A stretch of 64,000 nucleotides of DNA, taken from Aureliella helgolandensis (GTDB taxonomy: Bacteria > Planctomycetota > Planctomycetia > Pirellulales > Pirellulaceae). Made by a program: the position numbers and the translations under genes. The stretch lies in contig NZ_CP036298.1 of the NCBI RefSeq assembly GCF_007752135.1, positions 2,046,001-2,110,000 of the forward strand, read 5' to 3'. Numbering within the stretch: position 1 is the stretch's first letter; the number at the start of each line of letters is the position of its first letter. Under the pieces are notes generated by a model that saw nothing but the letters and a program-made list of their open reading frames with translations, had not been told where the DNA came from and did not search any database. Positions 1 to 64,000 of this stretch are shown one piece after another.

Positions 1-111
1 CCGACAGCGGGGGGCTCCATGCCTCCCTGCCCCATTTCTAGTCAATTCTGGCTACAATGGGGCTGACTCGCAAAACCAACTACTCAAATCATCTTTTCTG
101 ACTGAAATGGA

Positions 112-1002
112 ATGGCAAGTTACGTAGTACGCTGTGGCACGATGCGCACATTGCACGTAATGCAGGCTCGGCTGTCCTATGCGCGAGGCATGCGAGTCAT
201 TGCGCGCACCGCCCGCGGGTTAGAGGCTGGCGAAGTACTGAGCGAGGCGGATGAGCGGGTCTTGAAGCAAATGGATAGTCCTCCTGGAGGCACGATTCAA
301 CGCGAGATGACGGAAGAGGACGAAAGTGAGCTGGCGCATCTCGCTGCCAAGAGTGTCGAAGAGGCGGACAAGTGCTTTGAGGCCATCCAAGCACTTGAGC
401 TTCCCATGGATTTGGTCGACATTGAACGGATTTTTGGTGGTGAACGCATGGTGATCTACTACCTTTCCGAAAGTCGAGTCGATTTTCGGGAGCTGGTCAA
501 ACGCTTGGCAAATGAGTTTCAAACTCGCGTCGAGATGCGACAAATTGGGGTTCGCGACGAAGCCAAATTACTAGCCGACTATGGCGACTGCGGAAAGCCG
601 GTGTGCTGCAATACGCACTTGATGAAAATGCCCCCAGTCTCTATGAAGATGGCCAAGCTACAGAAGGCGACGTTGGATCCCAACAAGATCTCGGGGCGAT
701 GCGGAAGACTCAAATGCTGCTTGCGATACGAGTATGATATTTACGAAGAACACCGAAAAATGCTCCCCAAGATCGGGGTGGACGTGGTGACGGCCAATGG
801 GCGAGGAAGGGTTTTGAATCAGGAGCTCCTGTCAAGACAATTGCTGGTTCAAATGGAAGACAACCGACGCTTGATGGTCCATGCCGACGATGTTCTCTCG
901 GTAATCAAACGACCCAAAACAGGCAGCTCCTCTAGCTCCGTAAATCCCCAAGTCGAGCTTCAAGAAAAAAATAAAGACCGCCATTCAGCGGATAACGAAT
1001 AA
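112..1002 (+). CDS. ricT: RicT/PSP1 (YaaT) family protein
   Basis: The 296-residue product matches the PSP1 C-terminal domain family typified by Bacillus RicT (YaaT). The diagnostic part is the cysteine-rich core: C160, C165 and C166 in GDCGKPVCCNTHL, and C197, C202 and C203 in GRCGRLKCCLRYEYD. In Bacillus, RicT works with RicA and RicF in an Fe-S cluster complex that affects RNA processing; no ricA or ricF is visible here, so the partners are unknown. The protein is cytoplasmic, with no signal or membrane segment. The C-terminal 30 residues are Ser- and charge-rich and probably disordered. The next gene starts 15 bp downstream on the same strand, suggesting co-transcription. The family is clear; the cellular role in planctomycetes is inference. 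Confidence 0.88.
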   Translation: MASYVVRCGTMRTLHVMQARLSYARGMRVIARTARGLEAGEVLSEADERVLKQMDSPPGGTIQREMTEEDESELAHLAAKSVEEADKCFEAIQALELPMDLVDIERIFGGERMVIYYLSESRVDFRELVKRLANEFQTRVEMRQIGVRDEAKLLADYGDCGKPVCCNTHLMKMPPVSMKMAKLQKATLDPNKISGRCGRLKCCLRYEYDIYEEHRKMLPKIGVDVVTANGRGRVLNQELLSRQLLVQMEDNRRLMVHADDVLSVIKRPKTGSSSSSVNPQVELQEKNKDRHSADNE

Positions 1003-1017
1003 GCGAGTGAGCCAAGC

Positions 1018-1416
1018 GTGACTGAAAAAATCCACCCAATCGTCGAACTACTCCAACAAGATCAACGCTTTCATATCGAGGCCTACCAATTTGTCCGCGA
1101 GGCACTCTCCTATGCGCAAGAAATCCTAAAAATGCCGACGGCCGGAGAGGAGGGCGAGCACCATTTGACCGGCCAACAGTTGTGCGAAGCAATTCGTCAG
1201 TATTGTGTCGAACAGTATGGGTTCATGGCAAAAACGGTTCTCAATAGCTGGGGCGTGCACTCGACCAGCGATTTTGGTGAGATCGTATACAATCTGATCC
1301 GTATCAAGCACATGAAAAAATCGGATTCCGATCGACGCGAGGACTTCAACGACGTCTACGATTTTGCGGGCGCCTTTGAACCGATTTTCGAATTGGCCGG
1401 TAAAGACGAAGACTAG
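1018..1416 (+). CDS. Minf_1886-type conserved small protein
   Basis: A 132-residue acidic cytoplasmic protein, starting at GTG 15 bp after the RicT-like gene. The sequence resembles the uncharacterised Minf_1886 family found in Planctomycetota and Verrucomicrobiota, with a conserved core around CVEQYGFMAKTVLNSWGV and a tail rich in Asp and Lys. No enzyme motif is visible. The TAG stop (1414-1416) falls inside the first bases of the IS terminal repeat CTAGTGCATTG, so the element landed at or just before the original 3' end. The last residues (KDED) and stop may therefore be altered from the ancestral gene. Family assignment is from memory of the fold pattern; function unknown. Confidence 0.75.
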   Translation: MTEKIHPIVELLQQDQRFHIEAYQFVREALSYAQEILKMPTAGEEGEHHLTGQQLCEAIRQYCVEQYGFMAKTVLNSWGVHSTSDFGEIVYNLIRIKHMKKSDSDRREDFNDVYDFAGAFEPIFELAGKDED

Positions 1417-1456
1417 TGCATTGTCAAAGCTTAATTTTCGGGTTGCCCGGGAAAAG

Positions 1457-1517
1457 GTGTCCGACACCAAAAGCCGGAACGGCCCTTCGGGTGCTTTGCA
1501 CTTTTGGTGTCGGACAC
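1457..1517. repeat. Hairpin insertion in the left end of the IS
   Basis: A perfect 17-bp stem, GTGTCCGACACCAAAAG at 1457-1473 and its complement CTTTTGGTGTCGGACAC at 1501-1517, closes a 27-base loop. The right end of the same IS has only one GTGTCGGACAC copy running directly into GAATGGCACTTAATCGG (complement). The left end thus carries about 50 additional bases (1468-1517) between the two parts of the subterminal repeat. It may block read-through transcription from the upstream gene or form part of a transposase-binding end. Confidence 0.75.
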
Positions 1518-1643
1518 GAATGGCACTTAATCGGCCTAAGGTACTGGTGCTTCTAGAGTTAAGTTCGATTGACAGCAGGGGGCTTCACTTGCGATGAGTT
1601 TGGGTAATCTTACCTCCCGAACACACCAAGCAAGGAAGCCCCC

Positions 1644-3020
1644 GTGTGCCATCATCCGTTTGATTCGTTCCGCTGTCGAGTCCAACATGCGCGCCAACAC
1701 GGCGATCTTTACTTCGCCGCCTTGATCTCCAAAGAGACTATCGCGTCAGTCTTTGGCAATGCAAGTGCCATTCTCGATTCGGCCAGAGTTTACAACACAT
1801 CGGTCACGCTGTGGGTCTTCCTCTCGCAAGTCATGAGCATCCACCACGGCTGCGTCTCTGCGGTCGCCAAGCTGATCACCCATCGAGTCGCCAACAACCA
1901 AACTGCTTGCTCTGCCGAAACCGGTGCTTACTGCATTGCTCGAGACAAAATCGACGAGCAATCCATGCAACGTCTTGTGACGGCCAGCGGACTTGCGATT
2001 GAAGACAGCAGTCCCGACCATTGGCGATGGCTGGGGCACCGCGTGATCACCGCCGATGGTGCCACCGTCACGATGGCAGACACGTCGGAGAATCAAGCCG
2101 CCTACCCGCAACTTAGTAGTCAAGCACCCGGTTGTGGATTTCCGATCTTGCGAGTCGTTGTACTGTTCGCGTTGTCGACTGGCGTTGTGCTCGACATGGC
2201 GATGGGCCGATACAAAGGTAAGTTCACTCACGAAGTAAGTTTGTTTCGTCAGATCGACGCAATCATCGAAGAAACCGATGTTTTCCTAGCTGATCGCGCC
2301 TATGCGGGTTGGTTCGAGATGGCGAGGATGATTCAACGTGGTGCACACGTCGTTGTTCGCAAACACCAGTTGCGCAAGTCAGATTTTCGGACTGGAATTC
2401 GTTACGGCAAAGACGATCACTCCATCCAAATCGACAAGCCAGCTCGTCCCGACTGGATGAGCATTGAAGAGTACGAGACGTACCCGGACTTCATCACCAT
2501 TCGCGAGATCCGTATCCGAGTTGAGAACAACGGATTTCGCACTCGCGAGATTATCGTTCACACATCGCTGTCGGACGATACGGAGTACACGAGGGAGGAC
2601 ATCGCGGCCCTGTTCCGTAGAAGGTGGCAAGCAGAACTTCATTTACGGAGCTTGAAAACGGTCATGCAGATGGAACACTTGCGCTGTAAAAAGCCGCATC
2701 GAGTGCGGAACGAAATTCGGACGCACATGTTGGCTTACAATTTGATTCGCGGGGTGATGTCTGAAGCGGCCGTCGAAGGCGACGTTCAACCTTGGCATAT
2801 CAGTTTCAAGTCAACACTGACAACGGTGACGGATATGCTTCCGGTTCTAGGCCTAATCAGCAACGCCGATGAATTATGCACGGTGTTGTACCGCTGCTGC
2901 TTGCAACACGCAGTTGGCAATCGACCGGACCGCTACGAGCCCAGGGTGCTCAAGCGAAGACCGAAGAAATACAAGCTGATGCAAAAGCCAAGAAGCGAAT
3001 ACAAACCCGGGGAGGCATAG
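1644..3020 (+). CDS. IS4-family DDE transposase
   Basis: A 458-residue transposase filling the IS. The DDE triad can be read as D138 in ADGAT, D217 in LADRAYAGWFE and E331 in FRRRWQAELHLRSLK. The last block fits the IS4 signature Y-(2)-R-(3)-E-(6)-K with Phe replacing Tyr. The frame is uninterrupted from a GTG at 1644 to the stop 62 bp inside the right inverted repeat, so it is probably functional. The basic C-terminus (LKRRPKKYKLMQKPRSEYK) is typical of DNA-binding tails. It catalyses cut-and-paste movement of the element. Confidence 0.92.
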   Translation: MCHHPFDSFRCRVQHARQHGDLYFAALISKETIASVFGNASAILDSARVYNTSVTLWVFLSQVMSIHHGCVSAVAKLITHRVANNQTACSAETGAYCIARDKIDEQSMQRLVTASGLAIEDSSPDHWRWLGHRVITADGATVTMADTSENQAAYPQLSSQAPGCGFPILRVVVLFALSTGVVLDMAMGRYKGKFTHEVSLFRQIDAIIEETDVFLADRAYAGWFEMARMIQRGAHVVVRKHQLRKSDFRTGIRYGKDDHSIQIDKPARPDWMSIEEYETYPDFITIREIRIRVENNGFRTREIIVHTSLSDDTEYTREDIAALFRRRWQAELHLRSLKTVMQMEHLRCKKPHRVRNEIRTHMLAYNLIRGVMSEAAVEGDVQPWHISFKSTLTTVTDMLPVLGLISNADELCTVLYRCCLQHAVGNRPDRYEPRVLKRRPKKYKLMQKPRSEYKPGEA

Positions 3021-3082
3021 GACTTACGCCGATTAAGTGCCATTCGTGTCGGACACCTTTTTCCGAACGCTCAATGCACTAG

Positions 3083-4764
<1,682 letters not shown>

Positions 4765-4883
4765 ACACCTAGTTTCTTGTCGCCTGCGCATCGTTTAGAA
4801 TTTGGCTGTTGCTAGCAACAGCTGGTGCGATATTCCGCTGCTTAGCAGTGCTTTCCTCGCTTTCACTCAATGTAGAAATCCCA

Positions 4884-6167
4884 ATGCAGTCTAGCGTTCG
4901 ATTTAAATTGTGCGTCATGATGTTTCTCCAGTTCTTCGTCTGGGGAGCCTTCTTCGTCCCGATGGGAGCCTACTTGGGCGTACTCTTCGCGGGGGATAAG
5001 GAGATCAACCAAATCATTGGTAGCGTCTATGCAACCCAAACGTGGGCGGCTCTGTTCGCGCCCTTAGTCGTCGGTTTTGTTGCCGATCGGCTGTTCAACA
5101 AGGAAGTGGTCAACGGTGTACTCCATTTACTTGGCGGAGGCCTGTTGTGGTGGTGCGCGACCGTTACCGATTCCTCGGCGCAATTCGCCTGGATCATGTT
5201 CGCCTTCTTCTTGTGCTACATGCCCACCCTGGCATTGGCCAACTCAATCACCTTCCAAAACGTCGAGTCGATTGAGCGAGATTTTCCGCAGATCCGCGTT
5301 TGGGGAACGATCGGCTGGATCGTCTCGGGCTTGGTGGTTTCTCAATCGATGTTCGGCATCTTTCCGCTTCCTGTTCTGCCTTGGCTCGAGAACGCGGGCA
5401 GTACGAGTTTTCCACTGAAACTCTCTGCCGCCGTCAGTATCTTGTATGGTTTTTATAGCTTTTTCCTACCAGCCTCCCCGCCGCAAGGTCGAGACCAACC
5501 CATCAGTTTGGTCAAGATTCTGGGGCTCGATGCACTTCAACTTTTTAAGAACCCGTCCTACTTGGTATTTGCCGTGTGCTCGTTCTTGATCTGCATCCCG
5601 TTGGCGTTTTACTACGCTCGAACCTACGAGTTCACCAGCGCCATGGCCTTCGGCAGCAAGACCGCTGGAGTTATGGCTTTGGGGCAAGTTAGCGAAATCG
5701 GCTTTATGATCGCCGTTCCGTTTTTCCTCAGTCGCTTAGGGGTGAAGAAAATGCTCTTGGTGGGCATGCTCGCTTGGGCACTGCGATACGCATTGTTTGG
5801 TTTCATGCCTTCTTCCGCAGCGATGTTGGTATTGGGAATCGTGCTGCATGGTATTTGCTACGACTTCTTTTTCGTCACGGGACAACTCTACACCGACCGT
5901 GTTGCACCTCCAGGAATTCGCACGAGTGCCCAGGCTTTCGTGGGGCTTTTAACCTACGGTGCAGGAATGCTCGTCGGCAACTACCTGTCTGGCCAATGGG
6001 GTGCTTACATTGAGCTGGACCCAACCGGTGCTGAAGGCTGGCTGGCTGGTGCAAAGATGTTCTGGCTAATGCCTGCGGGGCTGGCGGCAGCCGTTGCCGT
6101 GCTGTTCTTCGCAACGTTCCATGACAAATCGGCCGATCGTCCTGCTGAAACCCCTGTAGCAGTTTAA
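4884..6167 (+). CDS. Nucleoside:H+ symporter-type MFS transporter
   Basis: A polytopic inner-membrane protein of 427 residues starting at ATG 4884 (MQSSVRFKLCVMMFLQFFVW); an upstream TTG at 4809 is in frame but adds an unlikely leader. About 12 hydrophobic helices are spread along the protein. The N-terminal pattern (FLQFFVWGAFFVPMGAYL) and the loop IRVWGTIGWIVSGLVV resemble the NupG/XapB nucleoside-H+ symporter family of the major facilitator superfamily. Substrate is inferred, not shown; planctomycetes carry several such proteins of unknown substrate. It probably has its own transcription unit: hemB ends 119 bp upstream and a GC-rich stem (6168-6195) without a T-run follows. Confidence 0.82.
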   Translation: MQSSVRFKLCVMMFLQFFVWGAFFVPMGAYLGVLFAGDKEINQIIGSVYATQTWAALFAPLVVGFVADRLFNKEVVNGVLHLLGGGLLWWCATVTDSSAQFAWIMFAFFLCYMPTLALANSITFQNVESIERDFPQIRVWGTIGWIVSGLVVSQSMFGIFPLPVLPWLENAGSTSFPLKLSAAVSILYGFYSFFLPASPPQGRDQPISLVKILGLDALQLFKNPSYLVFAVCSFLICIPLAFYYARTYEFTSAMAFGSKTAGVMALGQVSEIGFMIAVPFFLSRLGVKKMLLVGMLAWALRYALFGFMPSSAAMLVLGIVLHGICYDFFFVTGQLYTDRVAPPGIRTSAQAFVGLLTYGAGMLVGNYLSGQWGAYIELDPTGAEGWLAGAKMFWLMPAGLAAAVAVLFFATFHDKSADRPAETPVAV

Positions 6168-6847
6168 GGCTCGGTGGTTGGTTCTGCACTGAGCCGAAGG
6201 ATGCCCATCGGAGATTTGTGGATGCAACCAGCCGTGCACACGCAGGCCTCCGGTGTTCCGCCGATCCCCGCCTGCTTGGACGCGAATGACAACGACTGGC
6301 TCGATAGCCGATTGGAAGGCTAACTTTCAGTCTGGTGCTGCGGAGTGTTTTTTCGCAGCACTAGCGGCCTGTTGCATTCTGCAGTGCTTCTTGCGACTCG
6401 CGTTTTACAGCGTTTCCAGATTGTGCTTGGAAACCCTCGTTCGTCGCGACTGTCGCAGCTAAGCAGGCGTCCGTCTTGTAGATCGAAGTTTGCGAGAGGA
6501 AACTTGTGTGGCATGGCCCCTGCCGGTGCGGGCTGTTGATTTAAATCGCAATTTGAATTTTAATGCGGAGGTGGCGTCCTTAATTGCCTTGTAGTGGAGG
6601 TTATCTTTCCTTGCTCACGCGGCGGGTTACTATTTCAACAGCCCGGGTGGGAGAGGGCCATTGCAGCTTGTAGGTTCGACGCCTTGCTGCCTACCTTAGG
6701 CCAAGCAGCCCTCGCGGTGGAAGAACCGGTGGCTCTAGCACCCCTGCTTTTTAAGAGCGATCAAGTTCGCGACGTAGGGAACCACTGGGAAAGCTACTCT
6801 CCAGGCCGGTACCACACCGACCTGGGCATTCGACATCGGATTGATGT
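6168..6847. other. Intergenic region with one mobile-element copy
   Basis: No convincing gene is present between the MFS transporter and the convergent secreted-protein gene. The stretch contains a weak hairpin directly after the transporter stop (GGCTCGGTG and CACTGAGCC, 6168-6195, no T-run) and the 117-bp inverted-repeat element at 6529-6645. The short overlapping frames here show no family features. Confidence 0.6.
6529..6645 (+). mobile_element. Short non-autonomous inverted-repeat element, single copy
   Basis: A 117-bp element that starts with CGGGCTGTTGA (6529-6539) and ends with its exact complement TCAACAGCCCG (6635-6645). The four bases outside both ends are identical: GGTG at 6525-6528 and GGTG at 6646-6649, as expected for a target-site duplication. 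The interior matches the 89-bp unit of the array near 3.3 kb, followed by the ACGCGGCGGGTTACTATTTC end module. It encodes nothing. Same-orientation relative of the array; the copy at 23833-23947 is inverted. Confidence 0.82.
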
Positions 6848-7723
6848 TTATTCGGCATCGACCTCGATGGGGCCGAGTGTCTCCGGTTGCTGTTCCACAA
6901 CCTGTTCGACGGTCCAACCGGTTTGTGCGGAGACGTTGAATTCGAAAACCCCGGGTTGCAGGTCATAGGAAACGGTTTGCCCCAGGCCATTGTCGAACTG
7001 GACTTTCCACTCTCGATCCGCAGCAATTTTCTGCGACTCGCCCGGCTTAATGGTGTAGTTGAAAGTGTTGAGCACGTAGGAAACGTTACCACCACTGGTG
7101 CTCGGGTTTCGTAAGACAATCATTCCACCCTGGGGTGCGTTGGCGGCATTGCCTGGGACCGCTTTGACCACAGGGATCTTGTTGACCACAACGCGATTCC
7201 CCAGCGGCGCGGCAGGGCTCGCCACGATCGCTGGCGCAAGCATCTGTTGTTGAGGTGCAATGAACACTTGGCTGGGTGCTACGTACGGCAAGCGGGACGA
7301 CGAATAGCCGATTCCCGAATTTCCGATACTCAAACGCAGCCCCGAATAGCCAATTCCCGAATTGAGGGAGTAAGGGGTCGCATACCCACCCGAGTAATAC
7401 CTCGCAGAGTAGGGACTGTTGTAAACGCCATAGCCGGAGCTGTAGTTCAGGCCGTAACCGGCTCCATATCGCAGGTTGTGGCTATTGAGGCGGTGGTCAC
7501 GGGCACCGTTTTCGTACACGCCGGTCATGCCAGTATGCCGTCCATGCCCATCAATGTGGTGCCCCAAGCTATCGGTCAAATGGCCAGCTCGATCATGACC
7601 ATGTTGCACATTTTGATGAACATCAAAATGATTCCCATGCTGATGCAAGTGCTGTGCAGAGAGCGTGCTCATGCCCGTAAAAGTGATCCCGCAGACCAGC
7701 GCCCATCCAAACACGGATTTCAT
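6848..7723 (-). CDS. Secreted His/Gly/Tyr-rich protein
   Basis: The chosen ATG at 7723 begins MKSVFGWALVCGITFTG with an Ala-Gln cleavage site near residue 24, a clear Sec signal peptide; the frame is open 24 codons upstream. The mature N-terminal third is rich in His (HLHQHGNHFDVHQNVQHGHD). The middle is Gly/Tyr/Ser-rich with an internal repeat: NSGIGYSGLRLS then NSGIGYSSSRLP. A Val/Pro-rich linker leads to a more globular C-terminal region (IVLRNPSTSGGNVSYVLN through FEFNVSAQTGWTV) that looks like a small beta domain. No known family is recognised. Export to periplasm or cell envelope is likely. A second, smaller protein of similar composition is at 16657-17022. Confidence 0.75.
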   Translation of the reverse strand: MKSVFGWALVCGITFTGMSTLSAQHLHQHGNHFDVHQNVQHGHDRAGHLTDSLGHHIDGHGRHTGMTGVYENGARDHRLNSHNLRYGAGYGLNYSSGYGVYNSPYSARYYSGGYATPYSLNSGIGYSGLRLSIGNSGIGYSSSRLPYVAPSQVFIAPQQQMLAPAIVASPAAPLGNRVVVNKIPVVKAVPGNAANAPQGGMIVLRNPSTSGGNVSYVLNTFNYTIKPGESQKIAADREWKVQFDNGLGQTVSYDLQPGVFEFNVSAQTGWTVEQVVEQQPETLGPIEVDAE

Positions 7724-8091
7724 TCCCTGCTCCCTTAAAATAGTGCGAACGTAGGTGCGAAGATTGCATGCGATTTTGCCAGCGAGCCCCGCCATGGACC
7801 GGCAGCTTGCGAATCGAATACCGCAGTTCCTACCATTTCATTCTATCACTTTAGGAGCACTTTTCCCCGAATGTGGTTATCGTTTTCCCAAGAAAGACGC
7901 CCCAGCCGCCGCGTTGTCAGGGCTGTACACCGTGCTTCCGCGGGCTGGTTACGAAGGGGGGGGGCCGTTGCAGTAGCAAAGGCATTGATTCGCCAATTGC
8001 TCGCGATGCAGTCTGCCGCTATGGTTGTCCCTAGTGTCTTGGTCACCAATCTACACACGCGGGCGTTGTCCCCCCACCACGGAACTCAATA
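7724..8091. other. Divergent intergenic region
   Basis: The stretch between the start of the secreted-protein gene and the P-type ATPase must hold promoters for both directions. No clear promoter or operator was recognised. A run of nine G residues sits at 7966-7974. Confidence 0.5.
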
Positions 8092-10101
8092 TTGGCCTCC
8101 TCACCAACCCAGCGCAGCCACCATCGGCACGGGCCGCATTCCGAATCTCACGGCCATCAGCATGGCCTGTTGGGAAAATACGCTGAACTCACTTTTGCAC
8201 TTGCCGCAGCGGTCTGTCTCGGGCTGGGGTGGGCCCTTTCGTTCGTCCACAGCATCAGCCCATGGTGGCCTTGGGGGCTCTACGTCACAGCCTATGGATT
8301 TGGCAGCTGGTTCATGGTGCAAGAGGCGATTGGAGAGCTGATTGTCGGACGCTTTGAGATCGATTTTCTGATGCTGGTGGCGGCCGTTGGTGCTGCCCTG
8401 CTGGGCGCCTGGGCCGAGGGAGCCTTGCTACTCGTTTTGTTTAGCTTGGGACATGCACTGGAGCACTACGCTATGGGGCGAGCGACAGGGGCCATTCAAG
8501 CTTTGGCGGAACTAGCTCCGTCCACTGCCATCGTCAAACGCGGTGGCACCACTGCGGAAGTGTCGGTCAACGATCTGCGCGTGGGGGACATCGTCGTGGT
8601 CAAACCCAATGCACGCATCGCGGCAGATGGTTTTGTCATCGAGGGCACGAGCAGCGTGAATCAAGCGCCGATCACTGGCGAAAGTGTCCCAGTCGACAAG
8701 GAGCCAGTACCCGACGCCGGCCAGGCCAGTCGCAAGCCAAGTTCGCTCGCCGCCCAGCATCGCGTCTTTGCAGGCACCGTCAACGGAAGCGGAGCGCTCG
8801 AAATCCAGGTCACCAAACTTGCGTCCGACAACACGTTGGCCCGAGTGGTACAGATGGTCGCCGAGGCCGAAACTCGCATTTCTCCCACCCAACAGCTGAC
8901 CAAGCACATTCAGTTGTACTATGTGCCCATCGTCTTGGGGCTGGTCGCGCTGTTGCATTTCGCATGGTTGGTAGTCGAGGAACCCTTTTCGGCCTCTTTC
9001 TATCGTGCGATGGCTGTCTTAGTGGCCGCGAGTCCCTGTGCCTTGGCCATCGCGACCCCCAGTGCCACACTGAGTGGAATTGCACGGGCTGCCCGCGGTG
9101 GTGTCTTGATTAAGGGGGGCGGTCCCTTGGAGAGTCTGGGGAAGGTGCCTGCAATTGCGTTTGACAAAACGGGCACACTCACCACCGGAAATCCCAAGCT
9201 GACCGATGTCTTGACGGCCGATTCGATTGCCGAAGAGGAGTTGCTGCGAGTTGCGATCGCCGTCGAAAGTTTGAGCGATCACCCGCTTGCATCAGCACTT
9301 GTCCGTGATGGCCAGCAACGCCTCGGTCAGGTGATCAGCGCTGAAGCCGAGAACTTGCGCAGCGTCACCGGCCGAGGCGTCCAGGCTGATTTCGAGGGGC
9401 AATCCATCGCCATCGGCAAGCGCACCTTGTTTTCAGAGATACCGGGACCGCCGATTCCACCCGAGCTCGCCGCGGCGATCACCCGTCTGGAAACCGGTGG
9501 TCGCACCACCATGGTCGTACGCGCCGGCCAGCGTTACCTGGGAGTCCTCGGATTGATGGATACTCCACGCCAGTCAGCCAAGCAAACCATCGCTTGTCTG
9601 CGCAAACTGGGCGTCCAGCAGATGCTGATGTTGTCGGGAGACAATCAAAGTGTGGCGGACGCGGTCGCGCAAGAGATCGGAATCGACGAAGCGTTTGGCG
9701 ATTTGATGCCGGAAGATAAAGTTGACGCCATCAGGAAATTGCAAAGTAGCGGAGGCGTCGCCATGGTGGGTGATGGCGTCAACGATGCGCCCGCCATGGC
9801 CAATGCTGCGGTGGGGATTGCCATGGGAGCCGCCGGTAGCGACGTCGCCTTGGAAGCCGCCGATATCGCGTTGATGTCCGATGATCTCAGTCATCTCCCC
9901 TTTGCTGTCGGACTCAGTCGCCAGACGAGTCGCATCGTCCGCCAAAATCTCTGGTTCAGTATGGGGATGGTCGTCTTCTTGGTTCCTGCGGCGATCCTGG
10001 GGCTGGACATGGGCCCTGCCGTCGCTCTCCATGAAGGCTCAACCGTAGCGGTCGTCATCAACGCACTTCGTCTGCTAGCCTATCCAAGCGTTGATCCGTA
10101 A
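8092..10101 (+). CDS. P1B-type (P1B-4-like) heavy-metal-exporting ATPase
   Basis: A 669-residue inner-membrane ATPase driving transition-metal transport. Motifs in order: TGES near residue 195, the membrane metal site ASPCALAIATPSA (SPC, not CPC) near 313, the phosphorylation site FDKTGTLT near 357, SDHPLAS in the nucleotide domain, GDGVNDAP near 560, and HEGSTVAVVINALRLL near 646. SPC plus the HEGST-type C-terminal helix is the P1B-4 pattern (CoaT, CtpD, PfeT), whose substrates are cobalt, iron(II) or related metals. There is no N-terminal CxxC domain; instead the first 25 residues are His-rich. The start is TTG 8092, as no upstream ATG exists in frame. Its 3' end overlaps the convergent hydrolase gene by 44 bp. 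Confidence 0.93.
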   Translation: MASSPTQRSHHRHGPHSESHGHQHGLLGKYAELTFALAAAVCLGLGWALSFVHSISPWWPWGLYVTAYGFGSWFMVQEAIGELIVGRFEIDFLMLVAAVGAALLGAWAEGALLLVLFSLGHALEHYAMGRATGAIQALAELAPSTAIVKRGGTTAEVSVNDLRVGDIVVVKPNARIAADGFVIEGTSSVNQAPITGESVPVDKEPVPDAGQASRKPSSLAAQHRVFAGTVNGSGALEIQVTKLASDNTLARVVQMVAEAETRISPTQQLTKHIQLYYVPIVLGLVALLHFAWLVVEEPFSASFYRAMAVLVAASPCALAIATPSATLSGIARAARGGVLIKGGGPLESLGKVPAIAFDKTGTLTTGNPKLTDVLTADSIAEEELLRVAIAVESLSDHPLASALVRDGQQRLGQVISAEAENLRSVTGRGVQADFEGQSIAIGKRTLFSEIPGPPIPPELAAAITRLETGGRTTMVVRAGQRYLGVLGLMDTPRQSAKQTIACLRKLGVQQMLMLSGDNQSVADAVAQEIGIDEAFGDLMPEDKVDAIRKLQSSGGVAMVGDGVNDAPAMANAAVGIAMGAAGSDVALEAADIALMSDDLSHLPFAVGLSRQTSRIVRQNLWFSMGMVVFLVPAAILGLDMGPAVALHEGSTVAVVINALRLLAYPSVDP

Positions 10102-10942
10102 AGAATAGATCGCCGCCATGCTTCCCTCCATAAACTACCTCCAAGTTGACCGGCAAGTCGAGCCGCTCATAGGCGCCCACTAACTCGTGCGATTGATTGA
10201 TCGGCATTTGCGGGTCTTGATCCCCATGTATCAACCATAGCGGAGGATCGTCGGCGGTCACGTGCGCTACCGGGCTGGCCAATCTCGCCAGCTCTGGATG
10301 CTCCTCGGGGTGTCCCCCCAGCAGCAAATTTAAGGCGGGGATGCGCACGTTAAGACCATGCGGGGTGGATTGGGCAAGGATCGTCTCGAGATTGGACGCT
10401 CCGTAGAATGAAATGATACCTTGGACCTGAGACGAAGCCTCTCGGAATTGGCCCACTTGGCCTTCCAATTCGGGCACCGAGTGGGAGACTCCGACCAACG
10501 CGGCTAAGTGGCCGCCCGCAGATGAACCAGCAATGATGAACCGTCGATCATCTAGATTCCAATCCGCCGCGTGGTGCCGCAAGTAGCGAATCGCCGCTTT
10601 GATATCGTGTACCTGGGCTGGAAACATTGCCTGCGGACTAAGGCGATAGTTGACACTCGCGATGGCCATGCCGCGCTTCAACAGGGAACGAATGGGCACG
10701 TCGGCTTTGTCGCCAGAACGCCATGCACCACCGTGCACCCAGACGATCAGCGGACGCTTCGCTTCAGCCCCGTCTGGTATATACAGATCGAGCCGGAGCG
10801 CCGTTCCGTTCACCGTTGCGTAGGTCAGCTCACGTGCAGCCGGTTCGGCTCCCATGCTCCCTTGCGCGGAGAACGCGACAAGTCCACAGGTCAGCCAAGC
10901 CAAGATTCCAGAACTCCAACAACACGTCATATTTGTGCCCAT
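10058..10942 (-). CDS. Exported alpha/beta hydrolase (esterase/lipase-like)
   Basis: An alpha/beta-hydrolase-fold protein of the carboxylesterase/BD-FAE type. It shows the oxyanion motif VWVHGGAWRSGDK, the nucleophile elbow AGSSAGGHLA (catalytic Ser in GSSAG), an Asp region in LIHGDQDPQMP and a late His in YGGKHGGDLF. The ATG at 10942 gives about 294 residues with a hydrophobic leader (GILAWLTCGLVAFSAQ), consistent with export; a second ATG at 10930 is possible. The open frame continues upstream to 11263, but that part is low-complexity Ser/Arg/Pro sequence without homology signals. Substrate unknown; acyl or acetyl esters of polysaccharides are plausible. Confidence 0.85.
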   Translation of the reverse strand: MGTNMTCCWSSGILAWLTCGLVAFSAQGSMGAEPAARELTYATVNGTALRLDLYIPDGAEAKRPLIVWVHGGAWRSGDKADVPIRSLLKRGMAIASVNYRLSPQAMFPAQVHDIKAAIRYLRHHAADWNLDDRRFIIAGSSAGGHLAALVGVSHSVPELEGQVGQFREASSQVQGIISFYGASNLETILAQSTPHGLNVRIPALNLLLGGHPEEHPELARLASPVAHVTADDPPLWLIHGDQDPQMPINQSHELVGAYERLDLPVNLEVVYGGKHGGDLFFTDQRLDRLADEVR

Positions 10943-11362
10943 TCCCCACTGCACCCACGATTGTGATTCCACGAAGGACTTACCCCACACGGAGGAGGAG
11001 CATGACGATTGTACACTTCGGGGACGAGCAGTGGTGGACGATGGGACGCCTGTGGGTTGAATCGTCGGGACGGGCCGGTGGGCGGTGGCGATTGTGGGTT
11101 GGTGAATCGACCGCGCGAAACTGCTGTTCACTTTTACTCGGCTGAGGTTGCCCTTGCACATACTGCAGGGCTCTCGAGGAGCCGAGCCGCACGCGGCACT
11201 CCGTAGCTTTGCGATGAGGCAATTCCGTTTACCCTCGCAGAGGTTCAGAGAAAAATTGTTCATTCTCAGAAATTAGCATTGGGAGCCGCCGAGCATGCCC
11301 ACTACTCAGGCAACTTCCGTTGCTGGCCTGCCCAGTATTCTGGCAGATTCCGGTTCGGAAAA
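10943..11362. other. Intergenic region, no gene recognised
   Basis: This gap lies between the STAS gene and the hydrolase, both minus strand. The hydrolase frame is open through part of it, but without protein-like composition. No RNA or repeat was seen. Confidence 0.45.
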
Positions 11363-11674
11363 TCAAACCGTCTGCGGGCTGCGCACTTCGATCAAACGAT
11401 ACAAACGCGTGATTTCCAATATCTCGGCAACAGCCTTCTGCGCATTTTCCAGCACCAGTCGTCGGTCTGTTGCACACAATTGCAAATGCAATCGCACGAT
11501 CTCACCAACGTCGGCGCTATTGATTTTTTCAACGGAAGACAGGTCCACCACCACTTCTGGGCATAGCTCACGCCGTGCCGTGTCTCGCACGCTGTTGAGT
11601 TGATCGAGCAGGGTAACGGCTGGAATGGAAGGTTCTAGTGTTGCGGTTCGGTTGCGGCGTAGTTGGAATTGCAT
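11363..11674 (-). CDS. STAS-domain protein (anti-anti-sigma-like)
   Basis: A 103-residue protein consisting of one STAS domain: VVVDLSSVEKINSADVGEIVRLH carries the conserved turn where anti-anti-sigma factors have the phosphorylatable Ser, here followed by Ala-Asp. The start was set at ATG 11674 because GGAGG lies six bases upstream; ATG 11680 and the open frame to 11833 are less well placed. Such proteins bind anti-sigma kinases or tether to transporters. No partner kinase, phosphatase or sigma factor is adjacent. Cytoplasmic, function inferred from fold only. Confidence 0.75.
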   Translation of the reverse strand: MQFQLRRNRTATLEPSIPAVTLLDQLNSVRDTARRELCPEVVVDLSSVEKINSADVGEIVRLHLQLCATDRRLVLENAQKAVAEILEITRLYRLIEVRSPQTV

Positions 11675-12717
11675 CTTCATCCTCCGTATAGACAAATTAA
11701 GAGCCGTGCATTGGGAATGCACGTCGTGTGCCACAGCGTTCTGCTCCGGTTGCTGCATGCCCTCCCGCCGTCGGATACTGGGGGTGGCCGGACGAAAACA
11801 CCTTTTGCACTGGCTTGTTGATTTACAGGGCATTTTTCATCTTTTTAAGTGGAGGTCGTCCCTTGATTGTCGAGTACCGACAGCCACTTTGCCTTGCCCG
11901 CGTGCGGATCGATTGGAAAGAGGTTTCAGTTTTAGTTTGAGTGGTAGCATCGACGATCCACCTCTAGTGGCAATCACTCTCCCTGTCTCACGCTGCGGGG
12001 TGCGATCGCAAGGTGGCGTTGGGTGGCTAGAGCTGAATGCAGCATGTCGGAACGCTTTGCACCGGGCCACTCCCAGGCGATGCGGGGGGACCGAATGCGT
12101 CGAGCAGGCAGGATAAACTTGTTTTATTCAGACCGTGGCTCACGGCCCCTAGGGAAGCAGAAGTGAAGCAAGAAGTTTGCCCGAAGCAGCGCAGTACCCC
12201 GGCATAGCCGTCCCCACTCTGGCAGGCTGCTGAAACCCCAAGCACATCACAGTAGAGTGGTACGGAGTGCTGGTCTCTGGCGGTCGTGGACGGCCAGGTT
12301 GTTACGAATCGCGGACTAAGGGGGACATGCCGTGCGATGCCACTCGGTTAACAGGCAACAAGCGAACGCTACGCGCTCCGCTCCCGAGTCGCCGAGCTTC
12401 CTGAAGCCACATGCAGGCGGGGTGCTGGGGGGCCCTCAATGCGGTCTTTGGTTCCGCCGGGACGCGACACACAGCGAAGGCTGCGTCACCAGACATGGGG
12501 TTGAAGTAGGGCACAAGCCACCCGAACGGTTGCTGTTGGCATGGCCAAACCCCCAGCCGCATCGCTCTCCGGTGGGTGAATAATCGAGGATCAAACTAGA
12601 CGATTTTCAGAAACCGGTTAACATTACGTGCGGATGCAGGTTGCTGGCGGAGCTGGTGACCTGCCCGCCAGAAACGCTGTTCTTTTACACTTCGCTACTT
12701 GAGCCCCCGACCTGCTG
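11675..12717. other. Long intergenic region with a decayed repeat
   Basis: About 1 kb without a credible gene. The left part (11811-11993) shows two diverged units related to the 89-bp repeat family. From 12.0 to 12.7 kb the small frames on both strands overlap one another and show no protein family or Shine-Dalgarno support. The last 50 bases should include the nusB promoter. Confidence 0.5.
11811..11993 (+). repeat. Probable decayed copy of the 89-bp repeat family
   Basis: TGGCTTGTTGATTTA at 11811 followed by AGTGGAGGTCGTCCCTTGAT matches the start and middle of the 89-bp unit. About 90 bases later GTTTCAGTTTTAGTTTGAG, GTGGTAGCAT and CTAGTGGCAA match a second unit, then CTCACGCTGCGG matches the start of the end module. 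The 3' terminal repeat and a convincing target duplication are not visible, so this looks like an old two-unit relic. Confidence 0.55.
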
Positions 12718-13179
12718 ATGTCCACTCGCCGTCGCGCCCGAGAAATTGTCCTGCAACTCCTATATGAAGAGGATTTGCATCCGGAACAAGACCCCACTGT
12801 TGCTGACAATTTTCTAGTTAAGCGACTGCACGGTAACCGCAAATTAGTTCTTTTTGCTCGCGACCTATTTACGAATGTCGTCAAGAACCGCCGCGAGCTC
12901 GACAAGGCGCTCTCCAGCAAGGCGTCGAATTGGTCGCTCCGCCGTATGGCTGCGATTGATCGGAATATTTTGCGGTTGGCGACCTATGAAATTCGCATGA
13001 CCGAAACACCGGGCCGTGTGGTGATCAATGAGGCGGTGGAGTTGGCCAAGCGCTACGGCGCGCGACAATCTGGGCAATTCGTCAACGGAGTGTTGGATCG
13101 CATCTTGCACGAAGAACCTGAAGTGGAAGCAACGCCTGACGAAGCTCAAGTCGCTCAACCCGCCGCTACGGCAGATTGA
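12718..13179 (+). CDS. nusB: Transcription antitermination factor NusB
   Basis: A 153-residue NusB domain protein starting at ATG 12718 with the typical opening STRRRAREIVLQLLYE. The conserved core includes LVFARDLFTNVV-like helix sequence, WSLRRMAAIDRNILRLATYEI and the C-terminal signature RVVINEAVELAKRYG followed by FVNGVLD. NusB binds boxA RNA with NusE (S10) and supports rRNA antitermination. The last 18 residues are an acidic/Ala-rich tail not needed for the fold. scpB follows 82 bp downstream on the same strand. Confidence 0.95.
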   Translation: MSTRRRAREIVLQLLYEEDLHPEQDPTVADNFLVKRLHGNRKLVLFARDLFTNVVKNRRELDKALSSKASNWSLRRMAAIDRNILRLATYEIRMTETPGRVVINEAVELAKRYGARQSGQFVNGVLDRILHEEPEVEATPDEAQVAQPAATAD

Positions 13180-13261
13180 TCTAGCCGCAGATTCCATGTC
13201 TTGTTCTGCCCCTGCGTTGGAATTCCATCGGGGCTGAATTTTTTCTTCGGGACTGTCTCTC

Positions 13262-14029
13262 ATGAACGAGTCATCAACACGGCCCACTCGCGGAGAGGAT
13301 GACGGTGATGATGAGCTCGACGGCTCCGAGTACGAAGAAGAAGCAGGGCTGTCCCTTGAGGAACTGAGCCAGACTTACGCGAATGTCGTAGGTCAAGGAG
13401 TCGCGCCCTACCAAGATGTCGCAGAGGATACTTCCGATGATGCCCAGGCGGGTGGAATCGGGATTTTCGATCCGCTCGAGGAAGATCTAGACGAAACGGG
13501 CAATTGCCCGGTCACCCCGATGTCCATCCTGGAATCGATTCTCTTCGTCGGCCGCCCGGACAATGGGACAATTTCTGCTGCCGAAATTGCCGGTTTGATG
13601 CGCGGTGTGCGCGAGGCCGAAGTCGAAGAGTTGGTTCAAGAGTTGAATGATCTCTATGAACAAACCGGACGGGCGATCCGCATTAGCCAGCTTGGCAACG
13701 GCTACAAAGCTGAATTGGCCCGTGACTTGAATCACGTGAAAGACCAGTTCTACGGTCGTGCCCGCGATGTCCGTTTGAACCAAGCGGCTATCGACTGCTT
13801 GGCACTTATCGCTTACCAACCTGGGATCTCCCGCGACAAACTCGAAGAGCAGCGTGGCCAACCCTGTGGTAGCGTCCTCAATCAACTCGTGCGGCGGGAA
13901 TTGCTTGAAATTCGACGGGTAGGAAAGGGCAAGGAAGCAACCACCGAGTACTACACCACTCAGCGATTGCTAGAGCTTGCCGGTTTAGACTCATTGGAGG
14001 ATCTCCCTCACGCCGAGGACTGGGAATAG
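13262..14029 (+). CDS. scpB: Segregation and condensation protein B
   Basis: ScpB dimers bind the kleisin ScpA and load or regulate the SMC chromosome-condensation complex. The winged-helix core runs from about residue 85 to 240: SILESILFVGRPD at the start, the pairwise wing RAIRISQLGNGYKAELA, then IDCLALIAYQPGISRDKLEEQRG and the C-terminal GKGKEATTEYYTTQRLLELAGL. The first 80 residues are acidic and probably disordered, an extension longer than in Bacillus ScpB. No scpA is adjacent. It starts at ATG 13262. Confidence 0.93.
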   Translation: MNESSTRPTRGEDDGDDELDGSEYEEEAGLSLEELSQTYANVVGQGVAPYQDVAEDTSDDAQAGGIGIFDPLEEDLDETGNCPVTPMSILESILFVGRPDNGTISAAEIAGLMRGVREAEVEELVQELNDLYEQTGRAIRISQLGNGYKAELARDLNHVKDQFYGRARDVRLNQAAIDCLALIAYQPGISRDKLEEQRGQPCGSVLNQLVRRELLEIRRVGKGKEATTEYYTTQRLLELAGLDSLEDLPHAEDWE

Positions 14030-14426
14030 GGGCGCCCAGCTCGAAACCGAAGTCTTGGCACCGGTGGTCTCCAAGCGGCATCTCGATTTGGCGACATTTC
14101 GGGACCAAGCGAAGCGTTCGCGCCTTGAAGCCCATCGGCTGGCTGAAATTGCAAACCGCAGCCTGAGCCCGGATCGGGAGATATATGCAGGAGGATCAAT
14201 GGGCGGACGAGCTCTAGCACTCGCCTGCGGGGTGCCTTCTGTGTGCTCCTGCCTGCATCTTTCTGTCAGCTCCTATGCTCTGCTCTCGTTCGCGCATTCC
14301 AGCTGAAAACGACTCGCGCAGCGCTGCAGATGCGACAATTATGAGCTCGTAGTCGCATGCTGAGTATCTCGACAAGTAACTCTCAGCGCGTTGCCTGGCG
14401 CGGTACGGATTCGACGAGCAGTGCCT
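14030..14426. other. Convergent intergenic region, nothing recognised
   Basis: Space between scpB and the convergent oxidoreductase gene. No clear intrinsic terminator, RNA or repeat was seen, and the small frame at 14055-14306 has no protein-like features. Confidence 0.45.
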
Positions 14427-15416
14427 CTAAGGCGTCAGCACGATTTTACCCGCCAATGAACTCTGCTTGCCTAGCGTATGCTCTTCTTGCAAACGGTGCG
14501 CTTCGGCAGCTTGGCTCAGGGGTAGAGTGCGATCGATCAGGGCGTTCAATTGCCCCGTGGCAAACCAGTGGTTGATATCTGCAGCGCACACCTGTTGTTC
14601 ATGAGCGGAAAATTTGAACATGGCGAACCCATGCAACGAACATCCTTTGACGTAGAAAGGGCCAACCGGAAATTCTGGGCGCGCATCGCGGCCCGCCATT
14701 AAAATCATGCGACCGCGGGGGGCCAAGGCGGCTACCGCCATATCAAAATCGGGGTCTCGCAGCGTTTCCCAAAAGAGGTGGACCCCTTGTGGTGCTAGTT
14801 CCGATAACCGCGCACTAACATCTTCACGCGAGTAATCGATTACGTGGTCGGCCCCCAGGCTCTTGCAGAGCTCCACCTTGGCCTGGCTGCCAGCCGTGGC
14901 AATCACTGTGCCTCCAATTGCCTTGGCCATCTGCACCACCATCGATCCGACGCCTCCGACACCTCCCCGTACAAAGATGGTTTGTCCAGGCTTGAACTGC
15001 CCCTCGCCGATCAATCCCAGGTGAGCGGTGATGGCCACTAAGGCTGAGGCGGCGACTGAGCTATCATCGATCTCGTCGGGCGTCGGGTGCAGCCACTCCG
15101 CATCGATGGCACACAATTCTGCAAAGGTCCCCTGGCGTCCCAATAACCCCTGATTGCTCCCCCAAACCCGATCGCCAATTTGGAATTGCGTAACGCCCTC
15201 TCCCAGGGCTTCGACCTGCCCAGCAATATCGCAGCCAATGATAAACGGTTGCGGTAGCTCCCAGTACTTGGCACCTCCACGGATGTAAGTGTCGATTGGA
15301 TTTACCGAGACGGCAGTCATGCGCACGAGCACTTGGCCAGCCTGGGGGACCGGTTCCGGAAGGTCACCATATTCGATGGCTTGGGGAGGTCCAGGTTGTC
15401 GTAGGTAGGCAGCTTT
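14427..15416 (-). CDS. Zinc-independent quinone oxidoreductase-like MDR protein
   Basis: A medium-chain dehydrogenase/reductase of the NADPH:quinone reductase subgroup. Visible parts are the GroES-like N-terminal half (VLVRMTAVSVNPIDTYIRGG, FIIGCDIAGQVEALG), then the NADP-binding Rossmann motif VRGGVGGVGSMVVQMAKAIG and YSREDV near the 2'-phosphate pocket. The cysteine cluster of structural-zinc alcohol dehydrogenases is absent, consistent with the quinone reductase class. The start was placed at GTG 15416 (VKAAYLRQPGPPQ), where family alignment begins; the frame is open to 15461, so an ATG there is an alternative. Substrate unknown. Confidence 0.87.
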   Translation of the reverse strand, partial: KAAYLRQPGPPQAIEYGDLPEPVPQAGQVLVRMTAVSVNPIDTYIRGGAKYWELPQPFIIGCDIAGQVEALGEGVTQFQIGDRVWGSNQGLLGRQGTFAELCAIDAEWLHPTPDEIDDSSVAASALVAITAHLGLIGEGQFKPGQTIFVRGGVGGVGSMVVQMAKAIGGTVIATAGSQAKVELCKSLGADHVIDYSREDVSARLSELAPQGVHLFWETLRDPDFDMAVAALAPRGRMILMAGRDARPEFPVGPFYVKGCSLHGFAMFKFSAHEQQVCAADINHWFATGQLNALIDRTLPLSQAAEAHRLQEEHTLGKQSSLAGKIVLTP

Positions 15417-15797
15417 CACAATCGTTTCTTTCGGAACAGACCGGTCAACAAGGAACGGCAAGCACCGCTATAGCTTGCCATCCTGATTCTAAGCTAGCAA
15501 GGCAACTCGGTTTACCCCCTGTCGACAGTTCTGCCAGCTGAGCTTCGCAGTGCAGGGAAGGTCAGTCCTTAGGCTTCCCCAAAATCCCAGCCCACACCCG
15601 CGGAAATCAACGGTTCCCACTCCCACTGCTTACTCCTACTCGAGGAGCTTCAAGAAGGAGCCTCGTGAACAAGTACCGTTCCACTCGGTACGAGCCCGAG
15701 AACGACTGCTGCGTTGAGCAGAGGGTAAATCTGAGGGCCAGTCCAGCAGGCAATTCGAGAGCAGCCTCCAAAAAATCTTTTCGACGCACCTTGTCTC

Positions 15798-16406
15798 GTG
15801 ACCGAAGGTGTCCAGCCCCTCGCGAAACTAACTCTAGTCGTTCACAACATCGACGTTCGCGTTCATGGAAAGGGGAGGCGTTTTCGCCTTGCAGATATGT
15901 ACAACATCCCAACTCTGAGTCCACAAACCCAACCGGTAGAACTCCACTTGCTGGGTTCCTCGGTAGCGCCCAAGGCCCCCGCTGAGTACCACTTGGCTCC
16001 CGTTCGACAACTGCATTTTCCATTCCAGGACACCGACAGCGATACGCCGCATGCTGGGCTTCAGAATAGCCGCTGCTCTGACGCGTCGGCGGCTAGCGCC
16101 TCACTGCCAGCCCCGAGCATTCGAGTGCGCAAGCTGACGCGTCTGCCGTTCAAGCCAACGGCACCTCGCGAAGTGCGAGGGGGAGATTTGTGGGATCAGC
16201 CAGCGACATCCACCGACAGCACTTGTGAGAAGCTCGGCCCGTCAGAACCATTGAGCCTCGATCGGCGGCCACCACTGCCTGGGCAACCTGTACGACTCGG
16301 CGCCACCATGTTGAAGTTACTCAAAGGCTACGGCATTACCGACTCCGAGATTGCGCAAGGCATCGCCGCCTACGCGCAGAAACACTGCCAAACGGCTGCC
16401 TGTTGA
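15798..16406 (+). CDS. Possible hypothetical protein
   Basis: A 202-codon frame starting at GTG 15798. The last third looks protein-like: a Pro-rich stretch followed by TMLKLLKGYGITDSEIAQGI and AAYAQKHCQTAAC, which would make an amphipathic helix, and third codon positions are G/C-biased as in neighbouring genes. The first part is less convincing and overlaps a competing minus-strand frame (15607-16023). No family is recognised. A shorter real gene beginning at ATG 16309 cannot be excluded. Low confidence. Confidence 0.35.
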   Translation: MTEGVQPLAKLTLVVHNIDVRVHGKGRRFRLADMYNIPTLSPQTQPVELHLLGSSVAPKAPAEYHLAPVRQLHFPFQDTDSDTPHAGLQNSRCSDASAASASLPAPSIRVRKLTRLPFKPTAPREVRGGDLWDQPATSTDSTCEKLGPSEPLSLDRRPPLPGQPVRLGATMLKLLKGYGITDSEIAQGIAAYAQKHCQTAAC

Positions 16407-16656
16407 GCAGACTGATAAGCTGCCTGTTCCAGCTCCGCTGTGGAGAGAACGGTCCAAGCGACGTAAGATTGCTCGGGATCGAGCGCTAGGCTGCGGAAGC
16501 AGCGGATGTAAGCCCGAGTCGGTTCGAAGCCCAGGGAACGCGAGCGGCTCGGTGCCCCATCCACTACGTGGCAGGGGGACTCCGTTGGCCACGAGGAAGC
16601 TAGGGCCGCATTGCCGCGGCCACAGAGCCTCCTGCAAATTCCCGTCCAACCGTCCA

Positions 16657-17022
16657 CTAATCGCAGTGGTGATGATGGTGATGCCCATGCACGATGGGGC
16701 CGTACGAGCCCCGATAACCGCGAACGCTTGGGGCGCGGTAGTGGCTGCTGTGATACCCCACATTGCCATAACCTACGCTTGGGTATGCCGACGGATAACC
16801 GTGGTAATGCTGCCGATGGCTATACGACGAACGGGTACTGCCGTAGCCAATGGCAGGCCCAATAGGAGCGTAAGAGCGGTAGCCGGGTTGATAGTTGCTA
16901 TACCCGTAGCTGCCGATATTGATACCGATCCCGAATTGAGCCCTCGCTTCCTGAGAGCCTGCGACGGACAGAGTTGCGATAGCAACGACGGGGGCCACAG
17001 CCCATTTCAAAAGTCGATTCAT
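16657..17022 (-). CDS. Small secreted Gly/Tyr/His-rich protein with His-run C-terminus
   Basis: The start is ATG 17022, with AGGAGG seven bases upstream and a textbook signal peptide (LLKWAVAPVVAIATLSVAGS, cleavage near EARAQ). The 121-residue product has a mature part that is a low-complexity Gly/Tyr/Ser repeat (GSYGYSNYQPGYRSYAPIG and similar) ending in six consecutive histidines then Cys-Asp. No family is recognised. The His run suggests metal binding at the envelope; this is inference. Composition resembles the protein at 6848-7723. Confidence 0.7.
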   Translation of the reverse strand: MNRLLKWAVAPVVAIATLSVAGSQEARAQFGIGINIGSYGYSNYQPGYRSYAPIGPAIGYGSTRSSYSHRQHYHGYPSAYPSVGYGNVGYHSSHYRAPSVRGYRGSYGPIVHGHHHHHHCD

Positions 17023-17833
17023 TTTATTCCTCCTGTAACAATGCTTTTCAAACGCTGCATTGAGCGCTGGCCCGCTTGGCCGACTCTTTGATTTACCGCA
17101 CATGCCGCACCAAAAAAACGCAATCCAGCGACTCAAAGCAATTGGTTTTTCAAGCTTTCCTCATAAGTCGTTGCTAGAAAACCACTTAGAGGCGAGGCTG
17201 GACCTCGGCAATATTTGCCTGCAACTTGAGCAATAAAGTTGCATTTTGCCCAAACCGTCCGTATTCGCGAGCTGAGGGATCAATTGGACATCAACCTGTT
17301 ATCCAAAAGACAGCAAATATTGCCCCTCGCTACCACTTCAATGCTCCGTCTCGATCGAATTTTTGGATTGCGTGCTTGTGTGGCAAGGGCCCAGCCCGTG
17401 GGGAGGACTCCAGTAGCTTGCAGGCTGAATGCTTGCCGTAGGATTCGAACAATCACCCTCGCGGTAACGGGCTGAGCGTGCAAGCTGTCCGGAAGAAAAA
17501 AATAGAGGCTTGGCCCGTAGCGCATCGACCCGAAGCCCAATGTCGCTGAAGCACTGACGCGCTGAAGATGCTCAATTTTTGAAGCCTCTGGGAAGAAAAG
17601 CGGTTTGACCGCAACACGCAGAACGCCTCGGCGGGAAGCACGCTCTGTCGCGGTTGGCTCCCTTCAGCCATGGTTCGCGTTGGTTAAGCATTCGTGGGGC
17701 AATGACCAGCGTTGCGCACCAGCGCGAAGCTCGCGCACTCTCGCCCCTCTCTTCTTATGTTTGGCAGAGGCTTGGTGCGCGAGTCTAGGTGCGCGAGTCT
17801 AGTTCATGCGAGACATGCCGGCGAGCGCCAAAC
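17023..17833. other. Intergenic region with inverted repeats
   Basis: About 800 bp without a convincing gene between the small secreted protein and ilvD. It contains a nested inverted-repeat structure at 17207-17324, an 8-bp inverted pair AGAGGCTT/AAGCCTCT (about 17505 and 17580), and a 14-bp tandem duplication GGTGCGCGAGTCTA near 17774-17801. A tRNA-like GATTCGAAC at about 17444 was checked and rejected. Confidence 0.5.
17207..17324. repeat. Nested inverted repeat, possible structured RNA or decayed element
   Basis: GGCAATATTTGC (17207-17218) is repeated in exact inverted form, GCAAATATTGCC (17313-17324). Just inside the left arm sits a small perfect hairpin, TGCAACTT (17220-17227) and AAGTTGCA (17236-17243), followed by TTTT, which resembles a weak terminator reading rightward. 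No gene is close enough upstream to need it. Confidence 0.5.
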
Positions 17834-19513
17834 CTACTCGTCGGTAACGCATCCTTCCGACGCACTCTTCACGTTCTTGATGTATTTGTAGAGGGTGCCG
17901 CGGGTTGCCTTCAATGGTGGGGCCGACCAAGCCGCACGCCGCCGCGCCAGCTCATCATCGGAAACGTCGACGTCGAGGCTGTTTGTATTGGCATCGAGCG
18001 AAACCACGTCGCCGTCTTGGACCAACGCAATCGGCCCCCCAACCTGAGCTTCGGGAGTCACGTGGCCGACGATGAAGCCGTGGGAGCCACCAGAGAATCG
18101 TCCGTCGGTCAATAGCGCGACATCCTTTCCAAGTCCGGCGCCCATAATCGCAGAAGTCGGGGTCAGCATTTCTGGCATTCCAGGACCTCCCTGAGGGCCT
18201 TCATAGCGGATAATGATGACATCGCCTTTGGTAATCAGTTTGTCCTCCAGGGCTTTGAGCATTAGTTCTTCGCTGTCAAAGCACTTGGCGGGCCCTGAAA
18301 ACTGCAGGCCTTCTTTTCCGGTGATTTTCGCAACTGCTCCTTCAGGAGCGAGATTTCCTCTCAGAATCTGAAGGTGACCGGTCGCTTTGATCGGGTTCTC
18401 TAGCGGTTGCACCACTTTTTGGCCTGCTTTGAGGCCGGGCACCGATTCCAGGTTTTCAGCGAGTGTCTTGCCAGTGACGGTCATGCAATCGCCGGTCATC
18501 AGGCCGTTTTCCAACAAGTACTTCATGACCGCCGGGGTACCGCCCACCGAGTGGAGATCTTCTTGGACAAATTTGCCACTGGGCTTCAGGTCGGCCAAGA
18601 ATGGAACCCGGTCGCTGACTGCTTGGAAGTCATCGATGGTCAAGTTGAGTTCGACGCTGCGCGCCATGGCGATCAAATGGAGCACTGCATTGGTCGATCC
18701 ACCCAGTGCCACGACGACGGTCATCGCGTTTTCAAAGGCCGCGCGGGTCATGATATCGCGCGGTTTGATGTCCTTTTCGAGCAGGTGCAGGATTGCCTTG
18801 CCGGCGCGATGGCACTCATCGATCTTCGCGGGATCTTCAGCTGGAATTGAACCGCTGTAGGGAAGGCTCATTCCCAGGGCTTCGATCGCCGAAGCCATGG
18901 TGTTGGCTGTGTACATGCCCCCACAAGCTCCAGCTCCAGGGCAGCTGTGACGGACGATTTCCTGGCGTTCCTCGTCGGTAATCTCTCCCGTCAGGTATTG
19001 CCCGTAGCACTGGAATGCCGAGACGATATCGAGGGATTGGCCATTCCACTTGCCCGCCCGAATGGTGCCGCCGTAGACCATCAATGCGGGACGGTTGAGC
19101 CGGCCCATGGCCATCAGGCAGCCGGGCATGTTTTTGTCGCAACCCGGCAAGGCGATAAGTGCATCGTACCATTGCCCCCCCATGATGGTTTCCATTGAAT
19201 CGGCGATCAGATCTCGCGATTGGAGAGAGAAGCTCATCCCCTCGGTGCCCATCGAGATTCCGTCGCTTACGCCGACCGTATTGAATCGCATACCCATCAA
19301 GCCAACTTTGGTGACCCCTTCCTTGACGGCGTCCGCCAGTTTCAGAAGGTGCATATTGCACGAGTTGCCGTCATACCACACGCTACCGATCCCAACTTGT
19401 GCCTTGTTCATATCCTCAGGCTGCATGCCTGTCGCGTAGAGCATCGCTTGGGAGGCTCCCTGGCTGCGGGGTTGAGTGATGCGGCTACTGAACTTGTTGA
19501 GTTGGTTTGTCAT
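17834..19513 (-). CDS. ilvD: Dihydroxy-acid dehydratase
   Basis: IlvD converts dihydroxy-isovalerate or dihydroxy-methylvalerate to the 2-oxo acids in valine and isoleucine synthesis. ATG 19513 gives 559 residues, the normal length; upstream codons to 19585 are non-homologous. Motifs are [18 protein letters not shown] and [16 protein letters not shown], supplying three cysteines, and the C-terminal [20 protein letters not shown] cysteine at the first site is characteristic of the [2Fe-2S] enzymes known from plants and Mycobacterium, rather than the [4Fe-4S] E. coli type. No other ilv gene is nearby. Confidence 0.96.
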
Positions 19514-19908
19514 GGCTACTTTGGAGCGAGGGTTAACGGTGAGGGAATGCAAGGCCAAAAGGAGGCGGTGTGGCCGTGGGAACACGCACCCGCGGATTGT
19601 TCAAATGCTAACCCGCAGTGTGCCGGACTGTCGATCTCGCCATCGGCTGCTGCGAGAGCCTGGCAGCGGCGGCTGTCGCACCGTGGCAGGTCGGATCGCG
19701 ATTTTCCGCTAGAGCTGAAAACCGACTCAATCGACAGCTGCCCAGGCCGTTTCGGTAAAAGCATTCTGAATGCGTTCTTGCCGATCGCTGAGGCATTGAA
19801 AGTAAATGTCCCTTTGGCTTCAAGCCTCTAGTCTACTTTTGCCCCGCCGCAGTGGGTAGGATGGACAGCGGTCAAAACACATTTGTCATCAAAAAGGACA
19901 GTTAGCGA
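19514..19908. other. Divergent promoter region
   Basis: Lies between the starts of ilvD (minus) and the DUF1080 gene (plus). No T-box, leader peptide or attenuator for ilvD was recognised. Confidence 0.45.
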
Positions 19909-20610
19909 ATGTTGATTCCACAACTCCTTAGCGTCCGGGCAGCTGAGGGGATACTATGCCTGATGCCATTCTTCTGCCCTATGGGGTGGGCCCAAGAGTC
20001 TCCGCAGCCCCCCCAAGTCCTGGAGGCTGCCGCACCGATTGAATCGGGCTTTACTCCCTTATTTGACGGACGCTCACTTTCCGGTTGGGAGGGGAATTCC
20101 GAATATTTTCGCGTTGAAGAAAATTCTATCGTAGCCGGCTCTCTTAAACGGAAGATCCCCCATAACGAGTTCCTGTGCACCGAAAGGGAGTACGGTGATT
20201 TCGATTTGCGCTACGAAATGCGCATCCTGGGCGAAGGGAATAACGCCGGTGTCCAGTTTCGATCACATCGCGTCGCAGGTGAGACCGAGGTCAGCGGTTA
20301 CCAATGCGATGCTGGCATGGCTTGGGACCGGCCTGTGTGGGGTGCGCTGTATGATGAATCGCGCCGCCGCAAAATGTTGGCTGAAGGTCCGCCTGAATCG
20401 CTGGCAAAGTGGCTGAAAGCAGGGGAGTGGAACGAGATGCGGATCCTGGCCGAAGGAGCACGCGTGCGGCTGTTCCTCAACGGGCACCAAACAATCGATT
20501 ACACCGAAGCCGACGCTGGCATCGCCCGCAAGGGGGTGATTGGCTTGCAAATCCACTCTGGACCTCCCACCGAAGCGTGGTACCGTAAAATCCGCATCCA
20601 AGAGCTATAG
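19909..20610 (+). CDS. Exported DUF1080 (3-keto-disaccharide hydrolase) protein
   Basis: A 233-residue product with a signal-like N-terminus ending near GWAQ, then the DUF1080 beta-sandwich: GFTPLFDGRSLSGWEG, the strand EYGDFDLRYEMRI, NAGVQFRSH, and the C-terminal GVIGLQIHSGPPTEAWYRKI. In this lamin-like family some members hydrolyse 3-keto-glycosides, and planctomycetes encode many paralogues. The protein is probably periplasmic and works on sugar or glycoside degradation. It precedes the cobalamin riboswitch by about 60 bp, but nothing indicates that it is controlled by it. Confidence 0.88.
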   Translation: MLIPQLLSVRAAEGILCLMPFFCPMGWAQESPQPPQVLEAAAPIESGFTPLFDGRSLSGWEGNSEYFRVEENSIVAGSLKRKIPHNEFLCTEREYGDFDLRYEMRILGEGNNAGVQFRSHRVAGETEVSGYQCDAGMAWDRPVWGALYDESRRRKMLAEGPPESLAKWLKAGEWNEMRILAEGARVRLFLNGHQTIDYTEADAGIARKGVIGLQIHSGPPTEAWYRKIRIQEL

Positions 20611-20668
20611 CTCGACTTGCCGCAACTGGCTGCTTGACATCTTGGGGCGCCGAGTTACTATCTGAGGG

Positions 20669-20905
20669 TGCTTGGTGGCGAGCGTAGCATTACGCCTCGC
20701 GAACAGGGAACTCCGGTGGAAATCCGGGACGGTCCGGCCGCTGTAATCTGCCCGCAAATCCATCGTGTTTTGCGAATCGTAACTCCTTCTTAATCCGAAG
20801 AGCCATTGTCTAAGAATCTCCACCCTTGGGAGACCTGACGAGAAGGCTGTGAGTTGACGCTGCAGAGAGTCAGAAGACCTACCAGGCACAAGACGGTTTT
20901 GTGCC
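20669..20905 (+). promoter_or_regulatory. Cobalamin riboswitch with switching hairpin
   Basis: The core reads AACAGGGAACTCCGGTG, then AAATCCGGGACGGTCCGGCC and GCTGTAA, the standard B12-element core. A B12-box-like GCCATTGTC, GGGAGACCTGACGAGAAGG and GAGTCAGAAGACCTACC follow. Helix P1 can be formed by TGCTTGGT (20669-20676) and ACCAGGCA (20881-20888). GGCACAA (20885-20891) can instead pair with TTGTGCC (20899-20905), which overlaps the P1 3' strand. This gives mutually exclusive folds, as expected for an expression platform. It reads rightward towards the PEP-CTERM gene at 21156, after a 250-nt leader. Confidence 0.88.
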
Positions 20906-21155
20906 CTCCAGGTTTGGGGCGATCGTTGCAGCCGCTTTCTACGTAGCGGCTGATCCTAGTTTTGAACCCCCTGGTATCTGCGTTCCCCATCACTGCTGTG
21001 CATCGTGCATGCCCTGCATTGCCGTGCGGAAATTGTAACTTGCGTTCAGCACCGTGCTGCGAACGGATTCCTGTTTCCCGGCAAGAACCGGCACCGCGTG
21101 AAGCACCGCGCATTGGAAGGACTCGCGGAACCGTATCCTGCAAAGTGATGCACCG

Positions 21156-22007
21156 ATGCGTATATTTGTTCTGTCTGGAACAGCCCTGTTTACTTTGGCA
21201 ATTCTCACCCATTCAACGCTACGAGCTGAGATCGTTTACTCGGGACCCAGGGAAACGGGGCATGCTATTGACCCAGCCATCCCCTCCACCAGTTCGCGTT
21301 TCGTGGAATGGGCCAATGCCATTGACGCTACGCGAACTCAATTTGCCCCCAACGGCAGCACTGCCATCTCCTCGACTGGTTTTAACAGCCTGGGCGATCT
21401 CTCGGCGGATGCGATTGATCGTGGTGAGCTGCCAGGCTACCTCACTGTCACTTTTCCAACAGGGATTGCCAATGGAAATGGGCATGATTTCGCCGTTTTC
21501 GAAAACGGTTTCGAATTCGGTGGCGGAACCAACCTCTTTGCGGAACTGGCGTATGTCGAAGTCTCCTCGAACGGAAGTGACTTTGCGAGGTTTCCTTCCC
21601 TGTCTACCAACACGACCTGGTCCGGCGGGTTCGGCCAGGCCTTTGCGGGGTTTGACACGACGCAAATCTACAATCTGGCCGGTAAGCACGCGGCGGGATT
21701 TGGAACACCATTTGAACTCGATGACCTGAGCTCCAGCCAGCAAGTCTTAGCTGGGGTAGTCGACCTGAACGACATCCAGTATTTACGGTTGGTCGACATT
21801 CCAGGCAACGGTAGCTTTCTGGATAGCCAAGGCAACCCGATCCTAGATACCTGGATGGGGACCGGTTCGGGAGGATTCGACTTCCGCCTGCCGGCTGGTC
21901 AAGGTGTCGGCGTCCTCAACAATCTAGCCTCCGTACCTGAACCCAACGTCTTAGCGCTGTTGAGTCTGACCTTGGTCGCTGGCATGGCTCGGCGACGCGC
22001 CCGCTAG
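21156..22007 (+). CDS. PEP-CTERM exported protein under cobalamin riboswitch control
   Basis: A 283-residue exported protein. It has an N-terminal signal (IFVLSGTALFTLAILTHSTLRA), a single extracellular beta-rich domain with GNGHDFAVFENGFEFGG and LFAELAYVEVSSNGSDF, and a C-terminal sorting signal: VPEP near residue 261, a hydrophobic helix (LALLSLTLVAGMA) and RRRAR. PEP-CTERM proteins are processed by an exosortase and deposited outside the cell. The DFAVFENGF type of domain occurs, as I recall, in surface proteins near B12-transport genes in other phyla; I could not check this. A cobalamin riboswitch directly upstream implies repression when B12 is plentiful, so a role in capturing corrinoids or in a B12-sparing process is plausible. 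Confidence 0.85.
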   Translation: MRIFVLSGTALFTLAILTHSTLRAEIVYSGPRETGHAIDPAIPSTSSRFVEWANAIDATRTQFAPNGSTAISSTGFNSLGDLSADAIDRGELPGYLTVTFPTGIANGNGHDFAVFENGFEFGGGTNLFAELAYVEVSSNGSDFARFPSLSTNTTWSGGFGQAFAGFDTTQIYNLAGKHAAGFGTPFELDDLSSSQQVLAGVVDLNDIQYLRLVDIPGNGSFLDSQGNPILDTWMGTGSGGFDFRLPAGQGVGVLNNLASVPEPNVLALLSLTLVAGMARRRAR

Positions 22008-22021
22008 GTTGGGTTGCGCAG

Positions 22022-22060
22022 AAAAAAAGTCGCAGCACGTTGTGGAAGTGCTGCGACTTG
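22022..22060 (-). terminator. Intrinsic terminator on the minus strand
   Basis: A perfect 12-bp stem, AAGTCGCAGCAC (22027-22038) with GTGCTGCGACTT (22048-22059), is followed on the minus strand by a run of seven U (A-run at 22022-22028). It lies about 145 bp beyond the stop of the PQQ-type gene and just past the stop of the convergent PEP-CTERM gene. Confidence 0.85.
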
Positions 22061-22203
22061 CCGAAGTTTGCCTGCCTTAGCTCCCCGGATCCAGCGGTAC
22101 TGAAGGCACGTTTTAGGAGCAGCAACCAGGCTATAGACGAGCCACTTGGTTTCAAGTGACGCTGCCTAACGTAGCTTCGTCATCGCTCGCTCGACATTTA
22201 CTC

Positions 22204-23574
22204 TTACTCTGCGGCGACGCAGTAGAGGTGTTTGTCGCTGCGAAGGAAGATTCGACCTTGGCTGACAGCGGGCGTGCCTCCAAACGATTCGCTCTCATCG
22301 GTGACTCGGTTGACCGACAGCTGCTCGAGCTCATCTCCCAGCTGCCATACGAAAGTTTGCCCGCTGCCATTCACAAAATAGAGTTTTCCATCAGCGATGA
22401 CCGGTGAGGCGTAGTCTGAAGAGCGTCCACCACCGCGTCCGCTTTGTCGGCCTCCTTCTCTTCCACTGGTGGATGGAGCTGTAGCGGCCGAACTTCGGTC
22501 GTTCTCTAAACGTGTTTGCGACAGCTTTTTGCCGGTGGTGCCATCGATGACCGTCACAATGCCTCCCGCCACCAAGTAGATTTTCCCCTGATACACGACC
22601 GGCGTCCCGAACCGGTCGGACTCGCTTCCAGTCCACAGCCTATGCGATTTGGCAACGTCTTGGGAACCTCCTGCCCGTACGGCGATGGAGCCGCCACCGC
22701 GGCCGGTGAAGGCGTAGACGACTCCGTCGCTGGCAACGGCACTGGAGTGCGCCTGTTCCGACTCGCTCGCTTCACAGTACCAGAGTAATTTGCCTGTCTT
22801 AGGAGCAAATGACCAGATTTCGAATGGCACGCTCATCACCAACTCCGTCCGCGATTGGCTGACTTGGATCAGCGTCGGAGTCCCCCACATCCCGTCAAAG
22901 CCTTCGGCGCTCTCGCGCCACACCTCTTGGCCCGTCTTGGCATCGAGGGCAACCAGTGCTTGGCTCTCCGCCGCAGCCGTAACGAACACCAAGCCGTCAT
23001 GCACAATGGGGCTCGAGGCGGATCCCCACTGCCATGGATCGGAGCCTGTACCCACACTTGCCTGCCACATCTCATTTCCATCCATATCGAACGCATGCAC
23101 GCCAGATTTACCGAAGAACGCATACACGCGCTCTCCATCGGAGACGGGCGTGTGGGAGGCGTAACCGTGAGCTGTGACGCCGATTCCCGCATACGGATCC
23201 TCGGGCATCACCGCTGCAACGGACTTGTCCCACAGAATGCGCCCCGATTGGCTGTCGACGCAGACCAAGTGGCGCTTCAGGTCTTCGATGTTGCCAACTT
23301 GATTGCGATCGACCCCATACCCCGAGTAACAGGTAACGAAGACGCGGTCGCCCACCACGATCGGACTGGACACCCCGGCTCCCGGCAGTTCGGCCTTCCA
23401 CTTCAAATTTTCTTGGGGGGACCATTGAGAGGGTACCGGCTGCGAGTCACGCGCCGTTCCGTCGCCGTTGGGACCTCGAAATCGAGACCAATCCTCAGCT
23501 GCTAGTCCACTAGCACAGCCAATGGTCATTGCATAAACAGCCAACCGAAGAATGCGTCGACGAAGAATCATCAT
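22204..23574 (-). CDS. Exported PQQ-like beta-propeller protein
   Basis: The start was set at one of two adjacent ATG codons (23574 or 23571), giving about 456 residues with a signal peptide (LRLAVYAMTIGCASGLAAED). The mature protein is a WD/PQQ-type propeller: DWSRFRGPNGDGTA is the usual planctomycete opening, followed by repeated blades such as SSPIVVGDRVFVTCYSG, SSPIVHDGLVFVTA and ASPVIADGKLYFVNG. These proteins are homologous to BamB and alcohol dehydrogenase propellers but lack the enzyme's active site; they are presumably periplasmic scaffolds or sensors. A strong terminator follows at 22022-22060. Confidence 0.85.
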   Translation of the reverse strand: MMILRRRILRLAVYAMTIGCASGLAAEDWSRFRGPNGDGTARDSQPVPSQWSPQENLKWKAELPGAGVSSPIVVGDRVFVTCYSGYGVDRNQVGNIEDLKRHLVCVDSQSGRILWDKSVAAVMPEDPYAGIGVTAHGYASHTPVSDGERVYAFFGKSGVHAFDMDGNEMWQASVGTGSDPWQWGSASSPIVHDGLVFVTAAAESQALVALDAKTGQEVWRESAEGFDGMWGTPTLIQVSQSRTELVMSVPFEIWSFAPKTGKLLWYCEASESEQAHSSAVASDGVVYAFTGRGGGSIAVRAGGSQDVAKSHRLWTGSESDRFGTPVVYQGKIYLVAGGIVTVIDGTTGKKLSQTRLENDRSSAATAPSTSGREGGRQSGRGGGRSSDYASPVIADGKLYFVNGSGQTFVWQLGDELEQLSVNRVTDESESFGGTPAVSQGRIFLRSDKHLYCVAAE

Positions 23575-23987
23575 GTTTAGATACCGCTGCAGGAACAAAA
23601 TGGTTGCAAGAAAAGAAGCGTGGGCCAATCAGAAGCTGCCTGTACGGCCCATCCGCTAGACAGCTAAACCACGCGCAACCCGACAAGTTTTGACTTGCTG
23701 CTGTATTTTTTGAGAAACCCAGCGGATTCCCCAGTGCCCATCCACTGCTGAACAGCGGAGGTGGCAGCTAAACACGCAATGCTTGTCGCAGCACTCCGCG
23801 TATGCCAGCAAGGGCCAGCTCATGCAGCGAGACGGGCTGTTGAAATATTAACCCCCGCGTCAGCAAGGGTAGGTGGTCTCCACTACAGGGCGGTTAGGGG
23901 TGCTACCTGCAGGTGAAAACTTAAGACGCTATTAAATCAGCAGCCCGGAGAGTCTCGGGCCACCAGGATGTCGGGAACCGGGGGCGT
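23575..23987. other. Intergenic region with one inverted mobile-element copy
   Basis: The stretch between the propeller gene and the beta-barrel gene contains the 115-bp element at 23833-23947. The rest has no recognised gene; an upstream promoter for the propeller gene is expected on the right side of its start. Confidence 0.5.
23833..23947 (-). mobile_element. Short non-autonomous inverted-repeat element, single copy in reverse orientation
   Basis: Begins CGGGCTGTTGA (23833-23843) and ends TCAGCAGCCCG (23937-23947), one mismatch from a perfect inverted repeat. The flanks are GAGA at 23829-23832 and GAGA at 23948-23951, an exact 4-bp duplication. Read on the minus strand, the interior matches the 6529-6645 element and the 89-bp unit at 3419-3507 (GATTTAATAGCGTCTT, GCAGGTAGCACCCCTAA, GCCCTGTAGTGG). 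Confidence 0.82.
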
Positions 23988-26195
23988 CTAGAACTTGAAA
24001 CGCAGTTCGATTCGCGATCCGCGAATGTCTTCATGATTGCGGAGCCAACCATACATATGGTCGGTACGAAATATCCAAGCATTGGTCAGTGGCTTTTGAT
24101 AACGCATCCCCACGGCATATTGGTCACCGTCGGCGTTGCGGAATTGCTGGCTACCATTGGCGGACAACGCGGCTAGTTCGAGAATGAGTTGGTGGCTAAA
24201 GTTCGCCCCCAGCATGTTGACTCCGAGCGCACCGCCGACGGTATTTACAGCGGTGGGGTCGAGTGTCGGATACCCGGTCAATCCATCTGTTTCGAAATTG
24301 ATACCGGTGTTGTTGAGAATGCCCCCTGCACCTCCAGCACGAGCAAGAGACTGGGTGCGTCCCTGTCCGTAGAAGAAATTGCAGTAGGGCACCAGAGTAT
24401 TGGGGGCCGAAGTAATCAGAGAATTCTCAATCAACAGCAAGTGCCCATCTGCAGTGCGCTGTTCCGAGGGCAAACTCTGATTGAAATTGGTGACGAATCG
24501 CACCGAATTGGAAATGCGATTCAAATAGCGGCGAGTGTAGGCCACCGAAAAGTTGTGGTAGCTGCGATGCAAGCCAACGTCGTCGTGCACGAAAGCGTAA
24601 TCCGCTTCAATGTAACCATCATAGGCCTCGATAAACCAGGCGGTTCCTAAGAATTCGGCCGCGTTGTTGTCTCCTTGAAACGCGTCGGAATTGATTTGGT
24701 CAGTTGCCATGAAGAAGGTCGCGTCGAAATTCGACCACTTCAGCCAGCTATTGTGTCGTGCCGGGATCGCCGTGGCGGCTCCGATAACGGCATCATTGGC
24801 CCAGATTCCATTTTGGTAAAACATCGGTAGAAAACCGAAGCTAACTGGCAAATCGAAGGGGGCATCCTGTCCGGTTGCTCCGCCCCACATGGCTCCTACG
24901 TCCCCCTCGAAGAACAAGTTATCGAGCCGGATGTCGGTGCGATCTACGAATTCAGCCTGGTTGGTAAAATCGAGGCGAGTGAAGTCTCCCGTGCGGTCCA
25001 ACGGCCCCATGAACGCATGGATCCGTTCGGTTGCCGTGATTTCTAAATCCATATCGAGGTTGAGACGGGAGGCCCAGTTGTTGAAGTCACCATTGACGTT
25101 GCGGTTGACCCCCACCCCAGTGCGATAGTCTCCGTAGACCATGAAATGGGGCATGACCAAATTGTATTTACCGAACCAATCCTTGCCGGGTTTGTAGGTC
25201 CCACCGGTGTACAGAGGTCGCCACAATTCGATCAATGGACGTTGGACGGGAACCGCAAAACGATCCCGATAAATCGCGACCTCTTCTTCCGGATTGGCTG
25301 GAATGCCAGAATCGGGCGTAGGCAAGAAATCGGCCGAACTGTAGTCGGCGGGACGCGTCTCCGCACCGCTGGAAAAAATTCCGCCCGCCGTATAGGGTTG
25401 GAAGTTTCCTGAGAAATCGCTCGCGTTCGAGGAAGGTTCTAATAAGGAACTGTTCGTTGCGCCTGGGCGTGTTGCGTCGGAGGCACTGGGCGGTGAAACG
25501 AGAGCGGGCGGAGTTTCCTCGATCCGCTTTCGGTCCAGCAGGGGGACGTCATCGAACATCGACGGTGGCAATGCGTCGAGAGGATCGAACACCTCCAATG
25601 CTGGGCCAATGGGTTTAGGGGACACACTTTCCGCAGGTACCGAAGCTTGAGGTGCGGGCAGCAAGGCATCGGAGGAAATGAGAGCCTCGTCGTCGGGTTG
25701 TTCACCTGGCGAATCTAGCGGGGAGCTCTCAAACGGGCTGGCGCCATCGACCTTGGGGAGCGCAAAGTCCTCGAATTCCAAGAGATCATCCGCGCCAGTT
25801 GAAGGATCCTGCGGAGCTGGTCGGGGCGGCGTAGGCAATGTTGGTCGGGGCGGCGCAGGCAACTCGGTGAGCTGCGCATCGGCGGTGTCGGTGGGAGGCT
25901 CCACACCTGGTATTGCCAAGTCGGCTAACGTGCCATCATCGCCAATCAGTCGAGCTGGCACCCAAGGCGAATTTCCGTACAGGACTTGGATGCCGCCTAC
26001 TGTCTGCCGCTCAGGCCTCGAGGTCGCCTTGGGCAGCACCGGGGCCGGAGGCGGGATGGAGCGAACCGACTCCGAGCTGGTGGTATAGTGCGGGTTCACG
26101 ACGATCCGCTGCGCCCACGCCGCATGCCTCGGGATTGCGATGCATGCGATCGCAATCAGAGCACAATAGCGGAAGTTGAATAAATAATATTGCAT
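23988..26195 (-). CDS. Outer-membrane beta-barrel porin-like protein
   Basis: A 735-residue exported protein with a signal peptide ending near HAAWAQ. Residues 35-300 are a Pro/Ser/Asp-rich linker, probably disordered or periplasmic. From about residue 310 there are many alternating amphipathic strands (MVYGDYRTGVGVN, WFIEAYDGYIEADYAFVHD and so on), and the C-terminus is IELRFKF, the terminal Phe typical of BAM-inserted barrels. The gene follows the multiheme cytochrome by 48 bp on the same strand, so the two are probably co-transcribed. Function as a porin or a cytochrome conduit is inference. Confidence 0.75.
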   Translation of the reverse strand: MQYYLFNFRYCALIAIACIAIPRHAAWAQRIVVNPHYTTSSESVRSIPPPAPVLPKATSRPERQTVGGIQVLYGNSPWVPARLIGDDGTLADLAIPGVEPPTDTADAQLTELPAPPRPTLPTPPRPAPQDPSTGADDLLEFEDFALPKVDGASPFESSPLDSPGEQPDDEALISSDALLPAPQASVPAESVSPKPIGPALEVFDPLDALPPSMFDDVPLLDRKRIEETPPALVSPPSASDATRPGATNSSLLEPSSNASDFSGNFQPYTAGGIFSSGAETRPADYSSADFLPTPDSGIPANPEEEVAIYRDRFAVPVQRPLIELWRPLYTGGTYKPGKDWFGKYNLVMPHFMVYGDYRTGVGVNRNVNGDFNNWASRLNLDMDLEITATERIHAFMGPLDRTGDFTRLDFTNQAEFVDRTDIRLDNLFFEGDVGAMWGGATGQDAPFDLPVSFGFLPMFYQNGIWANDAVIGAATAIPARHNSWLKWSNFDATFFMATDQINSDAFQGDNNAAEFLGTAWFIEAYDGYIEADYAFVHDDVGLHRSYHNFSVAYTRRYLNRISNSVRFVTNFNQSLPSEQRTADGHLLLIENSLITSAPNTLVPYCNFFYGQGRTQSLARAGGAGGILNNTGINFETDGLTGYPTLDPTAVNTVGGALGVNMLGANFSHQLILELAALSANGSQQFRNADGDQYAVGMRYQKPLTNAWIFRTDHMYGWLRNHEDIRGSRIELRFKF

Positions 26196-26243
26196 GCGAT
26201 CGAATATGATGATGTGCGGTGGAATAGTCGGTGGAAAATTGAT

Positions 26244-28535
26244 TTAGCGAAGCGTGAATTCAATGGTTTGCGGGTGCAAATCAATGGTTTGCTCAAGCAT
26301 CCTGCGTTCCATTTCAGGCGTGGCATTGCAGAACCGCATGAAATAGATCGGTTCCATGCGACTCCGCATCCGCGCACTGAGGCGATAGGTCCCCTTCTTG
26401 CACAGCAAGTGCCCAGGAATCTTGTACCTCGCCATCTTGTGTCCCAGCGGCGGTATCGACTTCTGCTCCATGCGGATGAAGGGAGGGTGATTCATGACCG
26501 AAACCGGAATATTGGCGGGCCGCAAGAAGGGCAATTGATCGAAATCAACGTTTACCGGCAAATACATTTCGCGATCCGTTCCCTTGACGCCGGTAATCAT
26601 GAATTGCGTTTGCAGATTGAATAATTGGAAGTCCGAAGGGATGATTCCCTTGCGCACTTGGAGTGAGTGTTGATTGGCAAGATCGCCATTTCCATCTAGA
26701 TAGCCAGATTCCCACAACCATTCGCCATCTGGTCCGGTCAGGACGACATTCATCCACAGTTGTGGTTGAGCTCCCAGGGAACCACTGGGGTTGTTGTGCC
26801 CCTCGCTGATATTGCGGACTTTGAATTCAACCTTTAGATCGCGTCCCAACCTGGGCTCTTCGCGAAAGAATGGGCCTTCCACCTTCGAGCCTGCTTCCAT
26901 GACGGCGATGGAGGATTCCTTTTTGATTTGCAGCAGTTCGAAATTGTCATCGAGAATCTTGCGCGCATCGCGTCGTTCGTCGACGGTATCCCATGGTGCG
27001 GGGAACGCTATCTGGAGTTGTTCTTCTTTGAGGCGTTTTTCGAATTCTTTCGTTCCCCAACCCGCGCGCCAATCAAAACTCATCCATTGATCGAGATCCC
27101 AGCGGAGCGCCTTTTCGTTGTGCGGGAAAATGCCGGGATGGGCAATGGAATTACTAGGTCCAAAAAACATGTGATTAGAATGCTTGCGAGCGGGATTAAC
27201 GTTCTTGCCATTGACGACCGCGGCGGGCCCGGTGCTATAGCCAAACGGTTTTCCAGGCACTGTCCCCATGTGGCAATCCTGGCAACTCACACCCTTTTTG
27301 CAAGCTGGGCCTGCTCGATACTGTGACCAAACAACCTCCAAGGCGATTCCGGGATGCACTGCCACTTGATGACACGATTGGCAGAAGCCGCTCTGATCCA
27401 ACTGTTCGAATTCGATGCCTCGCAAGTGAATTTGCTGTCCTGGCCCCTTGTCGTTTGGATCGACTTTGATCTTAAAGTTGTCCTTTTCTGCAATGGCTTT
27501 TGCTACGCCATCACCACCGATACTGGCACTGTAGACCGGTGCCTGAATGGGGCCGGGCTCGATGCGGCGTTCTCCATTCACACGTCCGTAAGCTTCTTTG
27601 ACGCGGTGACAGGCTACACAGGTGATCCCTTCTCGATACACGTAGGGCGCATCGACAATCGACTCTTGGCGAGGGTAATTCAGTTGGGTTGCCACCGGTG
27701 CATGACAGCGCATGCAAAAGGTCCCAATCGTACCTTGGCTGAGTTGAGTAATCGCCTGTTCAAATTTCTGAAACATGGGAGAGATTGCGGCATAGGCGTG
27801 GGCACTCACTCGCCATTCGTCATAGATCTTTTGGTGGCACTTGGCGCACGTGACCGCCGAGGGGTAGCAATTCTCAGCGAATACCTCTGCGTGCGGATCT
27901 TCTCCATCGGCAAGTCCCGTGCGGGAGGGAGCATCCGTGCCATGTCCTGCACCGGGAATGGCCGATGGTGCGCTTGGGCCGATAGACTCCAGGGGGCCTG
28001 GCGGCTGTGCGTGGCGGTCGAGTGCCTCGCTGCTAAACAAATCACCACTGAGCAGATCACCCTCGAGTAAGGCGTCTACCGCTTGTCGCGTGGATTGGCC
28101 CTCCGACAGATGGGCCGCTCCGAGCACTTGCTGCATCGCTGCAGGGTAGGCACGCAACATTTCTCGAGCGGTTGGAGCTGCAGGGGCAGGCAAGGAGACG
28201 ATGCGCGGCTGAGGGGTGGAATTCTCCGGCTCGACCACGGGGTTCGCGGGGCTGTTTTCCGCCGAGCTGGGGAGTTGCAGCCACTCTCCGCTGACGGGCT
28301 TGGTAGCAACTTGGACTTGGAAGGATGACTTTGATGTGGGCGTGCCAGGAAGCGTGCTGCCGCTAACCGTGCTGTCGGCAGGAGTTACGGCTAGGCCGAC
28401 GCAAGTCCCTAGCCCCATCATGAATAGCCCGCTGAAAACCCCCAAAGCTCGGTAGGGAAGCGGCCGATTCGCACTGCGCATGCCAGCAGAGAAGCGTCGG
28501 ATTTGGACTGGCTTACGCGTCCGTCGAGCAGCCAT
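26244..28535 (-). CDS. Exported five-heme c-type cytochrome
   Basis: The product carries five CxxCH heme sites, at about residues 232 (CAKCH), 276 (CMRCH), 308 (CVACH), 387 (CQSCH) and 420 (CQDCH), numbered from the longer ATG 28541. The ATG at 28535 has GAGGA seven bases upstream and is preferred. The N-terminus has an Arg-rich cytoplasmic part then a membrane helix (LGVFSGLFMMGLGTCVGLAV), so it is likely anchored facing the periplasm. A Pro-rich spacer precedes the heme domain, and residues after about 560 form a beta-rich domain without hemes. The pattern resembles cytochrome c554-type multiheme proteins. The partner gene 48 bp downstream is an outer-membrane barrel. Confidence 0.85.
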   Translation of the reverse strand: MAARRTRKPVQIRRFSAGMRSANRPLPYRALGVFSGLFMMGLGTCVGLAVTPADSTVSGSTLPGTPTSKSSFQVQVATKPVSGEWLQLPSSAENSPANPVVEPENSTPQPRIVSLPAPAAPTAREMLRAYPAAMQQVLGAAHLSEGQSTRQAVDALLEGDLLSGDLFSSEALDRHAQPPGPLESIGPSAPSAIPGAGHGTDAPSRTGLADGEDPHAEVFAENCYPSAVTCAKCHQKIYDEWRVSAHAYAAISPMFQKFEQAITQLSQGTIGTFCMRCHAPVATQLNYPRQESIVDAPYVYREGITCVACHRVKEAYGRVNGERRIEPGPIQAPVYSASIGGDGVAKAIAEKDNFKIKVDPNDKGPGQQIHLRGIEFEQLDQSGFCQSCHQVAVHPGIALEVVWSQYRAGPACKKGVSCQDCHMGTVPGKPFGYSTGPAAVVNGKNVNPARKHSNHMFFGPSNSIAHPGIFPHNEKALRWDLDQWMSFDWRAGWGTKEFEKRLKEEQLQIAFPAPWDTVDERRDARKILDDNFELLQIKKESSIAVMEAGSKVEGPFFREEPRLGRDLKVEFKVRNISEGHNNPSGSLGAQPQLWMNVVLTGPDGEWLWESGYLDGNGDLANQHSLQVRKGIIPSDFQLFNLQTQFMITGVKGTDREMYLPVNVDFDQLPFLRPANIPVSVMNHPPFIRMEQKSIPPLGHKMARYKIPGHLLCKKGTYRLSARMRSRMEPIYFMRFCNATPEMERRMLEQTIDLHPQTIEFTLR

Positions 28536-28796
28536 GCTCATTCCTCAAATACATCGAACAGGGAGTTCACGAAGATCCACATGGGACTGATATCGGCTCG
28601 CAAATTCGTTCAGACCAGATCAGAGATTACAACCATCCAACCCGCCTCAATCGCTCCATTTCTCCCAGACGTCCTATTGCCCTCACTCGGCAGAATTATT
28701 TGGTACTCGATTGAAAATAGGAATCAAGAAGGCGGCCGCCCCTTGCAGGTGTACTAGGTTATTAAAGCGAATCCTCTCATAAGTTGGAGCAAGAGC

Positions 28797-29282
28797 ATGA
28801 CGCACACTATCGAAGAGAAGCCCCCCTTTCGGTGCGCGATAGCTAAGCAGTATTCGGCTGCACAGCTAAAAATTAGCGGTAAAAAGTACAACATCTGCGT
28901 TCTGTCGATGACTTGCGACATGTACACGGTCAAGTTGCCGACCTGGCTGCTTGCCCGACTCGATCGAGCCCGTACTGCCGAACTTCTATTCCGCAGCGAG
29001 CATTGGGTTGTTCGCAAGGAGAAGATGATCGAATCGGACAGCAAGAGTTGTCAGATAAGCCTAAGGCGAATGCAGGACTTGGCTTGCAATCTACCGGGAG
29101 GGGTCCCGCGTCGAGCGCGTGCTAGTGGCGAGAAGGATTCTAAGATTTTGTTGTGGTTAACACTCGCCTTTGTCATTGCATGTTTCGTTACCCCGGGAAT
29201 GTCAGATACCTTGGGGACGCGAGAAGCGTTGCGAAATGGTTCCCAAGCGATCCAGCAGCTGTTGGGAATTTCGATTTATTAG
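28797..29282 (+). CDS. Hypothetical protein with C-terminal membrane helix
   Basis: A 161-residue frame with an ATG at 28797. The N-terminal 100 residues are soluble and basic, with a SGKKYNICVLSMTCDMYTVK strand-like opening. A single hydrophobic helix follows near residues 118-136 (LLWLTLAFVIACFVTPGM). It starts divergently from the cytochrome gene, and a 159-bp gap separates it from apt. No family is recognised. Confidence 0.55.
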   Translation: MTHTIEEKPPFRCAIAKQYSAAQLKISGKKYNICVLSMTCDMYTVKLPTWLLARLDRARTAELLFRSEHWVVRKEKMIESDSKSCQISLRRMQDLACNLPGGVPRRARASGEKDSKILLWLTLAFVIACFVTPGMSDTLGTREALRNGSQAIQQLLGISIY

Positions 29283-29441
29283 CCTCTTTTGAGGTTGGGC
29301 TGTTGGCACTTTGGTACCGGCAGTTAAGAATGGGGACGCTGCCGGCGTTCCCTGGTGGCCCAGTGCCACGAGCCGACCGACTCTGTGCAGTCGCAATCCT
29401 CACGCGAGTGGCCTCCTAGGACATTTCACGTGAGCCATTGG

Positions 29442-29963
29442 ATGAGTGACATCGACCTTAAAGACTATATCCGCGACATTCCCGACTTCCCCAAGCCGGG
29501 CATTCTCTTTCGCGACATCACCCCCGTCCTATCCAGTCCCGCCGCCTTTCAGGCATGCATTGACAGACTGGCTGAACGCTACGCCGATCGGAAGATCGAC
29601 GCGATTGTGGCAGCCGAGGCGCGAGGATTTATCTTCGGCGCGCCGCTCGCGCTCAAAATTGGGGCTGCGTTCGTTCCAGTTCGCAAGCCGGGAAAGCTGC
29701 CGAGCAAGACCCACAGCCATGTTTACGACCTTGAATACGGATCGGACACACTCGAAATCCACTCGGACGCCGTGTTGCCTGGCCAACGGGTCTTAATTGT
29801 GGATGACCTACTTGCCACCGGTGGTACAGTAGAGGCGTGCTTGAAACTGCTTGAGCATTTTTCGGTTGAGATAGTGGAATGCGCCTTTTGCATTCACCTA
29901 CGTGGCCTAGAGGGTGAGAAGAAGCTAGCTCCCCACTCGGTCTACAGCCTTGTCGAGTACTGA
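29442..29963 (+). CDS. apt: Adenine phosphoribosyltransferase
   Basis: Apt salvages adenine with PRPP to AMP in the cytoplasm. ATG 29442 (MSDIDLKDYIRDIPDFPKPG) gives 173 residues, the standard length; the open frame upstream to 29355 is non-homologous. Diagnostic motifs are FPKPGILFRDITP, AAEARGFIFGAPLA, VPVRKPGKLP and the PRPP loop VLIVDDLLATGGT. uvrC begins 17 bp downstream, so the two are probably co-transcribed. Confidence 0.96.
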   Translation: MSDIDLKDYIRDIPDFPKPGILFRDITPVLSSPAAFQACIDRLAERYADRKIDAIVAAEARGFIFGAPLALKIGAAFVPVRKPGKLPSKTHSHVYDLEYGSDTLEIHSDAVLPGQRVLIVDDLLATGGTVEACLKLLEHFSVEIVECAFCIHLRGLEGEKKLAPHSVYSLVEY

Positions 29964-29980
29964 GTAGCATAAAGGCTCCT

Positions 29981-31432
29981 ATGGCGGACGACGAAACTGC
30001 TGAGCACCGGCCGGAAGAAACTTCGTACGAACCGGTTCCCGTCGAGGCAACAGAGGCTCTTGAGTCTCAGTTGGAGACCGGATCGAGCGTGCCCAATCCC
30101 TCCGAGCTACCCGAGGGAACTTCGTTTGGATTTCGCCGCGCCGCCGAAAAAGTGCGTTCCTTCCCACAGACCCCCGGGGTCTATTTGATGAAGGACGAGG
30201 CTGGCCGGGTAATCTATATCGGCAAAGCCAAGAATCTGCGTAGTCGGGCGGGAAGCTACTTTCTGAAAGCCGCCCGCCAGGAACAGCGTACCGCTACCTG
30301 GATCGATGAAATTTGCGACATCGACTTTCTGCCCTGTGAGAGTGAGGTGGATGCGCTGCTGGCCGAAAGCCGGCTGATCAAGGATGTGCAGCCCAAGCAC
30401 AACAAAGACCTGAAGGACGATAAGAGTTTTCCGTATCTAATGATTACCACGCGAGAGGATTTCCCGCGTGTTGAGTTGACGCGCACGCCACCGACCAGCG
30501 GAGTCAAGCTCTACGGCCCATTTGCCAGTGCTGGAGCGCTGCGTGGAGCCATTCAGGTCTTGCAGCGCATCTTCAAATTTCGCACATGCTCCTTGGACAT
30601 TACTGCGGAGGATCCGGCCTGGAAGTGGTTTCGGCCCTGTTTACTCGCCTCGATCAAGCAATGCACCGCACCTTGCAATTTGCGGATCTCGAAAGAGGAC
30701 TATCGACTCGACATCAAACGCTTGCAGACATTTCTCGAAGGTGGAAAAACTCGCTTGCTGGGGCAATTGAAGAAGGAGATGCAAGTCGCTTCCAAGGAGT
30801 TGCAATTTGAGAAAGCTGCCCGGCTGCGCGATGAGATCACCATGCTCGAGAAGCTGGATGAACGCGGAGAATTGGATACTCACGTCCAGCCAGAAGTCTT
30901 TTACATCGATCCTAAGAAAGGGATGCTGGGGCTCCAAAAAGTGCTCAAGCTGCAGACTCCTCCACGCATTATCGAGGGGGTCGACATCGCTCACTTAAGT
31001 GGCAAGGAGACCGTGGCAAGTCTTGTCCAGTTCATCGACGGGCTGCCCAACAAGCCGGGGTATCGCCGCTACCGCATCAAGGATGTCAAGGGCGTCGATG
31101 ACTTTCGCAGCATTCATGAAGTGGTTTCACGACGCTTTCGAAGCCTGCACGATCGTTCCGAGGCCTTTCCCGATCTGTTACTGATCGATGGAGGTAAGGG
31201 ACAACTCAACGCCGCCTTGGCTGCCTTCCGGGATCAAGGGATTACACCACCCCCTCTGTTGTCTCTAGCCAAGCGTGAGGAAGAGATTTTCCTTCCGGGA
31301 GAATCCGAGTCGCTGCGTCTGAGTCGTCATGCGTTCGCTCTACGACTGCTGCAATATGTTCGCGATGAGGCGCATCGATTCGCGCAACATTACCACCATA
31401 TCCTGCGAAGCAAGAATCAGTTTGATAGCTAG
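29981..31432 (+). CDS. uvrC: UvrC-like excinuclease subunit lacking the C-terminal HhH domain
   Basis: UvrC makes the dual incisions in nucleotide-excision repair. Visible domains are the GIY-YIG nuclease from about residue 60 (TPGVYLMKDEAGRVIYIGKA), the UVR UvrB-binding helix near 270 (KELQFEKAARLRDEITMLEK), and the RNase H-like nuclease (VDIAHLSGKETVASLVQF, LLLIDGGKGQLNAA). It ends at RDEAHRFAQHYHHILRSK, just where the tandem helix-hairpin-helix domain normally begins. Length is 483 residues against roughly 600 for typical UvrC. There is no frameshifted remnant beyond the stop; the next gene is convergent, 30 bp away. The first 50 residues are an acidic extension. Confidence 0.9.
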   Translation: MADDETAEHRPEETSYEPVPVEATEALESQLETGSSVPNPSELPEGTSFGFRRAAEKVRSFPQTPGVYLMKDEAGRVIYIGKAKNLRSRAGSYFLKAARQEQRTATWIDEICDIDFLPCESEVDALLAESRLIKDVQPKHNKDLKDDKSFPYLMITTREDFPRVELTRTPPTSGVKLYGPFASAGALRGAIQVLQRIFKFRTCSLDITAEDPAWKWFRPCLLASIKQCTAPCNLRISKEDYRLDIKRLQTFLEGGKTRLLGQLKKEMQVASKELQFEKAARLRDEITMLEKLDERGELDTHVQPEVFYIDPKKGMLGLQKVLKLQTPPRIIEGVDIAHLSGKETVASLVQFIDGLPNKPGYRRYRIKDVKGVDDFRSIHEVVSRRFRSLHDRSEAFPDLLLIDGGKGQLNAALAAFRDQGITPPPLLSLAKREEEIFLPGESESLRLSRHAFALRLLQYVRDEAHRFAQHYHHILRSKNQFDS

Positions 31433-31462
31433 TAACCTCTGTGAGAGGGAACCAGCGTGACC

Positions 31463-32935
31463 TTACTCGACAAGGTAAACGTCGTTCGCCGGAGGGAATG
31501 GTGCACTGGGGGAGATTCTCAGGCCCAACAGATTCACGACACGCATGGTTCCTGACACAAAGGCGGCATCGATGTCCCCCTTGCCTGCAATCAAGGTATG
31601 GCCCCACTTGGCATAGACGCGGCCTTCCAGGTACCCGCCACCCAGCAGATCTTCCTGGACCAGAACGATTGGGCGTCGGTCATGGCGACGCTGAAAGATC
31701 GTCATACCGTCAAACGGACTGCCTGGCGAATTGAGCGGGCTGATGCGCGTGCCCAACAATCCCAACGTAATGATGGCGCTAGGGATCTGACTCGCCAATA
31801 CGCTTGGCGGTGGATTGGTGCTTGAGTCACTCGCATCAGGCATGCCGCTGCTAGCGCTGTAACTCGCGGAATCGGTTAAGTAGAACATCACCCCTCGTGC
31901 GTCCACGTTGGCCAGGCCCGAGATCAACAAACCATGGCCGGTCACCGGATGTTGTCCGCGTATCACGTAGATTCCCGGCTCAAAGGTAACCCGGCCCGTC
32001 ACGATATTGATCCAGTCGTAGACTCCCGGCGAAAGAACGATCGGGGGCGTGAGCAAGGGCAAGGCAATAACGATATTTTTAGTGCCACGGTACACATTGG
32101 AAACATTGGTTGGATCAATCGCGACCGTGGGGACTGGTAGATCCCTTAGCGGATCGGGTACTGGCAAGCGATTGGCTTGCAGCGGTGATTTACCGCCACC
32201 ATCAAGCTGATGATAGAGAGCAAGATCGTCGACACCACCGACCGATCGAATCTCGGGTGCGTGTAAATGAGATAAGCCGAGCAGGGGAGTGCACGAGATG
32301 GAATGCGTAAGTAGCGGGCCGTCCACTCCTACGCTTTCCCCAAATTCATCCTCTCCGCTCCATTGCGTGTTGACTTGCACAGCACCATCGACCATCACCG
32401 GTCCCACGCCCAAGGCTTCCAAGCCACCCAACAGACTGTGCAGAGGTGGAAGTAAGACGGGCAACCCCAATATGGAGAAGGGATCCGGGGATGGATCTAA
32501 AACGACGAGTGCCGCGTCAATGTTGCTCGGTTCGAAGCCGGCCACGGAACGACTGCTGACGGTATTGCTGTGCGAGACGTTGAGAAGGTGGATGAGGTGG
32601 GTTGTAACCGATTGTTCAAGCTGAACTTCGACGAAATGAGAGTCGCCTGTATACTCGCCTGAGGTCGGTGGTGAGGCGATACTCGAAACGGCTAGCGTCA
32701 TGGAGTTCAAGCTGCCAATCACATTTTCTGCGACTAATCGAGCGCTCGATAGATCCCCAGTCATTTGCAATTCGGCAGCCGCCGCCGTGGCAGCCGCATC
32801 GCAAACATCCTGAAGTCGTCGGGATTCAACCAACAGTTTTCCACCATCGAGCATTAGACCTGCTATGCCCAACATGAGTGGCAGAATCGCCACAAAGAAA
32901 ACAGTAATTTGTCCTGCTCGCATTCGCCTATTCAT
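31463..32935 (-). CDS. tadG: TadG-like Tad/Flp pilus assembly protein
   Basis: The start is ATG 32935, with GGAG seven bases upstream; the frame is open to 33013. The product (about 490 residues) begins with the TadE/TadG N-terminal helix AGQITVFFVAILPLMLGIAG and the conserved LMLDGGKLLVESRRLQDVCDAAATAAA block. The remaining long region is Ser/Pro/Val-rich and extracellular, without a recognised vWA fold. Such proteins are pseudopilin-related components that anchor in the inner membrane. It is the last gene of the minus-strand Tad cluster; 219 bp separate it from the preceding TadE-like gene. Confidence 0.82.
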   Translation of the reverse strand: MNRRMRAGQITVFFVAILPLMLGIAGLMLDGGKLLVESRRLQDVCDAAATAAAAELQMTGDLSSARLVAENVIGSLNSMTLAVSSIASPPTSGEYTGDSHFVEVQLEQSVTTHLIHLLNVSHSNTVSSRSVAGFEPSNIDAALVVLDPSPDPFSILGLPVLLPPLHSLLGGLEALGVGPVMVDGAVQVNTQWSGEDEFGESVGVDGPLLTHSISCTPLLGLSHLHAPEIRSVGGVDDLALYHQLDGGGKSPLQANRLPVPDPLRDLPVPTVAIDPTNVSNVYRGTKNIVIALPLLTPPIVLSPGVYDWINIVTGRVTFEPGIYVIRGQHPVTGHGLLISGLANVDARGVMFYLTDSASYSASSGMPDASDSSTNPPPSVLASQIPSAIITLGLLGTRISPLNSPGSPFDGMTIFQRRHDRRPIVLVQEDLLGGGYLEGRVYAKWGHTLIAGKGDIDAAFVSGTMRVVNLLGLRISPSAPFPPANDVYLVE

Positions 32936-33154
32936 CGTGTATCTCCAATTCATGCAGCCCCATAGAAACAAGGTACGTTCGATCTTACGCCGTACCAGCG
33001 ATGTTCTCCTCAAGTCCTCTGTTTACGCCCTCTTCGATTTGTGCAGATCCCATGCTGCTCCCCACACGCAGCACTTCACACGGCTCGTCGTTCCTCTAAA
33101 CCTGCCCTCGCTGGTTACCCCTCAAAATGACGCTACAGCAATGGATAGAGGAAA

Positions 33155-33619
33155 CTAGTGTGCAATACGAATATGGCATGTATAGTGAAAAAGCTTATCG
33201 GTTAGATGGTCCACCAGGGGGATGATCGACGCGTTCTGATAATCCAAATGCACCACGACCAGGTCACCCGGGCTGTTCGTTCCATCACTCCACACTACCT
33301 CGAGTTCCACCTTGCTAGGATCCACCATGGTCAGAGCGCGTCTGGCCGCGTTGGCTACCGAGTTGTTGGCCTCGGCGTTGCACTGAATCGTTGCGGGACC
33401 GAGAGTATTGGCTCCGCTGCTCAAGTCGCCTGAAACGGAGACTAGCCTGGAGACATTTTGACAGGCTTCGGTCAGCGAGTTCACGCGCACAACGAGCAGC
33501 GAGAGCTCTAGAAAGCTCATCACAATCAGGAGCACGACTGACAATACAATCGAACTCTCAACGATGGTGGTTCCACGTCGCAACTTTTGTCGAATTCTAC
33601 ATTGGCTGCTCATTGTCAT
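33155..33619 (-). CDS. TadE-like pseudopilin, second copy
   Basis: A 154-residue protein with a short basic leader and TTIVESSIVLSVVLLIVMSFLELSLLVV, a TadE-type N-terminal helix with the conserved Glu. The globular part is extracytoplasmic. It lies between the other TadE-like gene and tadG, so it may be the TadF equivalent. Two in-frame ATG codons (33619, 33613) are equally possible starts. Confidence 0.78.
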   Translation of the reverse strand: MTMSSQCRIRQKLRRGTTIVESSIVLSVVLLIVMSFLELSLLVVRVNSLTEACQNVSRLVSVSGDLSSGANTLGPATIQCNAEANNSVANAARRALTMVDPSKVELEVVWSDGTNSPGDLVVVHLDYQNASIIPLVDHLTDKLFHYTCHIRIAH

Positions 33620-33714
33620 TCTTTCTCTCGACCGTAACGCGTCGGGTGACGTCAGTACTGAACAAACTCGCGGTGCAAGATGCTGCTCATCGGCGTTTTC
33701 AACTGGTGTCTAAT

Positions 33715-34179
33715 CTACCGATAGCGCTGGACCACTAGAGAGCGTTCGATCGTAACGTCCTCGAATAGACCACCCCATGAGAATAGGATGGGGACGACAC
33801 AGCTTGCTTGGATTCGCGTCGTATGTGAATTACCGCTGCCTAGTGAGATCGTGGGAACAACTTCGAGTTGCTCGACTTCACTTCGCACCGTGTCGGTAAA
33901 GATGGTGGTGACTTGATTGGCAATTTCGCTGGAGACTGCTGCTTGGGAATCACTCGTCACGCCGCGAGTCGCAACGTAGTCTGCCCCCATCCGTACTGAG
34001 TTGCCGAGGACCAGCGAGACGTGCAGCATGCGTCCCAGGTCGATGGAGGTAACTGCGGTACCGATGATGATTGGCAGTAGCAATGCGAGTTCAGTGGCCG
34101 CCACACCGCAGCGGCCTTTGCGTCTGGAGTTATGGGAATTCCCTCCGGAAGGAGTCCGCCGAGTCTTAGTTGCCTGCAT
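33715..34179 (-). CDS. tadE: TadE-like pseudopilin, first copy
   Basis: A 154-residue TadE protein with a basic, Arg/Ser-rich leader (RRTPSGGNSHNSRRKGR) then the helix GVAATELALLLPIIIGTAVTS with the conserved Glu. Its start overlaps the end of tadC by 14 bp, indicating translational coupling. TadE is a minor pseudopilin of the Flp pilus/Tad secretion machine. Confidence 0.82.
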   Translation of the reverse strand: MQATKTRRTPSGGNSHNSRRKGRCGVAATELALLLPIIIGTAVTSIDLGRMLHVSLVLGNSVRMGADYVATRGVTSDSQAAVSSEIANQVTTIFTDTVRSEVEQLEVVPTISLGSGNSHTTRIQASCVVPILFSWGGLFEDVTIERSLVVQRYR

Positions 34180-35104
34180 TGGAGAAACTCTCGTAGATGG
34201 TGATTGCAGCGGGAGCAGCCAAGACCATGAAGACTGCGGGGAAGATAAAGATCAAGGTCGGTAGCAGGATTTTGACCGAAGCCTTCTGGGCGGCTTCCTC
34301 GGCCCTCAATTCACGCTGGGAACGCAGGCGATCGGAAAGCTCACGCATGGCACTGCCTAGGGTGGCACCAAACTTTTGGGATTGCCGAACGAAAGTACTG
34401 AACGCCAACAGGTCCTCTAGGTTGGTACGCGCGGCAAGATCGTCGATCGATTTTTCGAGCGTGGCGCCCAATTGCATATCGCGATCGCAACGCTGAAACT
34501 CCTCCGATAGTTCGGGGTGCGCAGGCTTGAGTTCTTCGCTCACGATGGAGATCATGGATTGGAGAGACACTCCCGACTCGATGCACGTGACAAATAGATC
34601 TAAGAAATCCGACATGGAATTGCGGAGTAGTTGATGTCGCTCCAAAATGCAATTTCTCAGCCACAGCGTGGGGAGTACAAAACCGATCAGAGACCCCACC
34701 CCACAGACGGCGATGGCTTGCTGGAAATTGAGAGTTCCAGACCAGACGACCAAGGGGAGGCAGACAAGCGGAAAGGTAATGGCCAACAAGCGAGCCAGAA
34801 AGAAGCCGACCAACGCGCTACGCTTGTACATTCCCGCATAACCGAGTTGATCGCTGAATCGAGTGGCCACCTGAGGTTGTTGGGGCAGGATGTAACCAGC
34901 TAAGCTCGCGTTCATGTAGTCGTGGAGCGCACCGAGCGAGGATTGTCCATCGCTGGGATCGCGACCCTCCAACTTCCTCAGTCGCTGACTGACCTTCCCA
35001 TGAGAGCTTTGCACCGCATAGGTGCCGAGGAACAGCACGAAGGCTACCGCACCCATAAATGCAACCAAGGCAATCATGTATTGTGATTCGAATGTACCAA
35101 GCAT
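34166..35104 (-). CDS. tadC: Tad inner-membrane platform protein TadC
   Basis: A type II secretion F-domain protein of 312 residues. ATG 35104 has AGGAG six bases upstream and is preferred over an in-frame TTG at 35107. It has hydrophobic helices at the N-terminus (MIALVAFMGAVAFVLFLG), middle and C-terminus (ILLPTLIFIFPAVFMVLAA), with the cytoplasmic T2SSF helices between (FLDLFVTCIESGVSLQSMIS). It pairs with TadB to form the membrane platform moved by the TadA ATPase. tadB ends 9 bp upstream and tadE overlaps downstream. Confidence 0.9.
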   Translation of the reverse strand: MLGTFESQYMIALVAFMGAVAFVLFLGTYAVQSSHGKVSQRLRKLEGRDPSDGQSSLGALHDYMNASLAGYILPQQPQVATRFSDQLGYAGMYKRSALVGFFLARLLAITFPLVCLPLVVWSGTLNFQQAIAVCGVGSLIGFVLPTLWLRNCILERHQLLRNSMSDFLDLFVTCIESGVSLQSMISIVSEELKPAHPELSEEFQRCDRDMQLGATLEKSIDDLAARTNLEDLLAFSTFVRQSQKFGATLGSAMRELSDRLRSQRELRAEEAAQKASVKILLPTLIFIFPAVFMVLAAPAAITIYESFSNAGN

Positions 35105-35113
35105 CAATTTCTC

Positions 35114-36070
35114 CTAGAATCGTACGTTGACGATTTGACGAATCATTAGGGTGCCAATGATTTGTGATGTGGCCATGCCCATCAACAAATAGGGCCTATC
35201 CAGCAGTACGGCAAGATAGTTTGGCTCAACAAAATAGACGCCAATGAAAGCCAGGATAGGTAAAGCGGTTAAAACGTTGGCTTGCATTCGCCCCTCTCCA
35301 GTGATCGCTCGAACGCGAGCGTTGAACATCTCTCGCTTGCGCATGGCGACTGCCAAGCGATTATTGACTTCCGCTAGATTCCCACCGAGTTGATGGTTGA
35401 GGATCAACGCCGTGGAGAAAATTCGCATTTCGATCAAACCGGTTCGATTGGCTAGATCACGCAGGGCCGTCGCAAACGGTACCCCCAAATGTTGCTGTTC
35501 AGAACAGTAGGCGAATTCCTCGGAAATGGGCGCGGGGAACTCTGTTGCAACCGTGTGAAATGCCGTTGGCACCGATTGGGCAGCACGCAACGCACGGCTG
35601 ATCAATTCGAACGCATCTGGCAGTTGTTTGCGAAGCTTCGTTCTACGCTGCTTGACCTTGAACATCAAATAGAAGATCGGCAAGATGGATGCAGCAATGG
35701 AAATGGCCATGGAGATTAACAGGTCCCCGCTCAGTACTACTCCCAGACAAGCCGCCAGCAGCCCCGCTAGTAAGCAGATTCCCAGCAACTGCGTCACTTG
35801 GATACGCACGCCTGATTTGGTAATCAGAGTCGCCAGATTGCCGGTAGAGTTGAGGCGATTCATGACGGCTTGCAGGATAAATTGATCTCGCTGCAACGTC
35901 TCTTCGGAGGCTGCAAAGGCGGACGGGCCCTGCGGCTGGAATTTGCGTCTCAATCGCTCCGAAGTAACCCATCGGCGACGATAGACCAAGTCGTACGCAA
36001 AGCTGCCTACGCACAATATGCCAAAAACAACGCAAGCGAAAACAGCTGCGGAGGTAACAGATCCTGTCAC
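35114..36070 (-). CDS. tadB: Tad inner-membrane platform protein TadB
   Basis: A 318-residue T2SSF-domain protein starting at GTG 36070, with AAGGAG six bases upstream. It shows an N-terminal membrane helix (AAVFACVVFGILCVGSFAYD), the cytoplasmic helical domain (QLPDAFELISRALRAAQSVP, FAYCSEQQHLGVPFATALRD) and C-terminal helices. It stands 15 bp after tadA and 9 bp before tadC. Confidence 0.92.
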   Translation of the reverse strand: MTGSVTSAAVFACVVFGILCVGSFAYDLVYRRRWVTSERLRRKFQPQGPSAFAASEETLQRDQFILQAVMNRLNSTGNLATLITKSGVRIQVTQLLGICLLAGLLAACLGVVLSGDLLISMAISIAASILPIFYLMFKVKQRRTKLRKQLPDAFELISRALRAAQSVPTAFHTVATEFPAPISEEFAYCSEQQHLGVPFATALRDLANRTGLIEMRIFSTALILNHQLGGNLAEVNNRLAVAMRKREMFNARVRAITGEGRMQANVLTALPILAFIGVYFVEPNYLAVLLDRPYLLMGMATSQIIGTLMIRQIVNVRF

Positions 36071-36085
36071 GGGAAACTCCTTACT

Positions 36086-37414
36086 TTAGATGCTTTGAGC
36101 CGGTGGAGTAGCGAACGGCATATCGCCGCAGAATGCCTTGACTTTGTTCAATATTTTGGGTGGTTGGTTGTGACGTTTGAAGTGACCATTGAATCGCTTG
36201 GCCGAATCATCCCAATGCTCGTCGTACGAGAAAATGTCGGTGAGTTCGATGATTCCATTGACGCAGTCAGCTACTTCCGAGATTTGGACCACTTTGCGTC
36301 GCCCATCCTCGGCTCGGGCGAGTTGGACGATAATCTGAACTGCAGAAGCGATCTGTCGAGCGATCTGACCTTCGGACAGTTGGAAGCCTGTGAGGCCGAC
36401 CAGCATTTCGAGGCGTGAAACTGCGTCGCGAGTACTGTTGGCATGCAAGGTTCCAAGACTACCTGAGTGTCCCGTGTTCATGGCTTGCAACATATCGAAC
36501 GCCTCTGCACCTCGGCATTCACCGAGAATGATGCGATCGGGGCGCATCCGCAAGGCATTCCGCAGGAGATCGCGAGCATTGACTTCCCCAGTTCCCTCCA
36601 GGCTGGGTGGTCGAGCTTCCAGTCTCGCAACATGTGGTTGCTTCAGCTGTAGTTCGGCAGTGTCTTCGATCGTGACAATGCGCTCGTTGGGGGGGATAAA
36701 GGACGAAAGGATGTTCAGGAAGGTGGTCTTGCCTGTGCCTGTGCCACCCGTGATCAAGATGTTTGCTTTGGCGCGCACGCAGGCGGCTAGAAAAGTCAGC
36801 ATCTCGTTGGTGAGGGCATCGCTCTGAAGCAGCTCTTGAGCCGTAATGGCGTCGGGTCGGAAGCGCCGAATGGATACAAGTGCTCCATCGATCGCCAAGG
36901 GAGAGATGATGGCATTCACTCGACTACCATCCGGCAGACGCGCATCGACCATTGGACTCGATTCGTCCACACGCCGTCCGACCTTGCCGACAATCCGCTG
37001 AAGTATGGTTAGCAGATGTTCATTGCTGTGGAACTTGACATGCGACTCGCGCAGCACGCCATTCTCTTCGATAAATACGTTGTCGGGGCCATTGATGAGA
37101 ATGTCACTGATCGATGGATCTCTCAGTAGCCGTTCCAGTGGGCCAAAGCCAAGTGTTTCGTCGACGAGTTCTTCGACCAGGGCAATTCGTTCCACGGGGC
37201 TCAGGATTTCGGAACACCCTCGGCAAATCTCCTCCGCCGAGCGCTGTAGGACTACCCGCAGTTCGCTGTCGGTCAGCTTCTGAACCAGTCCTCGGTCCAG
37301 TGATTTGATCAGCAACTGATGCAAATCTTTGCGTTTGGGTTTCGATAGTACGTTCCCCGGATTCGCCTTGGAAGCAAATCTAGGAGTACCTTCAACTGTC
37401 GCTGCCCCTATCAT
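36086..37414 (-). CDS. tadA: Tad secretion ATPase TadA/CpaF
   Basis: The motor ATPase of the Tad machine (VirB11/GspE class), 442 residues. An N-terminal domain (SDILINGPDNVFIEENGVL) is followed by Walker A ILITGGTGTGKTTFLNIL, the Asp box ERIVTIEDTAELQL, Walker B RPDRIILGECRGAEAFDML, and the His box SLGTLHANSTRDA. ATG 37414 has AAGGA six bases upstream. It powers pilin assembly or secretion at the cytoplasmic face; cpaE ends 25 bp before it. Confidence 0.95.
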   Translation of the reverse strand: MIGAATVEGTPRFASKANPGNVLSKPKRKDLHQLLIKSLDRGLVQKLTDSELRVVLQRSAEEICRGCSEILSPVERIALVEELVDETLGFGPLERLLRDPSISDILINGPDNVFIEENGVLRESHVKFHSNEHLLTILQRIVGKVGRRVDESSPMVDARLPDGSRVNAIISPLAIDGALVSIRRFRPDAITAQELLQSDALTNEMLTFLAACVRAKANILITGGTGTGKTTFLNILSSFIPPNERIVTIEDTAELQLKQPHVARLEARPPSLEGTGEVNARDLLRNALRMRPDRIILGECRGAEAFDMLQAMNTGHSGSLGTLHANSTRDAVSRLEMLVGLTGFQLSEGQIARQIASAVQIIVQLARAEDGRRKVVQISEVADCVNGIIELTDIFSYDEHWDDSAKRFNGHFKRHNQPPKILNKVKAFCGDMPFATPPAQSI

Positions 37415-37439
37415 CTCAAATCCTTCACGTGTTGAATTA

Positions 37440-38537
37440 CTAAGTGATCTGTTTGGCGAGTTTCGATAAGGATTGGCCCAGTTTGGACCCGATGAATTCG
37501 CTCACGATTGGATTGCCGATATTGCAGGCCAGGGATGCGATGGAATCATCCGGAAGCGAGAAATCGACATTGCGTCCTAGGGCTTGTTTGACCTGTTGAG
37601 CCTCCAAATCCACCTTGCGATTGCATCGGTTGGCCACCAGTAAGATGCGGTCCTCGGCTATCCCCGCCTTTTGAAGTTGAATCATCAAGCTGCGGCACTG
37701 TACAAGACACGGGAATTCCAACCGCAGGACAATGATGATCATGTCGCTGAACCGCAGAATGTTGATGTATTCGCTGTGATGCGGTGGTGGGCAGTCCACC
37801 AGCACATGCGAATTGGACTGTGCAGTCCACCACAGTAGTTTTGCGCTGGTCTTAAGATCCAACTTGAACTGCCGGCGTTCATTGCTGCGACTGGACAGCA
37901 GTTTTAGGCCTGACTTGTGATGGGCAAACACTTTTTCAAGCATCTCCTCATCCATGTGGTCCGAATGGTCGTAGACATCTTGGATCAAGTGTTGCGGTTC
38001 GAGATCGAGCAGAAGCGAGGCGGTCCCCATGAAGGGGTCGAGTTCCAATAAGCACGACTTGTAAGGTGAACTGCTGAGCGCAACCCCCAGATTGACAGCT
38101 ACGGTGCTCGCACCACAACCGCCAGCCGGGGAGATGACTGAGATGACTTTTCCACTTTGTTTTTCGGGCATGTCGCGCTTTAAACGCACGATGCATGCTT
38201 CAATCTCTTGCTCGAAGCGATCCGAAGAATCTATACAGTCGAATGCACCAGCACGCACCAAATCTACTACGTAGCGCGGGTCGGACATCTGTCCCACCAC
38301 GACGATGGGCAGGGTCGATATTTCACATAGCTTCGAAACCGCCAGCGTGTCTTTGGCGACATCGTTCTCTCCGTGATAGAAGAGGATGTCACTATTGACC
38401 GCATTGGACTTCAGGTGCGTGAATGCATGGGTGTAGTCGAAAACCTCTGAAACGACGACACCGGAGGCGGTGAGTCGGATTCTTAAAGCTTCTGAATGCG
38501 CGGTGTTTACCGCAATGACAATCGATGCTGCACGCAT
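37440..38537 (-). CDS. cpaE: TadZ/CpaE localisation protein
   Basis: A 365-residue protein with an atypical receiver-like N-terminal domain followed by a ParA/MinD-like domain. ATG 38537 was chosen (AAGG eight bases upstream); an ATG at 38558 is also open. The P-loop reads SPAGGCGASTVAVNLGVAL: both lysines of the deviant Walker A (KGGxGK) are replaced by Ala, as reported for TadZ proteins, so ATP use may differ. TadZ positions the Tad machine at the pole. It opens the minus-strand Tad operon; 1.1 kb without a gene lies upstream. Confidence 0.87.
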   Translation of the reverse strand: MRAASIVIAVNTAHSEALRIRLTASGVVVSEVFDYTHAFTHLKSNAVNSDILFYHGENDVAKDTLAVSKLCEISTLPIVVVGQMSDPRYVVDLVRAGAFDCIDSSDRFEQEIEACIVRLKRDMPEKQSGKVISVISPAGGCGASTVAVNLGVALSSSPYKSCLLELDPFMGTASLLLDLEPQHLIQDVYDHSDHMDEEMLEKVFAHHKSGLKLLSSRSNERRQFKLDLKTSAKLLWWTAQSNSHVLVDCPPPHHSEYINILRFSDMIIIVLRLEFPCLVQCRSLMIQLQKAGIAEDRILLVANRCNRKVDLEAQQVKQALGRNVDFSLPDDSIASLACNIGNPIVSEFIGSKLGQSLSKLAKQIT

Positions 38538-39698
38538 ACCAATACCTTTGCACGTCATCCTACGAATCGGAAAGGCATGTCAATTTCGGTCGCATCCAAA
38601 CGCTGCCAGTTTGGAATGCGAGTACCGCATGCGTCTCATTGAACGCGCATGGGTGGCTGTGAGGATTGCTGGCTACTGCCCTGGTTGCTTTCGCCAGTTC
38701 CCCATCAGAACGTCGCATTCCACGGTCACTACATTACGTAGTGGGGCCCGGTGAATACGAAATTAGGTGGCTGGATGAACAACGTTTTGTCCCAGCGCAG
38801 GCATCCTTAGAAAGAAATGCCTGAATGATTTGCCCCACAGAATCCGAATGACTCTGCGGGCAACCGTACGTTAACCGCCATCGAAGTCAAAGAATCTCTC
38901 CGCAAATACGCAGTCAGCTCTCAACTGAGTCTCAAAGTTTGACGGATTTACAGCCTGTAGGGAGTATACTTGCAACGGGTCTACAGAAGATGTTAGGTAG
39001 TCTGAGATGAAGATGTACAGCAAAGGGGTGGTTCTGTTCCCTTAAGGAAGGTTGGGCTCAGTTTAAGCCGCCCGATGTGCGAGCGTCGCGTCTCGAGTTT
39101 CAGCGCCTAATAACATTGCCAGGGGAGCTGGGCTGGTTTCGACGAGCCGAGTTATCGGCATGCACTCTGTCATCTTCGATTGGCGTTGCTGCCATTCTTG
39201 GGCTGTGTAATCCATGGGATGGGCAACAGGACTTGCACCGCAGATCCATCACGCCGCAGGTCTCGCTGGAGTCCTCCCGTCCTCCTCTGCTTCCTCGCTT
39301 CCTACGTCACCGATGAAACGCTTAACGCTTCAATTCTCGCAAGGAGACCGGGCTCGTCAGGATGCTCCCTCACTGGTGGCCGCTTCGTCGGTAGCGAGTG
39401 TTGGTGGGGACCTCTGCATTGAAAGAATCAGAATTGACCGGAGGGGAGGCATCGCGCGAGCTAGGACGCAGCCATCTCCGTCAGAGATTTCCTTCAATAG
39501 CTATTGAAGGGCTCCACGCAGGGGAAATCGCATGGGGCGGCGTGAGGGGAGGTCAAGGCAGCAGTTACTGGCAGGCAACCGAAGCTCGTTCCTTAGAGCG
39601 GGGCAGAGCCCTGCCTTACTCTGGGAAAGGAGGGCCGCCAGCGTTCCAGACGAGACGCTGGCTGGCGGTGGGAGAGTGATTCTGCAATCGACGTGGAC
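38538..39698. other. 1.1-kb region without a recognised gene
   Basis: Lies upstream of the Tad operon and downstream of the lactonase. Several overlapping frames (39077-39316, 39398-39679 and others) were read and none resembles a Flp prepilin, prepilin peptidase or secretin. A GC-rich stem near 39635-39668 (CCGCCAGCG and CGCTGGCTGGCGG) lies about 30 bp beyond the lactonase stop but lacks a T-run. Confidence 0.45.
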
Positions 39699-40862
39699 TC
39701 AATCTTCAGGGCCAAACAAAACACAGATCGGAGCGGGAGTATTGATGATGGAGCGATTGTAGGTCAATTCTCCAGTATCTCCCTGGACTTCGAAACTGGC
39801 CAATGTGTGGGAGTCTTGTCCACCCACCAACAGCCACTTTGCTCCAGGCGCAAGATTGAAATTCCTTGGCGTGGCCCCTCGCACGGGCTCCCGTTCTACA
39901 ACGGTCAGCTCACCAGTGTCCGAGTCGACTTGGAATACCGTTAACGTGTCATGCCCTCGATTGGCGGCATAGACAAACTTGCCATTGGGGTGAACTCGAA
40001 TCTCAGCACAACTTGAAGTCTGCTCCTTGGCCAATTCCGATTTCTCGACCGTTGGGATGGTTTGTTTCAGACTCATTCTTCCCTCCTGGGCCGCATAGTC
40101 AAACACGGAAACGCTGAGGTCAAGCTCGTTAAGAACATAGATCCAGCGTCCATTGGGATGGAATTTCATGTGCCTTGGACCCGCTCCGGTAGGCAATTGC
40201 CCCGCCCCGTGAGGCTCCAGCTTGGCCTCGGGTGCATCCAGGCGGTAAATGACGACTTGATCGAGGCCGAGGTCGGGAACGAATGCGAACCGCGAATCGG
40301 GCGCAAAGCCGGACCAGTGCGCATGCGAAGCACTTTGTCGATCGGAACCCGACGGAGATTGCCCGGTGTGCTCAAGGAGCTGTGTGCGTTCGGTCAAGGA
40401 GCCGTGTTCGTCAAGCTTAAAAACACCGGTCGAACCTCCGCCGTATTGAGCGGTCAACAGCGTCCGCCCCAAACTTGGTTCCACCGAAACGTGAGCTGCG
40501 CCTCCATCCCCGATGGGCAGTGAGCTGTCCAACTTCAAAGACACTTTACCATCTTGCCGATCGATGCGATAAGCTGCCACTACGGGGGTACCTTGCAAGT
40601 CTCCCACCGCATAAAGCATGGGTAACTTGGGATGCATCGCTAGAAAGCCGGGGCCCTTGATCTCGGCAGCAAGTTGGGAATTGCTAAGTTTTCCATTCTC
40701 CAAATTCAGGCGGCAATGATAGATGCCTTGGCTGGAGGGATGCGAACTGGTGCCGATCCAGACGTCAATTTCGGCCGCAGAAATGGGGAGTGCCATTACG
40801 AATCCTATCCCGCAAGCGAAGCTTGCACAGTAGCTTCTTGTTGTTGTCAAAGTCTTAGCCAT
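39699..40862 (-). CDS. Exported lactonase (6-phosphogluconolactonase-like, YbhE type)
   Basis: A seven-bladed beta-propeller of 387 residues. It begins with a signal peptide (GFVMALPISAAEIDVWIG), so this copy is periplasmic rather than the usual cytoplasmic Pgl. Blade motifs include FLAMHPKLPMLYAVGD, GPRHMKFHPNGRWIYVLNEL, EIRVHPNGKFVYAANRGHDT and NFNLAPGAKWLLVGGQD, with a late FEVQGDTGEL. Family members open sugar lactones; the export signal makes an extracytoplasmic sugar-lactone substrate more likely than 6-phosphogluconolactone. Confidence 0.88.
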   Translation of the reverse strand: MAKTLTTTRSYCASFACGIGFVMALPISAAEIDVWIGTSSHPSSQGIYHCRLNLENGKLSNSQLAAEIKGPGFLAMHPKLPMLYAVGDLQGTPVVAAYRIDRQDGKVSLKLDSSLPIGDGGAAHVSVEPSLGRTLLTAQYGGGSTGVFKLDEHGSLTERTQLLEHTGQSPSGSDRQSASHAHWSGFAPDSRFAFVPDLGLDQVVIYRLDAPEAKLEPHGAGQLPTGAGPRHMKFHPNGRWIYVLNELDLSVSVFDYAAQEGRMSLKQTIPTVEKSELAKEQTSSCAEIRVHPNGKFVYAANRGHDTLTVFQVDSDTGELTVVEREPVRGATPRNFNLAPGAKWLLVGGQDSHTLASFEVQGDTGELTYNRSIINTPAPICVLFGPED

Positions 40863-40873
40863 ATTCAGATGTC

Positions 40874-43800
40874 CTAGGGCGCCGCGAACTCTTGAGGTAT
40901 TTTCTGCGATGCAGCGGCCGCCGCCGCACGCGTGGTCAAAGATACCATGGTATTGCCGGGAGATGTGGCATCGGGAGTGGCCACCCAGATCAATTTTTGG
41001 TCTGGATGGCGGAGGTCCGTTCCAGGAGTGGCTGGATTGCCGCGCTTCGCAATCTCGGTCAATGCGGCACGTACGGAAATGGATTCGAATTGAAAGTCTC
41101 GCAATTGTTGATTGCGCGTAATTCCAGCCAATTCGAATGCATCTCCGTCCAAAACGAAACGCATGGGCGAGGCCCCTGGGGGAAGTCCCGAATTGGCCTC
41201 CTCCTCAACCAGTTGCAACGCGACTTCAATGGGCTCTTGGTCAAATCGTATGCGAATGGGCCGCTCCAAATATTGGTCTACCGTGAAAGGACTGCCAACC
41301 GTAGGGGAGGACAATACCTGAGTTGCTCCCTCGCTGATCGTAGCTCCCTGCTGCAAGGCAATCCAAGAAGCCAGCAGCAGGTTGATCGACGCGTCGCTAG
41401 GTAGATAAAGGTTTGCGATAGCAACTCCATCCTCCACACTGACGCGTGTGTACCTGCTCACCAGTTGCAGCATTTGTGGATAGCGTAAGGCGAGTGCACG
41501 CCAGTGAGGATGCGGTGCCTCGTCCACGAACCAAGTCTCGACACGCGAGCCTAGCGTTTGAATCTCCTCGGCAAGTTTACTTGAGATTTTTCCGGCATCG
41601 CGGTCGCTTTGCCCGATAACCTGCCATTCAACGTACAGTTGAGGCTGCCACTGAACCTGCAATGCTGCAGCTCGCTTGTCCCCCGATAGCTGGTCGCGCA
41701 ACAACTGTTCCAACCGCGCAGGAAAGCTTTCGAGCAGGGTTCGACCATCCGAGAATAGGAAGGTGGGGGCGAAGAGTACATTCACGTCGAGCGACGAATT
41801 AGTGCTTCTCCAAAGTTTCTCGAGCTGAGAGACAAGTGGTGCTGCGGTTCCCGCCAACTCGACTGCTTCTCGCATCAAGCTCGCCGGTCCCACCGCAAAA
41901 TGGGAAACGCTCGCCGCTTGCACTAGAGGCTGTTCAGCGACGTAGTACGCAAGTTCAGTCGTGGGAGCCAGCAGCAGTTCTTGGTCACCGATACTCTCCC
42001 TGGTGGTTACGCCCCACCTCTCGCTCAATTCGGACAGTGGAGTTGCTGCTTTCAGGTCGACGCGCAACGCATACTGGGGCGCATTGCCCAAGGAGGCAGG
42101 CGAATAGCATGCGATCGTGATTGCGTCGATAGACTCCAGGGGTCGCCCGCTGAACTGCGCGAGGCGATCCAACCAGGGCGAGACCTCTTTATCAAACGCT
42201 TTCAGCAATTTGCGTTGGAACGCCGATTCCATAATTTCGGCGGGGCGAAAGCGAAGAAACAATTGCCCACCGGGAGGCAACAATTCAAGATTGATTTTCG
42301 ACGGATCGCTGGGAGGGACCCACAGCCTTCCTTCGCTCTCCGGCACAACGTGGTAGCTCGTGATGCCAGTCTCCTGCCCCTTGGCCGCCAGGGTTATTGG
42401 TGGCGCGGTGGAGGTGGCATTCTGCGGGGGAACATAGGATCGATCCGAATTGTTGCGTTTGGCAAGTGGTTGATCCGGATTGGGCTCCAGAGCGCCCGAG
42501 AATTTAAGCACCAACAACGCCACAATGGCAAACAGTGCGCCTCCCACAGTTGGGATCAACCACTTGTTGCTAGCTTTCCGTGATCTGGTGCGCGACTTGG
42601 CACCCGCATCGAGCGGAGCTGGCTTGGCGGCGGCAGCTACAAAAGTCTTAGGAGAACTCTTAGGAGAAACTTTGGACGATTGGGATGTTAGTGAGTTTCG
42701 TTTGCCCTGCGGGTTGTTAGGAGCCGAGGGCTTTTTCGACACTGGAGCCGGCTCGGGGGAAGTTCGCGGCGAATTGATGGGCTCGTTCGCACGAGCTGCA
42801 ACTTCCTCTTGGCTGGATTCTGTCTGAACGGCCGCGTCCCCGGAGCTTGCTACCTGCACAGCGCTTTGCGCGTCCTCCACCGATATTTGTTGCGCGGTAT
42901 CTAACGCGGTGCAGAAGCGGGTCGCATCCTCAAACCTAGCTTGTGGATTCTTGGCTAGGGCATGCCTCAGGCATCGGCGAAGCGGCTCTGGTAGCTCAAT
43001 GGATTCAGGCAATTCGCGGAGTGGGCGAGCGTGTCCGGCCATACACTGGCTATCACTCTCTCCTGGTGTGACAGCTTGGCCCGTCAGCAGCCACCACCAC
43101 AGACAACCAAGTGCATAGACGTCCGTGGACTTGGTTGCGGTCTGCCCCGGTGCTAGGAACTCGGGCGCGAGGAAATGGCAGTCCCGTAAGTCGCCGAGCT
43201 GCGTGCCAATCAGCCCCTGCAGGGTGGCCTCTCGCTGGCCATGCGCCAGCCCAGCGGTCTGTTCGCAGAGTGGATCGCGTGCCAGCGTGCATTGTTTGCC
43301 GGCCAGGTAGACTCGGTCTGGAAAAACGCGACCGTGGACGATTTCGCCCTGGTGTAGAGCGGAGAGTGCAGCTGCGATTTGCCGCACGATCTCCAGTGAC
43401 TGTGCCACGGTGAAGCGGTGCCCCTGCCCCACTACTGCAAGTGACTTGCCCGTCAGCGGATCTACAGCAATGGCCAATTGTCCGTGGTCGACCTCTGCCC
43501 CATGGATTGGCTGCAAATGCGTGGCTCGAACTTGGGATTGCCGCTCCAAGCGTTTCAGGGACGGCCCGTTGGATTGGAGCTGGAGAAGTGCCCGCTCGTC
43601 CAGCCATCGTACCCAGCGGGTCGTCGTCAATGGGGTGGTAGGGGAGCGTAGCCCCTTAGCGGAACGCTCGGCTACAAACCAGTTCCGCCACATCGGATCG
43701 TCCACTGGCATGCGAACGATCCAGTCTCCCCGCTTGAGCGCGCTCGGTGTGTCGCCAAAGAGAATTTCAACCTGATATGCCGTTAGTCTGCTCTGCTCGA

Positions 43801-43948
43801 CCAACTCCTTGGCCAGTCGAACTCCATCACTGAGCTCGGCCGTCTTGAGAACTTTAGCCGCCTGTGCAGCCCATTGGCGGCATTCAATTGCGGTCGCCAG
43901 TCCAGCGTCGGTGATTCGCTGCCAAAGTTCAACGCTGGGCAAGTGCAT
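40874..43948 (-). CDS. Membrane pseudokinase with large C-terminal domain
   Basis: A 1,024-residue protein. Residues about 60-360 resemble a Ser/Thr kinase C-lobe: helix QIAAALSALHQGEIVHG, LAPEFLAPGQ at the APE position and TDVYALGCLWWWLLTG at subdomain IX. The catalytic loop reads HGRVFPDRVYL instead of HRDLKPxN, so the catalytic Asp is missing, and no clear VAIK lysine or DFG is present. After a Pro/Ser/Lys linker comes one membrane helix (462-487, LIPTVGGALFAIVALLVLKF). A 500-residue extracytoplasmic region without a recognised family follows. It is likely a scaffold or sensor, not an enzyme. Confidence 0.8.
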   Translation of the reverse strand: MHLPSVELWQRITDAGLATAIECRQWAAQAAKVLKTAELSDGVRLAKELVEQSRLTAYQVEILFGDTPSALKRGDWIVRMPVDDPMWRNWFVAERSAKGLRSPTTPLTTTRWVRWLDERALLQLQSNGPSLKRLERQSQVRATHLQPIHGAEVDHGQLAIAVDPLTGKSLAVVGQGHRFTVAQSLEIVRQIAAALSALHQGEIVHGRVFPDRVYLAGKQCTLARDPLCEQTAGLAHGQREATLQGLIGTQLGDLRDCHFLAPEFLAPGQTATKSTDVYALGCLWWWLLTGQAVTPGESDSQCMAGHARPLRELPESIELPEPLRRCLRHALAKNPQARFEDATRFCTALDTAQQISVEDAQSAVQVASSGDAAVQTESSQEEVAARANEPINSPRTSPEPAPVSKKPSAPNNPQGKRNSLTSQSSKVSPKSSPKTFVAAAAKPAPLDAGAKSRTRSRKASNKWLIPTVGGALFAIVALLVLKFSGALEPNPDQPLAKRNNSDRSYVPPQNATSTAPPITLAAKGQETGITSYHVVPESEGRLWVPPSDPSKINLELLPPGGQLFLRFRPAEIMESAFQRKLLKAFDKEVSPWLDRLAQFSGRPLESIDAITIACYSPASLGNAPQYALRVDLKAATPLSELSERWGVTTRESIGDQELLLAPTTELAYYVAEQPLVQAASVSHFAVGPASLMREAVELAGTAAPLVSQLEKLWRSTNSSLDVNVLFAPTFLFSDGRTLLESFPARLEQLLRDQLSGDKRAAALQVQWQPQLYVEWQVIGQSDRDAGKISSKLAEEIQTLGSRVETWFVDEAPHPHWRALALRYPQMLQLVSRYTRVSVEDGVAIANLYLPSDASINLLLASWIALQQGATISEGATQVLSSPTVGSPFTVDQYLERPIRIRFDQEPIEVALQLVEEEANSGLPPGASPMRFVLDGDAFELAGITRNQQLRDFQFESISVRAALTEIAKRGNPATPGTDLRHPDQKLIWVATPDATSPGNTMVSLTTRAAAAAASQKIPQEFAAP

Positions 43949-44087
43949 AGGATGTGTTGTCTACCAAACAGGCTGAGTATTCCAAGCCATCATTCTAATT
44001 GAACTGCTCCACAGTTTTAAGTCGCCTGCGCAATTCTAGAGATAGTCGAGGGTAGGCTTCGAACGCGGAGCAACTCAGGCTGAAAAC

Positions 44088-45974
44088 TTAATCTGCAATC
44101 GATTCGATCCGTTTCACCAGATTGGGGAGATAGCTGCGGTAGCGAGGCGAAAGTTGCGAATTGGTGTCGGAAATGCTCCCGATCGCATTGCCAATTTCTT
44201 CGCGGCTGGGGCTGCACCAATCCAAGCTATTCAATGCCGTCATCGCTGCTAGGGTTCCGGAATCACTCGGCTCAGCGATGCGTAGGAGAGCTTTCAAAGC
44301 CACCAATCGATCTACCTTGCTGCCAAAGCGTGCTAATGTTTCGCAAGCCAGCGAACGCGCGTAGGGGGACGGATCGGAGGCCATGCCGCGTGCCAACTTG
44401 ACCGCTTCGTCGCGCTGTCGATCTTGAGTCGCTCGGATCAAGAGCCCGCAGGCGACCCAGTAGCGACTGCTGCTGTCGGGAGTCACCATGCGTTTTTGGA
44501 GTTCGGAAATATCTCCATCGGTTGGGCGCGTCGCCAAGTCAGCGATTTCATAGAGAGCCGACACATCATAGCGGTCTGCATCGTGCCCCAAGTCGTAGGG
44601 GGCATTGTCTTCGCCCACACGCTCCCGCAACTCCCCTTCAGGAATCAGCCCGACGTCGCGAATCTTCACCATCCAATCGCGGTTGGCCTCCCGCATGCGG
44701 ACTAGAGTCTCTGCGTGTTCAGCGGAATCTGCCAGGTTATGAATTTGGTACGGATCCTGAGTAATATCGAAGAGCTCTTCAGCTGGCTTGGGCGACCAAA
44801 ATACACTTTGTGCTTCGTTCAGCTCTCCCGCATCAAACATGCGTTTCCAGACCTGCGTGGTTGGAGTTTGGAACATGTAGTCGAGATACGCACCTTGTGG
44901 TCGGTGGGGATTGAAATTTCGAATATACAAGTACTGCTCGTCACGCACCGCACGCGACAGGTCGTAGCGCTCGTCCATGCGATCGCGAAAGCCATAGATG
45001 TACGGCTGAGGCTCGGTAGCATAAGGGCCAAGAAAGGCATTGCCTTGCAAATGAGCTGGTGGACGCGTGCCTGCTAAACTTAAGACGGTCGGCATCAAAT
45101 CTACAAAGCTGACGAGGCGATCGCTCTGCCCGCCCTCGGTGTATTGCTCGGCCACCAAGCTCTGAAATCGCTCGGGCACATGGACTACTAATGGGACGTG
45201 CAGGCCACTTTGATACAACCAACGCTTGCCACGTGGCATGCCGCTGCCATGGTCACCGTAGTAGAAGACGATGGTATCCCCCTCTAGCCCGTCCTCTTTC
45301 AATTGCTCCAGGACTCGCCCGACTTGCTGATCCATCTCGGTGATCCGGTCATAGTACTGAGCCCAGTCCTGCCGCACTTCGGGTGTATCAGGATGATAGG
45401 GAGGGACGACGACATCCTCTGCACTGTGAATCGCCTTGTGCGGACGGGTGCGCAGCTTGCTCTCGTGAGAGATGGTGAAATTGAACACCGCGAAGAACGG
45501 TTGTCCTGACTTGCGATTTCGCCAATGAGCCTTATTGCTCGATTCGTCCCAAAGATCCTTCGGGGTGAACAGGTTGTAATCTTCTTTCGAGTTGTTGGTG
45601 CAGTAATACCCTAGATCATGGAAGTACTCCGGATAGAGTCGGCACACCTCTGGCAGATTGACTTGACTCCGCATGTGTTGAGCACCAAGACTGGTGGGAT
45701 ACATGCCGGATATGATCGTTGTGCGAGCGGGGGCGCAGACTGGGGCGTTGGACCAACAGTTGGTGTACCTCAAGCCCCGCGCGGCTAGGCCATCAATGTG
45801 TGGCGTATCGGCATATTCGTCACCATAGCAACCAATTTCCGGCCCGTTATCTTCGGAAGTCACCCATAGGATATTGGGCCGCAAAGCGGGTGAACGCTGC
45901 TGCGCGTGGCCTAGCAGTGGGCTAAGAATACAGAGGAAGACAAACAGTCCCCAGGAACGAAAACAAATTTGCAT
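44088..45974 (-). CDS. Exported sulfatase with HEAT-like C-terminus
   Basis: A formylglycine sulfatase of 628 residues. The signal peptide FVFLCILSPLLGHAQQ is followed by the metal-binding opening RPNILWVTSEDNGPE and the CxPxR modification motif VCAPARTTIISG (Cys80 becomes formylglycine). YYGDHGSGMPRGKRWLY is the second active-site segment. After about residue 450, short helical pairs (ARSLACETLARFGSKVDRLV, LAAMTALNSL) suggest HEAT-like repeats. It removes sulfate esters, probably from algal polysaccharides, outside the cytoplasm. It stands alone between the pseudokinase and the divergent cyclophilins. Confidence 0.92.
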   Translation of the reverse strand: MQICFRSWGLFVFLCILSPLLGHAQQRSPALRPNILWVTSEDNGPEIGCYGDEYADTPHIDGLAARGLRYTNCWSNAPVCAPARTTIISGMYPTSLGAQHMRSQVNLPEVCRLYPEYFHDLGYYCTNNSKEDYNLFTPKDLWDESSNKAHWRNRKSGQPFFAVFNFTISHESKLRTRPHKAIHSAEDVVVPPYHPDTPEVRQDWAQYYDRITEMDQQVGRVLEQLKEDGLEGDTIVFYYGDHGSGMPRGKRWLYQSGLHVPLVVHVPERFQSLVAEQYTEGGQSDRLVSFVDLMPTVLSLAGTRPPAHLQGNAFLGPYATEPQPYIYGFRDRMDERYDLSRAVRDEQYLYIRNFNPHRPQGAYLDYMFQTPTTQVWKRMFDAGELNEAQSVFWSPKPAEELFDITQDPYQIHNLADSAEHAETLVRMREANRDWMVKIRDVGLIPEGELRERVGEDNAPYDLGHDADRYDVSALYEIADLATRPTDGDISELQKRMVTPDSSSRYWVACGLLIRATQDRQRDEAVKLARGMASDPSPYARSLACETLARFGSKVDRLVALKALLRIAEPSDSGTLAAMTALNSLDWCSPSREEIGNAIGSISDTNSQLSPRYRSYLPNLVKRIESIAD

Positions 45975-46014
45975 TTTTTTAATCTTATTGGATTACAGAA
46001 TCTGCCCAAAGGTA

Positions 46015-46092
46015 GTGCACCCCATCATACCGTCTTCCGCGGGTGACTCGACACCTCTAAGTCGGCGAGTCCCATTTTCCACTGGGGTGCAC
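46015..46092. repeat. Nested inverted repeat between sulfatase and cyclophilin genes
   Basis: GTGCACCCCA (46015-46024) is the exact complement of TGGGGTGCAC (46083-46092). The 58-base loop contains a further pair, GACTCG and CGAGTC, extended by flanking G/C bases. Together they make a two-storey stem in the divergent promoter region. It could be a decayed mobile element, a bidirectional terminator or a structured leader. Confidence 0.55.
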
Positions 46093-46152
46093 ACGTTAAA
46101 ATGAAGCAAGTTTGTTGAATAGGTCCACTTTTACACGAGACAGGTGAACTCC

Positions 46153-46746
46153 ATGAGAACGATATTGAACGTATTTTCATTCTCCATATGCCTAACGATG
46201 ATGACGCTGTCCGCCGGTCAAAGCTTGGCCAAGGACAATCCGATAGTCGTCATCAAAACCAACCATGGTGACATGAAAGTCGAGTTGTTTGCGGATGAGG
46301 CGCCGCTATCGACGGCGAATTTCTTGAAGTACGCTGAGGCTGGATATTACGACGGGACGATCTTCCATCGCGTAATCCCGGATTTCATGATCCAAGGTGG
46401 CGGCTTCGAAAAAGGCATGAAGAAGAAGGGAACGCATGCACCCATCAAGAACGAGTCGGGCAACGGCCTCAAGAATGAAAAGTACACGCTCGCAATGGCG
46501 CGAACCGGCGATCCCCATAGTGCGACCAGCCAGTTCTTCATCAACGTCAAAGACAATGGGTTTTTGAACCGTGCTGAAAGCCAAGACGGAGTGGGGTACG
46601 CGGTCTTCGGGCGAGTCATCGAAGGGATGGATGTCGTCGACAAAATTAAGATGGTCAAAACCCAATCCCTCAGCTTCGCCGTCAAAGACGTACCGGTAGA
46701 AGATGTGATCATGACCAAAGTTGAAGTTCAAAAAGAAGCCAAATAG
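46153..46746 (+). CDS. Exported cyclophilin-type peptidyl-prolyl isomerase
   Basis: A 197-residue cyclophilin with a signal peptide (RTILNVFSFSICLTMMTLSA) ending before AKDNPIVVIKTNHG. ATG 46153 is preferred (AGGTGAACTCC upstream); a GTG at 46144 is also open. The catalytic motif set is present: [34 protein letters not shown] and GYAVFGRVIEGMDVVD. It catalyses prolyl cis/trans isomerisation during folding outside the cytoplasm. A very similar cytoplasmic paralogue follows 45 bp downstream. Confidence 0.92.
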   Translation: MRTILNVFSFSICLTMMTLSAGQSLAKDNPIVVIKTNHGDMKVELFADEAPLSTANFLKYAEAGYYDGTIFHRVIPDFMIQGGGFEKGMKKKGTHAPIKNESGNGLKNEKYTLAMARTGDPHSATSQFFINVKDNGFLNRAESQDGVGYAVFGRVIEGMDVVDKIKMVKTQSLSFAVKDVPVEDVIMTKVEVQKEAK

Positions 46747-46791
46747 TTGGTTGAAAGCGTTTCATCCTCTCTCGTCCTCTCGGAGTAACCA

Positions 46792-47283
46792 GTGCTAACA
46801 CTCAAGACCAATCACGGTGACATCAAAGTTGAATTGTTTGAAACCGAGGCTCCCATCTCGGCCAAGAACTTCCAGGAATATGCCCAAGAAGGATTTTACG
46901 ATGGAACCATCTTCCATCGCGTGATCGATGGTTTCATGGTGCAAGGCGGTGGATTTACCCCCGAAATGCAGCAGAAAAAAGGGAAGGCCCCGATCAAGAA
47001 TGAAGCCAACAATGGCAAGAAAAACGACAAGTACACGCTAGCCATGGCGCGCACCAGTGATCCTCACAGCGCCTCTAGCCAGTTCTTCATCAACGTTTCC
47101 GACAATGGGTTTCTCAATCACGGCGAATGCCAAGATGGACATGGCTACGCTGTGTTCGGCCAAGTGGTCGAGGGAACGGAAGTCGTCGATAAAATTGCGA
47201 AAGTAGCCACTGGCACCAAAGCTGGGATGGGAGACGTGCCCAACGAAACCGTGCTTATCGAATCGGTTGTCGTGGAAGCCTAA
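46792..47283 (+). CDS. Cytoplasmic cyclophilin-type peptidyl-prolyl isomerase
   Basis: A 163-residue cyclophilin starting at GTG 46792, with GGAG six bases upstream and no signal peptide. It is clearly a tandem duplicate of the preceding gene ([68 protein letters not shown]). The pair provides isomerase activity in two compartments. Confidence 0.93.
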
Positions 47284-47327
47284 CCAGCGAGCTGCCGAAG
47301 TGGTCACGAACAGATCGCACGGCTCGG

Positions 47328-48767
47328 TTAGGCTAGGATTTCGTGGATCACGTGTCCAAAGTCCTGCTCGAGCCGTTTGTGGCCTGGCACTTCCATGCGA
47401 TGGGAGTGCAGGCCAAGCTGGTGTAATATGGTGGCGTGTATATCAGTGACGTAATGCGGATGCTCCACTGCGTGGAACCCGATCTCGTCCGTGCTGCCGT
47501 GGGCAATCCCACCTTGAATTCCCCCGCCAGCCATCCAAACGCTAAAGCCAAAGGGATGGTGGTCGCGCCCGTCGGCACCTTGCGAGCCTGGAGTTCGGCC
47601 AAATTCTGTAGCAAACACCACCAGCGTTTCATCGAACAATCCCCGCTGCTTCAAATCTTGGAGCAATCCGGCAATCGGTCGATCGACTTGCAGTGACAGC
47701 TTGGAGTGCATGGTTTTGAGGTTGGAATGTTGGTCCCAGGCGCCCGCAGCGCCGTCTCCATGCATGATCTGAATGAAACGGACACCTTGTTCGACAAAAC
47801 GACGCGCCGACAATAGCTGTTCGCCAAAGGGACGCGTCTCTTCTTGATCGAATCCATAGAGATTCTTGGTGGATGCCGTTTCGTCGTCAAAGTTGATGAT
47901 ATTGGGCACGGCAGTTTGCATGCGGTACGCCAGTTCATACGACTTAATGCGAGCTTCCAGTGTGGCATCCAGCGGGTACTGTTGGGAGGCGAGTTGATTG
48001 AGTTCCTTGACCAAGCCAAAGGAGCGTTGCTGCTCAGCTCCAGTGATGTCACCTTCCGGATTGGCATAATCGAGTGGGTTGCTGGGATCAATCTTTAGCG
48101 GCACCGCGTCGTAGGCGGGGCCTAGGTAATGGCCATCCCGACGATCAAAGAATCGAGGACCAATACTAATAAATTGCGGGAGATTATCATTGAGCGATCC
48201 TAAGCCGTAGTTCACCCAGGCGCCGATCGTCGGCACGCGGGGTTCCAGCATATGCCGGCCCGAGTGGAATTGAACTTGGGCACCATGATTATCATCCGTC
48301 GTCCACATCGATCGAATGAATGCGATGTCGTCCGCTTGAGAACCGATATGGGGAAACCAATCGCTAATCTCAATACCACTTTGACCGTACTTCTTAAACC
48401 CGGTTTGCAGTGGGTAGAGTTCGGTGCGTTGCTGGCCATTGGCATCGTTGACCACGACCACGCGTACCTTCTTGAGTTTTTCAGGACTCTGCACATCGGC
48501 AAACGGTGTTTCGGAGATCGACTTGCCCGCAAGCTGGTTGAGCGCAGGTTTGGGATCGAAGCTCTCCATGTGGCTTACGCCGCCACGCATGAACAGCCAG
48601 ATAACGCTCTTGGCTTTCGGCGCAAACTGCGGCAGCCCGGTGGGCGGAGTGAAACCCTGTGGTCCCGCCAGACTCTCTTTACCAAGCATGGAGGAGAGGG
48701 CAAGACCTCCAAAGCCAAGACCTACTTGGTTCAACCAGTGTCGACGACTTAAGCCATTCGCAAGCAT
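47328..48767 (-). CDS. DUF1501 family protein, Tat-type signal
   Basis: A 479-residue planctomycete DUF1501 protein. The N-terminus [20 protein letters not shown] looks like a twin-arginine signal. The body has [20 protein letters not shown], the sulfatase-like [12 protein letters not shown] and the His-rich [17 protein letters not shown]. The fold is related to alkaline-phosphatase-superfamily enzymes; the substrate is unknown. It is 67 bp downstream of the PSCyt gene, the standard planctomycete pair, so the two are expected to act together and be co-transcribed. Confidence 0.9.
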
Positions 48768-48834
48768 CGCTTTTATTCCTAGCTGGAGTGGCTGTGTGAG
48801 GGAGTGGCCAAGTTGAAGTGTTTCACGTTGTTGC

Positions 48835-51800
48835 CTACCGGATGGATATGAAATCGTTGTGGTTTAATAATACGTGCACCAATCGGGCTTGAGCCCGCGC
48901 GGAGATTTCTTGCGCCGCGATCGGTGGCTCACTAGCGAGTTGCCACTCGGAGATTTGGTCCATGAATTGTTGGCAAGCGGCAACCTCTTCTGGATTGGCC
49001 GGACGGGCCAAGAGTTGCTCAAATGCCAGCTCAACAAACTCCCGCTTTGATATTTGCGAGTCGTGGTACAACCTCTCGGCGATCTGATTGGCGGATTCGA
49101 AAGCCAAGCCACTATTGGCCAGTGCCAGTGCTTGCTGCGGTACCACACTCTCGTTCCTCCGGTAGCAGCCCAGCAGATCCGCATCGTCGAAGGTTCCCAG
49201 AAATGCATCTTGTTCATCACGCGAATGCAAGTAATACAAACTGCGCCGGAGACTTTTGCCATCCGTTGCCAGCGAGGGCCCTCCCATCGTCCGATCGAGC
49301 CGCCCAGACAGGGCCAACATGCTGTCGCGGACCACCTGCGATTCCATGCGTCGGGTATTCATTCTCCAGTAGTAAGCGTTATTGAGGTCGGTGGCCACAG
49401 TGTTCGCATCGGCCGACACGCTGGAAGAGCTGCGCTGGTACGCCTGGGACGTGACCAAAATTCGATGCACGTGCTTCATGCTCCATCCCGAGCTGACAAG
49501 CTCATGGGCCAAATAGTCTAAAACATCTGCTTGCATCGGTTGCGGGGCTCGTAGACCGAAGTCGAATACCGACTCAACCAGTGGCTCCCCAAAATGCCTC
49601 ATCCAGATGTGATTGACTGCCACGCGGGCCGTCAGCGGATTCTCCGGAGCGACGATCCACCGCGCCAAGGCCAGTCGCCGGCCGGTGCTGGTGGATGGAT
49701 AGACGGCCGAATAGTCTGCCTCGGTATGCTCGGGAGTCTCCAAGGCTTTCAGCGAACTCCGCAAGGGAGTGAAGGTGCCGTTGCCCAGTTTCGCCTCTGC
49801 CAGCGTTGCCTGGGCCTTGGCGAGCCGCTCGTGGGTGGATTTTGCCAGTTTGGAGTCGTTGGGATCGGCTTCGAGCAAAGCCAGTTCAGCCTTGGCAAGG
49901 TCCTCACTCGCTTGCCTGACAATCGTCAAGTTCAAGGCTTCCTCCACGCCCTGATTGGCTTGCCTCGCCAGCAAGAGTTCCAAGTGAGCTTGGAGTGTTG
50001 CTCCGGCGGCTTGGTTTGCCTCTAGCCTCGCTTCAGCGATATCCCATTCCCGTTGCGCAGCTTCCAGACTTAACGGCGTCTGTGCGCCGGCGGGGATCAA
50101 GACCGTATCGCGTCCGAGTTCCTTCACCTCCAATTCGTTGAAAGCCACAGTGGCGTCAAAGCCACTCAAGCTCAGCTTTCCGCCGGGTAGTCGCCCCGGC
50201 AACTCGAAGGCGAGCTGGAATTCGTCGTCGATCCACACGTTCACGAGGGACCCGTGTACGGCAAAACGCAGATGGTATTCCTGGCCAACCTCGATCGGTC
50301 GGGCAAGTTGCCCCTGTGCAGGGTAGGTTTGTTTCCCATTGCGGCAGAAGGTGATCTGCAGCTTGGGCGAGGGCTCGTGGGCGCTGGTGTAGACGGCGTT
50401 GTAAGTGCTTCGGTCTTCGTTTTCATCGAAGCGAAAGATGACGGACTTGTAGGTGCTGCCACCGGTTGTGGTGTAGCGGCAGGTCAGTTCGAAATTTTCA
50501 GGCAAGGGCGGTTGGAGCACTGCAAAATGCGTGTCGCGATCGGCTTGCGATTGAAGGAGCTGGCCGTCATGGTATTCCCAACTTGGGCCACTCAACTCCC
50601 AAGCCTGCGGATTGAGCGCGTCGAAGGAGTCGGAAAACTGAATGCTTGGGGAAGCCACCGGCGACGTCCCCGCCTGCGTTGCCGTCCACTGAGCCTTTGC
50701 CGTGTCGCACGCCTTCGCCGCAGCTTGAACCGCTGCCTCGGCGACGGCAATTCGATCGCGGACAACGTATTCTCGCGTCCCAGGCTCGAAGGCAACGCGA
50801 GGTAAGTTCACCGGTTCAATGTCGCGTTCAAAGCTGGCCAAGATCGCTGGAACGCCAGGGGTGATTTCTGTATCGGGATCGGGATCAGCTGGATTTCCAC
50901 GGAGATGTAGAAACGTCGGTTCGGTCAAATGATCGTCAAAGACACGGGGGAGGCCATTCTTGGCCAAATCGGTTTCACCCGGTACCGGATCCAGTCGCAC
51001 CTGGTGCGGTTCGAATATCGCGCGGAAGCGGTAGTAGTCGACGTGTGTCAACGGGTCGTACTTGTGATCATGGCATTTGGCGCAGTTGAGCGTTAAACCC
51101 AAAAAGGCCTTGCTGGTGTGCTCAATCGTTTCGTCCAGCCAGGTAGTGCGATTGAACAGGTAATAATTCCGAGCGAGAAAACCAGTGCCGCTGACCACCT
51201 CCGGATTGTCGGGTTCCAATTCGTCGCCGGCGAGCATCTCCAGTACCATGCGGTCATAGCCCTTGTCCTCATTCAGGGACGTGATGATCCAGTCACGCCA
51301 ATGCCAGAGGTGTTTCTGGCTGTTCCGCAATTGTGCACCGAGGCCATAGTCATCAGAATAACGCCAGACATCCATCCAGTGCCGCGCCCAGCGTTCACCG
51401 TGTTGTGGATTGTTGAGCAATTCCTCCACGATGACGTTCCAGGGGCGATCATCCTGCAATTGTGCTAGGGTGGGAGGCAAGCCAATTAAATCTAGATACA
51501 GCCGCCGCAGTCGCAGAGATCGCGGAGCCAGCTCGGTTGGTTGTAGATGCAACGGCTCGTGCTTGGCTTCAAGCAAGGCATCGACCGGATTGACGCTGGT
51601 CGCGGCTGCCATGGTAGGAACGGCAATGGGTTGAAAGGCCCAATGCTCCATAGGGGATTCCGGCGGGATTTCCTTCGGTGCTTGCGCCCCTTGCGCCATC
51701 CATTGCTGCAATAACTGGACTCCCGTTGCATCCACTGCTGTACCCTCATCGGGCGGTGGCATGCGGGAATCATCTGAGGCGGTCACGCGTTCCAGGAGCA

Positions 51801-52062
51801 CGCTCGCGTTGGGATCGTCTAGATCGAGCACGCTGGCTTCGAGCATGAGGTCGCGGGTGTCCAGTCGCAGCCCCCCTTCCTGCTTCAGCACGCCATGGCA
51901 AGAGTAGCATTTTTCGGCTAAGAGCGTTTTGATATCTCGCAGATAGTCGACCGCCTCCTCCTCTGAATGCGGGGCTTCCGCTCGCACCTCGCCTGGCTGG
52001 TTGTCGCTCGACGCGACCCCAAGGATGATCAGGAAGTAGGTTAAGAGCAGCTGCAATCGCAT
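48835..52062 (-). CDS. PSCyt1/PSCyt2/PSD1 (DUF1549/DUF1553) cytochrome protein with inserted LamG-like domain
   Basis: A 1,075-residue exported protein. ATG 52062 begins a signal peptide ([16 protein letters not shown]); the frame is open to 52116. Domains in order: PSCyt1 with CYSCH, PSCyt2/DUF1549 ([17 protein letters not shown]; second heme-type CAKCH), then a beta-sandwich inset of the LamG/3-keto-disaccharide type ([15 protein letters not shown] through [20 protein letters not shown]). PSD1/DUF1553 at the end has [28 protein letters not shown] and [10 protein letters not shown]. It is paired with the DUF1501 gene downstream. Role in polysaccharide breakdown is widely supposed but not proven. 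Confidence 0.92.
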
Positions 52063-52221
52063 AGTGCGGTTCCGAACTGGCGGGCGGGGGGAGGGAGGTA
52101 GGGGATTAGATATCATAGGCTAAATCACCTTCCCAATGCGTATGGCTGCTTGATTTTTTGGGCAAGCCGAGCGAGATCTCAAGGATCCTCCAAGTCGTGT
52201 TGGTCGCTCCGCACTCCTCCG

Positions 52222-53691
52222 CTATGGGGGCGAGGGACGCCGGATCTGGGAGAGGACTCGCCCCATCGCCTGAAATCGCTTTCTCCAACTAGACGCGTGG
52301 AAAACCGCCAGTAGGCTGCTCATCAATACCTCGTTGCCGGAGATGGAGCGGTCTAAGTGAGGCTTCCAATTCCCCAGCCGAGTGCAAGTCGTTTTAGTTC
52401 TTGCCATCTCGCGCAAGCCCTCGCGTCCCCGTGTGAGCCCCCAACCGCTCTTTCCCCAACCACCGAATGGAACGCGTGGATCTGCGGTGGGAACCACCGC
52501 ATCATTGATGACTACGCATCCGGCGTTGACTTCATTCGCCCAGTGTTCAGCCAGTGAGCGAGGGCCGAAGATGGCTGCCCCCAGCCCGTAGGGGCAATGG
52601 CGATCGGCGGCCAGCGCCGTCTGCATATCGGGCACTTCGATGATAGACACAATCGGGGCAAAGAGATCGGTCCGCGCAATCGCCATCTTGGCTGTCACCG
52701 ACTGCAGCACCAGAGGCCGCATCTTCCCTGCAGCAGGTTTGGCAGGCAGCTTTCCATGGACGATTTCGGCTCCCTCGCTCAGGGCTGCGCCGACAACCTG
52801 TAAAGCGTGTTCGAGCACCGACGGTGGCACCACCGCGTCCGGCTCTCCAGCGTCAGACAACCCTTCGTCCAGCGCTTGAGCCAATTCAGCGCGATGCGCA
52901 GGGGTTACAAAAATGCGACGAGGAGCAATGCAAGTTGCACCACCGTTGAGCTTGAGGGCGTAGATGAGGGCTGGTACCACTTGTTCGATTTGAGCCTGTG
53001 GTAGGACGAAGATTGCGTCGCAACCGCTCAGCTCTAGAGTGGCTGGTGTCAGTGTCGTGGCTAGGTCATGCAGTATGGCTTGTCCTGTAGCAGCCGATCC
53101 CGTGGCGACGACTTTGTCGACTCCCAGCTGCATCGCTTCACGTCCGGCAGCGATCTCTTCTGGCAGGATATGTACGAGGTCAGTTGGAACGCCGGCCGCT
53201 ATGAGCAGCTCTTTGAAACGGGCCAGCAGGGGCTGGCAACCGGGCGCTGGCTTGATCAACACGGCATTCCCGGCCGCTAGTGCTTGGATTGCTTGGACAC
53301 CGGGCAGGAAAAGGGGATAATTCCCTGGAGCGACAATCAAGACAATGCCCCAGGGCTCGGCGGATACGGTTACCCGGACGCGTCCTATCCACCAGGCTCC
53401 CTCGCGCATCGAATAGGTTTGGGGAGCGAGGGTCCTGCGGCTGACTGCGGCAGTAAACCGGCAGGCCTCGGCCAGAGGGAAGACTTCCGAGGCGATCTTA
53501 TCTGCAGCCGACGCGTTGGGGCGCGGTATGAGCGGAAGTAGCGAAGCGTATTCCTCGGCGAGCAGACCCGCCACCTGCCGAATCGCGCGCTGCCGCACTT
53601 TGGGCATCTGCTTTTGCCATTGTCGCTGTGCCTGACGGGCGACTTCGATCACTTGAGCTATCGAGGAGGGCATTAATATCGAGGAGGGCAT
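52222..53691 (-). CDS. Aldehyde dehydrogenase family protein
   Basis: An NAD(P)-dependent aldehyde dehydrogenase of 489 residues. The general base Glu220 (LELSGCD) and nucleophile Cys254 (NGGATCIAPRR) are both present, as are the cofactor-binding EPWGIVLIVAPGNYPLFLP and the C-terminal VPFGGWGKSGWGLTRGREG. Its ATG overlaps the kinase stop codon as TAATG, so translation is probably coupled. An 18-bp tandem duplication (53660-53695) encompasses this start and adds residues MPSSIL to the N-terminus. Substrate unknown. Confidence 0.9.
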   Translation of the reverse strand: MPSSILMPSSIAQVIEVARQAQRQWQKQMPKVRQRAIRQVAGLLAEEYASLLPLIPRPNASAADKIASEVFPLAEACRFTAAVSRRTLAPQTYSMREGAWWIGRVRVTVSAEPWGIVLIVAPGNYPLFLPGVQAIQALAAGNAVLIKPAPGCQPLLARFKELLIAAGVPTDLVHILPEEIAAGREAMQLGVDKVVATGSAATGQAILHDLATTLTPATLELSGCDAIFVLPQAQIEQVVPALIYALKLNGGATCIAPRRIFVTPAHRAELAQALDEGLSDAGEPDAVVPPSVLEHALQVVGAALSEGAEIVHGKLPAKPAAGKMRPLVLQSVTAKMAIARTDLFAPIVSIIEVPDMQTALAADRHCPYGLGAAIFGPRSLAEHWANEVNAGCVVINDAVVPTADPRVPFGGWGKSGWGLTRGREGLREMARTKTTCTRLGNWKPHLDRSISGNEVLMSSLLAVFHASSWRKRFQAMGRVLSQIRRPSPP

Positions 53692-53695
53692 TAAT
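53660..53695. repeat. 18-bp perfect tandem duplication over a stop/start junction
   Basis: ATCGAGGAGGGCATTAAT occurs twice in a row (53660-53677 and 53678-53695). Each copy, read on the minus strand, contains TAATG. The first one reached is the actual kinase stop and dehydrogenase start; the second keeps frame and gives an alternative ATG at 53673. Confidence 0.85.
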
Positions 53696-55403
53696 CCAGT
53701 GGCTCCACACTTTGCAACGCTCCCTGCACCACTGAGAGAAGTTGCTTGCGACGAAAGGGTTTTTGAATAAAGGCTGAAGGAGCTTCACCGGTTGCCGCAA
53801 TGAAGTCGTTAATGTCAAACGCGTAACCGCTGTAGATAATAATCGGCAGATTGGGGTACTCGCTACGGATCGCACAAAACGTTTCCCGCCCCGACATGAC
53901 CGGCATCGTGAGTTCAATCAACGCTAAATCCACTTTGGGTCCGGAGTCGAAGGCTTGCAGGACTTGGGCACCGTTGGAAAAATCGGTAACACGGTAGCCA
54001 GCGCTGCGGAGAATGGCGGCACAGTAGTGACGGACTGCGTCACTGTCGTCGCCCAGTAGAATGTGAAAATCTCGATCGACACGGAGCGCGTCGGTCTGCG
54101 GCACCTGTTGCTGCTTATTCTTGGCAGCTTCCGTGGCGCGCGGGAGCATGACTCGGAAAGTCGTTCCCCGTTGGGGGCTGCTCGTGCACTCGATTTGTCC
54201 GCGATGCTGTTGGATAATACCGTAGGAAAGTGCCAGTCCCAACCCGGTCCCCATACCTTGTGCCTTGGTGGTAAAGAAGGGTTCAAAGATCTTGTTACGC
54301 ACCTCCTCGGACATTCCTTCACCACTATCCGTGATCGAAATGCTGACGTACTCCTGCCCTTCTAGAGTCGTGTTCTCGGTGGCAATCGTGATCGTCCCCT
54401 GCTTATCCAGGATTGCATCTCTGGCGTTGAGGCAGATATTCAACAGCACTTGTTGCAGCTGGGCTTCATCAAACTCAACGAACCACAGATCCGGCGCGTG
54501 AGTCTCCTCCAGCTGGATGCTGGGTTCAAGCGTGTATTGTAGCAGTTGAACAAGCCGTTCCACTACGGGTAAGACACTGGCGAATCGCAGTTCAACCGCG
54601 CTACGCCTCGAGAAACCAAGGAGGTTTTTTATCAGCCGGGCAGCCCGATCGGATGCCTGTTCGGTTTTCTCGAGTAATTCGCGAACCGAGCTCACCGACT
54701 GCTCGGGGGTCAATTGAATGAGCTCAAGATTGCCTGAGATTTCCATAAGGATGTTATTAAAATCATGGGCGACTCCTCCGGCGAGTCGACCGATTGCTTC
54801 CATTTTTTGCGATTGCAACAAGGAAGCTTCGAGCTCTTTGCGTTTGGTGATATCGTCGAAGGCCCACAACCTCGCGATGGCGACGCCTTGATCGTCTAGG
54901 ACCGGCGAGGTGTAGACCGACACATAACCGCGTCCGCCACGCAGCGGAAACTCTTGGGTTTCGGTCCGCGAGGTAGCACCAACTCCATTCCATAATTCTT
55001 GGAAGGCCAGGCGATCTCCCATACACTTGGCGAGCGACTCCCGCAGCGGAATCTTCTCCTCCGGCACTTGGCGATCGAGGATCTCAGACACCCGGCGGGT
55101 GCAATTTAAGAATTCGCCGTCGTTCCCGACAATCAGAATTCCTTCGCCGATGGCCTCGTAAGAGGAATTTAGCATGGCAGACATGCGCATCAAACTCTTC
55201 GTCTTGCGGCGGACCTGCATGCGGAGCGTGATTAACCAAATGCTGAAAATCAGCACTAAGCCGAGAATGGACAGCCCTACCGAGGAGAGTTCGGCGAAGC
55301 TAAACCAGGGACCGCTAAAGGGGGCATTGGTGGGGAGACTCACGTTGTCCGACTGCAGAACTCCGCCGGTCGGTACCGCAAGAGCTTGAGCGATAATAGC
55401 CAC
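53691..55403 (-). CDS. Hybrid histidine kinase with Glu-substituted receiver
   Basis: A 570-residue membrane kinase: a short extracytoplasmic N-terminus, one helix (about 42-62, [19 protein letters not shown]), a PAS domain (75-190), the HisKA box [13 protein letters not shown] with His213, and HATPase motifs [17 protein letters not shown] and [15 protein letters not shown]-terminal receiver starts at about residue 446. In the receiver the acid pair (Asp452, Asp453), the Ser and Lys are present, but the phospho-acceptor reads [12 protein letters not shown], so Asp is replaced by Glu497. It probably cannot accept phosphate there. Start GTG 55403; AGGAGG lies 11 bases upstream. It is coupled to the aldehyde dehydrogenase. 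Confidence 0.88.
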
Positions 55404-55796
55404 TAACTTTGCACCCTCCTAAGCCTCGTCAATCCAGCTGCGCAATGACGTCGGTTCCCCAAATCGTGGTGGCACAGCATCCCTCAAGTGGAGGCACGTC
55501 CAATGGACTCTTTTTTCGAGGGCAGGTGCCGCCGAAAGGGGTTGAGCAAGTCCTCTTCCATGCTAATTCTAGTAGATAGATACCCTATGGGCGTCGAGGA
55601 GTCGCAAGCGAGACTGAATTGGACAGATTTCGTTGCTGCGGACGATGCATTAGCCGGGGGACCAGCAGAAAACTTGACGCGCGGCCACTTCTCGAACTAG
55701 GCTAGAGGCTGGCACCGGCTTGTAGGCGTCTCTGAGTAACGCTCCTTCACCTTCCCTCCAAAATCGACTTATCGACCCTAATCGCGAGTGGTAATT
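55404..55796. other. Divergent intergenic region
   Basis: Lies between the starts of the histidine kinase and the small membrane protein. Small frames here show no protein features; promoters in both directions are expected but were not identified. Confidence 0.4.
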
Positions 55797-56045
55797 ATGT
55801 TCTGGCCTATCGTCTGGTTTACTTTCATGGTCGGACTGATCGTAGCCACCATTGTGGTGGCTCGGAAAGAAAAGAAGGCCCGCCTGGCGTTGGCGAAGCC
55901 CACCACGCCTCAGCCCCTGACCGATTCTCCCGGAGGACTGGCGGATCCAGCCAGTGAAGGTTTCGGTGAGCAGGACCCGGTGGCCGGGTTCGAACTGGAG
56001 GATGGCGACGCCGTCGCGGCTCTGGACGACGATCCATTCAAGTAG
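55797..56045 (+). CDS. Small single-pass membrane protein
   Basis: An 82-residue protein starting at ATG 55797 (a GTG at 55788 is also open). It has a strongly hydrophobic N-terminal helix, FWPIVWFTFMVGLIVATIVV, then a basic hinge ARKEKKAR and an acidic, probably disordered tail (GDAVAALDDDPFK). It precedes carA by about 60 bp on the same strand. No family is recognised. Confidence 0.6.
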   Translation: MFWPIVWFTFMVGLIVATIVVARKEKKARLALAKPTTPQPLTDSPGGLADPASEGFGEQDPVAGFELEDGDAVAALDDDPFK

Positions 56046-56103
56046 GCTGGTCCTATCAGGCTTTCCCAATCCCAAGTATACTGGCCGAAATTTATTTTGG
56101 CTG

Positions 56104-57276
56104 ATGTTCTTTGGTGAGGAGAGTGAGTTGACCCGATCCGATGCTGCCGCATTGCTGGCGTTTGAAGATGGTACGGTTTTCCGCGGTCGGTCAATCGGGG
56201 CCGATGGTGAAAAAGCTGGCGAAGTCGTGTTCAACACCTCGATGACCGGCTATCAGGAAATTTTGACAGACCCCAGCTACTGTGGGCAAATTGTCTCAAT
56301 GACCTACACTGAAATAGGAAACTATGGCACCAATAACGACGATGTCGAAAGCGATCAGCCGCGCGTCGCGGGGTTCGTGGTCCGTTCGGAAAGTCGCGTG
56401 CATAGCAACTATCGCTCCCAAGAAGGACTGACCGACTATCTGAAACGCCACAATATTGTAGCGATCGCTGGCGTGGATACCCGGGCTCTTGTCCGTCATA
56501 TCCGCAGCCATGGTGCCTTGAAGGGGATTCTGTCGACCTCCGACTTGGATGAAGCTTCCTTGGTTCGCAAGGCCAAGGAGAGTCAGGGGCTCGTCGGTCG
56601 CGACTTGGTTCGCGAAGTCATTCCCGCTCGCGCCCGAGCCTGGAATCAAGCTCTGCACCAACTCGGTCAACAAGATCCTGCGCGAACAGAGGATCCATCA
56701 GCCCCCCATATTGTCTGCTTGGACTATGGGATGAAATGGAATATCGCCCGCCACCTTTATGATCGAGGCAATCGCGTCACGATTCTGCCGGGCAGCGCCA
56801 CAGCGAGCGAAGTCATGGCCCTCAATCCGGATGGAATCTTCCTCTCCAATGGCCCCGGCGACCCAGAACCGCTGGAGTATGCCATCAATACCATCCGTGA
56901 ACTGACTGGCCAGCGTCCGATTTTCGGCATTTGCTTGGGGCATCAACTCCTGAGCATGGCGGCAGGAGCCAAGACCTTCAAGCTCAAGTTTGGGCACCGT
57001 GGCAGCAATCAGCCGGTACTAAATCTGCTAAACGAGCGGGTGGAGATCACGTCGCAGAATCACGGCTTTGCGGTCGAGGAGAGCTCTCTTCCCGATTGTC
57101 TGGAGATTACGCACCGCAACTTGAACGACAATACGATCGCTGGAGTGCGCCACAAGTCGGCTCCCGCGTTCAGTGTCCAGTACCATCCGGAAGCTTCCGC
57201 TGGCCCGCATGATAGTGAGTACTTGTTTGGCGAATTTCAGCAATTGGTCGCGCAGAACAGCACCGCTTCTAAGTAA
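56104..57276 (+). CDS. carA: Carbamoyl-phosphate synthase small subunit
   Basis: CarA hydrolyses glutamine and channels ammonia to CarB for arginine and pyrimidine synthesis. The N-terminal domain (GYQEILTDPSYCGQIVSMTY, IGNYGTNNDDVES) is followed by a class-I glutaminase with Cys in FGICLGHQLLSMAAG, SNQPV, NHGFAVE and the His/Glu pair in QYHPEASAGPHD. Length is normal. ATG 56104 is used, but TTG 56128 has AGGAG about six bases upstream and may be the real start. nadB starts 6 bp after the stop; no carB is in view. Confidence 0.95.
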   Translation: MFFGEESELTRSDAAALLAFEDGTVFRGRSIGADGEKAGEVVFNTSMTGYQEILTDPSYCGQIVSMTYTEIGNYGTNNDDVESDQPRVAGFVVRSESRVHSNYRSQEGLTDYLKRHNIVAIAGVDTRALVRHIRSHGALKGILSTSDLDEASLVRKAKESQGLVGRDLVREVIPARARAWNQALHQLGQQDPARTEDPSAPHIVCLDYGMKWNIARHLYDRGNRVTILPGSATASEVMALNPDGIFLSNGPGDPEPLEYAINTIRELTGQRPIFGICLGHQLLSMAAGAKTFKLKFGHRGSNQPVLNLLNERVEITSQNHGFAVEESSLPDCLEITHRNLNDNTIAGVRHKSAPAFSVQYHPEASAGPHDSEYLFGEFQQLVAQNSTASK

Positions 57277-57282
57277 ACACAC

Positions 57283-58929
57283 ATGCCCGATGACATCGAT
57301 TCCTCCGCTTGCCTTGAGGGCCCGAAGACACCACGCTACTTGGTTGACTTCCACCCCAAGGGGCAGTCTCATTTTTTCACCGACGTGCTGATCATCGGTG
57401 GAGGATTGGCTGGGCTGCGGGCGGCCAACGCCATTAGCGATGGAGTGCAGGCCGTTGTGGTTACCAAGGATCAGCTTCAAGAAAGCAACAGCAATTATGC
57501 GCAGGGAGGGATTGCCAGCGTCTGGGATCCTGAGGATTGCTTTGAAGACCATGTGCGTGACACGCTAGCCGCCGGTGGAAATCTATGTCATGACGACGTG
57601 GTGGACATGGTCGTTCGCGATGCCCCACAACGTGTTTCGGAATTGATTCGCTGGGGAACGAATTTCGATTCCCGGGAAGGCGAATTGCTGCTGGGGCGTG
57701 AGGGTGGGCACAGCCACGAGCGTATTATCCATGCTTTGGGGGATGCGACTGGCAAGGAGATCATGCGCGCGGTGATCGAGACGACCCTGGCCCGCTCCAA
57801 TATTCAGATCTGGGAGCAAGCCTTCACGATCGATTTGTTGTCCCACGCTGGACGATGCTATGGAGCGGTCATTTCCCGGGAAGAGCAACCTCCCCTCTTG
57901 CTGTGGGCGAAGCAGACCATTCTCGCTGCCGGTGGTTGTGGCCAAGCCTACCGTGAAACCACCAATCCACGCGTTGCTACCGGGGATGGACATGCACTCG
58001 CCTATCGCGCGGGTGCCCGTCTGCGAGATATGGAATTCATGCAATTCCACCCAACCGTCCTGTACATTGCCGGCAGCTCGCGGACGCTAGTTACCGAAGC
58101 CATTCGTGGTGCGGGCGCCCACTTGGTCGATAGCAATGGCTATCGCTTTATGAAAGATTACGACGAGCGTTTGGAGTTGGCACCTCGCGACGTTGTCAGC
58201 CAAGCGATTGTCAAACAGATGGAAAAGACCCAGCATCCCTGCGTCTACTTGGCATTGCGGCACCTAGATCCCCACCGCGTGCACGAAGAGTTTCCCGGTT
58301 TCACGGCGTCTTGCAAGAAATTTGGATTGGATGCCTCCATCGATCCCATCCCTGTTCGTCCCGGCGCTCATTACATGATTGGGGGAGTTGAAGTGGATCA
58401 CGATGGACGTACCAGTCTGGGAGGATTGTGGGCGGCCGGAGAAGTGACCAGCTCTGGATTGCATGGCGCCAACCGCCTCGCATCCAATAGCTTGCTCGAA
58501 GGGCTCGTCTACGGTGCGCGGGCGGGCGAACTCGCCAGCCAGGCCGCGCTCGATATGCCGGATGATTTCCGAGCGTTGCCCATTCAATCCGAACACGACT
58601 ACCGGTTGACTGAGCCGTTGGATATCGCCGACATTCGCAACTCGGTGCAGAGTTTGATGTGGCGGATGGTGGGGGTCCAACGCCAGGCAGACCGATTGCA
58701 AGAAGCTTTGCAACAGATTCAAAGCTACGCGCGATACGTGCTTCCCCATGCGTTCAGCTCAGAGGAAGGTTGGGAATTGCAGAATCTGCTGACGGTCTCT
58801 CATCTAATGGCTGTAGCGGCATTGGCACGCACCGAATCACGCGGCGTTCACATGCGGAAAGACTTCCCGGATACGAATGACGAGAATTGGCGAAGGCATC
58901 TCCCCTTCGAATTCAAGCCAAACTATTGA
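57283..58929 (+). CDS. nadB: L-aspartate oxidase
   Basis: NadB oxidises L-aspartate to iminoaspartate, the first step of quinolinate/NAD synthesis, using FAD. It starts at ATG 57283, six bases after carA. The FAD-binding DVLIIGGGLAGLRAANAIS is followed by NYAQGGIASVW, GREGGHSHERIIHALGDATG and FMQFHPT. The C-terminal LWAAGEVTSSGLHGANRLASNSLLEGLVYG is the aspartate-oxidase signature, distinguishing it from succinate dehydrogenase. Its last seven bases overlap the convergent sulfatase gene. Confidence 0.93.
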   Translation: MPDDIDSSACLEGPKTPRYLVDFHPKGQSHFFTDVLIIGGGLAGLRAANAISDGVQAVVVTKDQLQESNSNYAQGGIASVWDPEDCFEDHVRDTLAAGGNLCHDDVVDMVVRDAPQRVSELIRWGTNFDSREGELLLGREGGHSHERIIHALGDATGKEIMRAVIETTLARSNIQIWEQAFTIDLLSHAGRCYGAVISREEQPPLLLWAKQTILAAGGCGQAYRETTNPRVATGDGHALAYRAGARLRDMEFMQFHPTVLYIAGSSRTLVTEAIRGAGAHLVDSNGYRFMKDYDERLELAPRDVVSQAIVKQMEKTQHPCVYLALRHLDPHRVHEEFPGFTASCKKFGLDASIDPIPVRPGAHYMIGGVEVDHDGRTSLGGLWAAGEVTSSGLHGANRLASNSLLEGLVYGARAGELASQAALDMPDDFRALPIQSEHDYRLTEPLDIADIRNSVQSLMWRMVGVQRQADRLQEALQQIQSYARYVLPHAFSSEEGWELQNLLTVSHLMAVAALARTESRGVHMRKDFPDTNDENWRRHLPFEFKPNY

Positions 58930-60437
58930 TCATTGCGCCCGATGGGACGAACGCCCGCCCCTTCCACTCCAGTAAGTGAATCCCCCAGGTCGCGTCGATA
59001 CCCCTGCCCGATAGCCTGCAGACGCTTCACCACTTGTGGGTGTTCACTAGATACATCTTGTTGTTCACCTGGATCGGCCTCCAGATCGTAGAGGGACAGA
59101 GGCAAGTCCGCGACGCGATAACCATGCCGGCTGGCAATCCCTTCCACCCCGCTTTCCGTGATCGATTTAGGCGTTAGCTTGCCATAGCCAGCCGGTTTGC
59201 CGTCGGTCCTGAGATCCTCGCGAGGTGTGAGATACTTATGCGGAAAATGCAGTTTCCATTTTCCACTGCGAATGGCTTGCAATTCGGTACCGCTGTAGAA
59301 AGCCAACGATTCGTGAGGGACGCCCGGTTCGGCGTCGCCGCGCAGGACGTGCCCCACATCGACTCCATCGAGAGGTGCCGACGGCAGCTCGGCGCCAATC
59401 AATTGGCACACGGTTGGCAATAGATCCACCGTCATCAACGGGGTGGAGCAAGATCGATCCGTGGGGATCTTGCCAGGCCAACGCATGATGGTGGGAACTC
59501 GTACCCCACCCTCGAAGGTCGTCAACTTGCCTTCCCGCAGCTTGCCAGGGCTGCCCGCATGCGAACCGTAACTCAGGAATGGACCATTGTCGCTGCTGAA
59601 GATGACCAGCGTATTGTCGGTCAAACCTAAGCGATCAATCGTTTCAACAATCTGCCCAACGGACCAATCGATCTCCTCAATCACGTCGCCATAGAGGCCA
59701 AAATTCGATTGTCCACGGAATTGATCCGACGCGAAAATCGGGACATGGGGCATCACGTGCGGAACGTACAGAAAAAATGGCTGCGTTTGGTTGCGTTCGA
59801 TAAACTCCACCGCCCGCTCGGTCAGGCGGCGCGTGAAGAGCGCTTGATCCATATCGGTCTCCACAATGCGGTCGCCTTGTTGTTGGTTGCCATCGTAGAG
59901 CGGCAACGGGGGCATCGAATCGGCGAGCACGGGATGATATTTGGTATTGTCGTTGGAGTAGGGGATTCCGAGCCATTCATCAAAGCCATTTTTCAAGGGG
60001 CTAAAGAACGGAGGTAGTCCCAAATGCCATTTGCCGAACATGCCCGTCGCGTAGCCGTGGGCCTGCAAAATTTCAGGCAAGAGCTCCTCTTGAGGATTGA
60101 TTCCTGTCGGGCTGGTGTGGTTCAACGCTCCCGCCATGCCAACGCGATTGGCGTAGCACCCTGTCATTAGGGCAGCTCGCGAGGCGCTGCAGACCGCTTG
60201 AGCGACGTAGAAGTCGGTGAATTGTGTGCCTTGTTTGGCCAGTGAATCGATGTTTGGCGTTCGAATTCGTGTTTCGCTAAAACAGGCGATGTCCCCATAG
60301 CCCAGGTCGTCTGTAAAAATAAGGACGATATTGGGATGGGGCGGAGCCGCTACCGCCACTCCGGTGGACAGCAGTGCAAAAAAACAGCTCGCAATGCGGA
60401 CTGCGCTCGCCATCTTACTGGACAGTAGGAATCGCAT
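58923..60437 (-). CDS. Exported sulfatase, CxAxR type
   Basis: A 504-residue sulfatase with a signal peptide (VRIASCFFALLSTGVAVAAP). The opening HPNIVLIFTDDLGYGDI supplies the paired metal-binding Asp residues. The formylglycine site is VCSASRAALMTG (Cys83, CxAxR type). FSSDNGPFLSYGSHAGSPGKLREGK contains further active-site residues. ATG 60437 is the first start; ATG 60413 is an alternative. It differs from the 44-46 kb sulfatase in motif and lacks the HEAT tail. It lies 52 bp downstream of the nitroreductase. Confidence 0.93.
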   Translation of the reverse strand: MRFLLSSKMASAVRIASCFFALLSTGVAVAAPPHPNIVLIFTDDLGYGDIACFSETRIRTPNIDSLAKQGTQFTDFYVAQAVCSASRAALMTGCYANRVGMAGALNHTSPTGINPQEELLPEILQAHGYATGMFGKWHLGLPPFFSPLKNGFDEWLGIPYSNDNTKYHPVLADSMPPLPLYDGNQQQGDRIVETDMDQALFTRRLTERAVEFIERNQTQPFFLYVPHVMPHVPIFASDQFRGQSNFGLYGDVIEEIDWSVGQIVETIDRLGLTDNTLVIFSSDNGPFLSYGSHAGSPGKLREGKLTTFEGGVRVPTIMRWPGKIPTDRSCSTPLMTVDLLPTVCQLIGAELPSAPLDGVDVGHVLRGDAEPGVPHESLAFYSGTELQAIRSGKWKLHFPHKYLTPREDLRTDGKPAGYGKLTPKSITESGVEGIASRHGYRVADLPLSLYDLEADPGEQQDVSSEHPQVVKRLQAIGQGYRRDLGDSLTGVEGAGVRPIGRNDQ

Positions 60438-60489
60438 GCGATTGGCCTTCTATAGGATTCGTGAATTCACGGAGCTTCCCAATGAATTT

Positions 60490-61158
60490 CTAAGACTTCA
60501 ATTCTACCCATTGGGTCCATTGCCCGGGGGCGGGACGCTGAGCCCGAAGTTTACTGCCTACGACCTGAGCGTTGGCGGTTTCCTGCGGGAAGAGGAATAG
60601 CGATCCCAGCAAGAGCTCGCCGTCTGGGATGCCCATCTGCTGAAAAACTTGCTCGCCACGCAGCAGGGCGCCACCACTGGACCAATAATTGCGAATTCCT
60701 CGGGCAGTGGCTGCGACCAAAAGATTCTGGATGGCTGCCGAGGCAGCTGCCAAGTGCTCCATATTTGCCAGGGTGGGTTCGAATAGGTGAGTTTTGCTTA
60801 GCTCAAATTCATCACTTGGCGGATTGGGGAGCCAAGTGGCTTGAATCATGGCATCGGCGGACGCTAGCATCGAGGGAAGCTTCCCCGCGTTCTCTTCCGG
60901 TAGCAGTTCGCGCAGTTGCCGGCAACCGTTGGCATCCAAAGCATACATTCTCCAGGGGACCATCCCGTCGAGTTGGCTGGAATGCTGATGGCTTGCATCA
61001 CAGGGGCGATGGAAAGGAGCCCAACCGGCAACTTCCAACAACTCGGTTACCGTCGCGCGAATGTCGTTGATAGCAAGTTCGGTGGGCGACAAAACCTTAA
61101 TGGTCGCGCGACGTCGTATCGCAGCATCCACCGTCTGATGATCGTTCAGGGATTCCAT
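60490..61158 (-). CDS. Nitroreductase family protein
   Basis: A 222-residue FMN-binding protein of the nitroreductase superfamily. The N-terminal AIRRRATIKVLSPTELA resembles the usual RRS phosphate-binding start, LEVAGWAPFHRP matches the AxxAPS segment, and AAASAAIQNLLVAATARGIRNYW is the conserved helix before the active site. It is atypical in its middle (CDASHQHSSQLDGMVPWRMY). It lies 11 bp downstream of trmB, so it is probably co-transcribed. Substrate unknown. Confidence 0.8.
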   Translation of the reverse strand: MESLNDHQTVDAAIRRRATIKVLSPTELAINDIRATVTELLEVAGWAPFHRPCDASHQHSSQLDGMVPWRMYALDANGCRQLRELLPEENAGKLPSMLASADAMIQATWLPNPPSDEFELSKTHLFEPTLANMEHLAAASAAIQNLLVAATARGIRNYWSSGGALLRGEQVFQQMGIPDGELLLGSLFLFPQETANAQVVGSKLRAQRPAPGQWTQWVELKS

Positions 61159-61169
61159 CGTTTCAATCG

Positions 61170-61862
61170 CTAGGAGGAAGGTTGCAGGAAAATGGCGCGA
61201 TAGACCGGCTGTCCATGGGTGCGGGCGCGCCGCTCAAAATGCGTCGTGTAGTCCATGGAGTGGGCGGCGGTTCGCTGAGGGACATAGCGTGGGCCAGCCA
61301 GCTTCGTCAGATCCATGACTTGACCACAAATGTGCTCGTAGTAGTCCAAGACATCAGTCCAGAAATGGAATTCGCCACCAGGGACCAGGGCCCGCTCGAT
61401 ATCCGCCAATGCCTGCTCGTTCAACACGCGGCGCTTCTTGTGCTTGTTGCGCCACCAGGGGTCGGGAAAGTAGACGTGCACGCGAACCAAGGAGCGATCG
61501 GGTACCACCTCGCGCAGGAAACGCTGCGCGTCACCACGCAACATCTTGGCGTTGGTCAAATTCCGTTTCCCCAGCCGCTCAGCCGCTCGATTGGCGAACT
61601 TCGCTGCCAGTTCAATTCCTACAAAATCATGGTCGGGTTGAGCGGTGGCCGCGTTTTGGAGGAATAGCCCTTTGCCCGAGCCAATCTCCAGTTCGGCAGG
61701 ACGCTCAAGACTGACCAGTTGGTCCCATTGCTGCGGAGTGGAAAATTGGTCGATCGCCTTGAACTTTGGGGGGCGAGCCTCAGATTCCGTAGGGCTGCCA
61801 TCCAGGGGCGACTCTTCGCCTGATGGGGAATTCTCGGGGGTGTTTTCAGACGGCAAGATCAT
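61170..61862 (-). CDS. trmB: tRNA (guanine-N7-)-methyltransferase
   Basis: TrmB methylates guanine 46 of tRNA with S-adenosylmethionine. ATG 61862 gives about 230 residues; the frame is open to 61973 but without homology. SAM motifs are visible: LEIGSGKGLFLQNAA, DFVGIELAAKFANRAAERLG, the VYFPDPWWRNKHKKRR loop that identifies the family, and PGGEFHFWTDVLDYYEHI. The first 40 residues are acidic and probably disordered. A nitroreductase gene follows 11 bp later. Confidence 0.95.
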   Translation of the reverse strand: MILPSENTPENSPSGEESPLDGSPTESEARPPKFKAIDQFSTPQQWDQLVSLERPAELEIGSGKGLFLQNAATAQPDHDFVGIELAAKFANRAAERLGKRNLTNAKMLRGDAQRFLREVVPDRSLVRVHVYFPDPWWRNKHKKRRVLNEQALADIERALVPGGEFHFWTDVLDYYEHICGQVMDLTKLAGPRYVPQRTAAHSMDYTTHFERRARTHGQPVYRAIFLQPSS

Positions 61863-62373
61863 GGCGATTCGGACTCTGTCGATCCAAGTGATTCGGGGAG
61901 ATTCGGAATTTGTCCCGCGTGGGTAGGGTACCAGTGCTCCCTCCACTTCACCACCACTGCTACTAACTGGCAATGCTTAGCTAGGAATACTTAGCTAGGA
62001 ATGCTTCATGGCGATGGAGGCTTGGCGGCAAAGGGGGGGGGGCGAGAACCGAGGGCAGTGGAACGCGGCCAAGCAATTGCCTAGCAGACGCCGCCCGGGG
62101 CCTCGCACCAATGGCCTTTTTTAACATGCCAACGCGTGCGCTGCTATTCTAGCGACACGGCGGACGATGGCGAGCGGTTTTGCCGGGGGGCTTCGCTCCG
62201 GGCGGAATTTAGAATGCACCGCTGGAGGTTTTCGGTGCGAGTTCCAACGTGTTTTCCCGCTGCGTGTTTGTTGCGCGCCGCTCAGCCCCCTATAATAACG
62301 CAACTAGCTTGAGTCAACGCACTGGCTTGAGCGTTTCCAGACTCCTCCCTCCTTCTAAGTTAGCCGAGCGACG
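61863..62373. other. Divergent intergenic region
   Basis: Between trmB and the sugar isomerase. It contains a 14-bp tandem repeat AATGCTTAGCTAGG / AATACTTAGCTAGG (about 61970-61997) and a run of ten G (62033-62042). No gene or RNA was recognised. Confidence 0.45.
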
Positions 62374-63198
62374 ATGCGATTTGCGATTTGTAACGAACTA
62401 TTCCAAGACTGGCCCTGGGAACGCGCGTTGGAATTGACGCTCGAATGTGGTTACACCGGCTGGGAAATCGCGCCCTTTACCCTCGGGCGACGCCCGGAGC
62501 AGTTGCCGGCCGATCGCCGAAGGCAATTGGCCGACCAGATCCAGCGGAGCGGGATTGAAGTTGTGGGGCTGCATTGGTTGTTAGCCAAAACTGAGGGCTA
62601 CCACCTGACGACGAACGAGAGCGAAGTTCGAACGCGCACCGCAGGATACCTGGGCCAATTGTCCCAACTTTGCCGCGACCTGGGCGGCTCCGTGATGGTG
62701 CTGGGGAGTCCACAACAGCGCAATTTCCCGGAGACGATGACGCATCAGCAAGCCGATGAGAATGCGTTGTCGGTGCTAGAGGCGGTCTTACCGGACCTGG
62801 AAAAGAACCAAGTCACCCTGGCGCTTGAGCCACTTGGGCCTGGGGAGGGCAATTATTGGAACCATGCTGCTCAAACCATCCGCGTGATTGAGCAATTGGA
62901 TTCCCCCTGGGTGCGTTTGCATCTCGACGTCAAAGCGATGAGTAGCGAAGGGAAACCGATTGCGGATGTCATCCGGGAGTCGGCAAAACATCTGGTCCAT
63001 TTCCACGCCAACGATCCCAACCTGCTTGGGCCAGGGATGGGGGAAGTGCCCTTTGAGCCCATTTTCGCAGCACTTCGGGAGGTGGCTTACGAGGGGTGGG
63101 TCAGTGTGGAAGTCTTTGATTACAGTCCCGGAATCGAAACCATTGCGCGACAAAGTATGCAGAATATGCGGAACGCGTTGCTGCACCTCGATGTATAG
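62374..63198 (+). CDS. Sugar phosphate isomerase/epimerase (AP2Ec, TIM barrel)
   Basis: A 274-residue TIM-barrel protein of the xylose isomerase-like/AP endonuclease-2 family. Expected strands and metal residues are seen in order: CGYTGWEIAPF, GIEVVGLHWLLA, LGGSVMVLGSPQQ, VTLALEPLGPGEGNYWN (Glu ligand), VRLHLDVKAMSSEG (Asp ligand), VHFHANDPN (His/Asp ligands) and GWVSVEVFDYSPG (final Glu). Planctomycetes have many such genes for unusual sugars; the substrate is not predictable here. It precedes the ClC gene by about 290 bp. Confidence 0.87.
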   Translation: MRFAICNELFQDWPWERALELTLECGYTGWEIAPFTLGRRPEQLPADRRRQLADQIQRSGIEVVGLHWLLAKTEGYHLTTNESEVRTRTAGYLGQLSQLCRDLGGSVMVLGSPQQRNFPETMTHQQADENALSVLEAVLPDLEKNQVTLALEPLGPGEGNYWNHAAQTIRVIEQLDSPWVRLHLDVKAMSSEGKPIADVIRESAKHLVHFHANDPNLLGPGMGEVPFEPIFAALREVAYEGWVSVEVFDYSPGIETIARQSMQNMRNALLHLDV

Positions 63199-63484
63199 AC
63201 GCAGCGCCTGCCGGGTTGAGTGGAGCGAGTGGAGGTCGAGGCAACGCGTAACAGGCTCTTCTGAGGGGAGGGCGGGCTAGGTCAGCCTCCCGGCAACCGC
63301 TTCGCATTGCTGCATTGGTGATTGCAACCTAGAATCCGGCAGTCCGCTGGCGGACCTGATTGCTTTCGAGTTGCAACCAGTTCACCGAATGTTGCGATGA
63401 CAGCCTGCAATCACCAATCGTTTCTCTTGAAATTCAAGTACTTGTCCCTTGCTCAAAGTGTTCTCGCTGGTTCGCGGTTTGGAA

Positions 63485-64000
63485 ATGCCTTCCGCCGGAA
63501 AATGGTTTCTTTTGTCTGCCTTGATTGGAATCGTTGCCGGAGTTGGAGCGATTACGTTTCAGTTCCTGGTGCAGCTTGTCCAATTTCTTTGTCTGGGCCA
63601 CATCGCTGGCTTCCCGGCCCATGACGCTCACGCCGATTATTCTCCATTTCCCGAGGTCGAGGGGATTTTTTCCCCCTGGTACCTATTGCTGGTGTTGACC
63701 GTCGGCGGCCTGGTGGCGGGGTGGCTAGCTTGGCAATTTGCCCCTGAGGCCAGCGGGCATGGAACCGATGCCGCCATTGATGCCTTCCACAACAAGCGGG
63801 GCGAAATCCGTTTCCGCACTCCAATCATTAAGACCATCGCGTCGGCAGTTACCCTGGGGACCGGCGGCTCGGCAGGGCGAGAGGGACCGATCGCTCAAAT
63901 TGGTGCTGGTTTCGGATCCTGTCTCGCGACAGCCCTCAAGCTGTCCGCCCGAGATCGCAGGATCTTGTTGGCGGCCGGTATGGGGGCCGGCGTGGGAGCG
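63485..64000 (+). CDS. ClC-family chloride channel/transporter, N-terminal part
   Basis: The frame starts at ATG 63485 and runs open to the window edge (172 codons seen). Translation gives hydrophobic helices (WFLLSALIGIVAGVGAIT, PWYLLLVLTVGGLVAGWLAW), then KTIASAVTLGTGGSAGREGP followed by IAQIGAGFGS, the ClC filter motif with the gating Glu in GREGP. Further helices continue to the end. It should be a dimeric chloride channel or Cl-/H+ antiporter; its C-terminus (possible CBS domains) is outside the window. Confidence 0.9.
   Translation, partial: MPSAGKWFLLSALIGIVAGVGAITFQFLVQLVQFLCLGHIAGFPAHDAHADYSPFPEVEGIFSPWYLLLVLTVGGLVAGWLAWQFAPEASGHGTDAAIDAFHNKRGEIRFRTPIIKTIASAVTLGTGGSAGREGPIAQIGAGFGSCLATALKLSARDRRILLAAGMGAGVGA

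Follow-up and report, generated by a model that had tools for sequence, protein, structure and literature searches.

The window examined here, a stretch of 64,000 nucleotides, spans positions 2,046,001–2,110,000 of the host chromosome, a single contig of 8,439,957 bp (8.44 Mb). It contains two single copies of a short MITE: a 117-bp copy on the forward strand (6529–6645), with ends CGGGCTGTTGA...TCAACAGCCCG and the target duplication GGTG on its left (6525–6528) and right (6646–6649), and a 115-bp copy on the reverse strand (23833–23947), bounded by GAGA on its left (23829–23832) and right (23948–23951). An earlier sequence-only reading had described both with these lengths, flanks, and opposite orientations, and both were borne out. 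The 6529–6645 copy includes an empty, target-like internal site on the same strand (6605–6628, with TCAC at 6615–6618), which was located from the family consensus and given window coordinates by eye. Two degenerate matches from a profile search, both on the forward strand within 11813–12011, are probably decayed copies. The window also contains an insertion sequence (IS) at 1644–3020, which encodes an IS4-family transposase (NF033592, 187.6 bits) and belongs to a group of 11 genome loci, its own included.

A third interval on the forward strand, at 3154–3631, had been read as another copy of 115–117 bp. Its outer duplication is real (GTGA at 3150–3153 on the left and 3632–3635 on the right), but the interval itself is a 478-bp nest of four levels, in which four left arms spaced 89 bp apart stand in a row and are followed by four right arms (order L1 L2 L3 L4 R4 R3 R2 R1). 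The left arms of copy 1 (outermost; 3154–3242), copy 2 (3243–3331), and copy 3 (3332–3420) each end in TCAC; copy 4, the innermost, is complete at 116 bp (3421–3536). The right arms of copies 3 and 2 follow at 3541–3568 and 3573–3599, each after a TTAC (3537–3540 and 3569–3572, respectively), and that of copy 1 at 3604–3631, after a TCAC (3600–3603) that exactly duplicates 3239–3242. The inner duplication is therefore exact for copy 2 (TCAC/TCAC), and matches at 3 of 4 bases for copies 3 and 4 (TCAC vs. TTAC). Inner arms score above those of their hosts in two of the three steps, the innermost step being the opposite (85.5 vs. 82.5). The sequence-only reading was correct as to the family nature of these elements; what it overlooked is their habit of inserting into their own copies.

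The abundance of the family across the genome is far beyond chance. The left end GGGCTGTTGATTTAA, searched as a 15-mer with at most 2 mismatches, occurs at 181 places, as compared with 9 for the reversed control, and a right-end 24-mer (at most 3 mismatches) occurs at 178, as compared with 0; in the window alone, the 11-base end (at most 2 mismatches) gives a weak excess (37 vs. a shuffle mean of 23, the largest shuffle also reaching 37). Copies were sampled from 80 stretches holding 90 of 100 left-end places (of the 181), together with 400 kb of contiguous sequence; the window holds two more. Because selection was by exact left-end 15-mer, this sample favors young copies. Profile searches over the 710 kb of sample and window returned 224 matches, some of them twice where the contiguous stretch overlaps three others, and the 93 near-full rows, which include three repeats, correspond to 90 distinct copies. 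The consensus of 76 aligned copies is 116 bp long (66 of the 76 have exactly this length; range 115–120) and has terminal inverted repeats CGGGCTGTTGA / TCAACAGCCCG. At less than 300 bp, the element is too short for a transposase gene. A neighbor at 99% identity or above exists for 12 of the 76 copies, and movement may therefore be recent.

Good ends were available for 81 insertions (the 90 copies minus 9 with degraded ends or short flanks). The 4-bp duplication is exact in 47 of these, matches at 3 of 4 bases in 16, and is found in neither form in 18; among the 16 insertions without an element-like flank, 13 have an exact duplication. A parse based on arms gave exact duplications in 54 of 137 cases, as compared with 5.0% when flanks were randomly re-paired; boundaries are less sharp where arms have decayed, which makes these counts weaker than those based on ends. 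The genome-wide copies and their duplications support the description, first made from the window, of a MITE-like family whose inverted ends are 11 bp long and whose target duplications are 4 bp.

An empty site was likewise found in a relative at the sole copy tested, in one of the 14 relatives compared. This copy (L033) interrupts a 3-keto-disaccharide hydrolase gene, the joined frame of which matches PF06439 over positions 2–187 of 187 (E = 2.2e-32), and a genome of the same genus (G005) contains an uninterrupted homolog with 61% amino-acid identity. The protein alignment is gapless for ~50 residues before and 25 residues after the junction; the DNA alignment includes two compensating 6-base gaps near it. 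The G005 homolog could be a paralog, which leaves the empty-site reading unaffected. Overall, an ORF of at least 120 aa spans 36 of 95 joined sites; most of these appear mechanical, and L033, L035, and L063 were examined further.

In 41 of the 81 insertions, the two flanks are recognizable as parts of a single other copy, split after base 89. The inserted copy has the orientation of its host in 26 of these (duplication exact in 15, at 3 of 4 in 9, neither in 2) and the opposite orientation in 15 (exact in 11, at 3 of 4 in 4). A further 24 insertions were flagged as self on one flank, though some of these flags are spurious (e.g., L033, L063). Across 60 directly nested pairs, 41 in the same and 19 in opposite orientation, the left arm of the inner copy is closer to the family profile than that of its host in 55 (p about 1e-11); in these pairs, the inner copy is younger than its host. 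Multi-arm clusters parse as perfectly balanced nests in 58 of 105 cases; 47 do not. Outer duplications are exact in 18 and at 3 of 4 in 2 of the 40 two-arm clusters, as compared with 9 and 7 of the 64 clusters with more than two arms, so that in the latter the outer arms have often decayed or been rearranged. Some clusters in which a single left arm accompanies two right arms keep matching outer duplications (TAGT in L043, TCTC in L055, and TATC in L070), which fits arm-to-arm recombination later than nesting.

Tandem arrays of element-like units are also present (L100:584–1223 and 11071–12099; L016:1–1440; L015:1596–2623), with periods of 121, 241, 226, and 199 bp, and units in L032 are spaced 119; the values 121 and 119 approximate the element length plus 4, as though element and duplication were repeated jointly. 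These genuine arrays and the unbalanced clusters are what might be expected if the arm arrangement arose by tandem duplication and recombination of the repeat, rather than by repeated insertion at the same site. We consider such an origin very unlikely, given that nests occur in both orientations, that the duplication is exact in 26 and at 3 of 4 in 13 of the 41 self-flanked insertions, that inner copies are the younger ones, and that L043, L055, and L070 retain their outer duplications, as expected with recombination later than nesting.

The preference for base 89 has a counterpart in the target sequence. Base counts from 27 non-self sites with exact duplications give a symmetric consensus, CCCnnnGC-KNNM-GCnnnGGG, and a target matrix was built from the 18 of these sites that lie outside the element, after removal of 9 resembling element or hairpin arms. 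Applied along the element, this matrix scores 9.1 bits at bases 86–89 and −2.1 at the next best place, 11 bits lower. Scores of at least 9.1 bits occur at 104 of 463,517 background positions (the top 0.022%), 16 of them inside element copies, and the same internal place was the top choice of 3 among 200 column-permuted matrices. The motif is loose, as leave-one-out scores of the 18 sites range from 2.8 to 13.0. The preferred landing site of the family is thus part of the element itself, and new copies nest in old ones because of it. Outside copies, 88 sites score equally well, which extrapolates to about 1,600 across the genome; motif strength alone therefore does not account for half of the sampled insertions falling in self-sites, and purifying selection against gene hits is a likely second factor.

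REPIN/RAYT systems are not known to leave target duplications. That the element is a palindromic repeat of the REP/REPIN type, spread by a RAYT (HUH) transposase, is hardly credible for a family with target duplications, inverted ends, and ends common to an IS of a DDE family. The element does hold one hairpin arm, and the hairpin occurs as a free-standing, REP-like palindrome in relatives (L169–L171); moreover, folding of the RNA form is better than that of shuffled versions (z = −3.4 and −3.7), and REPs of the GTAG type have been reported in the PVC superphylum (PMC3733652). Within 464 kb of the host genome, in contrast, a 20-mer of the hairpin arm (at most 2 mismatches) had 21 matches in element arms and 4 outside them, the latter all in one array. 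The REP-like hairpins have the form AACCCGCnGCGTSAGCAAGGA...TCCTTGCTSACGCnGCGGGTT or close to it in L169–L171 (G013) and in L176–L177 (Neorhodopirellula pilleata), and one of their arms resembles the target half of the element.

Searches of the host genome for PF01609, PF05598, and IS1182 proteins identified no IS with the MITE ends. The pattern CGGGCTGTYGAS, used to query for a full-length IS, matched 16 genome places as compared with 14 in the control, and inverted end pairs 600–3500 bp apart numbered three in 464 kb, two of them between element copies and one across a tandem array. The window's own IS4-family IS was rejected as a driver, as the MITE ends were not seen as a duplication-flanked pair at any of the 11 loci in its group; the sequence-only reading had likewise judged this adjacent IS improbable in that role. 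The same pair was absent from the other PF01609 groups (470/482-aa, 461-aa, and two of six 445-aa copies), with one chance pair of MITE ends, lacking a duplication, in L118.

The only IS1182 type that these searches revealed in the host genome has a 441-aa protein, about 26% identical to that of a related genome, G223. This IS is 1532 bp long and occurs in 17 copies (L121, L123–L138) that are 99.1–99.5% identical; it inserts in the same MITE arm or in remnants of it, with GGGT following in 15 of the 17. Its near-identical copies, its use of the same element arm, its standing as the only IS1182 type found, and the possibly recent movement of the MITE would all be consistent with its mobilizing the family. 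The two nevertheless differ both in their ends and in their duplications, the IS having ends TAGGCTGTGAA and, in 15 of 17 copies, a duplication of exactly 3 bp, vs. CGGGCTGTTGA and 4 bp for the MITE, and we regard this IS as an improbable driver.

A closer match was found in other genomes. The 20-base end of the family (at most 1 mismatch) occurs in 18 of 396 genomes of the order, representing 10 of 144 genera including that of the host, and in none of the control. One genome from another genus of the same family (G323) contains a 1795-bp IS with CGGGCTGTTGATTTA at both ends, the protein of which is an IS1182-family transposase (NCBIfam NF033551, 312.5 bits; cutoff 270). All three copies found have exact 4-bp duplications and CGGGCTGTTGATTTATTC at both ends. 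At the left end, the 15 terminal bases are identical to those of the MITE (15/15); the right end shares 11. A full-length IS combining the MITE ends with 4-bp duplications, as had been envisaged from the window, therefore exists in G323; none was found in the host genome among PF01609, PF05598, and IS1182 proteins. The earlier impression that these ends have no known bacterial counterpart is superseded, as IS1182-family ISs of the same bacterial family carry them.

G223 contains both an IS1182 IS, with an exact duplication in two of four copies, and a MITE whose ends are closely similar, with the same duplication and the same target sequence. A family-wide search with the G223 transposase, in which at most 7 candidates were scored per genome, returned matches in at least 13 of 199 genomes. 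At 10 of the 18 loci, exact 4-bp duplications accompany inverted ends of the CGG type or closely similar to it (one with CAGA), a count that leaves out two fragments with chance-like ends (L279, L280); L270 and L272 have CGG-type ends without a matching duplication. In G011, of the same genus as the host, IS1182 fragments lie at or near contig ends with CTAA on either side, and these ends may stem from different copies. In a Mariniblastus MAG, an element end adjoins IS1182-like coding sequence, an arrangement we read as a deletion derivative.

Short elements with related ends are also present in relatives: among the 27 loci examined, ten elements have exact 4-bp duplications. The interiors of nine of these ten, those short enough for comparison, are as dissimilar to the present one (0.49–0.56) as are shuffles (mean 0.51, maximum 0.57), and some interiors of relatives are alike, at up to 0.62 between genomes. 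Lengths of 116–118 bp recur in several genera despite differing interiors (L208, L213, L214, L218, L221, L228, and G000); others are 127, 133, and 373 bp. A scan of wider genome contigs returned 12 stretches, of which 5 are planctomycete; those from Tenacibaculum, Vibrio, Bacillota, Bacteroidetes/Bacteroidales (2), Gammaproteobacteria, and Dehalococcoidales have weak profile scores and were taken as chance matches. In the open full-text literature, a body of work in which subscription papers are mostly uncovered, nothing on the present MITE family, on planctomycete IS1182-derived MITEs, or on self-nesting bacterial MITEs was identified among the matches listed. The MITE family is new and, judging by the identity of its ends, is best filed as a putative derivative of IS1182-type ISs.

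These ISs also bear on how the target is recognized. The transposase might respond to a hairpin structure, as has been proposed for IS1272, and duplicate its 4-base loop, rather than read a sequence motif. Three G323 copies lie at the centers of palindromes whose arms are of two sequences, CCGGCGG and CCGTTGG, and across nine IS1182 sites (excluding the third G323 copy), complementarity peaks at the duplication, with 4.56 of 9 pairs as compared with 1.67–3.33 at shifted centers. Six of the nine sites are nevertheless poor palindromes (2–4 of 9 pairs), and in the host genome the non-conserved positions 3–5 from the duplication pair in 8, 3, and 9 of 27 sites, near chance, so that a symmetric sequence motif is enough there. 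Recognition of a structure seems to us rather doubtful.

Nesting is not confined to the host genome. Two nests in G354, from another genus, have exact inner duplications: TTGC, around an inner element of 250 bp, and GCTA. Both nests are located in hairpin-arm sites. Under the host-genome matrix, five of ten relative elements, from three genera, have an internal site that exceeds 9.1 bits, with a maximum of 16.9, and the other five reach 4.2–5.9. The relatives' own flanking targets score poorly under this matrix (−12.5 to 4.8); target preference therefore differs between lineages. The internal sites suggest that the theme of a carried target may recur in relatives. More tentatively, and with somewhat less than even confidence, we propose that IS1182-driven MITEs of the Pirellulaceae repeatedly took up the target palindrome of the transposase as cargo—a safe landing pad that would channel insertions into existing copies—and that, in this clade, IS1182 transposases duplicate the central 4 bases of palindromes.

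For the host genome itself, we think it very probable that the family is a ~116-bp non-autonomous MITE, mobilized in trans by a DDE transposase of the IS1182 family, with a 4-bp duplication at a dyad-symmetric site and self-targeting through its internal target. The transposase would recognize CGGGCTGTTGATTTA ends, act in trans on the MITE, and insert it at CCCnnnGC-KNNM-GCnnnGGG with a 4-bp target duplication. Element bases 76–99, of which 86–89 (TCAC) are duplicated, would present a strong example of this target, such that every copy could serve as a landing pad for the next and give rise to nests in both orientations; recombination between repeated arms would later trim them. The IS1182 identity of the transposase is inferred from the identical ends, duplication length, and target style of ISs in relatives, and we likewise infer its action in trans, the trimming of nests by recombination, and the loss of the driver from the host genome since.

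The family is a clear example from nature of a mini-transposon in bacteria that brings its target along, its spread being largely redirected into older copies; such self-targeting would offer a simple route to high copy number with little gene damage. Nests record the order of insertion and single copies are ready-made empty sites, and the target choice of IS1182 is therefore directly testable. The 20-base end, in turn, links short repeats with differing interiors across the 10 of 144 genera of the order.

Like other bacterial MITEs, the element is too short to hold a transposase; it is bounded by terminal inverted repeats and target duplications, is present in many copies, and shares its ends with a full IS from its own bacterial family. 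What is unusual is that its target is part of its own sequence and that it nests in itself, one site within another copy accounting for about half of the copies sampled; a further difference is that searches of its genome for PF01609, PF05598, and IS1182 proteins revealed no full IS to match. The IS1182 family (NF033551) shares with it the 15 terminal bases of the G323 IS, 4-bp duplications, and dyad-symmetric targets; unlike the family's ISs, the element has no transposase gene, and no resemblance to the interior of the IS was noticed. IS1272, which others have placed in the IS1182 family, likewise uses inverted-repeat targets; as reported by Wan et al. (2017; PMC5678879), it replaces these targets and leaves no duplication, one of them has a 4-bp intervening region, and a hypothetical pathway c is sketched that duplicates only the loop. 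The present family, in contrast to such stem–loop replacement, keeps its target on both sides and duplicates the 4-bp center, comparable to pathway c as outlined there, and the three G323 palindrome sites with a central duplication look like the same loop-duplicating pathway. Finally, ISs that target REP sequences are known (Tobes and Pareja 2006; PMC1525189) and resemble the present family in inserting into a repeated palindrome; here, by contrast, the target is itself part of the mobile element.
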